This document shows, one piece after another, positions 1 to 51,031 of a DNA stretch of 51,031 bases. The notes beneath the pieces were generated by a model. That model saw only the letters and a list, made by a program, of their open reading frames with translations, ran no database searches and was not told the DNA's origin. Each line of letters opens with the position of its first letter. Positions within the stretch are counted from its first letter, which is position 1. Origin of the DNA: Gemmatimonadaceae bacterium (lineage in GTDB: Bacteria; Gemmatimonadota; Gemmatimonadetes; Gemmatimonadales; Gemmatimonadaceae); assembly GCA_025928185.1 (NCBI GenBank), contig JAICKA010000013.1, positions 1-51,031 on the forward strand. Reading direction: 5' to 3'. Made by a program: the position numbers and the translations under genes.

Positions 1-1330
1 CCGCGGACACCGTGATGCCCGCCAGAAGTCCCGCCGCCGGCCGGGTAACGCCCGACGCCGCCGCAACGAGCGCGGCGGTCACACCAGCGCTGATTGCAAG
101 ACACGGCAGCAGCACGCGCAGCGGAAATCGAAAGCCGGACGCCTGCTCATACACCAGTTCCTCATGTCGCCGAACCCAGTGCTCGCGGACCGCAACGCGC
201 AGGTCGTTGATGTCATAGCCGGCACTCAGCACCTTGCGCGTGCTGTACAACCAGGGCAGCCCGACGCTGAGCCCTAGCGTCGCAACGAGCAGTCCACCAA
301 ATACGGCAACGCCGGCGATACCCAAGTGCAGCGAGAGACTCAGCGGGAATGAACCGACGATGCTGACGTACAGACTCGCAATGACCGCAACGCGTCGCCG
401 CTGCCCGGTCCGCGCCAGCCACACGCGAATCGGCGCCGGAATCTCGCGCGGCTTGTCCACGGCGTGATCGAGCGCTTCGGCGAACTCGCTTGCGCTGTGA
501 AAGCGGTGTTCCGGTCGCTTGGCCAGACAGCGCTCGACGAGCTGCGCGAATCGCGGCGGCACCGTCGGCGCGAGCGCGGTGATCGACGGTGGCCGCGCGT
601 TCAGGTGCATGGCAATCACTTCACGCGTGGTCGGCGCATCGAACGGCAAGCGGCCGGTGAGCGCGAGAAAGCCCACGACGCCCAGCGAATAGAGATCGCT
701 CGCCGCGTCGGGTGCCTCGCCGGCGATCTGTTCCGGGCTCGCGTAGTGGGCGCTGCCCGTTACCGCCCCGTCAGCGTCACGCGCGCTCGCGGCGTGCGCA
801 ACACCGGCGATGCCGAAGTCCGTCATCAGCGCGCGGCCGGTGCCGCGCTCGAGCAGAATGTTCTCCGCCTTCACATCGCGGTGAATGATTCCGCTGGCAT
901 GCGCGTACGTGAGCGCCCACGCCACGTCGCGGAGCACCTGTGCCGTTTGCGGCACGCTGAGTGGTCCGTGCTCGCGAATGCGTTGCGCGAGCGTCTCGCC
1001 CGGCACGTACGCCATCACGAAGTAGACGAGCCCCCGCGCTTCGTCGACGCGGTGGATGGGCACGATGTTCGGGTGCGACAGCCGCGCCGCCACCTGCGCC
1101 TCGCGCAGGAACTGCTCGCGCATGCCGGGCTGTTCGGCGAGGGCCGGCGGCAGCAGCTTGATGGCGACTTCGCGCGCCAGGCGCACCTCGCGCGCCAGGT
1201 AGACGACGCCCATGCCGCCGCGGCCGAGCTCGCGCTCGAGCGAGTATTCGCCGGCGAGCGCGGTCTGAAGCCGCACGAACAGATCGTCTGGAACCGGCGC
1301 CGTGGAGGCGCTCGGAACGGCAGGAGGCAT
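1..1330 (-). CDS. Membrane-anchored Ser/Thr protein kinase (N-terminal part, cut by window edge)
   Basis: Reading the minus strand from ATG at 1330 gives 443 open codons that run off the left edge. The Hanks-type kinase domain covers about residues 29-300. It has the glycine loop GRGGMGVVY (37-44 region), the ATP lysine in VAIK (K58), the catalytic HRDVKAEN (D152) and DFG (171-173), followed by an activation segment ending TGSAHYASPEQ. After the kinase domain come hydrophobic stretches near residues 325-370 and again before the edge, so the protein is probably membrane-embedded with further domains beyond the window. It should phosphorylate Ser/Thr on unknown targets. The gene diverges from ispH with only 37 bases between the starts. 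The kinase assignment is firm; the C-terminal architecture and the target are unknown. Confidence 0.93.
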   Translation of the reverse strand, partial: MPPAVPSASTAPVPDDLFVRLQTALAGEYSLERELGRGGMGVVYLAREVRLAREVAIKLLPPALAEQPGMREQFLREAQVAARLSHPNIVPIHRVDEARGLVYFVMAYVPGETLAQRIREHGPLSVPQTAQVLRDVAWALTYAHASGIIHRDVKAENILLERGTGRALMTDFGIAGVAHAASARDADGAVTGSAHYASPEQIAGEAPDAASDLYSLGVVGFLALTGRLPFDAPTTREVIAMHLNARPPSITALAPTVPPRFAQLVERCLAKRPEHRFHSASEFAEALDHAVDKPREIPAPIRVWLARTGQRRRVAVIASLYVSIVGSFPLSLSLHLGIAGVAVFGGLLVATLGLSVGLPWLYSTRKVLSAGYDINDLRVAVREHWVRRHEELVYEQASGFRFPLRVLLPCLAISAGVTAALVAAASGVTRPAAGLLAGITVSA

Positions 1331-1367
1331 CGCGCTATCCTACGGGGCGAAGACTAGATTTACAACC
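1331..1367. promoter_or_regulatory. Short divergent intergenic region, kinase / ispH
   Basis: Only 37 bases separate two divergent starts, so the promoters of both genes must lie here or inside the neighbouring 5' ends. AT-richer patches (TATCCT and TAGATT) are weak -10-like candidates, with no convincing -35. This is inference from position. Confidence 0.3.
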
Positions 1368-2585
1368 ATGGCGTCGTCCTCCGAATCGGCAACCTATTTT
1401 CGCAAGGGTTTCGGGCTCAAATCCGAGGTGCAGGACGAGCTCGCCGCCGACTACGAGGGTGCAGTCGTCGACCTGTTGCGCGCGAACGACTACGCGCTCA
1501 CGGTCGGCGGCGTGACCATACGGCTGGCGCGCGAATTCGGATTCTGCTACGGCGTCGAACGCGCGGTCGAGTACGCCTATCAGACGCGCCGAAAATTCCC
1601 GGATCGCCGCATCGTGCTCGTCGGCGAGATCATCCACAATCCACTCGTCAACAACCGGCTCCGCTCGATGGGCGTCGAGATTATCGCCCGATCCGAGCCG
1701 ACCGGCGCATTCGACTTCAGCGGCATCGCGCCCGACGACGTCGTGATCCTGCCCGCGTTCGGCGTGACGATCGACGATTTCAACGCGCTGCGGGAGGTCG
1801 GTTGCATTCTCGTCGACACGACCTGCGGCTCGGTGCTGAACGTGTGGAAGCGCGTCGAGAGCTACGCCCGGGACGGCTTCACGGCGCTGATTCACGGCAA
1901 GTACTACCACGAGGAAACGCGCGCGACGGCGTCGCAGGTGCGGAAATACGCGGACGGCCAGTACTTGATCGTGCGCGACATGGACGAGGCGCGGCTGGTG
2001 TGCGACTACATCGAAGGGCGTCTCGGCGCGGACGCGCTGTTGGCGACGTTCGCGAAGGCCGTATCACCTGGGTTCGACCCGGCGAAGCATCTGCAGCGCG
2101 TCGGTGTCGCGAACCAGACGACGATGCTGGCGCGCGAGTCGATCGCGATCGGCGAGGCGGTGGGTGCGGCGATCGAGCGCGCGCGCGGGAGCGAGGCGCG
2201 CGCGGCTTCGTTCCGGAGCTTCGATACGATTTGCAGCGCGACGCAGGAGCGTCAGGACGCCGTGCGCGAGCTGCTCGACGAGCACGTCGACGTGATGATC
2301 GTGATCGGCGGCTTCAATTCCAGCAACACCATCTCGCTCGCCGCGTTGTGCGCCGAGCGTGTGCCGACGTACCACATCGAGACGTCGAACGCGATCGATC
2401 CGGAGGCGAAGAGCGTGCACTTTCGCCGTGCCGAAAAGGTGCATCGCGAGTCCGACGCGGTGGACTGGCTGCCCGCGGGTGCGGTGCGCGTGGGCGTGAC
2501 GGCAGGCGCGAGCACGCCGAACAACAAGATCGGCGACGTGGTTGCACGCATTCTGGCGACGCGCGGGCTCACGGTGCCGGTGTAA
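1368..2585 (+). CDS. ispH: 4-hydroxy-3-methylbut-2-enyl diphosphate reductase (long form)
   Basis: IspH catalyses the last step of the MEP isoprenoid pathway, making IPP and DMAPP with a [4Fe-4S] cluster. The 405-residue product carries the three cluster cysteines in GFCYGVERAVEY, DTTCGSVLNVWKR and SFDTICSATQERQ. It also has the HGKYYHEET and GGFNSSNTISLA substrate-pocket motifs. At about 400 residues it belongs to the long IspH group rather than the 310-residue E. coli type. An in-frame ATG at 1302 would extend into the divergent kinase gene, and conservation (KGFGL...) begins after ATG 1368, so 1368 is preferred. The cytoplasmic enzyme is probably transcribed from the short divergent region, and a hydrolase gene follows after 37 bases. 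Confidence 0.95.
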   Translation: MASSSESATYFRKGFGLKSEVQDELAADYEGAVVDLLRANDYALTVGGVTIRLAREFGFCYGVERAVEYAYQTRRKFPDRRIVLVGEIIHNPLVNNRLRSMGVEIIARSEPTGAFDFSGIAPDDVVILPAFGVTIDDFNALREVGCILVDTTCGSVLNVWKRVESYARDGFTALIHGKYYHEETRATASQVRKYADGQYLIVRDMDEARLVCDYIEGRLGADALLATFAKAVSPGFDPAKHLQRVGVANQTTMLARESIAIGEAVGAAIERARGSEARAASFRSFDTICSATQERQDAVRELLDEHVDVMIVIGGFNSSNTISLAALCAERVPTYHIETSNAIDPEAKSVHFRRAEKVHRESDAVDWLPAGAVRVGVTAGASTPNNKIGDVVARILATRGLTVPV

Positions 2586-2622
2586 GCCGGCAGCGCCACT
2601 CACCACTCGCGTCGAGCAAATC

Positions 2623-3384
2623 GTGCCCGCGCTCTCCCGCTACGTCGCGCTCGGCGACTCGGTATCGATCGATCTGTATCCCGCTCTCGACGCGGGCGCG
2701 GCGGACGTTGCCGTCGCGCTCGAGCGAACGACGACGGCGGGCGAGGTCGCGCCGCTCGGCGCCGCGTCGCTGCTGTACCGGAACGCGAACGACGTGTGGC
2801 CCGACGAGCTGGGCGCCGACCTGTCCTCCCTGGTGCCCGGCATCGGCTACGAGAATCTGGCGACGGATGCGGCAACGGTCGGCGAGGTGTTCGGCGAGCA
2901 GCTCGCCAGCCTGCCGGAAGGGGATGAGAGTTCTCTGATCACGCTCACCGTTGGCGGCAACGATCTGATGAGCGCGTACGGCAATCGTCCGCCCCCGGCG
3001 CTGCTCGACCGCATCGTCGGCGACATCATCGAAGCGTACGACTTTCTCGTCGACGCCGTCCGCGGCCGCACGGCGGGCGGCCCGCTGGTGCTCGCGACCG
3101 TGTACGACCCGTCCGACGGCACGGGAAAGATTCCGGGCGTCTACGACGAGCTGCCGCCGCTTCCGCTCGACGCGCTCGAGCGATTTAACACGCACGTGCG
3201 GAAGCTGGCACGGGGCACTCCCGGCGTGCTGCTAGCCGACATTCATGCGCATTTTCTCGGGCATGGCGTGAGTGCGCCGGAAGCGGACCGCTGGTACTGG
3301 CGGCGCTCGCTCATCGAACCGAACGCGCGCGGCGCGAGCGAGATCAGGCGGGTGTGGTACGACGCGATCTCGAGCGAGCTCTGA
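2623..3384 (+). CDS. SGNH/GDSL-family hydrolase
   Basis: The 253-residue protein starts with RYVALGDSVS, the GDS block I with the nucleophile Ser. It contains GGNDL (block III, oxyanion Asn) and ends with DIHAHFLGHG, a block V Asp-x-x-His. These together define an SGNH esterase/lipase-like hydrolase; the substrate cannot be read from sequence. No signal peptide is evident with the GTG start at 2623. A longer reading from ATG 2542 would overlap ispH by 44 bases and add residues unlike the family, so it is less likely. The stop overlaps the next start (TGATG), suggesting coupled translation with xdhC. Confidence 0.8.
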   Translation: MPALSRYVALGDSVSIDLYPALDAGAADVAVALERTTTAGEVAPLGAASLLYRNANDVWPDELGADLSSLVPGIGYENLATDAATVGEVFGEQLASLPEGDESSLITLTVGGNDLMSAYGNRPPPALLDRIVGDIIEAYDFLVDAVRGRTAGGPLVLATVYDPSDGTGKIPGVYDELPPLPLDALERFNTHVRKLARGTPGVLLADIHAHFLGHGVSAPEADRWYWRRSLIEPNARGASEIRRVWYDAISSEL

Positions 3385-4442
3385 TGGTGCGCCACCTGAT
3401 CGACTGGCTCGATTCCGCCGCGCCTGACGATGCGGCCGCACTGGCGACGCTCGTGTCCGCATCGGGGAGCACATCGAAAAAGATCGGCGCGAAGATGCTG
3501 GTTGGCCGCGGCGGCGATCTGGCAGGCGGCGTGACGATCGGCGGCTGCGTGGACGCGCAGGTGATCGCGGCGGCCGACGACATCGTGGCGAATGGCGGCC
3601 GCCGGCTGCTCGGCATCTCGCTCGATGACGACGAAGCATGGGAGATCGGACTGACCTGCGGCGGTGCGGTGGAGGTGCTGATCGAGCGCATTCGACCGAC
3701 ATCCGCCGGCGACGCCACCGCCGTTGCGTATCAGGCGGCGCATGCGGCACTCGACCTCGGCGTCAGCGCAGCGGTCGTGCGTGTGCTCGACGGCGCCGGC
3801 GGCGCGCTCGCGATCGACGAGCACGGCACGCGCACCGGAGCGCTCGGTGACGCATCACTCGACGACGCAGCGGCGGACATCGCACGCGAGGCGCTGCGCG
3901 CCGGTCATTCGCAATCCGTCACGCTGACCACGACGTCGGGCGAGCACCGCGTGTACGTCGACTGCCTCGTGCCGGCGACGACACTGCTCATCGTCGGCGC
4001 GGGGGAGATCGCGATGGCGCTCGTCCTGTTCGCGAACGAGCTCGGCATGCACACCATCGTCGTCGACGGACGCGATCGATATGCGTCGCGCGAGCGCTTT
4101 GCGCATGCCGACGAGATTCGCGTCGGCATGCCGTCGGAAATCGTGGCGGGCATCACGCCGACCTCGCGGCTGGCGGTGGTGCTCGTGGCGCACGACTACA
4201 AGTATGATCTGCCGGTGTTGCGCCAATTGCTTCGCGCGCCGGTCGGGTATCTCGGTCTGCTCGGGAGCAAACGGCGCGGCGCGGCGATGCGCGATCTCCT
4301 CCGTGCCGATGGATTCACCGACGCCGAGCTGGCGCGCATTCACACACCGATCGGGCTGGACCTCGGCGGCCGCAGTCCGGCGGAAGTGGCGCTGTCGATC
4401 ATCGCGGAGATCGTCGCGGTGCGCAGCGGCAAGCGGCCGTGA
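3384..4442 (+). CDS. XdhC/CoxI-family molybdenum hydroxylase maturation protein
   Basis: The 352-residue protein has the XdhC N-terminal signature SASGSTSKKIGAKMLV, the LTCGG motif, and a C-terminal Rossmann domain beginning LLIVGAGEIAMAL with a VVDGRD turn. It ends in the typical LGLLGSKRR...IHTPIGLDLGG block. XdhC-family proteins bind molybdenum cofactor and help sulfurate and insert it into xanthine dehydrogenase or CO dehydrogenase-type enzymes. The start is the ATG inside TGATG at the end of the SGNH gene. The following SufU-like and MobA-like genes overlap it in the same order, which supports a cofactor-assembly role. No molybdenum hydroxylase subunit lies in this window. Confidence 0.9.
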   Translation: MVRHLIDWLDSAAPDDAAALATLVSASGSTSKKIGAKMLVGRGGDLAGGVTIGGCVDAQVIAAADDIVANGGRRLLGISLDDDEAWEIGLTCGGAVEVLIERIRPTSAGDATAVAYQAAHAALDLGVSAAVVRVLDGAGGALAIDEHGTRTGALGDASLDDAAADIAREALRAGHSQSVTLTTTSGEHRVYVDCLVPATTLLIVGAGEIAMALVLFANELGMHTIVVDGRDRYASRERFAHADEIRVGMPSEIVAGITPTSRLAVVLVAHDYKYDLPVLRQLLRAPVGYLGLLGSKRRGAAMRDLLRADGFTDAELARIHTPIGLDLGGRSPAEVALSIIAEIVAVRSGKRP

Positions 4443-4810
4443 GCGCGTTTCGCGCAGCGGTGCTCGAGCATTTCCGGCACCCGCGCAACCGCGGGGCGTT
4501 GGCCGGTGCGAACGCGTCGGCCGACGGCGCGAACGCCCTCTGCGGCGATCGCGTGCGGATCGAGCTGTTGATCGAGGAGGGGCGAATCGTGGACGCGCGC
4601 TTCACGGCCGACGGCTGCGCCGTCTGCATCGCGTCCGCCTCCGTGACGACCGAATGGGTGCGCGGGCGCTCGCTGAACGAGATGAGCATTCTCGAAACCG
4701 CGATCGTGCACGAGATGCTCGGCGGCGCGCCGGCGCCCGGCCGCGAGCGCTGCCTGTCGCTGCCACTCGATACCCTGCGCCGAGCGGCGGACACGAGTCG
4801 GACGTCGTGA
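4439..4810 (+). CDS. SufU/IscU-like iron-sulfur scaffold protein
   Basis: The 123-residue protein begins with EHFRHPRNRGAL and contains ALCGDR, DGCAVCIASASVTTE and RERCLSLPLDTL. These are the three conserved Cys sites plus the Asp of SufU/IscU scaffolds. IscU-type proteins hold nascent Fe-S clusters, while SufU proteins accept sulfur from SufS. The GTG start overlaps the xdhC stop as GTGA, and its own stop overlaps the next GTG in the same way. This suggests translational coupling and a dedicated role in building the Fe-S or Mo-sulfido centres of a molybdenum hydroxylase encoded elsewhere. That role is inference; a general Suf function is the alternative. Confidence 0.82.
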   Translation: MSAFRAAVLEHFRHPRNRGALAGANASADGANALCGDRVRIELLIEEGRIVDARFTADGCAVCIASASVTTEWVRGRSLNEMSILETAIVHEMLGGAPAPGRERCLSLPLDTLRRAADTSRTS

Positions 4811-5379
4811 TCGCCGGACTGCTGCTCGCGGCGGGCGGCGCACGGCGCTTCGGCGCGCAGAAGTTGCTGGCGCCGCTCGACGGCATGCCGCTCGTTCGTC
4901 ACGCGGCGCTGCATCTCGCCCAGTCGGTCGAGGACCTGGTGATCGTCGTCGGTTGCGAGGCCGAGCGGGTTCGCGACGCACTCGACGGCGTGTCGGCAAC
5001 GGTCGTGGAGAACGCCGAGTGGGCGTCGGGCATCGCGAGCTCGATCCGCTGTGGCGTCGACGCGCTGCCGCTCGACGCCGAGGCAGTGATCGTCGCGCTC
5101 GGCGATGAGCCGCGGATCGACGCGGCCGTGACGCGAGCCGTCATCACCCGTTGGAAAGAAGCGCAGGCGCCGATCGTGTCGCCACGGTATCGAGGCGTGC
5201 GCGGACATCCGGCGTTGTTCGATCGCCGCTTGTTTCCCGAGCTCTCGGCGCTCGCGGGCGACGCCGGTGCACGCAGCATCATCGAACGGCGAGCGCACGA
5301 CGTCGCGTACGTCGATGTCGAGGCCGAGCATCCGGTCGACGTGGATACGCCGGACGATCTGCCTCGATTGCGCGAGTAG
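4807..5379 (+). CDS. MobA-like nucleotidyltransferase (molybdopterin cytidylyltransferase type)
   Basis: The 190-residue protein opens with the nucleotide-binding signature GLLLAAGGARRFGAQKLLAP. It has the metal-site motif GDEPRID at about residue 98, a GVRGHPALF loop, and a terminal VDVDTPDDL. This is the MobA/MocA fold that adds CMP or GMP to molybdopterin to give the dinucleotide cofactor. The association with XdhC favours the MocA (CTP) type used by xanthine/CO dehydrogenase-family enzymes. The GTG start at 4807 shares GTGA with the stop of the SufU-like gene. The exact nucleotide specificity is not proven by the sequence. Confidence 0.87.
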   Translation: MIAGLLLAAGGARRFGAQKLLAPLDGMPLVRHAALHLAQSVEDLVIVVGCEAERVRDALDGVSATVVENAEWASGIASSIRCGVDALPLDAEAVIVALGDEPRIDAAVTRAVITRWKEAQAPIVSPRYRGVRGHPALFDRRLFPELSALAGDAGARSIIERRAHDVAYVDVEAEHPVDVDTPDDLPRLRE

Positions 5380-5439
5380 CACTCGACCGCGGCGCCCGGG
5401 TGGGCTATGGTTGGTGCGCCCAGCCCGGAGATCGAGATC

Positions 5440-7140
5440 ATGTTCGAATCGAGTCGTCGAATCACCGCCGCTGCGATGGTCGCGGTGTGCACACTCATGC
5501 CCGTGACGCGCTCCGGTGCGCAGCGTGCCGCGACGATGGCCGGCCGCTCGCCGGTGTACGCGCCAAATGGCATCGCGGCGACGAGCCAGCCGCTTGCGAC
5601 CAACGCCGCGCTGCAGGTGCTGCAGCGTGGCGGCAATGCAATCGACGCAGCCGTCACCGCGGCGGCGGTCCTCTCCGTCGTCGAGCCGATGATGACCGGA
5701 ATCGGCGGCGACATGTTCGCGTTGCTGTGGAGCGCCAAGGAGAAGCGTCTCGTCGCGCTGAACGCGAGCGGCCGCGCGGGTTCGCTGATGACGCGCGATG
5801 CGCTGCTCAAACGCGGCCACACGCGCATGCCGTCGCGCGGCGCGGAGACGATTACCGTGCCGGGCGCGCTTGCCGGCTGGAACGAACTGCTGAGGAAGTA
5901 CGGCACGATCACGCTGGCGCAGGCGCTGCAGCCGGCGATCGACTACGCCGAGAACGGCTATCCCGTCACGCCGGTCATCTCGGGCGACTGGGCGCCGGAG
6001 CAGAAGCTGCTGGCCAACGACGAGGGCGGCCGTACGACTTTCCTCATCAACGGCCACACGCCGGCGCCGGGGGAGTGGTTCCGCAATCCGGATCTCGCGA
6101 ACACGTATCGCGAAATCGCTCGCGAAGGACCGGGAGCGTTCTACGGCGGCGCGCTCGGCCAGCGTATCGTGGGGCGCGTGCAGCAGCTCGGCGGCTATCT
6201 CACGCTCGATGACCTGAAGCACAATCAACCCACGTGGGTCACGCCGATCTCCACGGTGTTCAAGGGCTATCGCATCTGGGAGCTGCCGCCGAACAACCAG
6301 GGGATCGCCACGCTCGAGATGCTGCGGATTCTCGAGCCGTACGATCTCAAGGCCATGGGCCAGAATTCCGCGGCATATCTGCACCATCTGATCGAGGCGA
6401 AGAAGCTCACCTACGCCGATCTCGCGCGGTACGTCGGTGATCCCGACTATCTGACGATTTCGCCGAGCCGGATGCTGTCGGACGAGTTCATCAACGAGCG
6501 ACGCAGCCATCTCGACGAACACCACGCCCAGGTGCGCGTCGATCCGGGACCGGAGCGCACGCACAGCGAGACGATCTACCTGACCGTGGCCGACAAGGAC
6601 GGCAACATGGTCTCGTTCATCAACAGCCTGTTCGACGAGTTCGGCTCAGGGGTGATCGTGCCGGGCACCGGCTTCGCGCTGCAGGATCGCGGCGCCGGGT
6701 TCACGATGGAGCCGAACCTGCCGAACACCGTCGCGCCCGGCAAGCGTCCATTTCACACGCTCATTCCCGGATTCGTCACGATTCCCGGGCCGCATCCAGC
6801 GGCGGACGGTACCGGTGATCAGCCCTGGATGAGCTTCGGCTTGATGGGTGGCTCGATGCAGGCGCAAGGTCATGCGCAATTTCTCATCAACATGCTCGTG
6901 TTCGGCATGAACGTGCAGCAGGCGATGGACGCAGGCCGCTTCCGGCACCTGAGCGGCACGCGCGTGCTCGTCGAGCCGGTGATCGCCGACAGCGTGATCG
7001 CGCAATTGCGCGCGATGGGTCACGACGTGCGCGTGTCGGTGCCGGCGCAATTCGGCGGCAGCCAGGCGATCATCAAGCTGGCGCGGGGCTACGTGGCCGG
7101 GTCCGATCCGCGCAAGGATGGGCACGCGGGGGGATACTGA
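5440..7140 (+). CDS. ggt: Gamma-glutamyltransferase family protein
   Basis: The 566-residue precursor has an N-terminal hydrophobic signal (AAAMVAVCTLMPVTRSGAQ). The GGT fold follows: ATSQPLATNAALQVLQRGGN near the N terminus, then MTGIGGDMF. The auto-cleavage site is in HSETIYLTVADKDGN, where Thr378 aligns with the N-terminal nucleophile of the small subunit. GTGFALQDRGAGF and FGLMGGSMQAQGH come later. GGTs hydrolyse or transfer the gamma-glutamyl group of glutathione and related peptides in the periplasm. The ATG at 5440 is preceded by GGAG; an upstream ATG at 5407 is possible. A tandem repeat follows the gene. Confidence 0.93.
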   Translation: MFESSRRITAAAMVAVCTLMPVTRSGAQRAATMAGRSPVYAPNGIAATSQPLATNAALQVLQRGGNAIDAAVTAAAVLSVVEPMMTGIGGDMFALLWSAKEKRLVALNASGRAGSLMTRDALLKRGHTRMPSRGAETITVPGALAGWNELLRKYGTITLAQALQPAIDYAENGYPVTPVISGDWAPEQKLLANDEGGRTTFLINGHTPAPGEWFRNPDLANTYREIAREGPGAFYGGALGQRIVGRVQQLGGYLTLDDLKHNQPTWVTPISTVFKGYRIWELPPNNQGIATLEMLRILEPYDLKAMGQNSAAYLHHLIEAKKLTYADLARYVGDPDYLTISPSRMLSDEFINERRSHLDEHHAQVRVDPGPERTHSETIYLTVADKDGNMVSFINSLFDEFGSGVIVPGTGFALQDRGAGFTMEPNLPNTVAPGKRPFHTLIPGFVTIPGPHPAADGTGDQPWMSFGLMGGSMQAQGHAQFLINMLVFGMNVQQAMDAGRFRHLSGTRVLVEPVIADSVIAQLRAMGHDVRVSVPAQFGGSQAIIKLARGYVAGSDPRKDGHAGGY

Positions 7141-7376
7141 CGGTGGAACGCTGGAACGGGCGCTGCGCTTGAACGGTGGAACGTGAACGACTCAGCGGGC
7201 AGAGAGCAGATCGCAGTCTTCAGACCGTTCCACCGTTCCACCGTTCCACCGTTCCACCGTTCCACCGTTCCACCGTTCCACCGTTCCACCGTTCCACCGT
7301 TCCGCCGTTCCACCGTTCCACCGTTCCACCGTTCCACCGTTCCACCGTTCCACCGTTCCACCGTTCCACCGTTCCA
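7141..7376. repeat. 8-bp tandem repeat (CCGTTCCA x19) with two inverted upstream units
   Basis: From 7225 to 7376 the sequence is 19 head-to-tail copies of CCGTTCCA. Eighteen are perfect and the tenth (7297-7304) ends in G. The inverted unit CGGTGGAACG occurs at 7141-7150 and 7174-7183, so a transcript could pair the upstream units with the array. The unit length is not a multiple of three, and all readings through it are shadow frames (for example PFHRSTVP periodicity). It lies between the GGT stop and the start of the LysM protein at 7411. Confidence 0.95.
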
Positions 7377-7410
7377 GCGTCACGGAACGGTCGGTGCATA
7401 AGACGGTGGC

Positions 7411-8190
7411 ATGCGATGCATACACAAACTGTCAACGGTCGCGATCGCCGCGGTGGCGCTCGGTGCAGCGGGCGGCCGAGCCGATGCGCAGTCGCTCCAT
7501 GGGTCGAAGGCGAGCGTCAACCTCATGTACACGAGCGCCCGCGGGAAGGCGCTGGATTTTCTCCGGACGCCGGATGCCGTGTACAAGGCCGCGATGGCGG
7601 GTGAGCTCAAGCTCATCTCGATCACGGATGACCTCGATCTCGGCCACGTGGCGTTCCCGTTCGTGCTGCCGGCCACGCTGCGCTTTGCCGATTCGCTCGC
7701 CAAGGCATATCACGCCGGGTGCGGCGAGCGCCTCGTCGTGACGAGCGGCACGCGGCCGCTCGACGAGCAGCCGCCGAACGCGTCGCCGTTGTCGGTGCAT
7801 CCCACGGGCATGGCGATCGATTTCCGCAAGGCGAGCGACGCGTGCCGGGCGTGGATGCGCAAGAACCTGCTCGCGCTCGAGGACCGTCACGTCATCGAGG
7901 CGACGGAAGAGATGCATCCACCGCACTTTCACGTTGCGGTGCTGCGCCAATCGACCGAGCTGCATCCAAGCACCGTGCTGGCGGCACAATCCGCGGCCAA
8001 ATCCGGTGCCGCCTCCACGTCGACCGCCGCGGGCGACGTGGCGAGCGGTCCCGACACGTACGTCGTGCAGCGCGGCGACAATCTCTGGACAATCGCGCGG
8101 CGCCACAACACGACGACCTTCCGGCTGCAGCAGATCAATCACCTCGAGTCATCGGATCTGAAGCCGGGGCAGGTGTTGAAGCTGCGGTAA
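7411..8190 (+). CDS. Secreted M15-like (DUF5715-type) protein with C-terminal LysM domain
   Basis: The 259-residue protein has a signal peptide (STVAIAAVALGAAGGRADA). The central domain has VTSGTRP, SVHPTGMAIDFR and HPPHFHVAV. This His...Asp...HxH pattern is that of the M15/VanY-like zinc peptidase fold. A C-terminal LysM module follows: TYVVQRGDNLWTIARRHN to LKPGQVLKLR. LysM binds peptidoglycan, so the protein probably acts in the cell wall, perhaps as an endo- or carboxypeptidase. The DUF5715 name is recalled, not searched. Activity is inferred from the metal-site pattern. The start ATG is 34 bases after the 8-bp repeat array. Confidence 0.75.
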   Translation: MRCIHKLSTVAIAAVALGAAGGRADAQSLHGSKASVNLMYTSARGKALDFLRTPDAVYKAAMAGELKLISITDDLDLGHVAFPFVLPATLRFADSLAKAYHAGCGERLVVTSGTRPLDEQPPNASPLSVHPTGMAIDFRKASDACRAWMRKNLLALEDRHVIEATEEMHPPHFHVAVLRQSTELHPSTVLAAQSAAKSGAASTSTAAGDVASGPDTYVVQRGDNLWTIARRHNTTTFRLQQINHLESSDLKPGQVLKLR

Positions 8191-8196
8191 GGCATC

Positions 8197-8228
8197 CGTG
8201 GTCCACGGACGACGGACCGCGGACCACG
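8197..8228. repeat. GGTCC-rich inverted repeat after the LysM gene
   Basis: CGTGGTCC (8197-8204) pairs with GGACCACG (8221-8228), with further GGAC units in the loop. It lies 6 bases after a stop codon, so it could end transcription, but there is no T-run. It resembles the ATGGTCC repeats near 13.46 and 23.71 kb. Confidence 0.55.
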
Positions 8229-8341
8229 AAGGCGGATGTTCCCGCTCCTTGATCGACGCTCTCCCGCCAGCATATTGTGCCCGGCGTCCGACGCACCCAA
8301 ACGTCGGCCGCGCGTCACCCCGTGCTCTCGAGAGGCTCTCT

Positions 8342-9016
8342 ATGCGTACCACGCTCACGCTGCTGCTCGCCGCCGCAACCGCTGCACCGTTCGTCTCGCC
8401 TGCCGCCGCGCAGGGTTCCAAGGATCCCACCACCGAGGTCACGGCCGCACCGCTCCCGGCCGGGTGGAGCATGCGTCTTGACGACAAGGACGCCACGAAG
8501 TCCGCGAAGTTCGTGAAGATGGGGACGGGCTATCACGTCACGTCGGGCGGCGCGGCGATCTACTGGCGGCCCGCCGACGTGGAGAAGGACAACTTCACGG
8601 TGTCGGCGAACTTCCATCAGACAAAGAAGAACATCGGCCACGGCGACCATGGGGAGGCGTACGGCGTGTTCGTCGGTGGGCGCGATCTCAACGACGCCGC
8701 GAAAGAGACGTACCTCTACTTCGAGGCGCGGCAGGACGGGATGTACCTGATCAACCACCGCGCCGGCACAGAGGTGCATAAGCTCGTGAACTGGACCGCC
8801 AGTCCTGCGGTGCACAAGTTCGACGACTCGCCGAACACCAACACGCTCGCGATCAAGGTTGCGCCGGATTCGGTCCGCTTCGTCGTCAACGGCACCGAAG
8901 TGCACGCGATCTCCCGGAACGAGATCACGGATCCATCCGGCGTCGCCGGCCTGCGCGTCAATCACAACCTCGACGTGCATGTCGCCGATTTCTCGGTGAA
9001 GGCCGGCGGCCGATGA
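8342..9016 (+). CDS. Secreted beta-sandwich (concanavalin-like) protein of unknown function
   Basis: The 224-residue protein has a clear signal peptide (LTLLLAAATAAPFVSPAAA, cleavage near AQG). The rest alternates short hydrophobic strands, including WSMRLDD, AIYWRPAD, NFTVSANFH, YGVFVGGRDL, YLYFEARQDG and VRFVVNGTEV. It ends GVAGLRVNHNLDVHVADF, the pattern of LamG/DUF1080-like jelly-roll domains that bind or cleave sugars. I see no clear catalytic residues. ATG 8342 follows a GAGAGG Shine-Dalgarno at 8331-8335, which decides this start over longer upstream readings. The MFS gene begins 10 bases after the stop, so the two are probably co-transcribed. Confidence 0.75.
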   Translation: MRTTLTLLLAAATAAPFVSPAAAQGSKDPTTEVTAAPLPAGWSMRLDDKDATKSAKFVKMGTGYHVTSGGAAIYWRPADVEKDNFTVSANFHQTKKNIGHGDHGEAYGVFVGGRDLNDAAKETYLYFEARQDGMYLINHRAGTEVHKLVNWTASPAVHKFDDSPNTNTLAIKVAPDSVRFVVNGTEVHAISRNEITDPSGVAGLRVNHNLDVHVADFSVKAGGR

Positions 9017-9026
9017 CGCCGCACGC

Positions 9027-10271
9027 ATGACGCTGACCGGCCCGACGCTCGAACCTGCCGGCAACACGAAGCTGACCGGTGCCCCCGCGGGCACCGGTCA
9101 TCGCGCCGCCATCACCGCGAGCTTCCTCGGCTGGACGCTCGACGCGTTCGACTATTTCATCGTCGTCATGACGCTGACGGCGATCGGCAAGGAGTTCGGA
9201 CGCTCCGACGCGGCGATGGGATTGTCGCTCACGCTGACGCTCGTGTTCCGTCCGGTCGGCGCTTTCGTGTTCGGACTGATCGCCGACCGGTATGGCCGGC
9301 GCATCCCGCTGATGATCGACCTCGTCTTCTATTCGATCATCGAGGTCGCGACCGGTCTGGTGCACAGCTTTGCGGCGTTCCTGGTGCTGCGCGCGCTGTT
9401 CGGTATCGGCATGGGTGGGGAGTGGGGCGTGGGTGCATCACTCGCGATGGAGAAGACGCCCGCGCATCGCCGGGGCATCTTCTCCGGCCTGCTCCAGGAA
9501 GGCTACGCCTGCGGCAATCTGCTTGCGGCGGTCTGCTATTTCTTCGTCTTTCCGCATTGGGGCTGGCGGCCGATGTTCTTCATCGGCGGACTGCCGGCGC
9601 TGCTCGCGCTCTATGTGCGCTCGCACGTGACCGAGTCTGAAGTGTGGGAGCGCTCGAAGCACGACAGCTGGAGCGGCCTCGGTCGCGCCATCGCGGCGCA
9701 ATGGAAGCTGTTTCTGTACCTCGTGGTGCTGATGGCGCTCATGAACTTCGTGTCGCACGGCACGCAGGACATGTATCCGACCTTCCTCCAGCGCGACTGG
9801 CATTTCACGCCCGAAGGCCGTTCCGCGCTGACGGCTTTCTCCGCGGTCGGCGCGATCGTGGGCGGCATCGTCTTCGGCCTGTACTCCGATCGGATCGGCC
9901 GGCGCAAGGCAATCGTGATCGCGCTCGTGCTCGCGGTGCTCACGATTCCGATCTGGGCATACGCACCGAACCTCGGCCTCCTCATCGCCGGCGCGTTCAT
10001 CATGCAGTTCATGGTGCAGGGCGCATGGGGCGTGATTCCGGCGCACATCACCGAACTCTCCGGCGACTCGGTACGCGGCTTTCTGCCGGGTTTCGCGTAC
10101 CAATGCGGAGTGCTGATCGCGAGCTCCATCGTGTTCATCGAGCCGCTCATCGCCGAACACACGTCGTACGCAAACGCGATGTCGATCAGCGCGGTGACGG
10201 TGTTCGTGCTCGCCGCGATCGCGGCCTGGTTCGGGCGCGAGCGACACGGGGTCATCTTCGGCGAAGGCTGA
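9027..10271 (+). CDS. MFS transporter, NanT/Jen1-like organic acid permease
   Basis: The 414-residue protein has twelve hydrophobic segments. It shows the MFS signature LIADRYGRRIP between TM2 and TM3, repeated as LYSDRIGRRKA in the second half, and GIGMGGEWGVGASLAMEKTP in the middle of the first half. The opening SFLGWTLDAFDYFIVVMT matches the sialate/lactate (NanT/Jen1) branch of the major facilitator superfamily. It should move a small organic acid or sugar acid across the inner membrane with protons; the substrate is not determinable. It lies 10 bases after the secreted beta-sandwich gene and is followed by a GC-rich hairpin. Confidence 0.88.
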   Translation: MTLTGPTLEPAGNTKLTGAPAGTGHRAAITASFLGWTLDAFDYFIVVMTLTAIGKEFGRSDAAMGLSLTLTLVFRPVGAFVFGLIADRYGRRIPLMIDLVFYSIIEVATGLVHSFAAFLVLRALFGIGMGGEWGVGASLAMEKTPAHRRGIFSGLLQEGYACGNLLAAVCYFFVFPHWGWRPMFFIGGLPALLALYVRSHVTESEVWERSKHDSWSGLGRAIAAQWKLFLYLVVLMALMNFVSHGTQDMYPTFLQRDWHFTPEGRSALTAFSAVGAIVGGIVFGLYSDRIGRRKAIVIALVLAVLTIPIWAYAPNLGLLIAGAFIMQFMVQGAWGVIPAHITELSGDSVRGFLPGFAYQCGVLIASSIVFIEPLIAEHTSYANAMSISAVTVFVLAAIAAWFGRERHGVIFGEG

Positions 10272-10276
10272 TCCCG

Positions 10277-10303
10277 AGCCGCCGGCCGTTGAGGCCGGCG
10301 GCT
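10277..10303 (+). terminator. GC-rich hairpin after the MFS gene
   Basis: AGCCGCCGGCC (10277-10287) is perfectly complementary to GGCCGGCGGCT (10293-10303), with loop GTTGA. It begins 6 bases after the MFS stop. No T-tract follows, so it may act with Rho or mainly protect the 3' end. Confidence 0.55.
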
Positions 10304-10427
10304 GCACCGGCGGCGGGCGTCCCGCTGTACTCCCATCACCATCTCGCCGGATTGCGTGCCGGAGCATAGCTTCTCCGGTTCGTCTGCCGTCCCACCCCGC
10401 GCACCGTCACCTCACGACGGAGTCCCC

Positions 10428-13400
10428 ATGTCGTCTTCCACTCTCCGGCGCACGCGTGTCGTCGCCGACATCGCAATGCTGTTCGTCGTCGCCCCGCTGG
10501 TTGGCGCACAGCAATCGTCACCGGCGCAGGGCACGCGCCAACTTCAGCCGGCCGATCTCAAGGCGTGGAACACGATCCGGCAATCGTCGCTCTCGAACGA
10601 CGGAAAGTGGTTCGCCTACGTGCTCGCCCCGAACGAGGGCAACGCGACGGTGATCCTGCGCTCGACGGGCGCGGATGGAAAGGAGACGAAGTATCCGATC
10701 GGCGAAGCGCCCTCGGGACGCGGAGGAGTCGGCGGCGGCGCGGTGACGTTCAGCGGCGACTCGCATTGGCTCGCGTTCACGATCTATCCGGCGGCGTCGA
10801 CGGGTCGCGCTGGACGCGGCGGCCGTGGCGCAGGTCGCGGCGCGCGAGGCGGCGGCGACAGCGCCTCGGCCGCGCCGGTGCAGAACAAGATGGCGCTCGT
10901 CAATCTCGCCACCGGCGAGAAGAAGGAATTCGACGCCGTGCGGCGGTTCGAATTCAACGGCGACACGCCGGCCTGGATCGCCATGCAGAGCTTTGCGCCG
11001 TCCGGGCAATCAGCGGCCGAGCGAACGAGCGGATCCGATCTCGTGCTCTACAAGCTCGCGACCGGCGAGGCGGTGAACATCGGGAACGTGTCGGAGTTTG
11101 CGTTCGACGACGACGGCGGATACCTGGCGTACACGATCGACGCGCGCGACGAGATCGGCAACGGCGTCCAGCTCCGCAACATGCGCACGGACGTGGTGCG
11201 CGCAATCGACTCCGATCGCGCGCTGTATCGCCACCTCGTGTGGTCGGACAGCGCCGCGGCGCTCGCCGTGCTGCGCGGCCAGCCGGATTCGGCGGCGCAC
11301 GATACCTTGTACTCGGTGGTGAGCTTCGCCAACGTCGACGTGCCGTCGCCGAAGAAGCTGGTGTTCGATCCGGTGGCGCGTCACGATTTTCCGGCGGGGA
11401 TGAAGGTGGCCGTGGACCGCGCGCCGCATTTCGCCGAGGATCGCTCGGCGATCTTTTTCGGTATTCGCGAATCGAAGCACGAGCCGCCGGGCGGTTGGAG
11501 AACGCTGGCCAGCGCCGACCGCGGATCGTCGATCGTGCAGGCCGGAGCGCCCGGTGCGGGCGGCACGCTGAACCAGCCGCACGTCACCGACACGCCGGAT
11601 GAAAATCCGACGCTGATTCTGTGGAACGCCAAGGATCCGCGACTGCAATCGCAGCAGCTCGTGCAGTTGGCACAGGATAAGGCGTACAGCTATCTGTCGG
11701 AGTATCGTTTCGCCGACGATCGCTTCGTGCGTCTGTCGGACGATGCGCTGCGTACGGTCGATCTCGTCGGACACGATCACGGCGCGTACGGCATCGACAC
11801 GCGCGAGTACGATCAGCCGGCGAGCTACAACGGCCGTCGATACGAGGACGTGTATGCGGTGAATCTCGCGACCGGCGCGCGCACGCTGCTGCTCAAGAAG
11901 CACATCGCGTCGGCGCAGCTGGCCTCGCCAGATGGCCGTTCGCTCCTGTACTGGGGTGATGACGAGCAGTTCTGGGTTGCCGACCTCGCCACGGGCGCCA
12001 AGCGCGAGCTGACGAAGAGTGTGCCGACGGTGTTCGCCGACACGGCGGACGATCACAACAACATCGTGACGCCGCCGGATTCTCCTGTCGGCTGGGCGAA
12101 GGACAATTCCGCGGTGCTGCTGTCCGACGGCTTCGATGTGTGGAAGGTGCCGGTCAACGGCGGCGCGGCGGTGAACCTGACGGTGAACGGCAAGCGCGAT
12201 CAGATCCGGTACGAGCGGCTGTACGATTTCAATCCGTCGGACGCTTCAGCGCCGGCGGCCGGTGGACGCGGACGGTTCGGCCGTGGCGGCGCGGAGATCG
12301 ATCTCTCCAAGCCGCTGTACTTCGCGACCTACGGCGAGTGGACGAAGAAGGAAGGGTTGTCGCGCGTCGCCCCGGGCAAGGCCGGTGCCGAGCGCTTGGT
12401 GTGGGATGACGCAAAGTTCTCATTCGAGAAGGCGAAAGACGCGAACGTGTACGTGTATACCCGGCAGACGTCGGTTGATTATCCGAACTACTATGTCGCG
12501 AACGCTGATTGGAACGGCGGCCGCCAGATCACGGATGCCAATCCGCAGCAGAAGGAGTTTGCCTGGTCGAGCGGCGTGCGGCTGATCAACTACACGAGCG
12601 CCAAGGGCAACAAGCTGCAGGGTGCGCTGTATCTGCCGGCCAACTACCAGCCGGGCAAGAAGTATCCGCTGCTGGTGACGATCTACGAGAAGCGCTCGAA
12701 TCTGGCACACCAGTACGTGACGCCGAACGAGACGAGCACGCCGAACCGCAGCATCTACACGAGCCGCGGCTACGCGGTGCTGGATCCGGACATCGTCTAC
12801 AAGGTGAACGATCCGGGAATGTCAGCCGTGTGGTGCGTGATTCCGGCGGTGAACGCGGCGATTGCCACGGGCATCATCGATTCGACCAACATCGGTCTGT
12901 GGGGCCACTCGTGGGGCGGCTACCAGACGGCGTTTCTCGTGACCCAGACCGACATGTTCAAGGCGGCGATCGCCGGCGCGCCGCTCACCGACATGATCAG
13001 CATGTACAGCTCGATCTACTGGAACTCGGGCGGAACCGACCAGGCAATTTTTGAATCGAGCCAGGGACGCTTCAAGGGGAACTACACGGACAACCTCGAG
13101 GCGTACGTCCGGAACTCGCCGAACTTCCACGCCAAGAACGTCCACACGCCGCTGATCATCCTGAGCGACGACAAGGACGGCGCGGTCGACTTCAATCAGG
13201 GCATCACCTACTTCAATACACTGCGCCAGCTCGGCAAGGACGTGATCCTGCTCGAGTACGTGGGCGAGAATCACGGTCTGGCGCGCCCGGTGAACATGAA
13301 GGACTACGCCATGCGCCAGAGGGACTGGTTCGACCATTACCTCAAGGGCGCGCCGGCTCCGGATTGGATGACGAAGGGCATTCCGCGCATCAAGATGGAC

Positions 13401-13451
13401 GAGTACTGGGCGGAGCTGAAGGCGCAGCAGGCGAGCAAGGTCGTGCCGTAG
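10428..13451 (+). CDS. S9 (prolyl oligopeptidase) family serine peptidase, secreted
   Basis: The 1007-residue protein starts with a signal-like segment (VADIAMLFVVAPLVGAQ). A long beta-propeller region is followed by the C-terminal alpha/beta hydrolase domain with the nucleophile in GHSWGGY (Ser828), Asp in DDKDGAV (about D917) and His in GENHGL (His949). S9 enzymes cleave short peptides, often after proline. Two arginine-glycine-rich inserts interrupt the propeller, encoded at 10798-10860 and about 12259-12295 (GRGGRGAGRGARGG and GGRGRFGRGG). ATG 10428 is chosen because it places the signal peptide at the N terminus; an ATG at 10356 is less likely. A hairpin lies upstream and repeats downstream. 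Confidence 0.9.
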   Translation: MSSSTLRRTRVVADIAMLFVVAPLVGAQQSSPAQGTRQLQPADLKAWNTIRQSSLSNDGKWFAYVLAPNEGNATVILRSTGADGKETKYPIGEAPSGRGGVGGGAVTFSGDSHWLAFTIYPAASTGRAGRGGRGAGRGARGGGDSASAAPVQNKMALVNLATGEKKEFDAVRRFEFNGDTPAWIAMQSFAPSGQSAAERTSGSDLVLYKLATGEAVNIGNVSEFAFDDDGGYLAYTIDARDEIGNGVQLRNMRTDVVRAIDSDRALYRHLVWSDSAAALAVLRGQPDSAAHDTLYSVVSFANVDVPSPKKLVFDPVARHDFPAGMKVAVDRAPHFAEDRSAIFFGIRESKHEPPGGWRTLASADRGSSIVQAGAPGAGGTLNQPHVTDTPDENPTLILWNAKDPRLQSQQLVQLAQDKAYSYLSEYRFADDRFVRLSDDALRTVDLVGHDHGAYGIDTREYDQPASYNGRRYEDVYAVNLATGARTLLLKKHIASAQLASPDGRSLLYWGDDEQFWVADLATGAKRELTKSVPTVFADTADDHNNIVTPPDSPVGWAKDNSAVLLSDGFDVWKVPVNGGAAVNLTVNGKRDQIRYERLYDFNPSDASAPAAGGRGRFGRGGAEIDLSKPLYFATYGEWTKKEGLSRVAPGKAGAERLVWDDAKFSFEKAKDANVYVYTRQTSVDYPNYYVANADWNGGRQITDANPQQKEFAWSSGVRLINYTSAKGNKLQGALYLPANYQPGKKYPLLVTIYEKRSNLAHQYVTPNETSTPNRSIYTSRGYAVLDPDIVYKVNDPGMSAVWCVIPAVNAAIATGIIDSTNIGLWGHSWGGYQTAFLVTQTDMFKAAIAGAPLTDMISMYSSIYWNSGGTDQAIFESSQGRFKGNYTDNLEAYVRNSPNFHAKNVHTPLIILSDDKDGAVDFNQGITYFNTLRQLGKDVILLEYVGENHGLARPVNMKDYAMRQRDWFDHYLKGAPAPDWMTKGIPRIKMDEYWAELKAQQASKVVP

Positions 13452-13460
13452 TCTGGGATC

Positions 13461-13481
13461 ATGGTCCATGGTCCATGGTCC
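13461..13481. repeat. ATGGTCC x3 direct repeat
   Basis: Three perfect copies of the 7-mer ATGGTCC lie 10 bases after the S9 stop. The run is locally palindromic (CCATGG). The same unit appears at 23711-23724. Confidence 0.85.
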
Positions 13482-13492
13482 AGCCCTTCGAT

Positions 13493-13596
13493 CCGTTCCA
13501 CCGTTTCACCGTTGCACCGTTGCACCGTTGCACCGTTGCACCGTTGCACCGTTGCACCGTTGCACCGTTGCACCGTTCCACCGTTCCACCGTTTCA
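13493..13596. repeat. Degenerate 8-bp tandem repeat (CCGTTNCA x13) abutting a start codon
   Basis: Thirteen contiguous 8-mers of the form CCGTT(C/G/T)CA: CCGTTGCA dominates the centre (13509-13572), flanked by CCGTTCCA and CCGTTTCA. It is the same family as the array at 7225-7376. The next partial unit CCGTCC runs straight into the ATG of the potassium channel at 13603. Confidence 0.95.
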
Positions 13597-13602
13597 CCGT
13601 CC

Positions 13603-14619
13603 ATGTCACATCCGCCCGCCACCGAACCCAAAGATCTCGGCTTCGGCTCCGTCATTGGCGGGGCGAACGAGGCACGGCTCCTCAACCGCGATGGATCGTT
13701 CACGTCGCGGCGCGACGGGCTGCCGTTTCTCTCGTCGCTCAGCTTCTATCACTATTTTCTCACGCTCAGCTGGCCGCGATTCTTTGGAATCATGGCCGCG
13801 CTGTATCTGGCCGCGAACACCATGTTCGCGCTGGCATATCTCGCCTGCGGTCCGAATGCGCTGATTGCGACGACGGCGACCGGCGTCCACGATGCGTTCT
13901 GGCGCGCGTTCTTCTTCAGCGTCGAAACGCTCGCCACGGTCGGCTACGGGAACGTCACGCCAAACGGGCTGGTCGCGCACTTCGTGATGACGTCCGAATC
14001 GCTCGCCGGCTTGCTGGTGTTTGCTCTCGGCACTGGGCTGGTGTTCGCCCGGTTTTCGCGTCCGACGGCCGCGGTGCTATTCAGCACGCGGGCCGTGATC
14101 GGCCCATATCACGACCGAACGGCGTTCATGTTCCGCATCGCCAATGGGCGGAGCAATCAGCTCGTCGAGCTCGAGGCCAAGGTGTTGTACAGCCGCATCG
14201 AGAACGCCGTCAGAACGTACGATCAGCTCGATCTCGAGCGCACGCGCGTCGTGTTCTTTCCGTTGAGCTGGACGATCGTCCATCCGATCGACGAAAGGAG
14301 CCCGTTGTTCGGCGTGACGCCGGAGATGCTCGCGGCCAACGATGCGGAGTTCATGATCATGCTCGGCGGCACCGACGAAACGTTCTCACAAACCGTGCAG
14401 GCCCGCTCGTCGTACAAGGCGCCCGAGATCCGCTTCGGACACCGGTTCGCGAACATCTACAACCCGGTGGATGCCAACGGTGTGGTGAGTATCGACCTGC
14501 GCAAGCTGAGCGACACCGAGCCCGCGTTGCTCGATCACCGTGGCCAGCCAGACGCTCCCCACCACACGGGCCATTTCAGCGCGTACATACCACCCGCGCA
14601 GCGCGAGCTCGCCGACTAG
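13603..14619 (+). CDS. Inward-rectifier (KirBac-type) potassium channel
   Basis: The 338-residue protein has two transmembrane helices (about residues 58-82 and 128-152) around a pore loop with the selectivity filter TLATVGYGN. This is followed by the cytoplasmic beta-rich Kir domain (about 160-330), with VFFPLSWTIVHPIDERSPL and the characteristic FMIMLGGTDETFSQTV. It forms a K+-selective tetramer in the inner membrane. The start ATG lies at the very end of an 8-bp tandem array, with no Shine-Dalgarno visible. The stop TAG shares the tetramer CTAG with the stop of the convergent gene. Family assignment is firm. Confidence 0.95.
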   Translation: MSHPPATEPKDLGFGSVIGGANEARLLNRDGSFTSRRDGLPFLSSLSFYHYFLTLSWPRFFGIMAALYLAANTMFALAYLACGPNALIATTATGVHDAFWRAFFFSVETLATVGYGNVTPNGLVAHFVMTSESLAGLLVFALGTGLVFARFSRPTAAVLFSTRAVIGPYHDRTAFMFRIANGRSNQLVELEAKVLYSRIENAVRTYDQLDLERTRVVFFPLSWTIVHPIDERSPLFGVTPEMLAANDAEFMIMLGGTDETFSQTVQARSSYKAPEIRFGHRFANIYNPVDANGVVSIDLRKLSDTEPALLDHRGQPDAPHHTGHFSAYIPPAQRELAD

Positions 14620-15044
14620 TCAGGCTCGCCGTCGTGCTGGACGGTGTCCGCCGGCATCGCATCGTCCGTATCGGCAGCCTGCGTAGGCGAGACCTCGACC
14701 GGCGGCGTGAATGACGGCGTGGGTTCCGGGCGAACCTTGGGCCCGCGAGCCAGCACTTCCTTGCAGCACGCCGCCAGCACGGCATCCAGCGCCTCGATGC
14801 CGTCGTCAGTCGCTTCCAGGAACAGGTCCTTGACCACGGACTCCGCGCGCTCGAGCTGATTGATCAGCATTTTCGCATGCACGCGGCTCGGCATCGTTCC
14901 ACACACTTTGGGGGCGGCCCGGTTTCCGATCGGTTTTCGCAGGACGATTACCGACCCGCGTTTTCCCGGTTGCGTGAAGTAATCGGACCGCGTCGTCCGA
15001 TCTCTGGATCTGGAGGGTTTTGCTTTTCGACCCTGTCGAGCCAT
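14616..15044 (-). CDS. Hypothetical basic protein
   Basis: The 142-residue protein is not recognised. The first 35 residues are strongly basic (RQGRKAKPSRSRDRTTR). A predicted helical middle follows (MLINQLERAESVVKDLFLEA...IEALDAVLAACCKEVLA), and the tail is acidic and proline-rich. No signal peptide or membrane segment is visible. ATG 15044 is preceded by a GGAG Shine-Dalgarno. The helical part could dimerise and the basic end could bind nucleic acid, but that is speculation. The gene converges on the Kir channel, and both stop codons share CTAG at 14616-14619. Confidence 0.65.
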   Translation of the reverse strand: MARQGRKAKPSRSRDRTTRSDYFTQPGKRGSVIVLRKPIGNRAAPKVCGTMPSRVHAKMLINQLERAESVVKDLFLEATDDGIEALDAVLAACCKEVLARGPKVRPEPTPSFTPPVEVSPTQAADTDDAMPADTVQHDGEPD

Positions 15045-15090
15045 GTCACTCCGCTCTGGACACGATGGTATCCATAAAGAATACATCAGG

Positions 15091-15120
15091 TTGCCAAACT
15101 GCGCGCTACCCCCGTATCGT
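15091..15120 (+). promoter_or_regulatory. Candidate sigma-70-like promoter for the small lipoprotein
   Basis: TTGCCA (15091-15096) and TATCGT (15115-15120) are separated by 18 bases and lie 85 bases upstream of ATG 15206. They sit in the divergent region with the hypothetical gene. Similarity to consensus is partial. Confidence 0.35.
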
Positions 15121-15205
15121 GGAGGCGATCCCCGTTCCGGCCGAGCACGGATCATGCTTGGAGAGTGTCCCGATTCCGTGTACGGACCAGTTCCATGGAG
15201 GTCCC

Positions 15206-15427
15206 ATGAAGAAAGTCGTGCTGCTCGTCGGTGCCGCGCTGGCGTTGGCTGCCTGCTCGGAGTCACCAACCGCGCCGTCGTCGGGACGGTTGGCTCCCGG
15301 TGTCCGGTCGAGCGATGATCTGGTGTGCCGCAGCGGTTACGTCGTTGCGTACGACGAGAACGGCAATCCGTACTGCGCGCCAGTCATCGTGGAGAACGGG
15401 TCCGTCAAAGCCCCGGCCAGGCCCTGA
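15206..15427 (+). CDS. Small secreted lipoprotein, unknown function
   Basis: The 73-residue protein has a short basic start (MKK), a hydrophobic core and the lipobox LAAC, so Cys17 is the predicted lipidation site. The mature part is about 55 residues with two more cysteines (VCRSG and YCAPV) that could form a disulfide. An excellent Shine-Dalgarno (GGAGG, 15197-15201) precedes ATG 15206 and overrides the longer upstream reading from 15020. A strong hairpin follows 11 bases after the stop. I do not recognise a family. Confidence 0.8.
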   Translation: MKKVVLLVGAALALAACSESPTAPSSGRLAPGVRSSDDLVCRSGYVVAYDENGNPYCAPVIVENGSVKAPARP

Positions 15428-15438
15428 GCCACGAAAGT

Positions 15439-15475
15439 CATCACGGCATGGCGGCGTTGCCGTCATGCCGTGATG
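15439..15475. terminator. Strong bidirectional hairpin between convergent genes
   Basis: CATCACGGCATG (15439-15450) and CATGCCGTGATG (15464-15475) are perfect complements. The stem can continue through a G-U pair and CGGC/GCCG to a three-base loop, about 17 pairs in total. It lies 11 bases after the lipoprotein stop and overlaps the last codons of the convergent TPR gene. Confidence 0.8.
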
Positions 15476-16373
15476 CGCGCGCTTTTTCCAGGCGCTTGGT
15501 CAGTCGATCGTACAACCCCTGATCGCCCGCGCCTCTGGCCAGATCGCGAGCGCGTGAATAACACCGAATCGCGGTGTCGTGATCGCCCGACCCGGATTCA
15601 CTCATCTGGCCCATGATCTCCAGACACTCCGCCTGGCGTAGATAATTGCGCGCGCTGGTGAAGTGACCGAGTGCTTCGGTGAGCAGCAGCTCCGCGTCAT
15701 CGAGATTTCCCAGCTCCACGAACGCCGCCGCCTGGTTCTGCACCGCCGTGAGCAACACGTCCAACGCGTTGAGCCGCCGGGCCAACACGATCGCTTCCTG
15801 GCCGATCTCCAACGACCGGTGCGGATCGCCACGATCGAGCGCTGCCTTCGCCGCGTTGGTAAGTGCGACGGCGAGCCCGATCTCGTAGCCCGCCCCGCGG
15901 AAGGCCTCGACAGACTCGCTGAAATAGCGGTCCGACGTCTCGAAATCGCGGCGCTCGGCGGCACTGCGGCCGAGGTTCTGGAGAATGATGCCGCGCACCC
16001 GCGGCGATCGCGCCAGCTCCAGCGCGCGCGTCGCCATGCTGTCCGCCTGATCGAACGAGCCGCGCATCTGCAGCGCGCCAACTTCGACGTTCATCGCCTC
16101 CGCCGCGAGATCGTCCGCGCCGACGCTCTCCGCGAGACGAATCGCCTCGGACGACTCGGCCCGCGACTTCCCCCAGGCTGTCGCTGCGCGGTGAACGCGC
16201 GCGATGCGAATGTGCGCTTCGATCTGTTCGGTGATCGCTGGCTCCTGCGCCAGCACCTGCCGGTACATTTCGAGCGCGCGTTCGAGCGCACCTGCCTGCT
16301 CGAGCTGGAGACCGCGATCGAGATACGCGCGCGGCGTCGAGACGGCATGCTGGCGCTCGGAAGTCGGATCCAT
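15441..16373 (-). CDS. Tetratricopeptide-repeat (TPR) protein
   Basis: The 310-residue protein is almost entirely helical TPR-like repeats. Examples are AYLDRGLQLEQAGALERALE, RGIILQNLGRSAAERRDFET, ALTNAAKAALDRGDPHRSLE, NQAAAFVELGNLDDAELLL and CLEIMGQMSESGSGDHDTA. Such solenoids bind partner proteins; the partner is unknown. No signal peptide is seen from ATG 16373. A longer reading to 16766 would run across the opposite-strand small gene, so 16373 is preferred. The C-terminal residues (SRHDGNAAMP) are encoded by the terminator hairpin shared with the convergent lipoprotein gene. Confidence 0.85.
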   Translation of the reverse strand: MDPTSERQHAVSTPRAYLDRGLQLEQAGALERALEMYRQVLAQEPAITEQIEAHIRIARVHRAATAWGKSRAESSEAIRLAESVGADDLAAEAMNVEVGALQMRGSFDQADSMATRALELARSPRVRGIILQNLGRSAAERRDFETSDRYFSESVEAFRGAGYEIGLAVALTNAAKAALDRGDPHRSLEIGQEAIVLARRLNALDVLLTAVQNQAAAFVELGNLDDAELLLTEALGHFTSARNYLRQAECLEIMGQMSESGSGDHDTAIRCYSRARDLARGAGDQGLYDRLTKRLEKARASRHDGNAAMP

Positions 16374-16524
16374 GCGGAAGATCGAAGATTGGATTTGCGA
16401 AAGCGGAACATCGCATCCGGCGGCGGCTGCGGGAAGAGACGCGCGAGATCTGCCTTGCCCATGGCCGTGCCGGAAGCGAGCTTTCGCCGAACCCGGACCG
16501 TTCACCTTACCCGGACCAGCGGCC

Positions 16525-16701
16525 ATGGACGACAAACAACTCGCCAAGCTCGTCAGGAAGACCGTCGCAAAAGCGTCGAAGCCAAAGACGCCCGGGCGAC
16601 GGACGTACGACTCGACCCTCGACATCACGCGTCGCCCGCAGACGGAGAAGGACGTCGAAGCGGCGGAGCTGTTCGAAATCATGAAGAAGCGGGAGTTCTG
16701 A
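16525..16701 (+). CDS. Small hypothetical protein (58 aa)
   Basis: ATG 16525 to TGA 16701 encodes a Lys/Arg-rich protein beginning MDDKQLAKLVRKTV and ending FEIMKKREF, with no known motif. It lies on the opposite strand to the TPR gene, 151 bases from its start. A terminator-like hairpin directly after the stop and the compact start context make it likely real, but no family is recognised. Confidence 0.5.
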   Translation: MDDKQLAKLVRKTVAKASKPKTPGRRTYDSTLDITRRPQTEKDVEAAELFEIMKKREF

Positions 16702-16703
16702 GC

Positions 16704-16726
16704 AGCGGAGCTTCCGCTTTCGAATT
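16704..16726 (+). terminator. Terminator-like hairpin after the 58-aa gene
   Basis: AGCGGA (16704-16709) pairs with TCCGCT (16713-16718) over a three-base loop, followed by TTCGAATTTT. It starts 2 bases after the stop. Confidence 0.5.
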
Positions 16727-16747
16727 TTCTCCGACACCGAGGTTCGC

Positions 16748-17932
16748 ATGACAACCCGACGCGCATTCATCCGCCTCTCAGCGGCAGCCGGCGGCGCACT
16801 TGGCCTCGGCGCGATTCCAATCATCGGCGGGGCACAACCCGCGCGGCGTGAGCGCAATGCTTCGCCGACGGACCGCGCGGCGAAATCGCTCGACATTCTC
16901 ATCCTCGGTGGCACCGGCTTCACCGGCCCGGAGCAGGTCGAGTACGCGCTCGCGCGCGGCCATCGCGTGACGCTGATCAATCGCAACAAGACGCGTCCGG
17001 ATTTCTTCAAGGGACGCGTCGAGCAGCTGATCGGCGATCTGAATGGCGACATGAGCGCGCTGCGCGGACGAAAGTTCGACGTCGTGATCGACAACCCGAC
17101 GACGTTGCCGGCGTGGGTTCGCAACGTCGCGCAGTACATGCAGGGCAACACCAACCACTACATCTTCATCTCGACCGAGTCGGTCTATCCGGACAACAGC
17201 GTTCCCGGCGCCGACGAGACGGACCGACTGACGCCGCTGCCGCCGGGCCTCGATCCGTTCACGGTGCCTATCGCCGACGCGCGAAAGCATTACGGCGCGC
17301 TCAAGACCGTCTCCGAGCACGAAGTGCAGCAACACTATCCCGACCGGTACACGATCATTCGGCCTGGCCTGATCGTCGGGCCGCTCGACGCAACGGATCG
17401 GTTCACGTACTGGCCGGCGCGCATCGATCGCGGCGGCGAGGTGCTCGCGCCGGGTGATCCGACGGATCCGGTGCAATTCATCGATTCGCGCGATCTCGCC
17501 GAGTGGACGATCCGCATGGCCGAGAACCACGAGCTCGGGATCTACAACGCGACCGGACCGAGCAAGCCGCTCAGCATGGCCGAGATGCTGTACGGCATCA
17601 AGGCGATCACGACGGCCGGGGCGCAGTTCACGTGGGTGCCGGCGGATTTCCTTCGCGAGCAGAAGATTCGTCCCTGGCGCGACATGACGGTGTGGATACC
17701 GCCCACGCCGCGTGACGCCGGCTTCTCGCGCAAGAGTAACGCGCGCGCGATCGCGAAAGGTCTCACGTTCCGCCCGCTCGCAGTCACGGCGAAGGACACG
17801 CTCGACTGGAACAAGACGCGGCCAGCCGACCAGCTGCAGAAGCTAGCCGAAGGCGCAGTGGGCGGCATTTCGGCGGAGCGCGAGGCACAGGTGCTCGCCG
17901 CCTGGAAGGCGAAGGAGAGCGCGGGTCGGTGA
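16748..17932 (+). CDS. Tat-exported NAD-dependent epimerase/dehydratase-like (extended SDR) protein
   Basis: The 394-residue protein begins with a twin-arginine signal (TTRRAFIRLSAAAGG) and a hydrophobic stretch ending near GGAQP. The mature part starts a Rossmann fold: ILILGGTGFTGPEQVEYALA is the GGxGFxG dinucleotide loop, followed by VTLINRNKT and FDVVIDNPT. FISTESVYPD resembles the SDR Ser region, but I do not see a clean YxxxK. The Tat signal implies it folds with its cofactor in the cytoplasm and acts outside it. The stop overlaps the GTG start of the nucleotide transporter (GTGA). Substrate and reaction are unknown. Confidence 0.83.
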   Translation: MTTRRAFIRLSAAAGGALGLGAIPIIGGAQPARRERNASPTDRAAKSLDILILGGTGFTGPEQVEYALARGHRVTLINRNKTRPDFFKGRVEQLIGDLNGDMSALRGRKFDVVIDNPTTLPAWVRNVAQYMQGNTNHYIFISTESVYPDNSVPGADETDRLTPLPPGLDPFTVPIADARKHYGALKTVSEHEVQQHYPDRYTIIRPGLIVGPLDATDRFTYWPARIDRGGEVLAPGDPTDPVQFIDSRDLAEWTIRMAENHELGIYNATGPSKPLSMAEMLYGIKAITTAGAQFTWVPADFLREQKIRPWRDMTVWIPPTPRDAGFSRKSNARAIAKGLTFRPLAVTAKDTLDWNKTRPADQLQKLAEGAVGGISAEREAQVLAAWKAKESAGR

Positions 17933-19287
17933 GCGCCGCGCCCGCACGCGACGGTGGCAGCGCGTATCGCGCGCTCCGCCGCGTGGTCGACGTGCGGCCG
18001 TCGGAAGTGCGCGCCATGCTGATGGCGTTCGCGTACTTCTTTTTCGTGCTCAGCGGATACTTCGTGCTTCGGCCGATCCGCGACGCCCTGGCCGCCGCGG
18101 CTGGGGTCAATCAGCTGCCGTGGCTGTTCGCGGGAACGCTCACGGCAACGCTGCTGTGCAATCCGCTCTTTTCAGGATTGGTCGCGCGCTTTCCGGTGCG
18201 CCGGTTCATTCCGATCACGTATCACTTCTTCATCGCGAACCTGCTGGTGTTCTACGTCCTGATGCGTCTGTCGCGCGCATCGGAAGGATCGACGTTCGAC
18301 CTGTGGGTTGGCCGCGCGTTCTTCGTGTGGACGAGCGTGTTCAACATGTTCGTGGTCTCGGTGTTCTGGTGCTTCATGGCCGACGTGTTTCGGAGCGAAC
18401 AGGGCAAGCGGCTGTTCGGTTTCATCGGCGTCGGCGGCACGCTCGGCTCGATCGTGGGCTCGGGGGCGACGGCGGTGCTGGTGCCGCACGTCGGCGCGGT
18501 CAACCTGCTGTTCGTTTCCGTCGTGTTGCTGGAGCTGGCGGTCGTGATGGTGCTGTGCTTCCCGATGCCTGAGAACGGCGCAGCCGCGCTCGATCGCCAA
18601 ACGGCGGAGCACAAGATCATTGGCGGGAGCGCGTGGGCGGGATTCACGCAGGTGGTGCGCTCGCCGTATCTGCTCGCCATCTGCGGTTTTCTCGTGTTGT
18701 ACACCGTGGGCTCGACGTTCCTGTACTTCGAGCAGACCGATATCGTCGGACGGTTCTATGCGACGCGCAATGCGCGAACGACCGTACTGGCGCAGATCGA
18801 TCTCGTCGCGCAGTCGCTCACCATCGTCACGCAGATCTTCTTCACCGGCCGGATCATTCGCTGGCTCGGGCTGGCGGTGACGCTGGCGCTCTTGCCGGTG
18901 CTGACGATGGCCGGCTTCGCGACGCTTGGCATGATGCCCGTGTTCGCGACGCTCGCGGTATTCGTCGTGCTGCGGCGGGCGAGCAACTTTGCGCTGACGA
19001 ATCCGGCGATGGAAGTGCTGTACACCGTGGTGCCGCGCGAGGACAAGTACAAGGCAAAGAGCGTGATCGAGACGTTCGTGTACCGCGGTGGCGACCAGAT
19101 TGCCGCCTGGATGTACGCCGGCCTCTCGGCGCTCGGACTCGGTCTGGCGGGAATTTCCTTTGCCGCCATTCCGCTCGGCGCCGTCTGGCTGATGCTCGGC
19201 GTCTGGCTCGGGCGGAGGCAGGCCGTGCTCGCCGGGGAGCAGGCGGCTCCCGAGGCCAATCTGGAGGCTTTCCCCGCGCTTACATGA
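17929..19287 (+). CDS. Tlc-like NTP/NDP exchange transporter (MFS-related)
   Basis: The 452-residue membrane protein has about twelve hydrophobic helices. Its start, AFAYFFFVLSGYFVLRPIRD, matches the ATP/ADP carrier (Tlc) family seen in free-living bacteria. FWCFMADVFRSEQGKRLFGF and IGVGGTLGSIVGSGATAVLV are also typical. Family members in intracellular bacteria exchange ATP for ADP; the role in free-living bacteria is unclear. GTG at 17929 overlaps the stop of the Tat-exported dehydrogenase-like gene, so the two are probably translated together. I am confident of the family, less of the substrate. Confidence 0.8.
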   Translation: MSAAPARDGGSAYRALRRVVDVRPSEVRAMLMAFAYFFFVLSGYFVLRPIRDALAAAAGVNQLPWLFAGTLTATLLCNPLFSGLVARFPVRRFIPITYHFFIANLLVFYVLMRLSRASEGSTFDLWVGRAFFVWTSVFNMFVVSVFWCFMADVFRSEQGKRLFGFIGVGGTLGSIVGSGATAVLVPHVGAVNLLFVSVVLLELAVVMVLCFPMPENGAAALDRQTAEHKIIGGSAWAGFTQVVRSPYLLAICGFLVLYTVGSTFLYFEQTDIVGRFYATRNARTTVLAQIDLVAQSLTIVTQIFFTGRIIRWLGLAVTLALLPVLTMAGFATLGMMPVFATLAVFVVLRRASNFALTNPAMEVLYTVVPREDKYKAKSVIETFVYRGGDQIAAWMYAGLSALGLGLAGISFAAIPLGAVWLMLGVWLGRRQAVLAGEQAAPEANLEAFPALT

Positions 19288-19464
19288 GGCGCATGGCGTA
19301 AACGATCTGTAGATCCTTTGGATCCCTGTTGACACCATTCCGCCGCGCACGCAGTACTTAGGGAGGGATTCCATCCCCCAGGCCTGTTCAAGGGTCCAAC
19401 TGTCTACCGTCGCACAGGCGGCCTTCAACCGCCCGACTTTCCAGTCTTCCAGGTTTCCGTTCCA

Positions 19465-19977
19465 GTGCATCCCAAGGCCGACGAGCACGCCCCGTACTAC
19501 GCGCGGTACATCGAACGAGTACCGAATGGCGATCTGATCACGGTGTTGCGCGACCAGTCAGTGGACACGATCGCGCTGCTGCGCGATCTGACGCCGGAGC
19601 GCGCAAATCACGCGTATGCACCGGGCAAGTGGACGGTGAAGGAAGTCGTCGGGCACGTCATCGACGCTGAGCGGATATTTGCATATCGCGCGCTGCGGTT
19701 CGCGCGCGGCGACACGACGGAGCTGGCCGGTTTCGAGCAGGATCCCTACGTGCCGGCGGGGAAGTTCGACCGGCGGTCGCTCGGCGATCTAGTGGAGGAA
19801 TTGCAGGTCGTGCGCGCAGCAACGATTCAGCTCGTGCGACATGCTGATGACGAGGTGCTGTCGCGCCGCGGCGTTGCCAGTGGCAAGGAAGTGAGTGTAC
19901 GGGCGCTGTTCTATATCATCGCAGGCCACGAACGACACCACGTCGATTTGCTGCGCGAACGGTATTTGCGGGACTAG
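19465..19977 (+). CDS. DinB family protein
   Basis: The 170-residue protein is a four-helix DinB_2-type bundle. The putative metal ligands are His in VKEVVGHVIDAE and the pair in IIAGHERHHVDLL. Related proteins are metal-dependent thiol transferases or of unknown function, and the domain is also the N-terminal part of EgtB. No signal or membrane segment is present. The start is GTG at 19465; the upstream 177 bases contain a TTGACA with a poorly spaced partner and some TTCCAG repeats. The TonB gene follows after 45 bases. Confidence 0.85.
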   Translation: MHPKADEHAPYYARYIERVPNGDLITVLRDQSVDTIALLRDLTPERANHAYAPGKWTVKEVVGHVIDAERIFAYRALRFARGDTTELAGFEQDPYVPAGKFDRRSLGDLVEELQVVRAATIQLVRHADDEVLSRRGVASGKEVSVRALFYIIAGHERHHVDLLRERYLRD

Positions 19978-20022
19978 GTTCGCGCGGCCGGGGTCGCGGG
20001 CCGGCGGAGGAGGGAAGGCCCC

Positions 20023-20724
20023 ATGATGCGCTTGTGGGTGGAATCGTACGCGAAGCACGAGTCGATCGCCGCGCGCGCGGGCATCGGGTTCGGGAGCGCG
20101 GCAACGCATGCCGTGATCATTGCGCTGTGGATCGTCGGGACGCTGCCGCCGCCGAACATGCCGCAGGACGGCACGATCAATCGGCCTGTCTACGTGCCGC
20201 CGCCGGATCGTGTGCCTGGCCAGCGGGCGACGGTCGAGCGCATCAGCTACGTCACCTTGCAGGCCGGCACCGGATTTGGTGGCGTGAAGCACGGGTTTGG
20301 CGATGCGCCGACGGTCATCAAGGACGAACGAGTCGGCACGCCGCTGCGCGACAGCGTGACGCAGGCGTTCAGCCCGGGTCCCGATTCGGTGTACACGGTC
20401 CTTGACGTCGACACGGCCGTGGTTCGCATGAGCAGCAGCGCCGCGCCGGCATATCCGCTCACGATGCTCGAGCAGCGGCTCGGCGGCGTGGTGTCGGCAC
20501 GCTACGTGGTCGACACGACCGGCTTTGCCGACACCAGCTCGTTCGTCGTGCTGAACGCGACCAACCCGGCGTTCGTGACGTCAGTTCGCGACGCGCTGCC
20601 GTACATGCGTTTCAGGCCGGCGAAGATCGGCAATCTTCCGGTGCGGCAGCTCGTCGAGCAGCAGTTTACCTTCCGAATCGCGCTCGACAGCACCGTGCTG
20701 GCCAAGGCCACGAAGAAACCATAG
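20023..20724 (+). CDS. TonB-family protein
   Basis: The 233-residue protein has one N-terminal membrane helix (ATHAVIIALWIVGTLPPP) and a proline-containing linker. Its C-terminal domain has the TonB fold: SSAAPAYPLTMLEQRLGGVV, YVVDTTGFAD, and DALPYMRFRPAKIGNLPVRQ. TonB links the inner-membrane proton motive force to outer-membrane receptors. Many copies occur in such genomes, so which receptor it serves is unknown. A strong Shine-Dalgarno (GGAGGAGGGAAGG) precedes ATGATG at 20023/20026. No exbB/exbD genes are nearby. Confidence 0.85.
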   Translation: MMRLWVESYAKHESIAARAGIGFGSAATHAVIIALWIVGTLPPPNMPQDGTINRPVYVPPPDRVPGQRATVERISYVTLQAGTGFGGVKHGFGDAPTVIKDERVGTPLRDSVTQAFSPGPDSVYTVLDVDTAVVRMSSSAAPAYPLTMLEQRLGGVVSARYVVDTTGFADTSSFVVLNATNPAFVTSVRDALPYMRFRPAKIGNLPVRQLVEQQFTFRIALDSTVLAKATKKP

Positions 20725-20727
20725 GGG

Positions 20728-21099
20728 ATGAAGCACACGGTTCGGATAGCCGGTGTGATCGTTGGACACTCCGAGCTGGAGCACACGGTGCCAGAGGATG
20801 GTCGCGCCTGGGGAACGTTCCGGCCGGGCCTCGGCTACGAACTCGTGCAGCCGGTGTTCCGGATATTCGCTCGGGCCGTGCCGCACGACGGCGGAGCGAC
20901 GGATGCGAAGCTCCTGGAGGAGTATTACGAGTCGCGCGAAAAGCTCCAGCTCGAGCTGCAGAGCGCACGTGGCGCCAGGATCCCGACGTCGGCCATCCAC
21001 ATCGTGGATTACAGCGTCGAGGACGGCAGCATGCCGCTGCGGATTGAAGTGCTGATATCCGACCCGGCGTACTGGAATCTTCGCGCGGGAGTCCGGTAG
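20728..21099 (+). CDS. Hypothetical protein
   Basis: The 123-residue protein begins MKHTVRIAGVIVGHSELEHT. It contains alternating strand-like segments (GRAWGTFRPGLGYELVQPVF, IVDYSVEDGSMPLRIEVLIS) and one charged helix (DAKLLEEYYESREKLQLELQ). No signal, membrane segment or known motif is seen. The start is 3 bases after the TonB gene with an AGGGG Shine-Dalgarno, so it is probably co-transcribed with tonB. Confidence 0.65.
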   Translation: MKHTVRIAGVIVGHSELEHTVPEDGRAWGTFRPGLGYELVQPVFRIFARAVPHDGGATDAKLLEEYYESREKLQLELQSARGARIPTSAIHIVDYSVEDGSMPLRIEVLISDPAYWNLRAGVR

Positions 21100-21177
21100 G
21101 CAGCAGTCGCGCGGCCTGAATCTTCCACCGCCGGTGCGTGCTGGAGTCGTGCACTCACCACGTGGAGAATCCGCCGC

Positions 21178-21969
21178 ATGCGCAGCCTGGCGTCATCCAT
21201 CCTGATCGCGGTGTTGTTGGGCGGTAGCGCGCGCGCGCAATCGAGCACCGATGCATGGCTTGCGTTGATGTACACGCCGCCCGGCGCGCTGCCGCCGCTC
21301 GCCACGAGCACGATCACGGGCGAGGTGCAGTCCGAGATCGAGATCGCGTTGCGGTACGGCTATCTGTCGGCGCCCTCCGGCGGCATTCCCGCCAACGCGG
21401 GCGCTGCAACGCTCGTCGTGCCAGTGGGCCTGGGACGCAGCGCATCGCTCACCGTTGGCGGCGTCGGCTGTCGCGGCTGCAGCGGTAATCTCATGCTCGG
21501 CATCGGCGGCGACATGCGCATCGGTGAGCGAGCGTTCGACGATGGTGAGGACGGCTCGCGCATCGCGCTGAGTCTCAACGGGGAGCTCGGCTACGATCAT
21601 CCGCATGGCAGCTGGTTTGGCAACGGCGCGCTGGTGAGCGGCGAGCTCGGTGTGCCGATCAGCTTCATCGCCGGCACACGCGCGACGACCGGCGTTCGCA
21701 TCGTCCCATTCGTTACACCGGCGCTCGGCATCGGCAGCATGCGCGTGGAGCCCGGCGTGCAGCCGATTGGCGTGACGCCGGCCGGAACGATCATCACCGC
21801 ACCCGGTACGAGCTCCGGGTGGGAAACCGGCGTGCGATTCATGTTCGGCGGCGGCATTGGCGTCTACACGCCAGCCAACACCTTTGGTGTCGATCTCGGG
21901 TTTCAGCTCGTGCCGCTCGGCAACGCGCGTCCGCAGGTCGGATTGGCGCTGACGATCGGCGGCCGCTAG
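21178..21969 (+). CDS. Predicted outer-membrane beta-barrel protein
   Basis: The 263-residue protein has a signal peptide (SLASSILIAVLLGGSARAQ). It then shows alternating Gly-rich, amphipathic strands ending GFQLVPLGNARPQVGLALTI, the usual pattern of an outer-membrane beta-barrel that terminates on the last strand. Two cysteines (GCRGCSG) lie close together. The ligand is unknown. It is convergent with the NUDIX gene with zero bases between the stops (TAG 21967-21969; TGA 21972-21970). It may be co-transcribed with the TonB and hypothetical genes upstream. Confidence 0.7.
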   Translation: MRSLASSILIAVLLGGSARAQSSTDAWLALMYTPPGALPPLATSTITGEVQSEIEIALRYGYLSAPSGGIPANAGAATLVVPVGLGRSASLTVGGVGCRGCSGNLMLGIGGDMRIGERAFDDGEDGSRIALSLNGELGYDHPHGSWFGNGALVSGELGVPISFIAGTRATTGVRIVPFVTPALGIGSMRVEPGVQPIGVTPAGTIITAPGTSSGWETGVRFMFGGGIGVYTPANTFGVDLGFQLVPLGNARPQVGLALTIGGR

Positions 21970-22440
21970 TCAGCCGGCGAGCAGCGCCTGCAGTCGCTCG
22001 ATCAGCTCGGCCTGCGCCGGATTGATCTTCTGCTGCGCCGTGGGGACATCGTACCAGGCGCACCGGTCGACCTCGGGAAAGGTGATCCGCCGTCCCGATC
22101 CACGCGGCCATTCATTGTGCGTGACGTTGCTGACGATCTTGTCCGGATCGGCATCGCCCTCGCACGCCCATGCATGCACGATCTTTCCCGACTTCTGACG
22201 CACTGCGCCGAGCGGGATGAACGGCTCGGGAGCCGTGAGGCTCGTCTCTTCGGTGAACTCGCGACGCGCGGCATCGAGCAGATCCTCGCCTTCGTCGACG
22301 CGGCCTTTCGGAATCGTCCACGCGCCGGCGTCCCGGCTGGCCCAGAACGGGCCACCCGGGTGGGCCAGAAACACTTCCAGCATCCCCGCGGATCGGCGGA
22401 ACAGCAGCAGGCCGGCGCTCACCGATCCGCGTCGCGTCAC
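21970..22440 (-). CDS. NUDIX hydrolase
   Basis: The 156-residue protein has the full NUDIX box GRVDEGEDLLDAARREFTEE, with consensus Gx5Ex7REUxEExGU satisfied. An N-terminal SAGLLLFRR strand precedes it. NUDIX enzymes hydrolyse a nucleoside diphosphate linked to another group with Mg2+; the substrate is not determinable, and diadenosine-polyphosphate or 8-oxo-dNTP types are possible. GTG at 22440 overlaps the stop of the upstream proline-rich gene (GTGA), which fixes this start. It is the last gene of a four-gene minus-strand group. Confidence 0.9.
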   Translation of the reverse strand: MTRRGSVSAGLLLFRRSAGMLEVFLAHPGGPFWASRDAGAWTIPKGRVDEGEDLLDAARREFTEETSLTAPEPFIPLGAVRQKSGKIVHAWACEGDADPDKIVSNVTHNEWPRGSGRRITFPEVDRCAWYDVPTAQQKINPAQAELIERLQALLAG

Positions 22441-22667
22441 GAGCGGCGCAGTCCCAATCCTTCGGCAACGCGGTCGGCGAGCGTGTCCGCCGCATCGAGC
22501 GTGCGCTCGACGAAGCGGCGGATGGCGGCGCTCCGCTCGTGCGTGACGAGCGGTCGCGGCGGAGGCGGTGGAACGTCGGGCGTTTCTGTCGCGACGGTTG
22601 GTGGCCGCGGCGGTGGCCCGAGATCGCCCGCGGACTCGGTCGGAGGCGTGTAATCGTCCATGTACAT
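22437..22667 (-). CDS. Small proline-rich hypothetical protein (76 aa)
   Basis: The product begins MYMDDYTPPTESAGDLG. It has a proline-rich middle (PPPRPPTVATETP and VPPPPPRP) and a C-terminal helix (FVERTLDAADTLADRVAEGL). Start ATG 22667 is 2 bases after the upstream stop; a second ATG at 22661 is possible. No function is recognised. It sits between an unknown 178-residue protein and the NUDIX gene, overlapping the latter. Confidence 0.6.
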   Translation of the reverse strand: MYMDDYTPPTESAGDLGPPPRPPTVATETPDVPPPPPRPLVTHERSAAIRRFVERTLDAADTLADRVAEGLGLRRS

Positions 22668-22669
22668 CT

Positions 22670-23206
22670 CTACGCCCCTGCCATCGCGTTTGTGTCGAGC
22701 AGTCCCATCCGCCGCTCGAACGGCAGCTCGAGCGTGTCGCCGACCGGCAACGCCTTCCAGCGGGCAAACAGTTCGGCGCGCAGCCGATGAATGTCGTCGA
22801 CCTGCGCGTCGGTGATGCGGAACGACACCGGCGCGAACTTTCCGTCGGCGATTGCCGTTTCGATCCGCTGATTCACCTCGGCGGCCGTGGTGAGCGTGTC
22901 GGTCATGCGCTCGAGGTCGAAGTAGCCGACGAGCAGCTCGACGACGAGCGCCTCGAGCGGAGGACGGCCCTTGGGCCACGGCGACGTGAAATCGCCCATG
23001 TCCCAGCCGTGCGCCACGAGGCCGAAGAACCCGTCGCGGCAGCCGAGCGAGGTCTCCACCGCGTAGTGCGTGAGATCGTGCAGGGGAAAGATGCGGCCGA
23101 TCTGTCCGTTCTGTTGCTGCCAGGTGGACGAGCCATCCGGCCGCACTGCGGTGAGTGCGGCGGCGCCGTCGTGTTTCTTCTTGATGCGGACGAGAAGATC
23201 AGGCAT
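22670..23206 (-). CDS. Hypothetical cytosolic protein (178 aa)
   Basis: It starts MPDLLVRIKKKHDGAAALTA, then has strand-like regions and PLHDLTHYAVETSLGCRDGF, whose HDLTH could bind metal. The rest is helical (FDLERMTDTLTTAAEVNQRI), ending RRMGLLDTNAMAGA. No signal or membrane segment is present, and no family is recalled. The start overlaps the end of the upstream membrane gene by 8 bases, and the next gene starts 2 bases after its stop. It therefore belongs to a tight operon with NUDIX. Confidence 0.65.
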   Translation of the reverse strand: MPDLLVRIKKKHDGAAALTAVRPDGSSTWQQQNGQIGRIFPLHDLTHYAVETSLGCRDGFFGLVAHGWDMGDFTSPWPKGRPPLEALVVELLVGYFDLERMTDTLTTAAEVNQRIETAIADGKFAPVSFRITDAQVDDIHRLRAELFARWKALPVGDTLELPFERRMGLLDTNAMAGA

Positions 23207-23690
23207 GCATGCGTTCCATTCGGCGGCGCCGGTGCCGCCTTTCCCAGAAGTGTCCGACCACCAATCCGATCACCGCGCCGATCACTCCACCGACGAGCGC
23301 ACCGACCAGGGCCGCGATCTCGAAATCCAACAGGCCGCGCGTCGCAACCTTGCGGCGCATTCCGAACAAAACGACGCTCCACGTCGCCGCCGCCCACCAC
23401 AATGCGCCCAGCACGCCACCGCCGACCGTAAAGCCTTCGCTCAAGGCCTGTCGCCGCGGCTCATAGAAGTTATTCGCCAAGGTGCCGAGGCGCTCCTGCT
23501 CGCTCATCCAGCCGCTGTCGCGCCCCCATCCGGAGCGAAGCACGAACGCGCTGGCGATCATCGCAATCTCGGCCGCCCACAGCACGGGCGTCTGCGTCGC
23601 CGGCAGCATCGCCTGTTTCGTGTGCTGCAGCACGAGCACGACGGTGACGATGCCGACGGCGAGATAGAGGAACCAGGCGCGGAGGGGCAT
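23199..23690 (-). CDS. Hypothetical integral membrane protein
   Basis: The 163-residue protein has hydrophobic helices near residues 3-21, 35-50, 88-110 and 121-145, and ends in a very basic tail (HFWERRHRRRRMERM). The soluble loop between helices 2 and 3 (GWGRDSGWMSEQERLGTL) is polar. No family is recognised. ATG 23690 is preferred because the longer reading begins inside the GGTCCAT repeat. It heads the minus-strand group that ends with NUDIX. Confidence 0.6.
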   Translation of the reverse strand: MPLRAWFLYLAVGIVTVVLVLQHTKQAMLPATQTPVLWAAEIAMIASAFVLRSGWGRDSGWMSEQERLGTLANNFYEPRRQALSEGFTVGGGVLGALWWAAATWSVVLFGMRRKVATRGLLDFEIAALVGALVGGVIGAVIGLVVGHFWERRHRRRRMERMHA

Positions 23691-23708
23691 TGGTTCGTGC
23701 TCCGGAAT

Positions 23709-23736
23709 CCATGGTCCATGGTCCATGGACCATGGA
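23709..23736. repeat. ATGGTCC / ATGGACC palindromic repeat
   Basis: ATGGTCC occurs at 23711-23717 and 23718-23724, followed by the reverse form ATGGACC at 23725-23731, giving a self-complementary block. It lies between the S9 stop and the membrane-protein gene. It is the same unit as at 13461-13481. Confidence 0.85.
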
Positions 23737-23744
23737 CTTGCTTT

Positions 23745-26117
23745 CTACCGCTTGTCCCCCACCGCGGCGACCGCCGGCGGCGTTTGGCGTTCCCACACGA
23801 ACCGGTGCAGGAAGTCACTGCTCTGGTTGAAGGTGTTGAGCCAGCGCCGGTGCTCGAGCGATTCGTGCGTCTCGTCGGGGTAGACCGTGAGCTCGTAATA
23901 AATCCCGTGGGCGCGGAGCAGGTCGACGAGGCCCACCGTCTGTGCGAACGAGACGTTGCGATCGTCGTCGCCCTGCTCGAGGTAGACCGGCGACTTCCAC
24001 GTGTCGATGTGCGCGGCGGCCGACGACTGGTAGGCGAGGTTCGTCGAATCGAGCGAGCTGCCGTACAGATGCACGCCCGCCAGATCGACGCCGGCGACGA
24101 AGATGTCCGAGTTGCGCGCCAGCGCCTGTGCGGTGAGCAGTCCGCCGTACGACAGCCCCCAGATGCCGATGCGCGATGAATCGACGTCGGGACGCGACTG
24201 CAGATAGCGTCCGCCGGCCAGCACGTCCTGATACTCGGAGTTGCCGCGCGCCTCCGTGTTCTTGGCGCGCTGGAACGAGCGGCCGTACCCGATGCCGCTC
24301 CGGTAGTTGATCGACATCACGATGTAGCCCTGCGTCTGCAGCCACTGATTGAACGCATAGGCCATGTGGTAGAACTGCATGTAGTGGTACGCCGGCATCA
24401 TCTCGCGCGACGGGCCGCCGTGCACGAAGATGATCGCCGGCCGCTTCTCGCCCGGCTTGAGGTCGGCCGGCAGGAAGAGCTGATTATGGATCTCTAATCC
24501 GTCGGCCGCGTGGGTGATGACGATCTGCGGCACGACGTGCGCCGCCTGCGGGAAGCTCGCCGGCAGCTTGGGGTAGATCAGCTTCGTCGAGCCGCCGCTC
24601 GCGGGCACGAGCCCGACCGAAGCCGGCTGCTTCGCATTGAAGTAGAGCACCGCCAGCCGCTTGCCGGACGGCAGCGGCTCCGGCGACACCTCGACGCCGT
24701 CGTCCGTCGAGACCTGGCGCGGCGTCCCGCCGGCCGTCGGCACCGCCCAGATGTGTCGCTTCTCGATGTCGTTGGCATTCGTGCAGTAGTAGAGCGTCGA
24801 GCCGTCCGGCGAGAGTGCCGTCGTCACGAACGAGCGGCCGTCGACGCCGTCGTTGATCAGGCCGTTCGTCGTCGTGAGCAGCACCGGCTGCGCTTCCGGA
24901 TGATCGATGTTGATCGAGAAGAACCGATCCCATTCGTCGTTCGGCATCTGCGCGGTGAAGATCACGCGATCGCCGCCCCAGTCGATCGAGCGAATGTTGT
25001 CGAACTTTGCGTCGTTCGGCTGATTGTGCCAGAACTCGTGTGCATCGCCGGTGGCCACGTCGGCGACCATGAGGCTCAGCGTGTATCCGCCCGGGAACGC
25101 GGCGTGATACAAACCGTCGATCGGCTCGGCGACGGTATCCTGCCCGAATCGTCCGCCGCCGCGGCCGCCGCGCGCCGCGCCACGTCCGCCGCGCGCACCA
25201 GGACCCGCGGGATTCCCGATTCCACCGTTCCCCTGCTGCGTCTGCATTCCGAACGGCGTGCCGGGCCGGCGAATGAACGCGATGCGCTTTCCATCGGGCG
25301 ACCACGTGGGACTCGCGTCGAAGTCCGTGCTCGGCGACAGGTACTTCACGGTGCGCGCCGCCATGTCATAGACCATGATCAGCGAGTGATTGTCGCGCGT
25401 GCTGACGAAGGCGAGCTTCGACCCGTCGGGCGACCAGACAGGATCGCCCTGCTCTCCCCACTCCTCGATGAACGGCGTGCCGCCCGTATCGATCGACGCC
25501 GTCACACCGCGCGCGATGCGTGCGCGATAGAGCTGGCCGTCGCGCGAGAACACGACGAACCGCCCATCCGGCGAGACCTGCGGAATGCCTCCACGACCTC
25601 TGAAGCCCGTGGACGGTTCCTTGTTCTCGATGTTCGCCAGGCGCCACGCGCCAGTACCGTCGGTCCGCGCTGCCCAAACGGCGCGATCGGGTCCGTTCGG
25701 GTCGTGCGAGGGATTGGCCACCCACCCTTCACGATTCTGCGCCGAGCCGCGGATGAACGTCGCGATCTTGCCGTCGTCCGAGAGCTGCACGTACGTGAGA
25801 TCGATGCCGTTGTCGCCGGTGAAGGTCGTGATCTTCACCGGTTTGAAATCCGGCGCCGCCGCCGTGAACACGTTGCGCACGCCGTGGTCGTAGGTGATCC
25901 AGGCGATACGATCGGCTTTCTTCGCCACCGTGATCTCGAGCGGAGACGCCGGCGAGAGAAAATCGGCGATCGTGTACTTGCTGCCGTTATTGGACACCGG
26001 GTGCGCGAGCGTCGTGCGCTGCGCCGGCCGCAGCTGCGCGCCGGCCGGCACGGCCGCGAGCGAAGCGGCAGCAATCGCGACGCCGGTCAGGGACCGGCGA
26101 GCTCGATTTTGCAACAT
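23745..26117 (-). CDS. S9 family serine peptidase (DPP-like), secreted
   Basis: The 790-residue protein has a signal peptide (SLTGVAIAAASLAAVPAGAQ) and TolB/propeller-type blades (VSPDGRFVVFSRDGQLYRA, WSPDGSKLAFVST, WSPDGKRIAFIRR). The C-terminal alpha/beta-hydrolase domain has the nucleophile in GLSYGG (Ser656), Asp in GDDDRNV and His in DETHES (His751). It should cleave short peptides outside the cytoplasm. A Gly/Arg insert (GARGGRGAARGGRGGGRF) interrupts the propeller at about 25145-25210. ATG 26117 has a GAGGG Shine-Dalgarno; longer readings lack a signal at the N terminus. Confidence 0.92.
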   Translation of the reverse strand: MLQNRARRSLTGVAIAAASLAAVPAGAQLRPAQRTTLAHPVSNNGSKYTIADFLSPASPLEITVAKKADRIAWITYDHGVRNVFTAAAPDFKPVKITTFTGDNGIDLTYVQLSDDGKIATFIRGSAQNREGWVANPSHDPNGPDRAVWAARTDGTGAWRLANIENKEPSTGFRGRGGIPQVSPDGRFVVFSRDGQLYRARIARGVTASIDTGGTPFIEEWGEQGDPVWSPDGSKLAFVSTRDNHSLIMVYDMAARTVKYLSPSTDFDASPTWSPDGKRIAFIRRPGTPFGMQTQQGNGGIGNPAGPGARGGRGAARGGRGGGRFGQDTVAEPIDGLYHAAFPGGYTLSLMVADVATGDAHEFWHNQPNDAKFDNIRSIDWGGDRVIFTAQMPNDEWDRFFSINIDHPEAQPVLLTTTNGLINDGVDGRSFVTTALSPDGSTLYYCTNANDIEKRHIWAVPTAGGTPRQVSTDDGVEVSPEPLPSGKRLAVLYFNAKQPASVGLVPASGGSTKLIYPKLPASFPQAAHVVPQIVITHAADGLEIHNQLFLPADLKPGEKRPAIIFVHGGPSREMMPAYHYMQFYHMAYAFNQWLQTQGYIVMSINYRSGIGYGRSFQRAKNTEARGNSEYQDVLAGGRYLQSRPDVDSSRIGIWGLSYGGLLTAQALARNSDIFVAGVDLAGVHLYGSSLDSTNLAYQSSAAAHIDTWKSPVYLEQGDDDRNVSFAQTVGLVDLLRAHGIYYELTVYPDETHESLEHRRWLNTFNQSSDFLHRFVWERQTPPAVAAVGDKR

Positions 26118-26403
26118 GGAAAAACCCTCGGAGTGGAGGCGGGATGGAGTGAGGCCGCGGGAGGCGTGGCGCCGCGGGCACCCTTTGATTCTGCGGAACG
26201 GATGGCCGCAGCGCCAGTCCATCCCTGCCGCGCGCGGCCGACCAACCCTTCTTCTTGTTGGTGCGCCGCGTACGGCACCGGAAATTCCCGAGCGGCGCTC
26301 CACAAGAAGCTCCAGCCGCGGCGGATGAAACTCAATGCAAATCTGCATTCATCTGCGCAATCTGCGGCCGCTTCCCAGGCCGCGGCGCACCGAGTGCACG
26401 CGA
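26118..26403. other. Intergenic region with a copy of a 31-bp dispersed repeat
   Basis: There is no convincing gene here. Bases 26341-26371 match 48344-48374 in the same orientation at 29 of 31 positions (ATCTGC...GCGGCCGC). The rest is GC-rich spacer containing the S9 upstream region. Confidence 0.6.
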
Positions 26404-27753
26404 TCAGCGGCCCCGTGTCGACGGCGGCGCCGAAGTGATGCGGTACATCAGGATGGCGGCGCGCTTGGTGAGCACCGGCAGCATCCACAGATCGCCGGTC
26501 TCCTGCGCCGAGTGATCGTCGTGTCCCGACAGACCGATGCCGTCCATGATCATTGGAACGTTGCTGGCGACGAACGACACGTCGGCAGCACCGGCACGCG
26601 AGGGGTCGACCGCCACCACCGATCCGTAACCGAGATCGCGGCTCGCCTGGTCGTACATCGCGAGCAGTTTGCGATTGCCGTCGGTCGGTGCCATCGGCGG
26701 ATAGCCTTCGCCGAAGGAGATCGCCGCGGTGGTGTTGGGCAGATGCTTGCCGACGATGGCGCGCATCGTCGCTTCCGCGTGCGACAACTGTTCGGGCGAC
26801 AGCGTGCGCAGATCGCCGGTCACGTCCATCTGTTCGGCGACGACGTTGTCCTTTCCGCTCGCCGAACCGACGGTGCCGGTGGAGTCGAGCGACACCTGGG
26901 TTCCGCCGAGCGCGACGCCAGGATTGAAGGTGAGATAGCGCTCACCGGAGAGCTGCGTGTAGAAGGAATTCAGAATGCGCGACGCTTCGTATACGGCGCC
27001 GGCGCCCACTTCGGGCGTGAAGATCTGCGACGAATGCGCGGGATGCCCGGTGGTGTGCAAATGCCAATCGAGATCGCCGCGGCGGGAGATCACGGCCGTT
27101 TTCGGATCGGCCGCGCCGTCCTCGAACCCGAGTGCGACGGCCGCGCCGCGTGACGCATCGACGAGCGCCTTGCGCGCTGCGGCGAGCGGCGCGCCCGGCT
27201 CCTCCTCGTCGCCGTCGTAGACGATCGTGACATTCATGCGATCGAGCTGGCCGGCGTCGCGCAACGCGCGCAGCGCGTAGAGCAGAATGATGTCGCCGCC
27301 CTTCATGTCGATGATGCCCGGCCCGCGCGCCGTCGAGTCGTTGATCATCGTGAGGTGCTGGAACGGATTCGTCGGCTCGAACACGGTGTCGAGGTGGCCG
27401 ATCAACAGCAGCTTCGGCCCCGGGCCGGGATGCTCTGCGACGAGATGCCCAGCGCGGTGGAAGGCGCTGCCGTCCACCCAGCGTGTCTTGAATCCGAGCG
27501 CGTCGAGTCGGACACGCAGACTATCGCCGATTCGTCGCACGCCGGCGAAGTTCATCGTGCCGCTGTTGATGTTCACCAGTCGCTCGAGCAGGCCGAGCGC
27601 TTCAGCATTGTGTGAATCGACGGCGCGAACGACGTGCTGTTCGGTGGACGACAGGCGGCGGGCCGATTGCGCGAGCGTGACCGAGGATGCGGCGCCGAGC
27701 AGCGCCGCCGCGCCGCCGATCAAGCGTGCTCCGGTGAGAAATGAGTTGGCCAT
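26404..27753 (-). CDS. M20 family metallopeptidase, secreted
   Basis: The 449-residue protein has a signal peptide (LIGGAAALLGAASSVTLAQ). The di-zinc M20 residues are visible: LIGHLDTVF (His, Asp), GPGIIDMKGG (bridging Asp), DGDEEEPG (Glu pair) and SGHDDHSAQ near the C terminus. The dimerisation/lid domain lies in the middle (GHPAHSSQIF). It resembles glutamate carboxypeptidase-type enzymes that remove C-terminal residues or deacylate amino acids. ATG 27753 is the first start that puts the signal at the N terminus. The repeat element at 27.8-28.2 kb lies upstream. Confidence 0.9.
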   Translation of the reverse strand: MANSFLTGARLIGGAAALLGAASSVTLAQSARRLSSTEQHVVRAVDSHNAEALGLLERLVNINSGTMNFAGVRRIGDSLRVRLDALGFKTRWVDGSAFHRAGHLVAEHPGPGPKLLLIGHLDTVFEPTNPFQHLTMINDSTARGPGIIDMKGGDIILLYALRALRDAGQLDRMNVTIVYDGDEEEPGAPLAAARKALVDASRGAAVALGFEDGAADPKTAVISRRGDLDWHLHTTGHPAHSSQIFTPEVGAGAVYEASRILNSFYTQLSGERYLTFNPGVALGGTQVSLDSTGTVGSASGKDNVVAEQMDVTGDLRTLSPEQLSHAEATMRAIVGKHLPNTTAAISFGEGYPPMAPTDGNRKLLAMYDQASRDLGYGSVVAVDPSRAGAADVSFVASNVPMIMDGIGLSGHDDHSAQETGDLWMLPVLTKRAAILMYRITSAPPSTRGR

Positions 27754-27780
27754 GTTGGACAATCTATTCCCGAGCGCTCG

Positions 27781-28210
27781 ACGATGGCCATCGCGCCGGT
27801 CATCAATCGGTCCAAGGCTCGCGCGCGGGGTCGGTCTGGTGCGCCGGATCGGGTTGGACTGAATGAAGGACGCGGAAGAGGACGGAAATTGACGGACGAG
27901 GCGCGGATTGGCTGCATACTGGCGCATCGAGTCCGTCGCGTCACACGGCAAAAGCAGTTGGTTTTTTGACCGATCCGTGCCATCCGTGCCATCGCTGTTC
28001 AACCTGTTGCGGCTGGACCGGATCATTTCAGTGCGGAGAGTCGCGAAGCCGCGGAGAACTGCGGAGAACTGCGGAGAACGGCGGAGAACGGCGGAGAGGG
28101 TTCCAATCATCAACACCTCCAGCAACGCCCCTCCGCGCCTGTCCGCAGTTCTCCGCAGTTCTCCGCAGCCCCTTCCCTCTCCCTGCGAGGTAGCCGGTGT
28201 AACCGCCCCG
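27781..28210 (+). repeat. Dispersed ~390-bp intergenic element, copy C1
   Basis: No gene lies in 27754-28263. Read on the plus strand, this stretch aligns colinearly with the minus strand of 45235-45655. Shared blocks include GGTTGGACTGA, a 21-base identical block (27894-27914 against 45544-45564), a stem at 27920-27925/27938-27943, a T6 run (27962-27967), GATCCGT, CCTGTTG, TCGCGAAG, 10-bp repeat arms and an identical 19-mer (28131-28149 against 45285-45303). The ends are approximate. Whether it is an RNA gene or a non-autonomous mobile element is unresolved. Confidence 0.8.
28051..28168. repeat. 10-bp-unit palindrome inside C1
   Basis: Five head-to-tail units of GCGGAGAAC(T/G) fill 28051-28100, the last one degenerate. 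The reverse units CCGCAGTTCT occupy 28143-28168. The arms can pair over a 42-base loop containing ATCAACACC and CCAGCAACGCC, both conserved in the C3 copy. Confidence 0.9.
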
Positions 28211-28263
28211 GCAATCCAGCCGATTCGGCGCGGCGCGCCCGCCCGCGCACCGCCGCTGCGTCG

Positions 28264-29019
28264 TCACGACGCCGCTTCTCGCGGCAAACGACGCGGAAAG
28301 TGCACAGCCACCGGCGAGCCGTCGGCGACGAATGCCGAGTCGGGCGGTTCGTGCAGCAACTCGGCGAAGCGCGCACCATAGAGGGTCTCGAGGTCCGCGC
28401 CAGCCAGCGTTGTTCGCGCGTGCCACACATTCCAGCGCGGGTGCGTCACGCGATATTCGACTGCCCCGCCGTCGCGCTGTCGCGTGTAGCCCCAGTAATG
28501 CTCTGTAATGAACTCCTCGTGCGAGCCGGATGCGATCGGCGCCGGCGCACCGTGAGCGTCGGCGCGAACGCCGCACCAGCCGGCCGAGGTCCGCCACCGG
28601 TACTCGAGCCGCAGGCCGGCCCCGGCATCGTACGCGATGTCGTGCGTCATCGGCAGCGTGACGTACGGCTCGTTGTACGCCGCCCGAGCCACGAGCGCGA
28701 TCGCCCGGCGCGGCACGATCTCGCGGACGAACACGACGCCGCGCCGCACCTCGCCGTCCGCACTCCGGCGGCGCACGTAGAACCGAAGGTTCACTTCCTC
28801 GAACGTCCGGTGCCGCGGAATCCCGGCGCCGAGCACGCGGGTATTCGAGAACATGAATGCGACGAGGCTCATGTATGTCGAGCCGCCGAACGTGTCGAGC
28901 GTCGTCCCGGCCGGCACGAGCGGCACCAGGAGCTCCGGCGGCACGCGATAGTTGAGCATCGCGAGATATCGCCACTCGGCCGTGAGGAAGGGTCGCACGC
29001 GGGGAAGATCGGCTTCCAC
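28264..29019 (-). CDS. DUF2071 family protein
   Basis: The 251-residue protein starts RPFLTAEWRYLAMLNYRVPP, then LLVPLVPAGTTLDTFGGSTY and VSLVAFMF-like strands, followed by FEEVNLRFYVRRR. These are hallmarks of the YqjF/DUF2071 family, which shares the acetoacetate-decarboxylase-like beta fold. The biochemical role is unknown. No signal or membrane segment is present. It diverges from the M1 peptidase, with 26 to 80 bases between starts depending on the M1 start. Confidence 0.85.
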   Translation of the reverse strand: MEADLPRVRPFLTAEWRYLAMLNYRVPPELLVPLVPAGTTLDTFGGSTYMSLVAFMFSNTRVLGAGIPRHRTFEEVNLRFYVRRRSADGEVRRGVVFVREIVPRRAIALVARAAYNEPYVTLPMTHDIAYDAGAGLRLEYRWRTSAGWCGVRADAHGAPAPIASGSHEEFITEHYWGYTRQRDGGAVEYRVTHPRWNVWHARTTLAGADLETLYGARFAELLHEPPDSAFVADGSPVAVHFPRRLPREAAS

Positions 29020-29045
29020 CTCGCCACCCGCCAGCCGCCCGGTGT

Positions 29046-31118
29046 ATGTTGGCGCAGAGTCTCGTGCTCTTCTCCTTCACTCTCCGCTCTCCGTCCATCG
29101 TGCGCATCGTCATTCTCCTCGCGCTGATCTCATCGGCCGCGCTCGGCCAGACGCAACCATCGGCGCCGCTGGCGCCAGCCGCCACCGCCGCGGGCCGGCG
29201 GCCGGTGCCCGGTCCCGTGTACGAAATTCCCGGCTACACGCGCGCGGTCGCGCGCGGAACGCGAACGCGCACCGGCGTGCCGGGCCCGGCGTACTGGGTG
29301 CAGCACGCGCGATACTCGATCGACGCATCGCTCGACGTGCCGACGAATCGCATCTCGGGCAGCGAGCGCGTCGTGTATCTCAACAATTCGCCGGACACGC
29401 TGCGACGCCTCGCGGTATATCTGCGGCAGAACGCGTTCAAGGCAGGCAATCCGCGCCGCGATCCCGCACCGATCACCGGCGGCGTCACGCTGACCCGCGT
29501 CGTCGTCAACGGCCGGGTGATGCCGCCGGCGTCGACCGGAGTGGCCGCAGTGCCGATCACCGACGTGTCGCACGAGCGGCACGCGCCGCCGGCGGCGTAC
29601 ACCGTCGACGGCACCGTGATGTGGATTCCGCTCGCCGCGCCGCTGCTGCCGCACGACAGCACGCGGCTCGAGTTCGCGTGGTCGTATTCGCCGCCGCTCG
29701 CGCCATCGGACGGACGCGAAGGCAGGGAAGAGCACCTCTACTTCATGGGCTATTGGTATCCGCAGGTGGCGGTGTACGACGACGTGAACGGCTGGGTGGC
29801 GGATCCGTATCTGCTCGAGGCGGAGTTCTACATGGATCCCGCCGACTACGACGTTCGCGTGACGGTGCCACACGGCTGGGTCGTGGGCGCGACGGGAACG
29901 CTGGCGAACGCGGCGCAGGTGCTGTCGCCGGCGGCCCGGGCCCGACTGGCGGACGCGCGGCGCACCGGCGCGGTCGTGCACGTCGTCGAGCCAGGCCCCA
30001 AGGCGCGCGCGGCGTTCGCGGGCGGCGGCGCAACCGCCACGTGGCATTTCGTGGCGCCAGACGTTCGAGATTTCTCATGGGGTACGAGCGACCGCTACGT
30101 GTGGGACGCAACGCGCGCGCTCGTGGCCGGTGACGACGGTCGCCGCGACACGGTCGACATCAACAGCTTCTACCGGCGAACCGCGGCGGCGGCGGCGTGG
30201 GCGCTGGGCGGTGCGCGCTTCACGCGCGATGCGGTCGAGCAGCACTCGAACTATCTCTGGAAATATCCGTGGCCGCAGATGACGTCGATGGAAGGCGTGC
30301 TTGACGGCGGCGGCATGGAGTATCCGATGATGACGCTCATGCAGCCATGGGCTGATACGCTGTCACTCGCCGGCGACTTGATGCATGAAACCGGTCACAT
30401 GTGGTTCCCGATGCAGGTCGGGTCGAGCGAGACGCGCTATCCGTGGATGGACGAAGGCTTCACGCAGTACGACGTCGCGCAGGGCATGCGCGCGATCTAC
30501 GGCGAGCCGCGCGCCGGCGGCCGAGCGGGCGACTCGGAGCCCGGGCAGCGCGCGCTGTATCTCCAGCAGGCGCGCGCCGGCGAGGACATGCCGCTCATGT
30601 GGCCCGGCGACCTGTTCCCGCAGGAGCTCTACTTCATCATGTATTACGACAAGACCGCGCAGGTGCTCGCTGCGTTGCGCGGCGTGATGGGTGAGTCCGC
30701 GTTCCACCGTGCGTTCCGCGAGTACGGGCGCCGGTGGATCGACAAACACCCCTATCCATATGATTTCTTCAATACGATGTCCGCGGCCGCCGGCCAGGAT
30801 CTCTCCTGGTTCTTCACGACGTGGTTCTACCAGCCGTGGCCGCTGGACCAGGCGATCGCGTCAGTGGACACGCGCGGCGATTCGACGGCGATCACGATCG
30901 AGGATCGCGGCCTTGCGCCGATGCCGGTGAAGCTCGCGATCACGCGATCGGACGGACGCGTCGAGCATGTCGACATTCCCGTCGATGTCTGGCTCTCAGG
31001 CGCGCGACGGACGACACTGCGCGTGCCGTCCGCTCCGGCCATCACGAAAGTCGAAATCGATCCGGACGCGTTGTTCCCGGACATGGACCGCACGAATCAG
31101 GTGTGGACGCGACGTTGA
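29046..31118 (+). CDS. M1 family zinc metallopeptidase, secreted
   Basis: The 690-residue protein has a signal (IVRIVILLALISSAALGQ), an N-terminal beta domain and the M1 active site HETGH (447-451), then 18 residues to Glu470 in DEGFTQY. The exopeptidase motif is GGGMEYPMMT, a GAMEN variant. M1 enzymes remove N-terminal residues from peptides. An alternative GTG start at 29100 puts the signal peptide first, and TATGTT at 29044 could then be a -10, so 29100 may be the true start. A strong palindrome follows the stop by 53 bases. Confidence 0.9.
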   Translation: MLAQSLVLFSFTLRSPSIVRIVILLALISSAALGQTQPSAPLAPAATAAGRRPVPGPVYEIPGYTRAVARGTRTRTGVPGPAYWVQHARYSIDASLDVPTNRISGSERVVYLNNSPDTLRRLAVYLRQNAFKAGNPRRDPAPITGGVTLTRVVVNGRVMPPASTGVAAVPITDVSHERHAPPAAYTVDGTVMWIPLAAPLLPHDSTRLEFAWSYSPPLAPSDGREGREEHLYFMGYWYPQVAVYDDVNGWVADPYLLEAEFYMDPADYDVRVTVPHGWVVGATGTLANAAQVLSPAARARLADARRTGAVVHVVEPGPKARAAFAGGGATATWHFVAPDVRDFSWGTSDRYVWDATRALVAGDDGRRDTVDINSFYRRTAAAAAWALGGARFTRDAVEQHSNYLWKYPWPQMTSMEGVLDGGGMEYPMMTLMQPWADTLSLAGDLMHETGHMWFPMQVGSSETRYPWMDEGFTQYDVAQGMRAIYGEPRAGGRAGDSEPGQRALYLQQARAGEDMPLMWPGDLFPQELYFIMYYDKTAQVLAALRGVMGESAFHRAFREYGRRWIDKHPYPYDFFNTMSAAAGQDLSWFFTTWFYQPWPLDQAIASVDTRGDSTAITIEDRGLAPMPVKLAITRSDGRVEHVDIPVDVWLSGARRTTLRVPSAPAITKVEIDPDALFPDMDRTNQVWTRR

Positions 31119-31171
31119 GATGCCGCCGGCCGTGGGCGCCTGAATGATATTGAAATTCTGATGGCAGGCCT

Positions 31172-31221
31172 CAAACGAACGTGGCCTGGTCCGAGTGATC
31201 GGACCAGGCCACGTTCGTTTG
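31172..31221. terminator. Perfect 22-bp inverted repeat between convergent genes
   Basis: Bases 31172-31193 are the exact reverse complement of 31200-31221, and one further A-T pair leaves a GTGA loop. It sits between the M1 stop (31118) and the VPS10 protein stop (31232). There is no T-run on either side, so termination may need Rho. Confidence 0.8.
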
Positions 31222-31231
31222 CGGACTACGA

Positions 31232-34200
31232 CTACTTCGCCGGCGGCAGCGCGATGGCGGACTGACCAGCGGCGCGCCGCTTGGCGTTCAGCGCGGCCAG
31301 CCCGGTTGTCGACAACGTGTGCCAGCGGGCCATCACACCCGCGGCCTGCGTGCGTGCGCGATTCACCGCCGCAACCTCACTTGCCGTCGGCGTCACATCG
31401 GCGCTTTGCATGGCCATGGCCGCCGCCAGCTCCGCGCCGCTCGCGCTCTCGAGCGTGGCGGGACCACTCGCCGCGCCGCCGCGGCGGAAGCCGCCGAATC
31501 CTCCGCGTCCGCCGCGGCCCGCTGCCGCTGCCGGTGCGAGCGAATCCACCCGCGCCTTGAAGGCGAGGGCCTCGGCGTCGCCGGCACGCGCCAGCTCGGC
31601 CGAAAGTGCGCGCGCCTGCTCCAGTGCGGCCTGAGCCGCCGCGGCGCCGTCGTACATCTCGGTCGTCAACGTCGCCAACTGCGCGAGACCGGCCGCCGGC
31701 GTCGTCACGCGCGGGTCGAGCTTGAGCGTGAGCGGCTGCGAGTAATGCTTGCCGTTGACGGTGAGACGCACGGTGTATGAACCAGGCGGCGCCCACGGCG
31801 CGTTCACACTCGGATAGGTGTGATGCGGTACGGCACCTTCGCCGCCTTCGCCCGCCGGTGCCGACTCGGCGCCGATCGGATCGTAGTGCAGATCCCAACT
31901 GAATCGATGTACGCCGGCGCTCGTCGACAGATTCATCTCCGGCGCCGCCCAGTAGAGCGGGAGATTGCAGTCGGGCGCCGACGGCTGGCGCTTGCAGATT
32001 TCGTTGTACGCGGCGGGATTCAGCGCCGGGTCGGGTTCGAGGCGCGGATCGTTGCTCGAGTACGAGCGTACGAGCTTGCCAGCGCCGTCGAGAATGTCGA
32101 GCGTGACCGGACCGGACACGTTTGCTGGCAGATAGTAATCGATGATTCCGCCGGGCACCGGATTTTCGCCGGCCGGCAGCTCCGGCGGCCACGGCGTGGG
32201 ATCGTTCGTGCCGAGCCGCACGCGAACGGCCGTCAGCGGCTTGAACAGATACGTCGCGTTGTTCGACTCCGCCGCGCGCAGCGCCGCCGTCTGACGCAGC
32301 GGCGTGAGGTTGTCGAGAATCCAGTACCCGCGGCCGTGCGTGCCGGCGATGAGATCCGAGCAGAGGCACGTCGAATCGTCCTTCACCTCGATGTCGCGCA
32401 CCGAGATCGCCGGCATGTCGAGCCGCAGCGACTGCCAGTGATCGCCGTCGTCGTACGAGACCCACACCTGCGTCTCGGTCGAGGCGTATAGTAATCCTTT
32501 AACGTGCGGATCCTCACGGATGGAATTGGCCGCCGCGCCCGGCGCGATGCCGTTGTCGATCTCCGTCCATGTCTTGCCGCCATCGTGCGTGCGCCAGAAG
32601 TGCGGATTCATGTCGTCGAGGCGCAGCGTGTTCGCGGCGGCGTACGCCGTCTGCGTGTCGAAGTGGCCGGCGTCCATGTTGAAGATGCGCGTCCACGCCT
32701 TGATCGCCGGCGGCGTGACGTTGTGCCACGTCGCACCTCCGTCCGTCGTCACCTGGATGTTGCCGTCGTCGGTGCCCGCCCACAGCACGTTGACGCTGCG
32801 CGGCGATGGTGCGAGTGCGGTGATGGTGCCCTGCGGACTGACCGTCACCTGGCTCGCGTACTTGCCCGCGTTCGCCGGAACGGTCCACGTCTGGCGCGCG
32901 AGATCGGGGCTGATGCGCGTCCACGAGTGCCCGTTGTCCGTCGTCTTCCACACCACGTTCGACGCGTAGAACAGCACGTGCGGATCCACCGGCGACCACT
33001 CGATCGGCATCGTGCGCACGTTGCGGCTGTATGTATCGCCGTTCGGGCCACGCCCGCTCATGTCGGGACCTACGGATGTCTTCTGTCCCGTACGCCGATC
33101 GTAGAGTGACACGCCGTTGCGCTCACTGCCGAACACGAGATCCGGATTCTTCGGATCGGGCGCCGCTTCGCCGTATTCCTGGATGTCGACCGGATGCCAG
33201 TCGTGGAAAGTGATCTCGCCGTCGGACGAGCGGCTCTTTACGCACGCGGAGCCCGAGTCCTGCTGTCCACCGCAAACGCGATAGAAGAACGAGTTGTCCG
33301 TCGACACGTGGTACATCGCGGCCGTGGGCTGCGTGTACCAGTTGCTCCACGATTCGCCGCGATTGGCCGACACCACTGCGCCCTGATCGGCGACCTGCAG
33401 GATGATGTCGGTGTTGTTCGGGTTGATCCACGTCTTCTGATAGTCGTCGCCACCGGGCGCGCCGCGCACGGCCGACCACGTGAGGCCGCCGTCTTCCGTG
33501 CGCCAGAATACTGTCGACGAGCTGTAGACGACATTCGGGTTCTTGGGATCGACGACGATCGTTGGCAGATCGCCGCCGCCGATGCGCGCGAGCGGCCGCG
33601 GATCCTGTGGGTGCGGGCCGCCTGGCGCATCATCCACCGCCAGATGCCAATGCTCGCCGCCGTCGGTCGACTTGAAGAACCCGACGACGCCGGTCGTCGA
33701 ACTGCCGCCGCGACCGCCGCGTCCGCCCGCTGCCTGCCCCGGAATCGACGTGCCCGCGACTGCCGCGTAGATGATGTTCGGATTGCTCGGCGCGATCGCC
33801 AGGTTCGCCTGAATGATCGACGGCAAGCCGTCGGTGAGCTGATGCCACGTCGTGCCGCCGTCCGTCGACTTGAAGATCCCGTTGCCCGCGCCGCCGAACG
33901 CGCCGTTCTCGGAGAAACCCTGCTGCTGCTGCCAGAGCGTGGCATAGACGACGTTCGGGTTGCTCGGATCGATGCGAACGTCGTTGCCGCTCGTATACTC
34001 GTCCTTGTACAGGACTTTCTCGAACGTCTGGCCGCCGTCGGTCGAGCGGAAGATGCCGCGCTCCGGGTTCGGTCCGTACGGATGACCGAGCGCGGCGACG
34101 AACAGGCGATTCGGATTCGTCGGATCGACGTCGATCATCGCGATCATCTGCGAGTTGCGCAGCCCGAGATGCGTCCACGTCTTGCCGGCGTCGGTGGATT

Positions 34201-34564
34201 TGTACACGCCGTCGCCGACCGCGAGATCGGGCCGGATGATGCCGGCGCCGGTGCCGACGTAGATGACGTTCGGATTGGACGGCGCAACGGCAATGGCGCC
34301 GATCGAGCCGGTGGGTTCCTTGTCGAACAGCGGCACCCACGTCGAGCCGTAGTCGGTTGAGCGCCAGACGCCGCCGTTGTCGAAGCCGACGTAGAAGACG
34401 TTCGGTTGACTCGGTACACCGGAAAGCGCGCGCGCACGGCCGGCGCGAGTCGGACCGATCTCGCGCCAGTGCAAGGCGGCCGCTGGATCGACGGATTGGG
34501 CGCCGGCCGGAAGCGCCGCGGCGCCGAGCAGGAGCAGAGAGATTCGGTACAGGGAAGTACGCAC
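31232..34564 (-). CDS. VPS10/sortilin-type BNR-repeat protein, secreted
   Basis: The 1110-residue protein has a signal peptide (ISLLLLGAAALPAGAQ) and about eleven Asp-box/BNR turns, such as RSTDYGSTW, KSTDAGKTW, KSTDGGTTW, KTTDNGHSW and RTHDGGKTW. These indicate two large beta-propellers over residues 30-760. A C-terminal beta region follows, with a FlgD-like piece (VTLDILDGAGKLVRSYSS). Family members are annotated as glycosyl hydrolase-like, but no catalytic pair is evident; binding or a peptidase-associated role is possible. Gly/Arg inserts occur twice (GGRGGRGG and GRGGRGGFGGFRRGG). It starts at GTG 34564 after GAGG. Confidence 0.88.
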   Translation of the reverse strand: MRTSLYRISLLLLGAAALPAGAQSVDPAAALHWREIGPTRAGRARALSGVPSQPNVFYVGFDNGGVWRSTDYGSTWVPLFDKEPTGSIGAIAVAPSNPNVIYVGTGAGIIRPDLAVGDGVYKSTDAGKTWTHLGLRNSQMIAMIDVDPTNPNRLFVAALGHPYGPNPERGIFRSTDGGQTFEKVLYKDEYTSGNDVRIDPSNPNVVYATLWQQQQGFSENGAFGGAGNGIFKSTDGGTTWHQLTDGLPSIIQANLAIAPSNPNIIYAAVAGTSIPGQAAGGRGGRGGSSTTGVVGFFKSTDGGEHWHLAVDDAPGGPHPQDPRPLARIGGGDLPTIVVDPKNPNVVYSSSTVFWRTEDGGLTWSAVRGAPGGDDYQKTWINPNNTDIILQVADQGAVVSANRGESWSNWYTQPTAAMYHVSTDNSFFYRVCGGQQDSGSACVKSRSSDGEITFHDWHPVDIQEYGEAAPDPKNPDLVFGSERNGVSLYDRRTGQKTSVGPDMSGRGPNGDTYSRNVRTMPIEWSPVDPHVLFYASNVVWKTTDNGHSWTRISPDLARQTWTVPANAGKYASQVTVSPQGTITALAPSPRSVNVLWAGTDDGNIQVTTDGGATWHNVTPPAIKAWTRIFNMDAGHFDTQTAYAAANTLRLDDMNPHFWRTHDGGKTWTEIDNGIAPGAAANSIREDPHVKGLLYASTETQVWVSYDDGDHWQSLRLDMPAISVRDIEVKDDSTCLCSDLIAGTHGRGYWILDNLTPLRQTAALRAAESNNATYLFKPLTAVRVRLGTNDPTPWPPELPAGENPVPGGIIDYYLPANVSGPVTLDILDGAGKLVRSYSSNDPRLEPDPALNPAAYNEICKRQPSAPDCNLPLYWAAPEMNLSTSAGVHRFSWDLHYDPIGAESAPAGEGGEGAVPHHTYPSVNAPWAPPGSYTVRLTVNGKHYSQPLTLKLDPRVTTPAAGLAQLATLTTEMYDGAAAAQAALEQARALSAELARAGDAEALAFKARVDSLAPAAAAGRGGRGGFGGFRRGGAASGPATLESASGAELAAAMAMQSADVTPTASEVAAVNRARTQAAGVMARWHTLSTTGLAALNAKRRAAGQSAIALPPAK

Positions 34565-34599
34565 GAAAGTCGCCTCGAGATGGAGGAGAGGAGAGCGGT

Positions 34600-34605
34600 A
34601 TTATG
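34600..34605 (-). promoter_or_regulatory. Candidate -10 box for the VPS10/BNR gene
   Basis: The minus strand reads CATAAT here, 36 bases upstream of the GTG start, ahead of a pyrimidine-rich leader ending in CTCGAG. No clear -35 is seen. Confidence 0.3.
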
Positions 34606-34669
34606 GCGGCGGACTATGGCCGGCGCGAGTAGTAGTCCGTGTGGCCAGCGGCGATTCCTGCCGTCGCGT

Positions 34670-35011
34670 TCAGGCGACTCGCGCCAGGATGCCCGCGACG
34701 ACGCCGAGGATGAACACGAGGCATCCGAGCAGAATCACCATGCGCCGACGTATGTGGACGCGTTTCGCGTCTCGATGCGCGACGTAGGCGCCCTCGTTCA
34801 AGTACCACGAGCCTTGCGCACGGCCAGCGTTGACGACGCCCGACTCGACGAGATGCGTCAGCTCGGCGGAGTCGGCAATCCCGAGCGATGGCAGCGTGCG
34901 AGCGCGCTCCGGCGCGGTCGCGTCGGCGATCCGGAAGGAATCGAGGACCCGTTGCAGGCGGCGGCGCCGCGCTGCAGCCGCTGCCGCGACCACCACAGCT
35001 CCGCTGGTCAT
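34670..35011 (-). CDS. Small membrane protein of unknown function (113 aa)
   Basis: The protein has a cytoplasmic-looking N-terminal 85 residues (RRRRLQRVLDSFRIADATAP, then ADSAELTHLVESGVV) and one strong C-terminal membrane helix (MVILLGCLVFILGVVAGILA). The ATG overlaps the stop of the upstream PH-like gene (ATGA), so it is the third gene of a VOC, PH-like, membrane-protein operon. No family is recognised. Confidence 0.65.
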   Translation of the reverse strand: MTSGAVVVAAAAAARRRRLQRVLDSFRIADATAPERARTLPSLGIADSAELTHLVESGVVNAGRAQGSWYLNEGAYVAHRDAKRVHIRRRMVILLGCLVFILGVVAGILARVA

Positions 35012-35487
35012 CGAATCGACACGGCTGGTTCCAGTTCCGCCGCGCGTGCGATGGCGTTGCGCAATCCCTCGTCGTCGTCCGTTCCGATCCGGAATCGCTG
35101 ACCATTCTTCAGCGTCAGCTCCACGGCGCCCTTGCCGGACACGTTGTACAACATTCCTCGTGTCGTCACGCGGACGCCCCAGCCACTCCAGAAGCTGCTC
35201 GGCATCACCTCCGCCCGCGCGACGTCGGCGAGCGCAACGCGCTTGGCCGTGATGCCCGGGCCGAAGTACGCGCGCAGCTCGCGATCGTCGATCTCCACCG
35301 TGAGACTCGAAAAGACGAGAGCGACGATCAGCAGCAGGAGCGAGGTCACCGCGACCGACGCCAGCGCCGCCGACGGCGCATGCACCGCGAGCGCTGCCAC
35401 ATCCGCCACGATCGCCGCTCCGACCAGCACCACGAGGGTCACAACCCCGACCTGCCGATGACGATATGCGACCGGTTGGTTGCTCAT
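35008..35487 (-). CDS. Membrane protein with PH-like domain
   Basis: The 159-residue protein has two N-terminal membrane helices (VGVVTLVVLVGAAIVADVAA and LASVAVTSLLLLIVALVF). A soluble beta domain follows (EIDDRELRAYFGPGITAKRV, VRVTTRGMLYNVSG, VELTLKNGQRFRIGTDD), typical of bacterial PH-like/YdbT-type domains. Its role is unknown. Both ends overlap neighbours as ATGA, indicating translational coupling. Confidence 0.7.
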   Translation of the reverse strand: MSNQPVAYRHRQVGVVTLVVLVGAAIVADVAALAVHAPSAALASVAVTSLLLLIVALVFSSLTVEIDDRELRAYFGPGITAKRVALADVARAEVMPSSFWSGWGVRVTTRGMLYNVSGKGAVELTLKNGQRFRIGTDDDEGLRNAIARAAELEPAVSIR

Positions 35488-35867
35488 CGCGCGGGTAGTT
35501 GGAAATGCGGGTTCTCGATCAACCCGATCACGTTGCCGAACGGATCGGCCACGCTGCCGACGCGGATGCCCTCGCCCACGTCCTGCGCCGCCGAGACGAT
35601 TGTGGCGCCGGCTTTCGTCGCCTGCGCCATCGCCGCGTCGAGATTGGCCACGCCCCAGTACGCGACCGAGCCGCCCGGCCCGGGCTTCGAGCCTTTCGTG
35701 TCCGGATCGAGTCCCAGCTCGTACCCGCCGACGTTGAACCCGACGTAGAACGGCTGGTCGAAATACGGGCTGATCCCGAACACGGTCGAGTACCAGGCCT
35801 TGGCGCGCGCCAGATCCGGCGCCTTGTAGATCACCGTCCTGAGCCCGAGCAGCATGCCGTCACCCAT
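35484..35867 (-). CDS. VOC (glyoxalase/dioxygenase superfamily) protein
   Basis: The 127-residue protein shows the paired beta-alpha-beta-beta-beta units of the vicinal-oxygen-chelate fold: VIYKAPDLARAKAWYSTVFG at the start, YELGLDPD, YWGVANLDAAMAQATKAGA, and the end motif VADPFGNVIGLIEN. It may be a metal enzyme or a binding protein; the substrate is unknown. ATG 35867 heads a three-gene coupled operon and lies 64 bases after the end of the carbonic anhydrase gene. Confidence 0.87.
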   Translation of the reverse strand: MGDGMLLGLRTVIYKAPDLARAKAWYSTVFGISPYFDQPFYVGFNVGGYELGLDPDTKGSKPGPGGSVAYWGVANLDAAMAQATKAGATIVSAAQDVGEGIRVGSVADPFGNVIGLIENPHFQLPAR

Positions 35868-35931
35868 GGGTTAAGAGAATGCTCATGTCACGTGCTCGTT
35901 CCCAGCCGTGCGGAAGCACCCGGCCGTGGGT

Positions 35932-36564
35932 CTACCGCGCGCGTGCCGCATCGACGTGCGCGGCGACATCCTCGATGGATCGAACGGTGATGTCGAGGTC
36001 GCGCAGCAAGCCATCCTGCAGCCCGTAGATGACTCCGTGCACCGAGAGCTTCTGACCGCGCGACCAGGCATCCTGCACGACCGTGGTCTGGCTGACGTTG
36101 GACACCTGTTCGATCACGTTCAACTCGCTCAGGCGGTCCAACTGTGCCTGTTCCGTGGCGAGGGCGTCGAGCTCGTCGCGGTGCTTCGAGCGGACGTCCT
36201 GCACGTGGCGCAGCCAGTTGTCGACCAGCCCGACGCGCTGATCCTGAAACGCGGCACGGACGCCGCCGCAGCCGTAATGGCCGCACACGATCACATGTCG
36301 CACGTGCAGCACGTCGATCGCGTACTGCATCACCGACAGGCAATTGAGATCGCTGTGCACGACGACGTTGGCGATGTTGCGGTGCACGAACATTTCGCCC
36401 GGCAGCAGGCCGACGATTTCGTTTGCCGGCACGCGACTGTCCGAGCAGCCAATCCAGAAATACTCCGGCGCCTGCTGGTTCGAGAGCTGCTGAAAGAACG
36501 TCGGGTCGCGACGCGTCATTGCGTCGGCCCAGGCGCGATTGTTGGCGAACAGATGATCTAGCAC
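35932..36564 (-). CDS. can: Beta-class carbonic anhydrase
   Basis: The 210-residue enzyme interconverts CO2 and bicarbonate in the cytoplasm. The zinc ligands are in CSDSRVPANEI (Cys, Asp-Arg dyad) and HYGCGG (His, Cys), with HRNIAN between them, as in E. coli Can (about 220 residues). The GTG start at 36564 follows an AGGG Shine-Dalgarno inside the end of the upstream lipoprotein gene, 7 bases away, so the two are probably co-transcribed. No pathway partner is nearby. The identification is firm. Confidence 0.95.
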   Translation of the reverse strand: MLDHLFANNRAWADAMTRRDPTFFQQLSNQQAPEYFWIGCSDSRVPANEIVGLLPGEMFVHRNIANVVVHSDLNCLSVMQYAIDVLHVRHVIVCGHYGCGGVRAAFQDQRVGLVDNWLRHVQDVRSKHRDELDALATEQAQLDRLSELNVIEQVSNVSQTTVVQDAWSRGQKLSVHGVIYGLQDGLLRDLDITVRSIEDVAAHVDAARAR

Positions 36565-36571
36565 GTGACGC

Positions 36572-37090
36572 TCACGAGCAACCCTCCTTGAAATCCACCT
36601 GCGGCCGGCGACCCGCGCGGTATCGCGTGACGATCTTGCCGTCGGTCTCGAAAATCATCCGGTACATCGAGTCGTTTGGCGCGGACACGACCACGTAGTG
36701 ACCCACCGGGCCGGTGTACGGATGCGGCTGCACGGTGGCACGGCCGCGGTACATCGTCAATACTCGCGATTCCGGAGCGCCCACCGCGGCGCCGTCGCGC
36801 GTCGCGACGCCGGCGCTGTCGACGTCCACACGCACCACGGTGTCTCCACTGACCATGAGCTTGACGCCCGCCGGCAGCGCGTGCGGACGAACATAGTCGC
36901 AGGTCTCGTTGTAGGAGTAGGCAGCGTGCAACGGCTCGCCGAGCGCTTTCGAGAGCGTCGCGAGCGTTTCGCCAACGCGCACGCGTCCGATTCCGTGCGC
37001 ATCGACCGTCCACGCCAATGAGTCGGCGGACGACGAGCACGCCCCGACCGCCAGCGCGCACAGCGCCGAAACTACAAGGCCAGATCGCAT
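36572..37090 (-). CDS. Predicted lipoprotein of unknown function
   Basis: The 172-residue protein has a signal with lipobox (ALCALAVGAC, Cys18 lipidated). A mature part of about 150 residues follows, with VRVGETLATLSKALGEPL, KLMVSGDTVVRVDVDSAGVA and YRMIFETDGKIVTRYRAG. The last motif resembles small periplasmic proteins that monitor slopes of repeats, but no family is recognised. It lies 9 bases after the HEGVH protein and 7 before can, in one minus-strand operon. Confidence 0.7.
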   Translation of the reverse strand: MRSGLVVSALCALAVGACSSSADSLAWTVDAHGIGRVRVGETLATLSKALGEPLHAAYSYNETCDYVRPHALPAGVKLMVSGDTVVRVDVDSAGVATRDGAAVGAPESRVLTMYRGRATVQPHPYTGPVGHYVVVSAPNDSMYRMIFETDGKIVTRYRAGRRPQVDFKEGCS

Positions 37091-37099
37091 CGCGGGAAT

Positions 37100-37717
37100 C
37101 TAGTCGCGGTCGCCGCCGCGCCCGCGCGTCAAGCGGTCCCACCAGCCCGGACTCCTCGCACCGCCCAGTCGCTCGGCGTCGGCTGCGCGCTGGTTGCGCT
37201 CCGCCTGCCGCCAATCGATCGTCGGTGCTACCGATTCATCGTCCGTCGCCGCCAGCGTCATCTCGGCGCGTGCGATCACTGGTGCGCCGAGCACCGGCGG
37301 AAGGGCGTGACCGAACGTGAGCTCGGCACGGCGGCACAGTCGCTCCTCGTCGGCCATGCTCCACGTGCGCTCGAAGCCCAGATGCTGCGTCATCGCGAAC
37401 ACGCGCGCGTGCACGCCTTCGTGCAGAATCGACGACGCCACTTCGCTATCGGGATGCTGCGCCACCTTGTGGAGGAACGTGAGCTCCGTGATGACGATCT
37501 GGCCCTCGTGCAGGAACGCGCCGCGACAGGGAAAGCGTACAACCTGGATCTGCCGCACGTCGCGCCGGAAGTGCCGCATGCGAATCGGTTGAAAGCGCGC
37601 GATCAGATCGAGCGCGGCTGCGAGCCGCTCGAGCACCAGGGCCGTGTCGATGTCGGGATACGGATTCTCGACGACAGTCGGCATGCCGCCGACGATCTGT
37701 GCTAGGCCGCGGGACAC
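37100..37717 (-). CDS. Unknown protein with HExxH zinc-peptidase-like motif
   Basis: The 205-residue protein has ASSILHEGVHARVFAM, an HExxH (HEGVH) on a predicted helix, the core of gluzincin metallopeptidases. A downstream third ligand is not obvious: ERTWSMADEERLCRR offers Glu candidates. No signal peptide is present, so it would be cytoplasmic. The C-terminal 50 residues are Arg/Glu-rich. The start is GTG 37717 or ATG 37684. I recognise no family; calling it a peptidase would be inference from one motif. Confidence 0.6.
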   Translation of the reverse strand: MSRGLAQIVGGMPTVVENPYPDIDTALVLERLAAALDLIARFQPIRMRHFRRDVRQIQVVRFPCRGAFLHEGQIVITELTFLHKVAQHPDSEVASSILHEGVHARVFAMTQHLGFERTWSMADEERLCRRAELTFGHALPPVLGAPVIARAEMTLAATDDESVAPTIDWRQAERNQRAADAERLGGARSPGWWDRLTRGRGGDRD

Positions 37718-37759
37718 GTTTCGCCCGGATTGCAGTCGGTCGCCATCGACGCGGTTCCC

Positions 37760-38371
37760 TCAAGCTTCCGCATCGAGCCCTCCAGCCTGGAGCTCCGACT
37801 GCACGACGACTCGCGCGATGCGTTGGTCGGGTGCGAGCCACATCAGCGCGACGGCAATGTACAGCGCGCCGGCGATCCACGGCCGCACGAAGGCGAGCGG
37901 GATGGCGGCGGCGTAGATGATCGGCGACAGCTTGCCCTTCAGGTCGCGACCGACGGCGGCGGCCAGCGCCGAGTGCTCGCCCTGGCTGAGGATGATCAGC
38001 CGCTGAAGGATGAAATACGCAACGCCTGCCATGAGCAGCACCACGCCGTACGCCGCGGTCGGCAGCGGTGCGAAATGATTCTCGCCCATCCAGCCGGTCA
38101 CGAATGGCACGAGCGACAACCAGAACAGCAGATGCAGGTTGGCCCACAGGATCGCGCCGTCCACGCGGCGCGTGAGGTAGAGCATGTGATGATGATTGTT
38201 CCAGTAGATGCCGATGTAGACGAAGCTGAGCAAATAGCTGACCGCCGTCGGCAGCACCGGCGCGAGTGCGGCGAGCGTGGTGTCGTGCGGCACACGAAGC
38301 TCGAGCACCATGATCGTGATCAGAATCGCGAGGACGCCGTCGCTGAACGCCTCCAGGCGATCGGTGTTCAC
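37760..38371 (-). CDS. TMEM175-family potassium channel
   Basis: The 203-residue protein opens with RLEAFSDGVLAILITIMVLE. This carries the FSDG signature on helix 1 that lines the pore in the DUF1211/TMEM175 family. Six predicted membrane helices follow (for example YLLSFVYIGIYWNNHHHML and LLFWLSLVPFVTGW). Bacterial members form tetrameric K+ channels. GTG 38371 starts one base after the stop of the 101-residue membrane protein, so the two genes are probably coupled. The family is firm. Confidence 0.88.
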   Translation of the reverse strand: MNTDRLEAFSDGVLAILITIMVLELRVPHDTTLAALAPVLPTAVSYLLSFVYIGIYWNNHHHMLYLTRRVDGAILWANLHLLFWLSLVPFVTGWMGENHFAPLPTAAYGVVLLMAGVAYFILQRLIILSQGEHSALAAAVGRDLKGKLSPIIYAAAIPLAFVRPWIAGALYIAVALMWLAPDQRIARVVVQSELQAGGLDAEA

Positions 38372-38372
38372 G

Positions 38373-38678
38373 CTACCAGTCTCCTCGCTCTTCGCCGGCG
38401 CGGTAGGCGCGAGCCAGCGCCCACGTGATGCCGCCGTAACCGACGATCAATCCGGTGAGCACGCAGATGTGTCCCCACTCCCAGTCGGTCGTGTGCCAGC
38501 CGGCGCCGATGATCACGGCGCCGACCGACGCGCTGATCAGGCACTCGGCGCTCGCGCGGAACAGCGCGCGTCTCGACACGCGCGTGGCCTCACGTTCGGT
38601 GATCGCGCGCTCGCGGGCGATCCGCTCGTATTCGGCGCGTCGGTCGAACTGACTTGGTTTGACTTCGAAGTCGCTCAT
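38373..38678 (-). CDS. Small membrane protein (101 aa)
   Basis: It begins MSDFEVKPSQFDRRAEYER and has an Arg/Glu-rich N-terminal helix. Two membrane helices follow (AECLISASVGAVIIGAGW and GHICVLTGLIVGYGGITWAL). ATG 38678 is preferred over 38702 for its GGTGAG context. It is adjacent to the TMEM175 gene and may act with it, but no function is recognised. Confidence 0.6.
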   Translation of the reverse strand: MSDFEVKPSQFDRRAEYERIARERAITEREATRVSRRALFRASAECLISASVGAVIIGAGWHTTDWEWGHICVLTGLIVGYGGITWALARAYRAGEERGDW

Positions 38679-38708
38679 CCGCTCACCAGCTCGGCCGTTC
38701 ATCCGCTC

Positions 38709-39650
38709 TCACCGTACGTCGCCGACGAGAAATCGCCAATCGCCCGCGTATGCCGGCGTGCCGTCGGGTAGTCGTGGCGTTGCGCCGTTCGCCACACCAC
38801 TTGGATGGTATTTCGCCGGTACTCCGCGCGCCATTGCGGGTTCCAACGTGAACTTGCGGATCTGGTTGGCAGGAATGCGCAGCGCGCGGTAGGCCCGCTC
38901 GATCAGGTCGGCGGTCGGTTCCTTCTCGTGATACGCGGCGAACCAGCGCTCGGGCGGGGTGGCGCCGGAGCCGCCGGAGATCCAGGGTGCGAGCTCGCGG
39001 AATCGTCCGCGGAAATCCCATGGACTCGAGAACAGCACGACACGGGCGACGGTCGTCTTCTTCGCGATGTACGCCGCCATGCCTGCACCCTGCGACAGAC
39101 CCGAAACGGCGATACGCGCCCAGTCCGGTTGACCGTTGGCCACGTACTGCGCCCATCCTCCGTCCGGGTGTTCGCGATCGAGGAACGCGAGCAGCTTCGT
39201 CAGCCGATTGACGATCGACTCGTCCGCTGGATCATCGATCACCTCGGTCGCATCGTCGCCGAAGATGCGTTTTTCGCGCATGGCGCCGGCGCAGCGCGGA
39301 TCGGGGTTGCGCGGACAGACTTGTCCAACCGCCGGAGTGTCGGTGTACTCGAGACCGATGACGCGATATCCCTGGCGCGCGGCGACATCCGCGAATTCGG
39401 TCGTGTTCGCCGGACGGCCGCCGGTGCCGGGCATGAACACGAGCAGCGGCGCGCCGGGCTTCACGCTGGCGGCAAAGACCACGTAATTCGGAAGGTCGAA
39501 GCGCTTGATCGATGGGTCGGTCGTCGACGGGCGAATCCAGTACCGTACGAGCGTATCGGTCGGCGCGCCGTTCTCAGGCGCCGTTGCTGGCGATTGCGCT
39601 GAAACAGCCGACGCGATGCCGAGCAGCGCGATGGGGAGCGGGCGAAGCAT
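38709..39650 (-). CDS. Secreted alpha/beta hydrolase
   Basis: The 313-residue protein has a signal peptide (LPIALLGIASAVSAQ). The hydrolase core includes PLLVFMPGTGGRPANTT (oxyanion region), the nucleophile elbow VSGLSQGAGMAAY (GxSxG) and RVVLFSSPWDF. A His is expected in the C-terminal third. Ester or lactone substrates are possible; the family is not named with certainty. ATG 39650 is chosen because it opens the signal. The gene diverges from the amidase gene, with a 207-base region between. Confidence 0.8.
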   Translation of the reverse strand: MLRPLPIALLGIASAVSAQSPATAPENGAPTDTLVRYWIRPSTTDPSIKRFDLPNYVVFAASVKPGAPLLVFMPGTGGRPANTTEFADVAARQGYRVIGLEYTDTPAVGQVCPRNPDPRCAGAMREKRIFGDDATEVIDDPADESIVNRLTKLLAFLDREHPDGGWAQYVANGQPDWARIAVSGLSQGAGMAAYIAKKTTVARVVLFSSPWDFRGRFRELAPWISGGSGATPPERWFAAYHEKEPTADLIERAYRALRIPANQIRKFTLEPAMARGVPAKYHPSGVANGATPRLPDGTPAYAGDWRFLVGDVR

Positions 39651-39828
39651 GTGATTGTTCGGTGAAGGGTCCCGGGGCGGGCGAGCAGCGCATATCATAG
39701 ATGTCGAATGCCACAATGCACAATACGCCGCGTCCGGGGCGGCTGATTCTCATCCGACTGGCCCTCGAACCGTTCCGGCCATACTCTCCCTGTTCGCCCA
39801 CTTTCCGACCTCGGCAGTTTTCTCCTCT

Positions 39829-39857
39829 CTCCGCTCTCCTCTCTCCTCTCTCGAGCC
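39829..39857 (+). promoter_or_regulatory. Pyrimidine-rich leader ending in CTCTCGAG before an amidase
   Basis: CCGCTCTCC plus CTCTC runs end in CTCTCGAG (39848-39855) two bases before the ATG, with no purine Shine-Dalgarno. A similar leader, CCGCTCTCC...CTCGAG, precedes the VPS10/BNR gene on the other strand (34574-34597). CTCTCGAG also precedes the gene at 8342. Function is unknown. Confidence 0.35.
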
Positions 39858-41666
39858 ATGCCCTCCCGTCGCGACTTCGTGATCACTGCCCCCGTGGCGC
39901 TCGCCAGCGCACTCGCTGCCTGTCGCGGGCAAACGGAGCAGACCGCCGCATCGACCTCGGCCACCCCCGGCGCGCCGCCGGCGTTCAACACCTCGGCGGC
40001 GGTCGGCCCGGCGGTGTCGGGCAACACGTTCGATGAAGCCGGAAAGCTGATGCAGATCAGCAACACGGCGGGCGATCGCGACATCATGGCGTCGAACTGG
40101 CGCACGTCGATGGCGCCGCTGCTCGAGCGTCGCACGGGCCCGCGCAAGATCGCGCTCGAGCCGACGCTCGCGCCGGCCACGACGTGGAACCCGGTGCTGC
40201 CCGGCACCACTGCCGGCCCGACGCGCGACCGGTTCGTTCCGTCGAAAGTCGATCCCGGTCCGCTGCCGGCGAGCGACGTCGACATCGCGTTCGCGCCGGT
40301 CACGCAGCTCGCGCGCTGGATCGAGACGCGGAAGCTGACGTCGGAGCGGCTGACGAACATCTATCTCGCGCGACTGAAGCGGTACGATCCGCAACTTCGC
40401 TGCGTGATCACGCTCACCCCGGACGTCGCGCTGCGCCAGGCGAAGCAGGCCGACGCCGAGATCGCGGCGGGCAAGTATCGGGGCCCGTTGCACGGCATTC
40501 CGTACGGTGTGAAAGACCTGCTCGACACCGCGGGCATTCGCACGACCTACGGTGCCGAACCGTTCGAGAAGCGCGTGCCGTCGGCGGACAGCGCGGTTGT
40601 CGCGCGGCTCACGAATGCCGGCGCCGTGCTCGTCGCGAAGCTCAGCATGGGCGCGCTCGCGCTCAACGACATCTGGTTCGGCGGCCAGACGATGAATCCG
40701 TGGCTGCTCGAGGAAGGTGCGTCGGGATCGAGTGCAGGTCCGGGCGCGTCGACGGCGGCGGGGCTGGTGGCCTTTTCGATCGGCAGCGAGACGGGCGGCA
40801 GCATCGTCAGCCCGAGCATGCGGTGCGGCGTCACGGGATTGCGCCCGACGTATGGCCGCGTGCCGCGCACCGGCGCGATGACGCTGTGCTGGTCGCTCGA
40901 CAAGCTCGGACCGATGACGCGAGGCGTGGAAGACACGATGCTCGTGCTGCACGCGATCGGCGGCCCGGACGCGGGCGACGTCGCCAGCGTGCCGGCGCAT
41001 CTCGACTACGACGCGAGCGCGCCGGTGACGGGGCTGCGCGTCGGCTACGTGCCGGACTGGATGAACAACGCGCCGGCGACCGACGTCGATCGCGCGACGC
41101 TCGACTCGGTCTCGAAGCTCGGCATGGTGCCGACCCCGATCACGCTGCCGGACTGGCCATACGACTCCTTGAATCTGATGCTCTTCGCTGAAGCCGCGGC
41201 GGCATTCGAGGAGCTGACGCTGAGTGGCCAGGACAAGACGCTCAAGGTGCAGGTGCCCGATGCGTGGCCGAACCTGTTCCGCGAATCACGCTTTCTGTCA
41301 GCCGTCGACTTCGTGCAAGCCGACCGCCTCCGGCGCAAGGTGGCGAACGAGATGACACGAGTATTCTCGAACGTGGACCTGCTGCTGGTGCCGTCGCTGC
41401 GCGACGAGATGCTGGTGATCTCGAACAACACCGGCCATCCGTCGCTGACGCTGCGTACGGGATTCGTAAACGTGTCGCAGGCGCGGAGCGACTGGGCCCC
41501 GGACCCCGCGCACCCGCTGCCACGCTTCAACCCGCCGCGCCGAGTGCCGCATGGGGTGACGCTGATCGGACGCCTGTTCGACGAAGGCACGATCGTGCGC
41601 GCCGGCATGGCACTGGAGCGCGCGGCCGGCGTGGCGCACGAGCGGCCGCCGAAGTTCAATGCGTGA
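39858..41666 (+). CDS. Amidase signature family enzyme, Tat-exported lipoprotein
   Basis: The 602-residue protein begins SRRDFVITAPVALASALAAC: a twin-arginine signal ending in a lipobox Cys, followed by a Thr/Ala-rich linker. The AS domain has Lys219 in PYGVKDLLD, the cis-Ser region EGASGSSAGPG and the nucleophile Ser315 in GSETGGSIVSP, the full Ser-Ser-Lys triad. It should hydrolyse amides such as peptide amides or acyl-amides outside the cytoplasm. It is paralogous to the amidase at 48425-50248. The stop overlaps the remnant GxxExxY gene on the opposite strand. Confidence 0.92.
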   Translation: MPSRRDFVITAPVALASALAACRGQTEQTAASTSATPGAPPAFNTSAAVGPAVSGNTFDEAGKLMQISNTAGDRDIMASNWRTSMAPLLERRTGPRKIALEPTLAPATTWNPVLPGTTAGPTRDRFVPSKVDPGPLPASDVDIAFAPVTQLARWIETRKLTSERLTNIYLARLKRYDPQLRCVITLTPDVALRQAKQADAEIAAGKYRGPLHGIPYGVKDLLDTAGIRTTYGAEPFEKRVPSADSAVVARLTNAGAVLVAKLSMGALALNDIWFGGQTMNPWLLEEGASGSSAGPGASTAAGLVAFSIGSETGGSIVSPSMRCGVTGLRPTYGRVPRTGAMTLCWSLDKLGPMTRGVEDTMLVLHAIGGPDAGDVASVPAHLDYDASAPVTGLRVGYVPDWMNNAPATDVDRATLDSVSKLGMVPTPITLPDWPYDSLNLMLFAEAAAAFEELTLSGQDKTLKVQVPDAWPNLFRESRFLSAVDFVQADRLRRKVANEMTRVFSNVDLLLVPSLRDEMLVISNNTGHPSLTLRTGFVNVSQARSDWAPDPAHPLPRFNPPRRVPHGVTLIGRLFDEGTIVRAGMALERAAGVAHERPPKFNA

Positions 41667-41820
41667 GCGATCGCGAGGAGTTGATGAATCGGTAGAACTT
41701 CGGCTGAGGACCGAAATGCAAGAGCAAGCCGGCCTCGAAGGACATTGCGCGGAGATAGTTGACGATCTGCCGCTGTGAAATCGGCGGTAGTCGCTCGGTG
41801 GCCTTGATCTCCACGATCAC
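41656..41820 (-). pseudogene. C-terminal remnant of a GxxExxY-family protein
   Basis: The minus strand from 41820 encodes about 55 residues: VIVEIKATERLPPIS, QRQIVNYLRAMSFEAGLLL and HFGPQPKFYRFINS. This is the EIK core and C-terminal part of GxxExxY proteins, which belong to the PD-(D/E)XK nuclease superfamily and are normally about 120-130 residues. The N-terminal half with the GxxExxY motif is missing. The reading frame is cut upstream by a TGA inside the GCGAAT repeat, and the end overlaps the amidase stop. I call it broken by truncation; nuclease activity is unlikely. Confidence 0.7.
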
Positions 41821-41913
41821 GCGAATGCACGCGAATCAACGCGAATGCCACACCCGGAATACATGTCTGCAGTGGCGACTATGAGATTGGCGCGCATTCG
41901 CGGCATTCGCGTT
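41821..41913. repeat. GCGAAT-unit palindrome next to the GxxExxY remnant
   Basis: Direct units GCGAATGCAC, GCGAATCAAC and GCGAATGCCA (41821-41850) face the reverse units GCATTCG and GGCATTCGCGTT (to 41913). AACGCGAATGCC (41838-41849) and 41902-41913 are perfect 12-base complements. It begins exactly where the remnant gene loses homology. Confidence 0.85.
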
Positions 41914-41986
41914 TCAATTTGTTTGAGTTTTGTCAGGTATGCCGATTCCTGTGACCCAAAGTGCCAATCGGTGAGTAGAACTGGTG

Positions 41987-43384
41987 ATGGCCACCAGTCG
42001 ACCGCCGATTCGTCGCATATCGCCCGCTGATTCGATTCGCGTTCTGCGTGTCCTCGCGTTGTGCGCTGGTCTCGGCGCCTGCGGGGGCGACCACGCAATC
42101 ACGCGACCGTCCGGCGTGATCGCCGTCGCGGCGGGCGATGCGCAGCTCGGCGTCGCGGGCGAGCGGCTGGCGGCGCCGATCGTCGTCGAAGTCGACGACG
42201 ACAATGGAGCGCCCGTCGCGGGCGTACCGGTCACGTGGAAAGCGGAAGATGGCGGCACGTTCGATCCGGCGACGAGCTTCACCGATGAAACCGGCCGCGC
42301 ACAGGCCATGTGGACGCTGGGCGACGATCTGCATCCGCACACCGCCGTCGCGTCCGCGAGCGGTTTTGCCGAAGCACGATTCGCCGCGCTCACGGCTACG
42401 AACGGCACGCTGCCGCTCGGCGTGATCGTGCCACTTACGCTCGATACGTATGAAGGGTCGGGACAGACCGTGCATCCCGACTACGTCGCCACGCCCGCGA
42501 GCTGGCCCGCGTCGCGCCGATACCTGTTCATCACACCGTACCCGAACGGCAACGCGGGCTTCGAGAATCCGTCGGAGTTCGAGAGCGCCGATCCGCTGCA
42601 CTGGACTGTGCCGGAAGGCGTCGTCAATCCGATCGCCTCACCGCACGACGGCTATCTGTCGGATCCCGATGCACTGTACGTCCCCGATCGCAACGAGGTC
42701 TGGCTGTATTTCCGCGAGGTGACGAGCGAGAACGTCATTCGCCTCACGACCTCGAGCGACGGCGACCACTGGAGTCCGTCAATCGTGGTCGCGCACGCGC
42801 CGAATCACCAGATCATCTCGCCCGCGGTCGTCCGTCGCAGCGCGACCGATTGGCTGATGTGGTCCGTGAATGGCAACATCGGTTGCGGCGGCGCGAACGC
42901 GACCGTCGAGCTGCGGCGCTCAACGAACGGCGTCGACTGGTCCGCGCCGGAGCCGGTCGACCTCACGCAGCCCGGGGTGTGGCCCTGGCACATCGATGTC
43001 GAGTGGATTCCGAGCCGCAACCAGTTCTGGGCGGTGTACAATGTGAAAACCGCCGGGTCGTGTACGACCGGCGCCCTGTTTCTGGCGACGAGCGCGGACG
43101 GCGTGCACTGGACGACGTATCCGTCGCCCGTGCTCGCGCGCGGCGCCGCACCGGAGCTGCGCGACGTGGTCTACCGCTCGACGTTCGCCTACGATCCAGA
43201 GTCGGACGAGATCACCTTCTGGTATTCGGGAGCCAAGTACACGCTCGGCGAATACGTCTGGCGCTCCGCGGTCGAGCGGCGCAGCCGCAGCGAAGTGTTC
43301 GCGACGATCGCCGCGGTCAGCAACGCGGCGCCGACCGGAGCGGGCGCGCCACCCGACCTTCCGCCGCTGACGAATTTTCCCTGA
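41987..43384 (+). CDS. Lipoprotein with Big-1 domain and beta-propeller, glycosidase-like
   Basis: The 465-residue protein has a lipobox (LCAGLGAC). An Ig-like Big-1 domain follows (VEVDDDNGAPVAGVPVTW, GTFDPATSFTDETGRAQAMW), then a five-bladed propeller with DPDALYVPDRNEVWLYFREV, STNGVDWSAPEPV and YDPESDEITFWYSGA. The propeller resembles GH43/GH32/sialidase-like folds, but I see no safe catalytic acid assignment. It may bind or act on surface glycans. ATG 41987 is used; GTG 41984 immediately before it is possible. Confidence 0.78.
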   Translation: MATSRPPIRRISPADSIRVLRVLALCAGLGACGGDHAITRPSGVIAVAAGDAQLGVAGERLAAPIVVEVDDDNGAPVAGVPVTWKAEDGGTFDPATSFTDETGRAQAMWTLGDDLHPHTAVASASGFAEARFAALTATNGTLPLGVIVPLTLDTYEGSGQTVHPDYVATPASWPASRRYLFITPYPNGNAGFENPSEFESADPLHWTVPEGVVNPIASPHDGYLSDPDALYVPDRNEVWLYFREVTSENVIRLTTSSDGDHWSPSIVVAHAPNHQIISPAVVRRSATDWLMWSVNGNIGCGGANATVELRRSTNGVDWSAPEPVDLTQPGVWPWHIDVEWIPSRNQFWAVYNVKTAGSCTTGALFLATSADGVHWTTYPSPVLARGAAPELRDVVYRSTFAYDPESDEITFWYSGAKYTLGEYVWRSAVERRSRSEVFATIAAVSNAAPTGAGAPPDLPPLTNFP

Positions 43385-43499
43385 GCGAGCGCCAGGCGAC
43401 GTTTGGGATGGTCCGGAAGCGCGACGGCACCTGACCCGTTGCGCGCGCTACGGCGCGTCAACAAGTTGCGCTCGTCCCCACCCCGGCCCCCTTCCGCTC

Positions 43500-44939
43500 A
43501 TGCGCTCGTTCCGCATCGCCGCTCTGATCGCTGTTGCCGTCGCCGCCCCGCTCACGGCGCAAGCTCCGCAGTCGTTGACGCCGCATCAGCGGCTCGCGCG
43601 CGAGATCTACAATCAGCTTATCTCGATCAACACGGCCGACACCGTCGGCTCGGTGACGCGGGCCGTGGATGCCATGGCGGCACGTTTCCGCGCCGCGGGC
43701 TTTCCGGACTCCGATGTGAAAATCCTCACGCCGCCCGGCAAGCCGACCAAGGCGAATCTCATCGTGCGCTATCACGGTACTGGCGGCGCGAACGGGCCGA
43801 AGCCGCTGCTGCTGCTCGCGCATCTCGACGTCGTCGCCGCCAAACGCGCCGACTGGCCGCGCGATCCGTTCACACTCGTCGAGCAGAACGGTTTCTTCTA
43901 CGGCCGCGGCACGAGCGACGACAAGGCCATGGCGTCGATCTTCACGGCCAACCTGCTCGGCTACAAGCAGGAGGGATGGAGGCCGTCGCGCGACATCATC
44001 CTGGCGCTCACCGCCGACGAGGAGAGCGGCGACTCGAACGGGCCGGAGTGGATCGTGCGCGATCGTCGCGATCTCATCGACGCTGCATTCGCCATCAACG
44101 AGGGTGGTGGCGGCACGCTCGGCGGCTCGGGCATGAAGGTGCATCCGCTGTTCAACTCGATCCAGGCAGCCGAGAAGGTCTACGTCGACTTCACGCTCAC
44201 GGCGACCAACCCGGGCGGCCACTCCAGCGTGCCGCGTCCCGATAACGCGATCTACGAGCTGGCCGACGCGTTGCATCGGATCAGCGCGTTCAAATTTCCA
44301 GTCGCGCTGAATCCGACGACCCGCGGCTTCTTCGAGCAGTCGGCCAGGGTGGAGACGCCGGAGATCGCCGCCGCGATGCGTGCCGTGGTCGCCAATCCGA
44401 ACGACGCGGCCGCGGCGGCGACACTGTCGAAGCGACCGGAGTTCAACGCGCTGCTGCGGACCACGTGCGTCGCGACACGCCTCATCGGCGGACACGCGTA
44501 CAATGCGCTGCCGCAGAGCGCTTCGGCGAACATCAACTGCCGCATCCTGCCCACGTCGAGTCTCGACGAGGTGCGCTCGACGCTGCTGCGCGTCATCGCG
44601 GACACCGCGATGAAGCTCACCTACACTCAGGCGGACCGTCCGCGCTTTCCCGCGTCGGCGCCGTCCATTGACCCGACGCTGCTCTCCGCCGTGACCGACG
44701 TGACGCACGAGCTGTTCGGCAACATCCCGGTGATTCCAGTCATGTCCACCGGCGCGACGGACAGCCACTGGCTCCGCGAAGCCGGCATTCCATCGTACGG
44801 CGTGAGTGGAATCTTTTCGCTTCCGGGCGAGACCAACGCCCACGGCCGCGACGAAAAGCTGCGCGTCAAATCGTATTACGACGGTTTAGAGTTTCTGGAT
44901 CACCTGGTGAGGCGACTGGCTGGACCGGTGCAGCCGTAG
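43500..44939 (+). CDS. M20 family metallopeptidase, secreted
   Basis: The 479-residue protein has a signal peptide (IAALIAVAVAAPLTAQ) and the di-zinc ligands in LLAHLDVV (His, Asp), GRGTSDDKAM (Asp), TADEESGD (Glu pair) and NAHGRDEK (His). A central dimerisation domain contains GGHSSVPRPDNAI. It is a carboxypeptidase- or aminoacylase-type enzyme, and differs enough from the M20 gene at 26404-27753 to be a distant paralogue. The ATG at 43500 follows a pyrimidine-rich leader. Downstream lies the repeat-rich region. Confidence 0.9.
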   Translation: MRSFRIAALIAVAVAAPLTAQAPQSLTPHQRLAREIYNQLISINTADTVGSVTRAVDAMAARFRAAGFPDSDVKILTPPGKPTKANLIVRYHGTGGANGPKPLLLLAHLDVVAAKRADWPRDPFTLVEQNGFFYGRGTSDDKAMASIFTANLLGYKQEGWRPSRDIILALTADEESGDSNGPEWIVRDRRDLIDAAFAINEGGGGTLGGSGMKVHPLFNSIQAAEKVYVDFTLTATNPGGHSSVPRPDNAIYELADALHRISAFKFPVALNPTTRGFFEQSARVETPEIAAAMRAVVANPNDAAAAATLSKRPEFNALLRTTCVATRLIGGHAYNALPQSASANINCRILPTSSLDEVRSTLLRVIADTAMKLTYTQADRPRFPASAPSIDPTLLSAVTDVTHELFGNIPVIPVMSTGATDSHWLREAGIPSYGVSGIFSLPGETNAHGRDEKLRVKSYYDGLEFLDHLVRRLAGPVQP

Positions 44940-44954
44940 GGGGTTCTTCGTACC

Positions 44955-45130
44955 GTGATCCGTAGTCCGTCCGTTGGGGCCGTCGCGCGGGACCAGTACG
45001 GCGCGCCGAATCGGGTTGGACTCACTTGGGGACGCGGATCTTGCGGAAACTGGCGAACGAGGCGTGAATCGGGTCTGCGTGGCGCAACGAGCTCCGCGCG
45101 CCAAGTCAAACAACGACAAAAGACTTTGTG
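44955..45130 (+). repeat. Dispersed element, half copy C2
   Basis: The plus strand here matches the 5' half of the element: CGGGTTGGACT, then 37 bases (45028-45064) identical at 36 positions to the reverse complement of 45555-45591. A stem TGGCGC/GCGCCA (45080-45085/45098-45103) follows. It trails the M20 gene and faces copy C3. No gene is seen in 44940-45672. Confidence 0.8.
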
Positions 45131-45268
45131 GGGGTGGCGTCCCGGTCAACTCCCCAATCCGATAATCCGCGAACTCCGCAGCCCCGTTGGACTCTTTCTG
45201 GCGCGAAAGACTCTCGCGCCACCCGGTCGCGCGGCTCCGGCTACGTCTCAGGGAGAGGAACGGGGTCG

Positions 45269-45400
45269 CGGAGAACGGCGGAGCACTGCGGACAGGCGCG
45301 GAGCGGCGTTGCTGGCGGTGTTGATGAATGACGAACAACGATTTCGCCGTTCTCCGCCGTTCTCCGCCGTTCTCCGCCGTTCTCCGCCGTTCTCCGCAAC
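45269..45400. repeat. 10-bp-unit palindrome inside C3
   Basis: Five units of TCTCCGCCGT (45351-45400, the last ending CAAC) face reverse units GCGGAGAACG and GCGGAGCACT (45269-45288). The loop carries ATCAACACC and CCAGCAACGCC on the minus strand, matching C1. Confidence 0.9.
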
Positions 45401-45487
45401 TTCGCGACACTTTCCTACGCAATGATGCCGACCCAGCCCCAACAGGTGTGAAACACAGATGCCACGGTGGGGACGGATCGAACGAAC

Positions 45488-45510
45488 AAAAAAAGCCAAA
45501 TGCTTTTGGC
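45488..45510 (-). terminator. Intrinsic terminator in C3
   Basis: The minus strand reads GCCAAA-AGCA-TTTGGC followed by seven T. The stem is perfect. It lies 163 bases after the ADOP permease stop and would end that transcript, or an RNA from the element itself. C1 has a degenerate form (T6 at 27962-27967). Confidence 0.78.
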
Positions 45511-45672
45511 CTGTGGCGCGAGAGAGACTCGGCGCGCCAGTAACAGCCAATCCGCGCCTCGTCCGCCAGTTTCCGCAAGATCCGCGTCCCCAACTCAGTC
45601 CAACCGTATTCGGCGCGACAGTCTCACCCCGCGCGACGATCACGACCGGCTACTGGCGACGGACTACGGACC

Positions 45673-48168
45673 CTATTCCGTTCGCAACGCCACCTGCGGG
45701 TCGACCTTCGCCGCGCGCCGCGCCGGGAGCCAGCTCGCCGCGATCGTCACGAGCAGCAACGTCACCGTCACGAGTCCGAAGACCAGCGGGTCCTTCGCTG
45801 ATTCCTGGAACAACAGCGGCTTCACCCAGTGCGCTGCGCCGATGGCGATCGCGGCGCCGATGACCAACCCGAGGACGCCGAGCTTCATCCCGTCTGTCAC
45901 GACGAGGCGCACGACGTCGCCCACTTGCGCGCCGAGCGCAATGCGAACGCCCATCTCGTGGGTGCGCTGCGTGACGTTGTAGGCGATGACGCTGTAGAGA
46001 CCAACGGCGGCGAGAACCAGAGCGAGTCCGCCGAAGGCGACGAACATCCGGGCGCCCACGGTCCAGGATTGCATCTGGTCGCCGATGATTTCGCTCAGCG
46101 GCGTCGTCGTGATGTACGACGCGCCCGGCATCTCGTGCTGCAAACGACGGCGCACCGACTCCGCAAAGCTCGTCGCCGTGCCCGCGGTGCGGACGGCGAG
46201 GCCGGCGCTGCCCGTCATCTGCATCGACGGCACGTAGTACGTGTAGACGCCGGAGTCGCTCGCGAGGCTCTGCATGTGAATGTTCTCAGTCACGCCGACG
46301 ACGGTGGTGCACGGCACAGTGTCCGCATTGAGGCGAATGCACTGGCCGATCGGGTCGCGCCCGGGCCAGAGTGTCTTCGCCATGCCTTCGCTCACAACGG
46401 TCACCTTCGGCGCGAGCTTCGTATCCTGATTCGTGAACGCTCGGCCGCGAACCACGCGTGTCCCGTAGGTCGCGAAATAGTCGGGACTCACGGCGTTGAG
46501 GTAGAAGTCGCCCAGCTTTCCGACGGTGTCGATTCCCTGAACGAAGAGGCTGGTGCTCCAGAAGCTCCAGAAAGGCGTCGAGCGCGAGAGCGCGGCGTGT
46601 GTCACGCCCGGGGTCGCCTGGGCCGCGGCGAGCAGCCGATCCTGAAGCTGCTGCGTCTGCGTAGTGTCGAGCGTCTCGCCCCGCATGTTGAGATTTACGA
46701 GAAGTACGTGCTCCGGATCGTAGCCGAGACGGACCGAGCGCACGTTGGTGAGACTGCGCACGAACAATCCCGCGCCGACGAGCAGCACCACTGACAGCGC
46801 GCCTTGAATTACGAGCAGCGCGGCGCGCAAATGCGAGCGGTCGTGCGTGCCTTCACGCACGCCTGCCTTGAGGTCGTCGACCATGCTGCGGCCGGCACGC
46901 AGCGTCTGGAACATCGGCGCGAGCCCGGTGAGCGCGCCGACGACGAGCGCGGCCGCCGCCGTGAACAGCAGGGTGCGATTGTCGGTGAGCGTCGCCGTGG
47001 GCGCATCCTTCGCCATCAGCACCGCGCGGAGTGCCGCGCCGCCCCACTGCGCAACGAGCAGGCCGGCGACACCACCGGCGATCGCCAGCACCACACTCTC
47101 GGTGAGCAGCTGTCGCATCAGGCGTGCGCGGCTTACGCCCAGCGCGAGCCGTACCGCGATCTCACGGCGGCGGCGCAGTGCCCGCGCGAGCAGGAGATTG
47201 GCGACGTTCGCGCACGCGATGAGCAGCACGAGAATCGCGACGCCGCCGACCCACGTCGCGATCTTGGCGACGCTCGACTCGTTCGGCCCGCGCTCCGACA
47301 GGATCGAGCCGGCGATCGCGTGCGGTTTGACGAGCGCGATCGGTGTGGCCTTCGGTCGGCCGGCGGTCTGCAGCAGATAGTCGTGCCGCATGACGTTGCT
47401 CAGATCCGCGTTCGCCTGCGCGATCGTGACGCCTGGTTTGCGCCGGCCGATGAACGACATCCATCCCCAGCTGTACGTGTTCCACCAGGACTCGCCCTTC
47501 TTCAGCCAGCTGAACGTGCGCGCCTGCACGGAGCCGTAGCTCGTGATCGGAATGAATACCGCCGGCGGCTGGTCGGGCCACAGTCCGACGAATCCCGCCG
47601 GGGCAACGCCGATCACCGTGTACAGCTCCGGCCCGATCTGCAGCTTGCTTCCGAGCGCGTCCTTTCGCTCGCCGAACTGCGTGCTCCAGTATGCGTGGCT
47701 CAGCACGACGACCGGTTGGCCGCTCGGAATCGAATCTTCCGCCGCGGAGAAGTAGCGGCCGAGCACCGGCGGCGCATCGAAGAATCCGAAGAAGCTCGCG
47801 CTGACGATACCGACGTGCATCTCGTGCGCGGCCTCGCCGACGCCGATAGCGATATCGCGCGTCGTATAGCCGGCAATGCTCGACATCGACTTCGCGTTCG
47901 CGGCAAAATCGCGGTAGCGCGCGAACTGGCCGCCGCTGTTCGCCACTTCCTTGCCGCGAAATGTCTGGTAGATGTAAATGCGATGCGCCGTCGACGGATC
48001 GCGCAGCATCGGAGGGGGCCGGAACAACATCCGGTCGACGATGCCGAACATCGCCGCATTCGCGCCGATTCCCAGCGCGAGCGTGACGATGACGCCGGTT
48101 GTAAACCCGGGCTTGGACCGCAGCGCGCGGAACGTGTACCGAAGATCTTGGCGAAGCGTGTCGAACAT
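45673..48168 (-). CDS. ADOP-type ABC transporter permease (MacB/FtsX-like)
   Basis: The 831-residue protein begins DLRYTFRALRSKPGFTTGVI with TM1 (about 21-42) and a large periplasmic MacB-PCD domain (45-280). A three-helix FtsX block follows (starting WVGGVAILVLLIACANVANL), then a second periplasmic domain and a final FtsX block ending VTIAASWLPARRAAKVDPQV. This duplicated architecture is the acidobacterial-duplicated-orphaned-permease type, found without its own ATPase gene, as here. The substrate is unknown. ATG 48168 has no strong Shine-Dalgarno. A C3 terminator follows the stop. Confidence 0.92.
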   Translation of the reverse strand: MFDTLRQDLRYTFRALRSKPGFTTGVIVTLALGIGANAAMFGIVDRMLFRPPPMLRDPSTAHRIYIYQTFRGKEVANSGGQFARYRDFAANAKSMSSIAGYTTRDIAIGVGEAAHEMHVGIVSASFFGFFDAPPVLGRYFSAAEDSIPSGQPVVVLSHAYWSTQFGERKDALGSKLQIGPELYTVIGVAPAGFVGLWPDQPPAVFIPITSYGSVQARTFSWLKKGESWWNTYSWGWMSFIGRRKPGVTIAQANADLSNVMRHDYLLQTAGRPKATPIALVKPHAIAGSILSERGPNESSVAKIATWVGGVAILVLLIACANVANLLLARALRRRREIAVRLALGVSRARLMRQLLTESVVLAIAGGVAGLLVAQWGGAALRAVLMAKDAPTATLTDNRTLLFTAAAALVVGALTGLAPMFQTLRAGRSMVDDLKAGVREGTHDRSHLRAALLVIQGALSVVLLVGAGLFVRSLTNVRSVRLGYDPEHVLLVNLNMRGETLDTTQTQQLQDRLLAAAQATPGVTHAALSRSTPFWSFWSTSLFVQGIDTVGKLGDFYLNAVSPDYFATYGTRVVRGRAFTNQDTKLAPKVTVVSEGMAKTLWPGRDPIGQCIRLNADTVPCTTVVGVTENIHMQSLASDSGVYTYYVPSMQMTGSAGLAVRTAGTATSFAESVRRRLQHEMPGASYITTTPLSEIIGDQMQSWTVGARMFVAFGGLALVLAAVGLYSVIAYNVTQRTHEMGVRIALGAQVGDVVRLVVTDGMKLGVLGLVIGAAIAIGAAHWVKPLLFQESAKDPLVFGLVTVTLLLVTIAASWLPARRAAKVDPQVALRTE

Positions 48169-48244
48169 TGGTCACCGGGCCGCTGTCGGGAGGGTTCTCC
48201 GTTGGACACTTGTGGGCCGCGGACGGTTCACGTTCCAAATGGGG

Positions 48245-48374
48245 GCCGCAGATGAACGCCGGTACCGACTCGAACAACTGAGCCGCAGATCTCGCAGACA
48301 AACGCAGATACGGCGACACTCCAAGGAATGTTTCTGCCGTTCAATCTGCGTTCATCTGCGCAATCAGCGGCCGC
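48245..48374. repeat. GCAGAT-unit palindrome with a dispersed 31-bp arm
   Basis: GCCGCAGAT occurs at 48245-48253 and 48282-48290, and AACGCAGAT (48301-48309) pairs with ATCTGCGTT (48344-48352). The right arm 48344-48374 recurs at 26341-26371 (29/31). It lies between the amidase stop and the ADOP start, which are both on the minus strand. Confidence 0.8.
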
Positions 48375-48424
48375 AGTTGATCTTGATCTGGCGGTTCAGC
48401 GACCCGCGCTCGCTGATCCGTGGC

Positions 48425-50248
48425 TCACAGCTGCGGCCGACGCCGATTGAAATCGGTATGGAGCCGCAGCTGATGCGCCACGCCGAGGATCGCGTCGTCG
48501 TTGTACAGCGCGCCGATGATCGTGCCGCAGATCGGCTGCGGGTTCAGCGGCGCCGGTGGAGTCGCCGGCGCGGGGGCCGCGCCGCCGCGCCCGCGTCCCT
48601 GAAACTGCACCGGCACGTCGAACTTGTACGGCACCACGGCGCACGGATGTCCCGTCTGCGCGTTCACGCCAACGTCGGCACTCGGCGATGCGATGAACAT
48701 GTCGAGATTCTTCATGAACTCCGCCCACTGCTTGATCAACACGTAGCGGCGGCGCTGGCTCTGCACGAAGTCGAGTGCGCGGACCGTGCGGCCGGTGACG
48801 AACCGTGGATTCCAGTCGGCGGGCGCCATCGGATTGGCCGGTGCTGCTCCGCGTTCACCCCCGCCAGCGCCGCGTCCCCCACGCCCGCCGCGACCGCGCT
48901 CTCCACCGGCTGGCGCTTCCGGCAGCGCCGCGAGATCGAGCCCGATCTCCTTCGCCTTGCGCTGTACGTAATCGTCGAACGCCGCCGCGTCCTCCACACC
49001 GAGGCCGCCGCCGGGAATGTTCGGACGCGCGCCGATGTCGATCGGGCGAAGTCCCAATCCGCGCAGCGTCGCGATCATCTCCGGCGGCGCGTGCGGATCG
49101 ACGCCGATGCGAAGGTCCGCGAGACTAACGTTCGCGTCAAAATGGAACGGCGTCGTCACCGTCGACGGATCCTTTTCGTCGACGCCGTGAATCGCGTTGA
49201 AGACCATCGCGGCGTCTTCGGGCGCTCGGGTGATCGGTCCGACTCGATCCTGCGTCCACGCGAGCACCATTCCGCCATACCGGCTCACGCGTCCGAACGT
49301 CGGACGAAGCGCGCTGTCGCCGCAGCGAATCGAGGGTGACACGATCGAGCCCGACGTCTCGGTACCGATGCCGAACGCCACGCAGCCGGCCGCCGTCGCC
49401 GAGGCCGGACCGGCAGACGATCCGCTCGACCCCTGCGTCAGATTCCACGGGTTGTTCGTGCGTCCGCGAAACCACTGATCGTTCTGCGCGAACAGTCCCG
49501 TCGCGAGCTTGGCAATCAGCACCGCGCCCGCATCGCGCAGCCGCGTCACCACCTCGGCGTCCTCGTCGATGATGCGGTGCTCGAAATCCGCCGCGCCCCA
49601 GGTGGTCGGCACGCCTTTCGTCGAGAACAGGTCCTTCACGCCATAAGGAATGCCGTGCAGCGGGCCGCGGTACTTGCCCGCCGCCAGCTCGTCATCCATG
49701 CGCTTCGCCTCGGCCAATCCCTGCGCTCGCATGATCGTCACGGCGGCGAGCAGCGTGGGATTCAACTTCTCCAATCGGTCGAGATAGATCGTCGCCAATC
49801 GCGTCGACGTGATCTTCCGCGCCTTGATGAGCGACGCGAGCTGCGTCGCCGTCAAGAACGCGATGTCTTCGTCGGACGAGGGCACCGGACCAGTCCAGTC
49901 AGGCACGACGAATGAGGACCGTTGAAACACCGACGGGCCGTGCTCGCGCACGAGCTTCTCCATCAATGCCCCCGTGCCACCGGGGTAGGGCATGAACTGC
50001 TCGGCCGGCGGATCGCCCTGCGCGAGCACGATCGTCGGCTGCTGCGGTACCTGCGCTGCGATCGCGCCGCCGATCACCGCGTCACGCTCGGCCAGCGCGG
50101 CGCGCGAGCCGAAGGTGGTCGCCGCGGCGCTGACGAGCGACATGAACATGAACTGCCGGCGGTCGATGCCGGTGCGATCCTCCGCGTCTTCGGTACGCGA
50201 GACGAGTGAGGACTGGAGGTCTTCGAGGAGATCGATCGGATGGTCCAC
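48425..50248 (-). CDS. Amidase signature family enzyme, Tat-exported
   Basis: The 607-residue protein has a 30-residue polar lead, then a twin-arginine signal (GIDRRQFMFMSLVSAAATT). The AS domain has Lys in PYGVKDLFST, cis-Ser region TQGSSGSSAGPAS and nucleophile Ser in GTETSGSIVSP. It aligns well with the amidase at 39858, including AGKYRGPLHGIPYGVKDL, so the two are paralogues. Two Gly/Arg inserts are present (GERGRGGRGGRGAGGG and FQGRGRGG). GTG 50248 is chosen; ATG 50308 is an alternative close to the divergent egtB. Confidence 0.9.
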   Translation of the reverse strand: MDHPIDLLEDLQSSLVSRTEDAEDRTGIDRRQFMFMSLVSAAATTFGSRAALAERDAVIGGAIAAQVPQQPTIVLAQGDPPAEQFMPYPGGTGALMEKLVREHGPSVFQRSSFVVPDWTGPVPSSDEDIAFLTATQLASLIKARKITSTRLATIYLDRLEKLNPTLLAAVTIMRAQGLAEAKRMDDELAAGKYRGPLHGIPYGVKDLFSTKGVPTTWGAADFEHRIIDEDAEVVTRLRDAGAVLIAKLATGLFAQNDQWFRGRTNNPWNLTQGSSGSSAGPASATAAGCVAFGIGTETSGSIVSPSIRCGDSALRPTFGRVSRYGGMVLAWTQDRVGPITRAPEDAAMVFNAIHGVDEKDPSTVTTPFHFDANVSLADLRIGVDPHAPPEMIATLRGLGLRPIDIGARPNIPGGGLGVEDAAAFDDYVQRKAKEIGLDLAALPEAPAGGERGRGGRGGRGAGGGERGAAPANPMAPADWNPRFVTGRTVRALDFVQSQRRRYVLIKQWAEFMKNLDMFIASPSADVGVNAQTGHPCAVVPYKFDVPVQFQGRGRGGAAPAPATPPAPLNPQPICGTIIGALYNDDAILGVAHQLRLHTDFNRRRPQL

Positions 50249-50366
50249 GGTGAGCTCGGAGCTTGGGGGTCGCCCGAACTTATGAGACCGCGCCCGCGAC
50301 CGCCACACGACCCCGCCAACACCGGCCTATCTTTTGACATACCGCTCGATGGTGAGGAGAGCAGCG

Positions 50367-51031
50367 ATGGAAACTCTGGATCAAGTCCGGGCGGCCGAGC
50401 TCGACGCCGCCGACACCCTGGCAAGCCGGTACGCCGCCGTCCGCGCCCAGACCCAGGCGCTCTGCGCGCCGCTCGAGACCGAGGACTACGTCGTCTCGAC
50501 GATGAGCGACGTCAGCCCGACCAAGTGGCACCTGGCGCACACGAGCTGGTTCTTCGAGACGTTCGCGCTGGCGCAGTTCGAGCCCGCTTACGTGCCGTTG
50601 AACGCGCGATACGCCTTCCTGTTCAACTCCTACTACGTGCAGGCCGGCGAGCGCCACTGCCGCGCGCAGCGTGGCTTCGTCACGCGGCCGACCGTGCGCG
50701 AGGTGTTCGAGTATCGCGCCCACGTCGACGCCGCGATGCATTCACTCATCGAGCGCGTCGCGGACGACGACGCGCATCCCGCGCGGGCGGTGATCGAGCT
50801 CGGGCTGCACCACGAGCAGCAACACCAGGAATTGCTGCTCACCGACATCAAGCACGTATTCTGGATGAATCCCATGCGGCCGGCGTACCGGCCGCGCCCG
50901 GCGGCCGATCGTTCGCTCGACGTATCGCTCGACTGGCGCACCGTTCCCGGCGGCGTGCGCCGCATCGGTCACGACGCGCCGACATTCGCGTTCGACAACG
51001 AAACGCCGGCGCACCGCGTGTTCGTCGAAGA
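50367..51031 (+). CDS. egtB: Ergothioneine biosynthesis protein EgtB (N-terminal part)
   Basis: The reading frame is open from ATG 50367 to the edge (221 codons). The N-terminal DinB_2 domain has SPTKWHLAHTSWFFE (His55/His58) and LHHEQQHQELLL, supplying the three iron-binding His residues. The formylglycine-generating-enzyme-like domain begins at the edge (RTVPGGVRRIGHDAPTFAF). EgtB is the iron-dependent sulfoxide synthase that joins hercynine with gamma-glutamylcysteine or cysteine. A GAGGAGA Shine-Dalgarno precedes the start. egtD often follows, but beyond this window. It diverges from the amidase gene. Confidence 0.93.
   Translation, partial: METLDQVRAAELDAADTLASRYAAVRAQTQALCAPLETEDYVVSTMSDVSPTKWHLAHTSWFFETFALAQFEPAYVPLNARYAFLFNSYYVQAGERHCRAQRGFVTRPTVREVFEYRAHVDAAMHSLIERVADDDAHPARAVIELGLHHEQQHQELLLTDIKHVFWMNPMRPAYRPRPAADRSLDVSLDWRTVPGGVRRIGHDAPTFAFDNETPAHRVFVE

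What the first reader, a model, noticed from the sequence alone, without database searches (positions are those of the whole stretch)
27781..28210. Dispersed ~390-bp intergenic element: candidate structured RNA or non-autonomous mobile unit
Two loci 17 kb apart carry the same ordered set of blocks: a lead block, a 21-base identity, a short stem, a T-run, GATCCGT, TCGCGAAG, a 10-bp-unit palindrome and an identical 19-mer. They are in opposite orientation (C1 plus, C3 minus at 45235-45655). Neither contains a plausible gene. Conservation of pairing and order over substantial base divergence suggests selection on structure or a transposed unit. I know of no named family with this layout.
Basis: partly seen in the sequence, partly recalled or inferred. 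Interest (0 to 1): 0.75.

Follow-up and report, generated by a model that had tools for sequence, protein, structure and literature searches.

The report
Nested palindromic repeats after gene ends
A bacterium of the Gemmatimonadaceae carries dozens of copies of a palindrome-within-palindrome DNA repeat, often sitting just behind the stop codons of genes; it looks like a spreading non-coding element and not like a conserved RNA gene.

Summary
C3 is 44981-45638 (-), 658 bp bounded by ~111-127-nt inverted repeats (TIRs, 80% complementary). C1 (27822 to ~28208, +) lost most of its right TIR. The own genome (3.71 Mb, Gemmatimonadaceae) has 79 TIR cores (reversed control 0) and at least 58 matching segments, median pairwise identity 76%. 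The anatomy is nested: inward-facing heptamers (GTCCRTG)n, TIR, small hairpins, then a (GCGGAGAACN)n palindrome. Heptamer palindromes also occur empty and around a second palindromic family; decamer palindromes occur alone in another genus. Among 36 elements with genes on both sides, 14 lie between convergent genes (background 7 of 86 gaps); they lie nearer to stop codons (median 28 nt) than to start codons (98 nt), 7 sense and 9 antisense. At three loci, genus mates with both flanks lack the element. Inner helices show no covariation beyond shuffles; Rfam finds nothing. Target-site duplications and a Y1 transposase were sought and not found. Best reading: a non-autonomous, MITE-like foldback repeat, found in three of six genus members held and expanded in this one, tolerated or used at transcript ends; how it moves is unknown.

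The parts
44981..45638 (-). C3, complete element (TIR to TIR), 658 bp
   Evidence: inverted arms 44981-45091 / 45528-45638, 111 nt, 80% complementary; family HMM positions 2-702, E 5.7e-198
45512..45636 (-). C3 left TIR (element orientation)
   Evidence: TIR consensus 1-123 at 90%
44981..45103 (+). C3 right TIR (inverted copy)
45514..45539 (-). small hairpin TGGCGCG...CGCGCCA at the inner end of the left TIR
   Evidence: read from the sequence; in the whole-element fold these bases may pair otherwise
45483..45512 (-). hairpin followed by a T-run (terminator-like: AGGCCAAAAGCATTTGGCTT + TTTTTGTTCG); no more such sites than in shuffles
   Evidence: 1 found; shuffles mean 1.1
45345..45397 (-). 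decamer array (GCGGAGAACN), 5.3 copies, first arm of the inner palindrome
   Evidence: TRF
45265..45303 (+). second, inverted decamer arm
   Evidence: inverted repeat I10
45657..45672 (-). outer heptamers GGTCCGTAGTCCGTCG, directly behind the MacB-like gene's stop codon
44958..44973 (+). outer heptamers on the other side (ATCCGTAGTCCGTCCG), inward-facing
27822..28208 (+). C1, element with right TIR lost or decayed
   Evidence: family HMM positions 3-463, E 2.9e-102
27822..27946 (+). C1 left TIR
   Evidence: 85.6% to TIR consensus positions 2-124
28051..28097 (+). C1 decamer array, first arm
   Evidence: TRF 4.7 copies, 97%
28128..28168 (-). C1 decamer array, inverted arm
   Evidence: inverted repeat I9 and TRF row 28142-28168

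Best explanation
It is a non-coding, non-autonomous foldback (MITE-like) repeat of one Gemmatimonadaceae genus. SHOWN: dozens of copies with TIRs of ~111-127 nt; a nested build of inverted repeats (heptamer arrays outside, TIR, a decamer palindrome inside); siting near stop codons and between convergent genes; absence from the orthologous sites of the genus mates that could be tested. INFERRED: copies spread by being copied or moved in trans by a machinery not identified here. They survive where they do no harm: behind stop codons, away from promoters, and near or inside older palindromes. Once there, the strong hairpins can end or shield transcripts from either side, in either orientation, which would explain why they accumulate between convergent genes. 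The decamer module is probably a second palindromic element that landed near the dyad centre of the TIR element: G005 copies lack it, and decamer palindromes occur alone in G017.
For: 79 TIR cores in the own genome, reversed control 0. Both ends in 28 of 56 fetched segments, plus C3. Of 58 elements 36 had a called gene on both sides: 14 convergent, 16 tandem, 6 divergent vs 7, 48, 31 of 86 element-free gaps of >=60 bp (Fisher, convergent p 1.1e-4). Median 28.5 nt to a facing stop codon (n=44) vs 98 nt to a facing start codon (n=28), Mann-Whitney p 2e-7; 7 sense, 9 antisense. TAG stops 25 of 56 next to elements vs 46 of 199 elsewhere. Orthologous sites (distance between aligned flanks): C134:45647 774 bp vs 219/229/372 bp in G005/G002/G004; C134:86109 708 vs 33/16/224 bp in G002/G003/G005; C146:159659 836 vs 113/66/103/54 bp in G002/G001/G004/G005. 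Nesting: inward heptamers at 52 of 85 TIR ends vs 13 outward, and at 6 of 193 element-free gene ends; empty heptamer palindromes; a second palindromic family in the same heptamers; decamer palindromes without TIRs at two G017 loci. TIR core in 118 family genomes sampled: 80 hits in G000, 8 in G005, 1 in G001, at most 1 in any other.
Against: No target-site duplication: mean longest shared word 6.04 vs 5.74 in mismatched flank pairs, though 4 of 28 reach 8 nt against 6% of mismatched pairs. No copy carrying a transposase was seen; the only transposase family searched for (Y1, PF01797) is absent. Outer ends are variable (0-7 heptamers per side by a loose mask; octamers in a few copies). No recent burst is visible: one near-complete pair exceeds 91% (94%, 495 columns) and one partial pair has 97.5% over 278 columns, with similar flanks. 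The terminator role is untested: 0 and 1 terminator-like sites at C1 and C3 (shuffles 0.5 and 1.1). At C134:45647 two relatives have longer gaps (G003 3.8 kb, G001 2.6 kb), so those are not cleanly empty sites.
Confidence: 0.62

Rival explanations
1. Primarily a cellular part: a bidirectional transcription terminator or mRNA 3'-end protector, kept and multiplied by selection; mobility is incidental.
For: Strong folding (C3 with flanks -426 kcal/mol, z -16, 20 shuffles; C1 -193, z -7.4, 100 shuffles). Siting near stop codons and between convergent genes. At one orthologous site the relative G004 has a different palindromic octamer array and G003 a perfect hairpin next to the stop codon (by eye).
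Against: At C134:86109 the convergent genes of G002 and G003 have almost no space between them and no hairpin is evident there (by eye), so no such part is needed. No covariation in the inner helices. No excess of hairpin+T-run sites.
Confidence: 0.2
2. Structured regulatory RNA.
For: Ordered blocks with hairpins, no ORF, low folding energy; the TIR stem is slightly above shuffles and arms match within copies in 18 of 26.
Against: Inner helices at shuffle level. 7 sense, 9 antisense. No Rfam hit. Large internal deletions and a core-less form are tolerated. The G005 copies printed share the TIRs, not the core.
Confidence: 0.05
3. Not transposition but growth in place: palindromes arise and enlarge at the dyad of existing intergenic palindromes by template switching or tandem duplication of 7-10-mers, then spread by gene conversion.
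For: Nested arrays of heptamers, ~9-mers and decamers in inverted pairs; no clear TSD; no transposase found; one copy has nearly identical arms (L067, 97.8%); a different repeat unit at the same site in G004.
Against: The ~90-nt non-tandem TIR core is homologous among 79 dispersed places and shared with G005 and G001, which needs copying between sites.
Confidence: 0.1
4. Artefact of binning or assembly.
For: 90.1% complete, 5.3% contaminated genome in 288 contigs; 11 segments were flagged at a contig end.
Against: Copies lie inside long contigs (6 on one 194-kb contig), in regions syntenic with genus mates; a homologous copy is in G001.
Confidence: 0.02

Closest known systems
Bacterial MITEs (e.g. 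RUP, Correia/NEMIS, MITEAba12)
   Same: short, non-coding, TIR-bounded, dispersed, intergenic; pneumococcal BOX/RUP/SPRITE even insert into one another (PMC10969869, passages seen)
   Different: TIRs ~111-127 nt against ~4-30 bp, usual length <500 bp and AT-rich (PMC10969869, passages seen); here long forms of about 500-757 bp, no clear TSD, no cognate IS found, outer tandem heptamers
YPAL / RU-2 of Yersinia
   Same: not AT-rich, no TA ends, targets span or adjoin dyad symmetries (PMC2229807, passage seen)
   Different: 168 bp, internal inverted repeats, TSDs of 3-26 bp; here no clear TSD and ~111-127-nt terminal repeats
ERIC (127-bp intergenic repeat)
   Same: intergenic repeat unit compared to MITEs (PMC2759123, start of abstract in a listing; palindromic build recalled)
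   Different: length and nesting differ; no sequence comparison was made
REP / BIME / REPIN with RAYT
   Same: extragenic palindromes, hypothesised to act in termination and mRNA stabilisation (PMC3733652, start of abstract in a listing)
   Different: 20-40 bp units; no Y1 transposase in this genome
Tandem heptamer repeats (GGGNATC in Xanthomonas/Nostoc; TAACTGA in Beggiatoaceae)
   Same: 7-nt tandem units, over-represented between genes; GGGNATC often within 50 bp of stop codons on the coding strand (PMC4692102, abstract and section 13; PMC4679880, abstract)
   Different: here the heptamer is GTCCRTG, often in inverted pairs that enclose other palindromes

Membership tests
MITE | terminal inverted repeats | tested here: met
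   both ends in 28 of 56 fetched segments plus C3; far longer than typical
MITE | no transposase gene inside | tested here: met
   no called gene lies inside an element. Overlaps by >60 nt: L059 and L084 (71 and 104 nt at a called gene start), L072 and L088:3566 (short fragments in small called ORFs), and C1 (extended M20 start) (own caller, genes of 90 codons or more)
MITE | target-site duplication | tested here: not met
   mean shared word as in mismatched flank pairs, 28 elements; 4 of 28 reach 8 nt vs 6%; could be lost with age or hidden by heptamers
MITE | cognate autonomous element with the same TIRs | tested here: inconclusive
   reading the 79 places, no facing TIR pair encloses a longer insert except across neighbouring copies; the assembly breaks at many copies and is incomplete; transposase families other than Y1 were not searched
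REP/REPIN | 20-40-bp palindrome with RAYT (Y1 transposase) in the genome | tested here: not met
   PF01797: 0 matches in the own genome, 5 of 14 control genomes ring; unit size differs
Rfam RNA family | covariance model match at gathering score | tested here: not met
   0 matches over the window
Structured RNA | compensatory changes in helices | tested here: not met
   inner helices at shuffle level; TIR stem slightly above; own counts on the consensus fold, not R-scape
Intrinsic terminator | GC hairpin followed by a T-run | tested here: inconclusive
   C3 one site, C1 none; shuffles mean 1.1 and 0.5; CCAAAAGCATTTGGTTTTT in the family consensus
Intrinsic terminator | transcripts end there | not testable with these tools
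   no transcriptome

The most novel reading that the evidence does not exclude
Gemmatimonadaceae harbour a class of self-nesting palindromic tandem-array elements that insert at the dyad centre of earlier intergenic palindromes, without target-site duplication and without a conventional transposase. They build up layer by layer into portable bidirectional transcript ends behind stop codons, the repeat unit differing from species to species (GTCCRTG in this genome, GGTGGACA at one site of G004, GCGGAGAACN here and in G017).
Probability: 0.15. Interest if true: 0.8.

Novelty: new variant of a known kind. Interest (0 to 1): 0.52.

Why it matters
How palindromic repeats without a known transposase spread in bacterial genomes is an open question. 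This family gives a countable set of copies, relatives with sites that lack it, layered nesting that might be ordered in time, and a siting rule (near stop codons, between convergent genes). That makes two things testable: whether palindromes are preferred landing places for other palindromes, and whether such repeats act as transcript ends.

Tried and rejected
Covariance model (build_rna_model): not built, because the copies showed no covariation in the inner helices. RNAalifold inside a script returned an empty structure and the script stopped; pair counts were redone on the fold of the consensus, which biases towards that structure.

Naming the organism by the TIR: an exact 21-mer had no match in genome contigs, and a longer gapped pattern none in viral contigs; both tools say that records of this genome may be left out. 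A protein scan gave Gemmatimonadaceae/Gemmatimonadetes MAGs among its best rows; equal contig lengths suggest that G002 is JAQBQB01 (RYN_362) and G005 is JAICWO01 (LS_FP_2_bin.53).

Sites in the window itself: no clean empty site for C1 or C3. The C3 neighbours are rearranged in G005, and at C1 the G004 gap is larger. L065 and L066:11103 were dropped because synteny is broken.

REP/RAYT: rejected. Insertion with TSD: no clear support. Order of decamer gain: 6 of 7 core-less copies fall in one clade of 7, which also holds L058, a copy with the core (support 0.99, midpoint root). Loss in one sublineage is therefore possible; only the G005 copies and the G017 palindromes favour insertion. Other deletion forms exist (L071, L079).

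Possible IS: copies at C192 (L082) and in G001 (L139) are interrupted by one near-identical sequence. A 34- to 48-aa start of its ORF gave no credible family (one PNPase row below its cut-off, none, none in plasmids). An IS256-type start is my recollection only.

Literature: eight searches; among the rows listed (several lists were capped) I saw no paper on a Gemmatimonadota repeat of this kind. Only open-licence papers are held. Seen: abstract and outline of PMC4679880; abstract, outline and section 13 of PMC4692102; found passages of PMC2229807 and PMC10969869; listings with starts of abstracts for the rest.

Full report
WHAT IS THERE. The two loci share a real element. C1 and C3 align over 401 columns at 77.8% identity (302 bits against at most 23.8 in 50 shuffles; 133 bits for the part left of the decamers alone). 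The finding's outline missed the far end of C3: arms 44981-45091 and 45528-45638 are complementary (111 nt, 80%). C3 is therefore a 658-bp unit with terminal inverted repeats (TIRs). C1 (27822-28208) matches family positions 3-463 only; a remnant of its right TIR near 28212-28234 is doubtful (E 6-8).

FAMILY. A BLAST search of the own genome with C1 gave 123 pieces. The TIR core 20-mer at <=3 mismatches occurs 79 times (38 plus, 41 minus), with 0 hits for the reversed control. 54 further stretches of the genome were fetched. A profile built from 21 copies with matches at both TIRs finds 56 segments in them; with C1 and C3 that makes 58. Some are fragments, and contig-end pieces may be halves of one copy. 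At least three more pieces lie outside this set (L238, L239, L240). Both ends were present in 28 of the 56. Long copies are about 500-757 bp. Median pairwise identity is 76% over 1005 pairs among 48 sequences of >=250 nt. The closest near-complete pair has 94%; one pair has 97.5% over 278 columns only.

DISTRIBUTION. In 118 genomes sampled from the family, the TIR core (<=2 mismatches) has 80 hits in G000, 8 in G005, 1 in G001 and 0 or 1 elsewhere (7 genomes with one); 2 of the 118 genomes have one hit of the reversed control. Heptamer arrays (<=1 mismatch): 190 hits in G000, 3, 7, 0, 1 and 0 in G001, G005, G002, G003 and G004. The decamer array occurs in G000 (82 hits), G017 (8) and G302 (1) of 298 phylum genomes sampled. 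G001 was not in that sample; its single copy does carry decamers. The G005 elements printed are short (162-313 bp in seven), share the TIR and show no decamer core; the decamer pattern has no hit in G005. The organism is taken as Gemmatimonadaceae: genus mates G002 and G005 have contigs of the same length as named Gemmatimonadetes/Gemmatimonadaceae MAGs. The TIR was not found in genome contigs (exact 21-mer) or viral contigs (longer gapped pattern).

ANATOMY. From outside in: inward-facing heptamers (GTCCRTG)n; a ~90-nt non-tandem TIR; hairpins of the type TGGCGCG..CGCGCCA; a CCAAAAGCATTTGGTTTTT hairpin with T-run; ATCCGTNNN units; a (GCGGAGAACN)n palindrome with a short or a ~100-nt longer loop; and complementary blocks in reverse. 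Seven copies lack the decamer module at nearly the same junction; six of them fall in one clade of seven, with one copy that has the core (support 0.99). Inward heptamer pairs lie within 70 nt of 52 of 85 TIR ends and at both ends of 17 of 29 elements; outward ones at 13 of 85 (CCATGG is its own complement), against 6 of 193 gene ends without the element. Heptamer palindromes also stand alone (e.g. L112, L113, L114). They also border a second repeat, itself palindromic (376 nt, 76% to its own complement), with three long copies (C134, C249, C1), two with heptamers on both sides and one on the left only. In G017, four loci with arrays of the decamer lack the TIR (no family-profile hit outside the core); in two of them (L241, L243) the array is a palindrome, behind or near a stop codon by eye.

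SITING. Genes were called with a codon-usage script of my own, not with a standard caller. 36 of 58 elements had a called gene on both sides; the other 22, C1 among them (contig ends, overlapping or missing calls), were dropped from the count. Elements overlapping a called gene by >60 nt are L059, L084 (gene starts), L072 and L088:3566 (small fragments) and C1. Arrangement: 14 convergent, 16 tandem, 6 divergent, against 7, 48 and 31 of 86 element-free gaps of >=60 bp in the same stretches and the window (Fisher convergent p 1.1e-4, divergent p 0.05). Distance to a facing stop codon has median 28.5 nt (n=44), to a facing start codon 98 nt (n=28), Mann-Whitney p 2e-7. In 14 of 16 tandem pairs the stop side is the nearer (p 0.004). 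Orientation is 7 sense, 9 antisense (all). The space to the stop codon is often filled by heptamers that begin directly behind it (by eye). TAG stops are 25 of 56 next to elements and 46 of 199 elsewhere (p 0.0023); the heptamers can supply a TAG themselves (inference). C3 fits: it fills the gap between an M20 peptidase gene (43500-44939, +) and a MacB/FtsX-type permease gene (45673-48168, -).

SITES WITHOUT THE ELEMENT. Three loci with conserved neighbours were examined in five genus mates; the numbers are distances between aligned flanks. C134:45647: 774 bp in G000; 219 (G005), 229 (G002) and 372 bp (G004), while G003 (3.8 kb) and G001 (2.6 kb) have longer gaps. By eye, G004 has an inverted array of GGTGGACA-type octamers next to the same stop codon, and G003 a perfect hairpin there. 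C134:86109: 708 bp vs 33 (G002), 16 (G003) and 224 (G005); G001 and G004 had no match on the right side. In G002 and G003 the two convergent genes meet with almost no space (by eye). C146:159659: 836 bp vs 113 (G002), 66 (G001), 103 (G004) and 54 (G005); G003's printed stretch also looks short. In the family survey G002-G004 have no TIR core at <=2 mismatches and G001 one, elsewhere. These are best read as insertions on the G000 lineage, although loss elsewhere cannot be excluded for each.

MECHANISM TESTS. Target-site duplication: with heptamers masked, the longest shared word between flanks averages 6.04 against 5.74 for mismatched flank pairs; 4 of 28 have >=8 nt against 6%. No clear signal, with low power. 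Y1 transposase: none. Other transposase families were not searched. Reading the listed places, no facing TIR pair encloses a longer insert except across neighbouring copies. Structure: C3 with flanks folds at -426 kcal/mol (z -16), C1 at -193 (z -7.4), as expected of inverted repeats. Covariation over 48 sequences: no inner helix exceeds its shuffle maximum; the TIR stem does slightly (paired 0.841 vs maximum 0.840; 69 double-change cells against mean 45, maximum 65 of 200 shuffles). Arms match better within a copy than between copies in 18 of 26 copies (mean 0.788 vs 0.765), most in L067 (0.978). I read this as decay after dispersal with some arm homogenisation; weak selection on the outer stem is not excluded.

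CONCLUSION. It works like a MITE (foldback, dispersed, non-coding), but MITE membership is not claimed because TSDs were not found and no partner is known. Its build and siting suggest elements that tolerate, and perhaps prefer, older palindromes behind stop codons. A role as two-way transcript end is plausible and untested. Interest is moderate: a new variant of a known kind with a testable nesting rule.

Noticed in passing
window 7224-7380 and 13493-13600: Octamer arrays (ACCGTTCC, 19.6 copies; CCGTTGCA, 13.5 copies) between called genes; the second follows a heptamer array (13464-13480), and inverted octamers lie just before the first (about 7143-7185).
   Followed up: partly
window 31166-31227: A hairpin with 29-nt arms (93% complementary, loop 4) between two convergent genes (29046-31118 and 31232-34564), terminator-like in position.
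   Followed up: no
window 26340-26371 and 48343-48374: Two copies (94%) of a 32-nt sequence AATCTGC(A/G)TTCATCTGCGCAATC(T/A)GCGGCCGC, another short dispersed repeat.
   Followed up: no
L257, L258, L259 (G000 C134:129694, C249:6971, C1:677): Second palindromic repeat family (376 nt, two copies 88% to the first), flanked by the same heptamers (both sides in two, left side in one).
   Followed up: partly
L142 18490-18665 (G004:C30): Inverted GGTGGACA-type octamer array enclosing small palindromes, next to the stop codon where G000 carries the TIR element.
   Followed up: partly
L082 3174-3373 (G000:C192) and L139 6024-6183 (G001:C243): Element copies in two species interrupted by one nearly identical sequence with an ORF start (MARTRKQD...), perhaps an insertion sequence; in G000 the junction lies, by eye, in the loop of the first small hairpin.
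   Followed up: partly
L241-L244 (G017): Decamer arrays without TIRs in another genus of the family; in L241 and L243 they form palindromes behind or near a stop codon.
   Followed up: partly
L052 and L085 right flanks: Two copies share a variant right end (97.5% over 278 columns) and about 70 nt of similar flank up to a gene end, perhaps paralogous gene ends.
   Followed up: no
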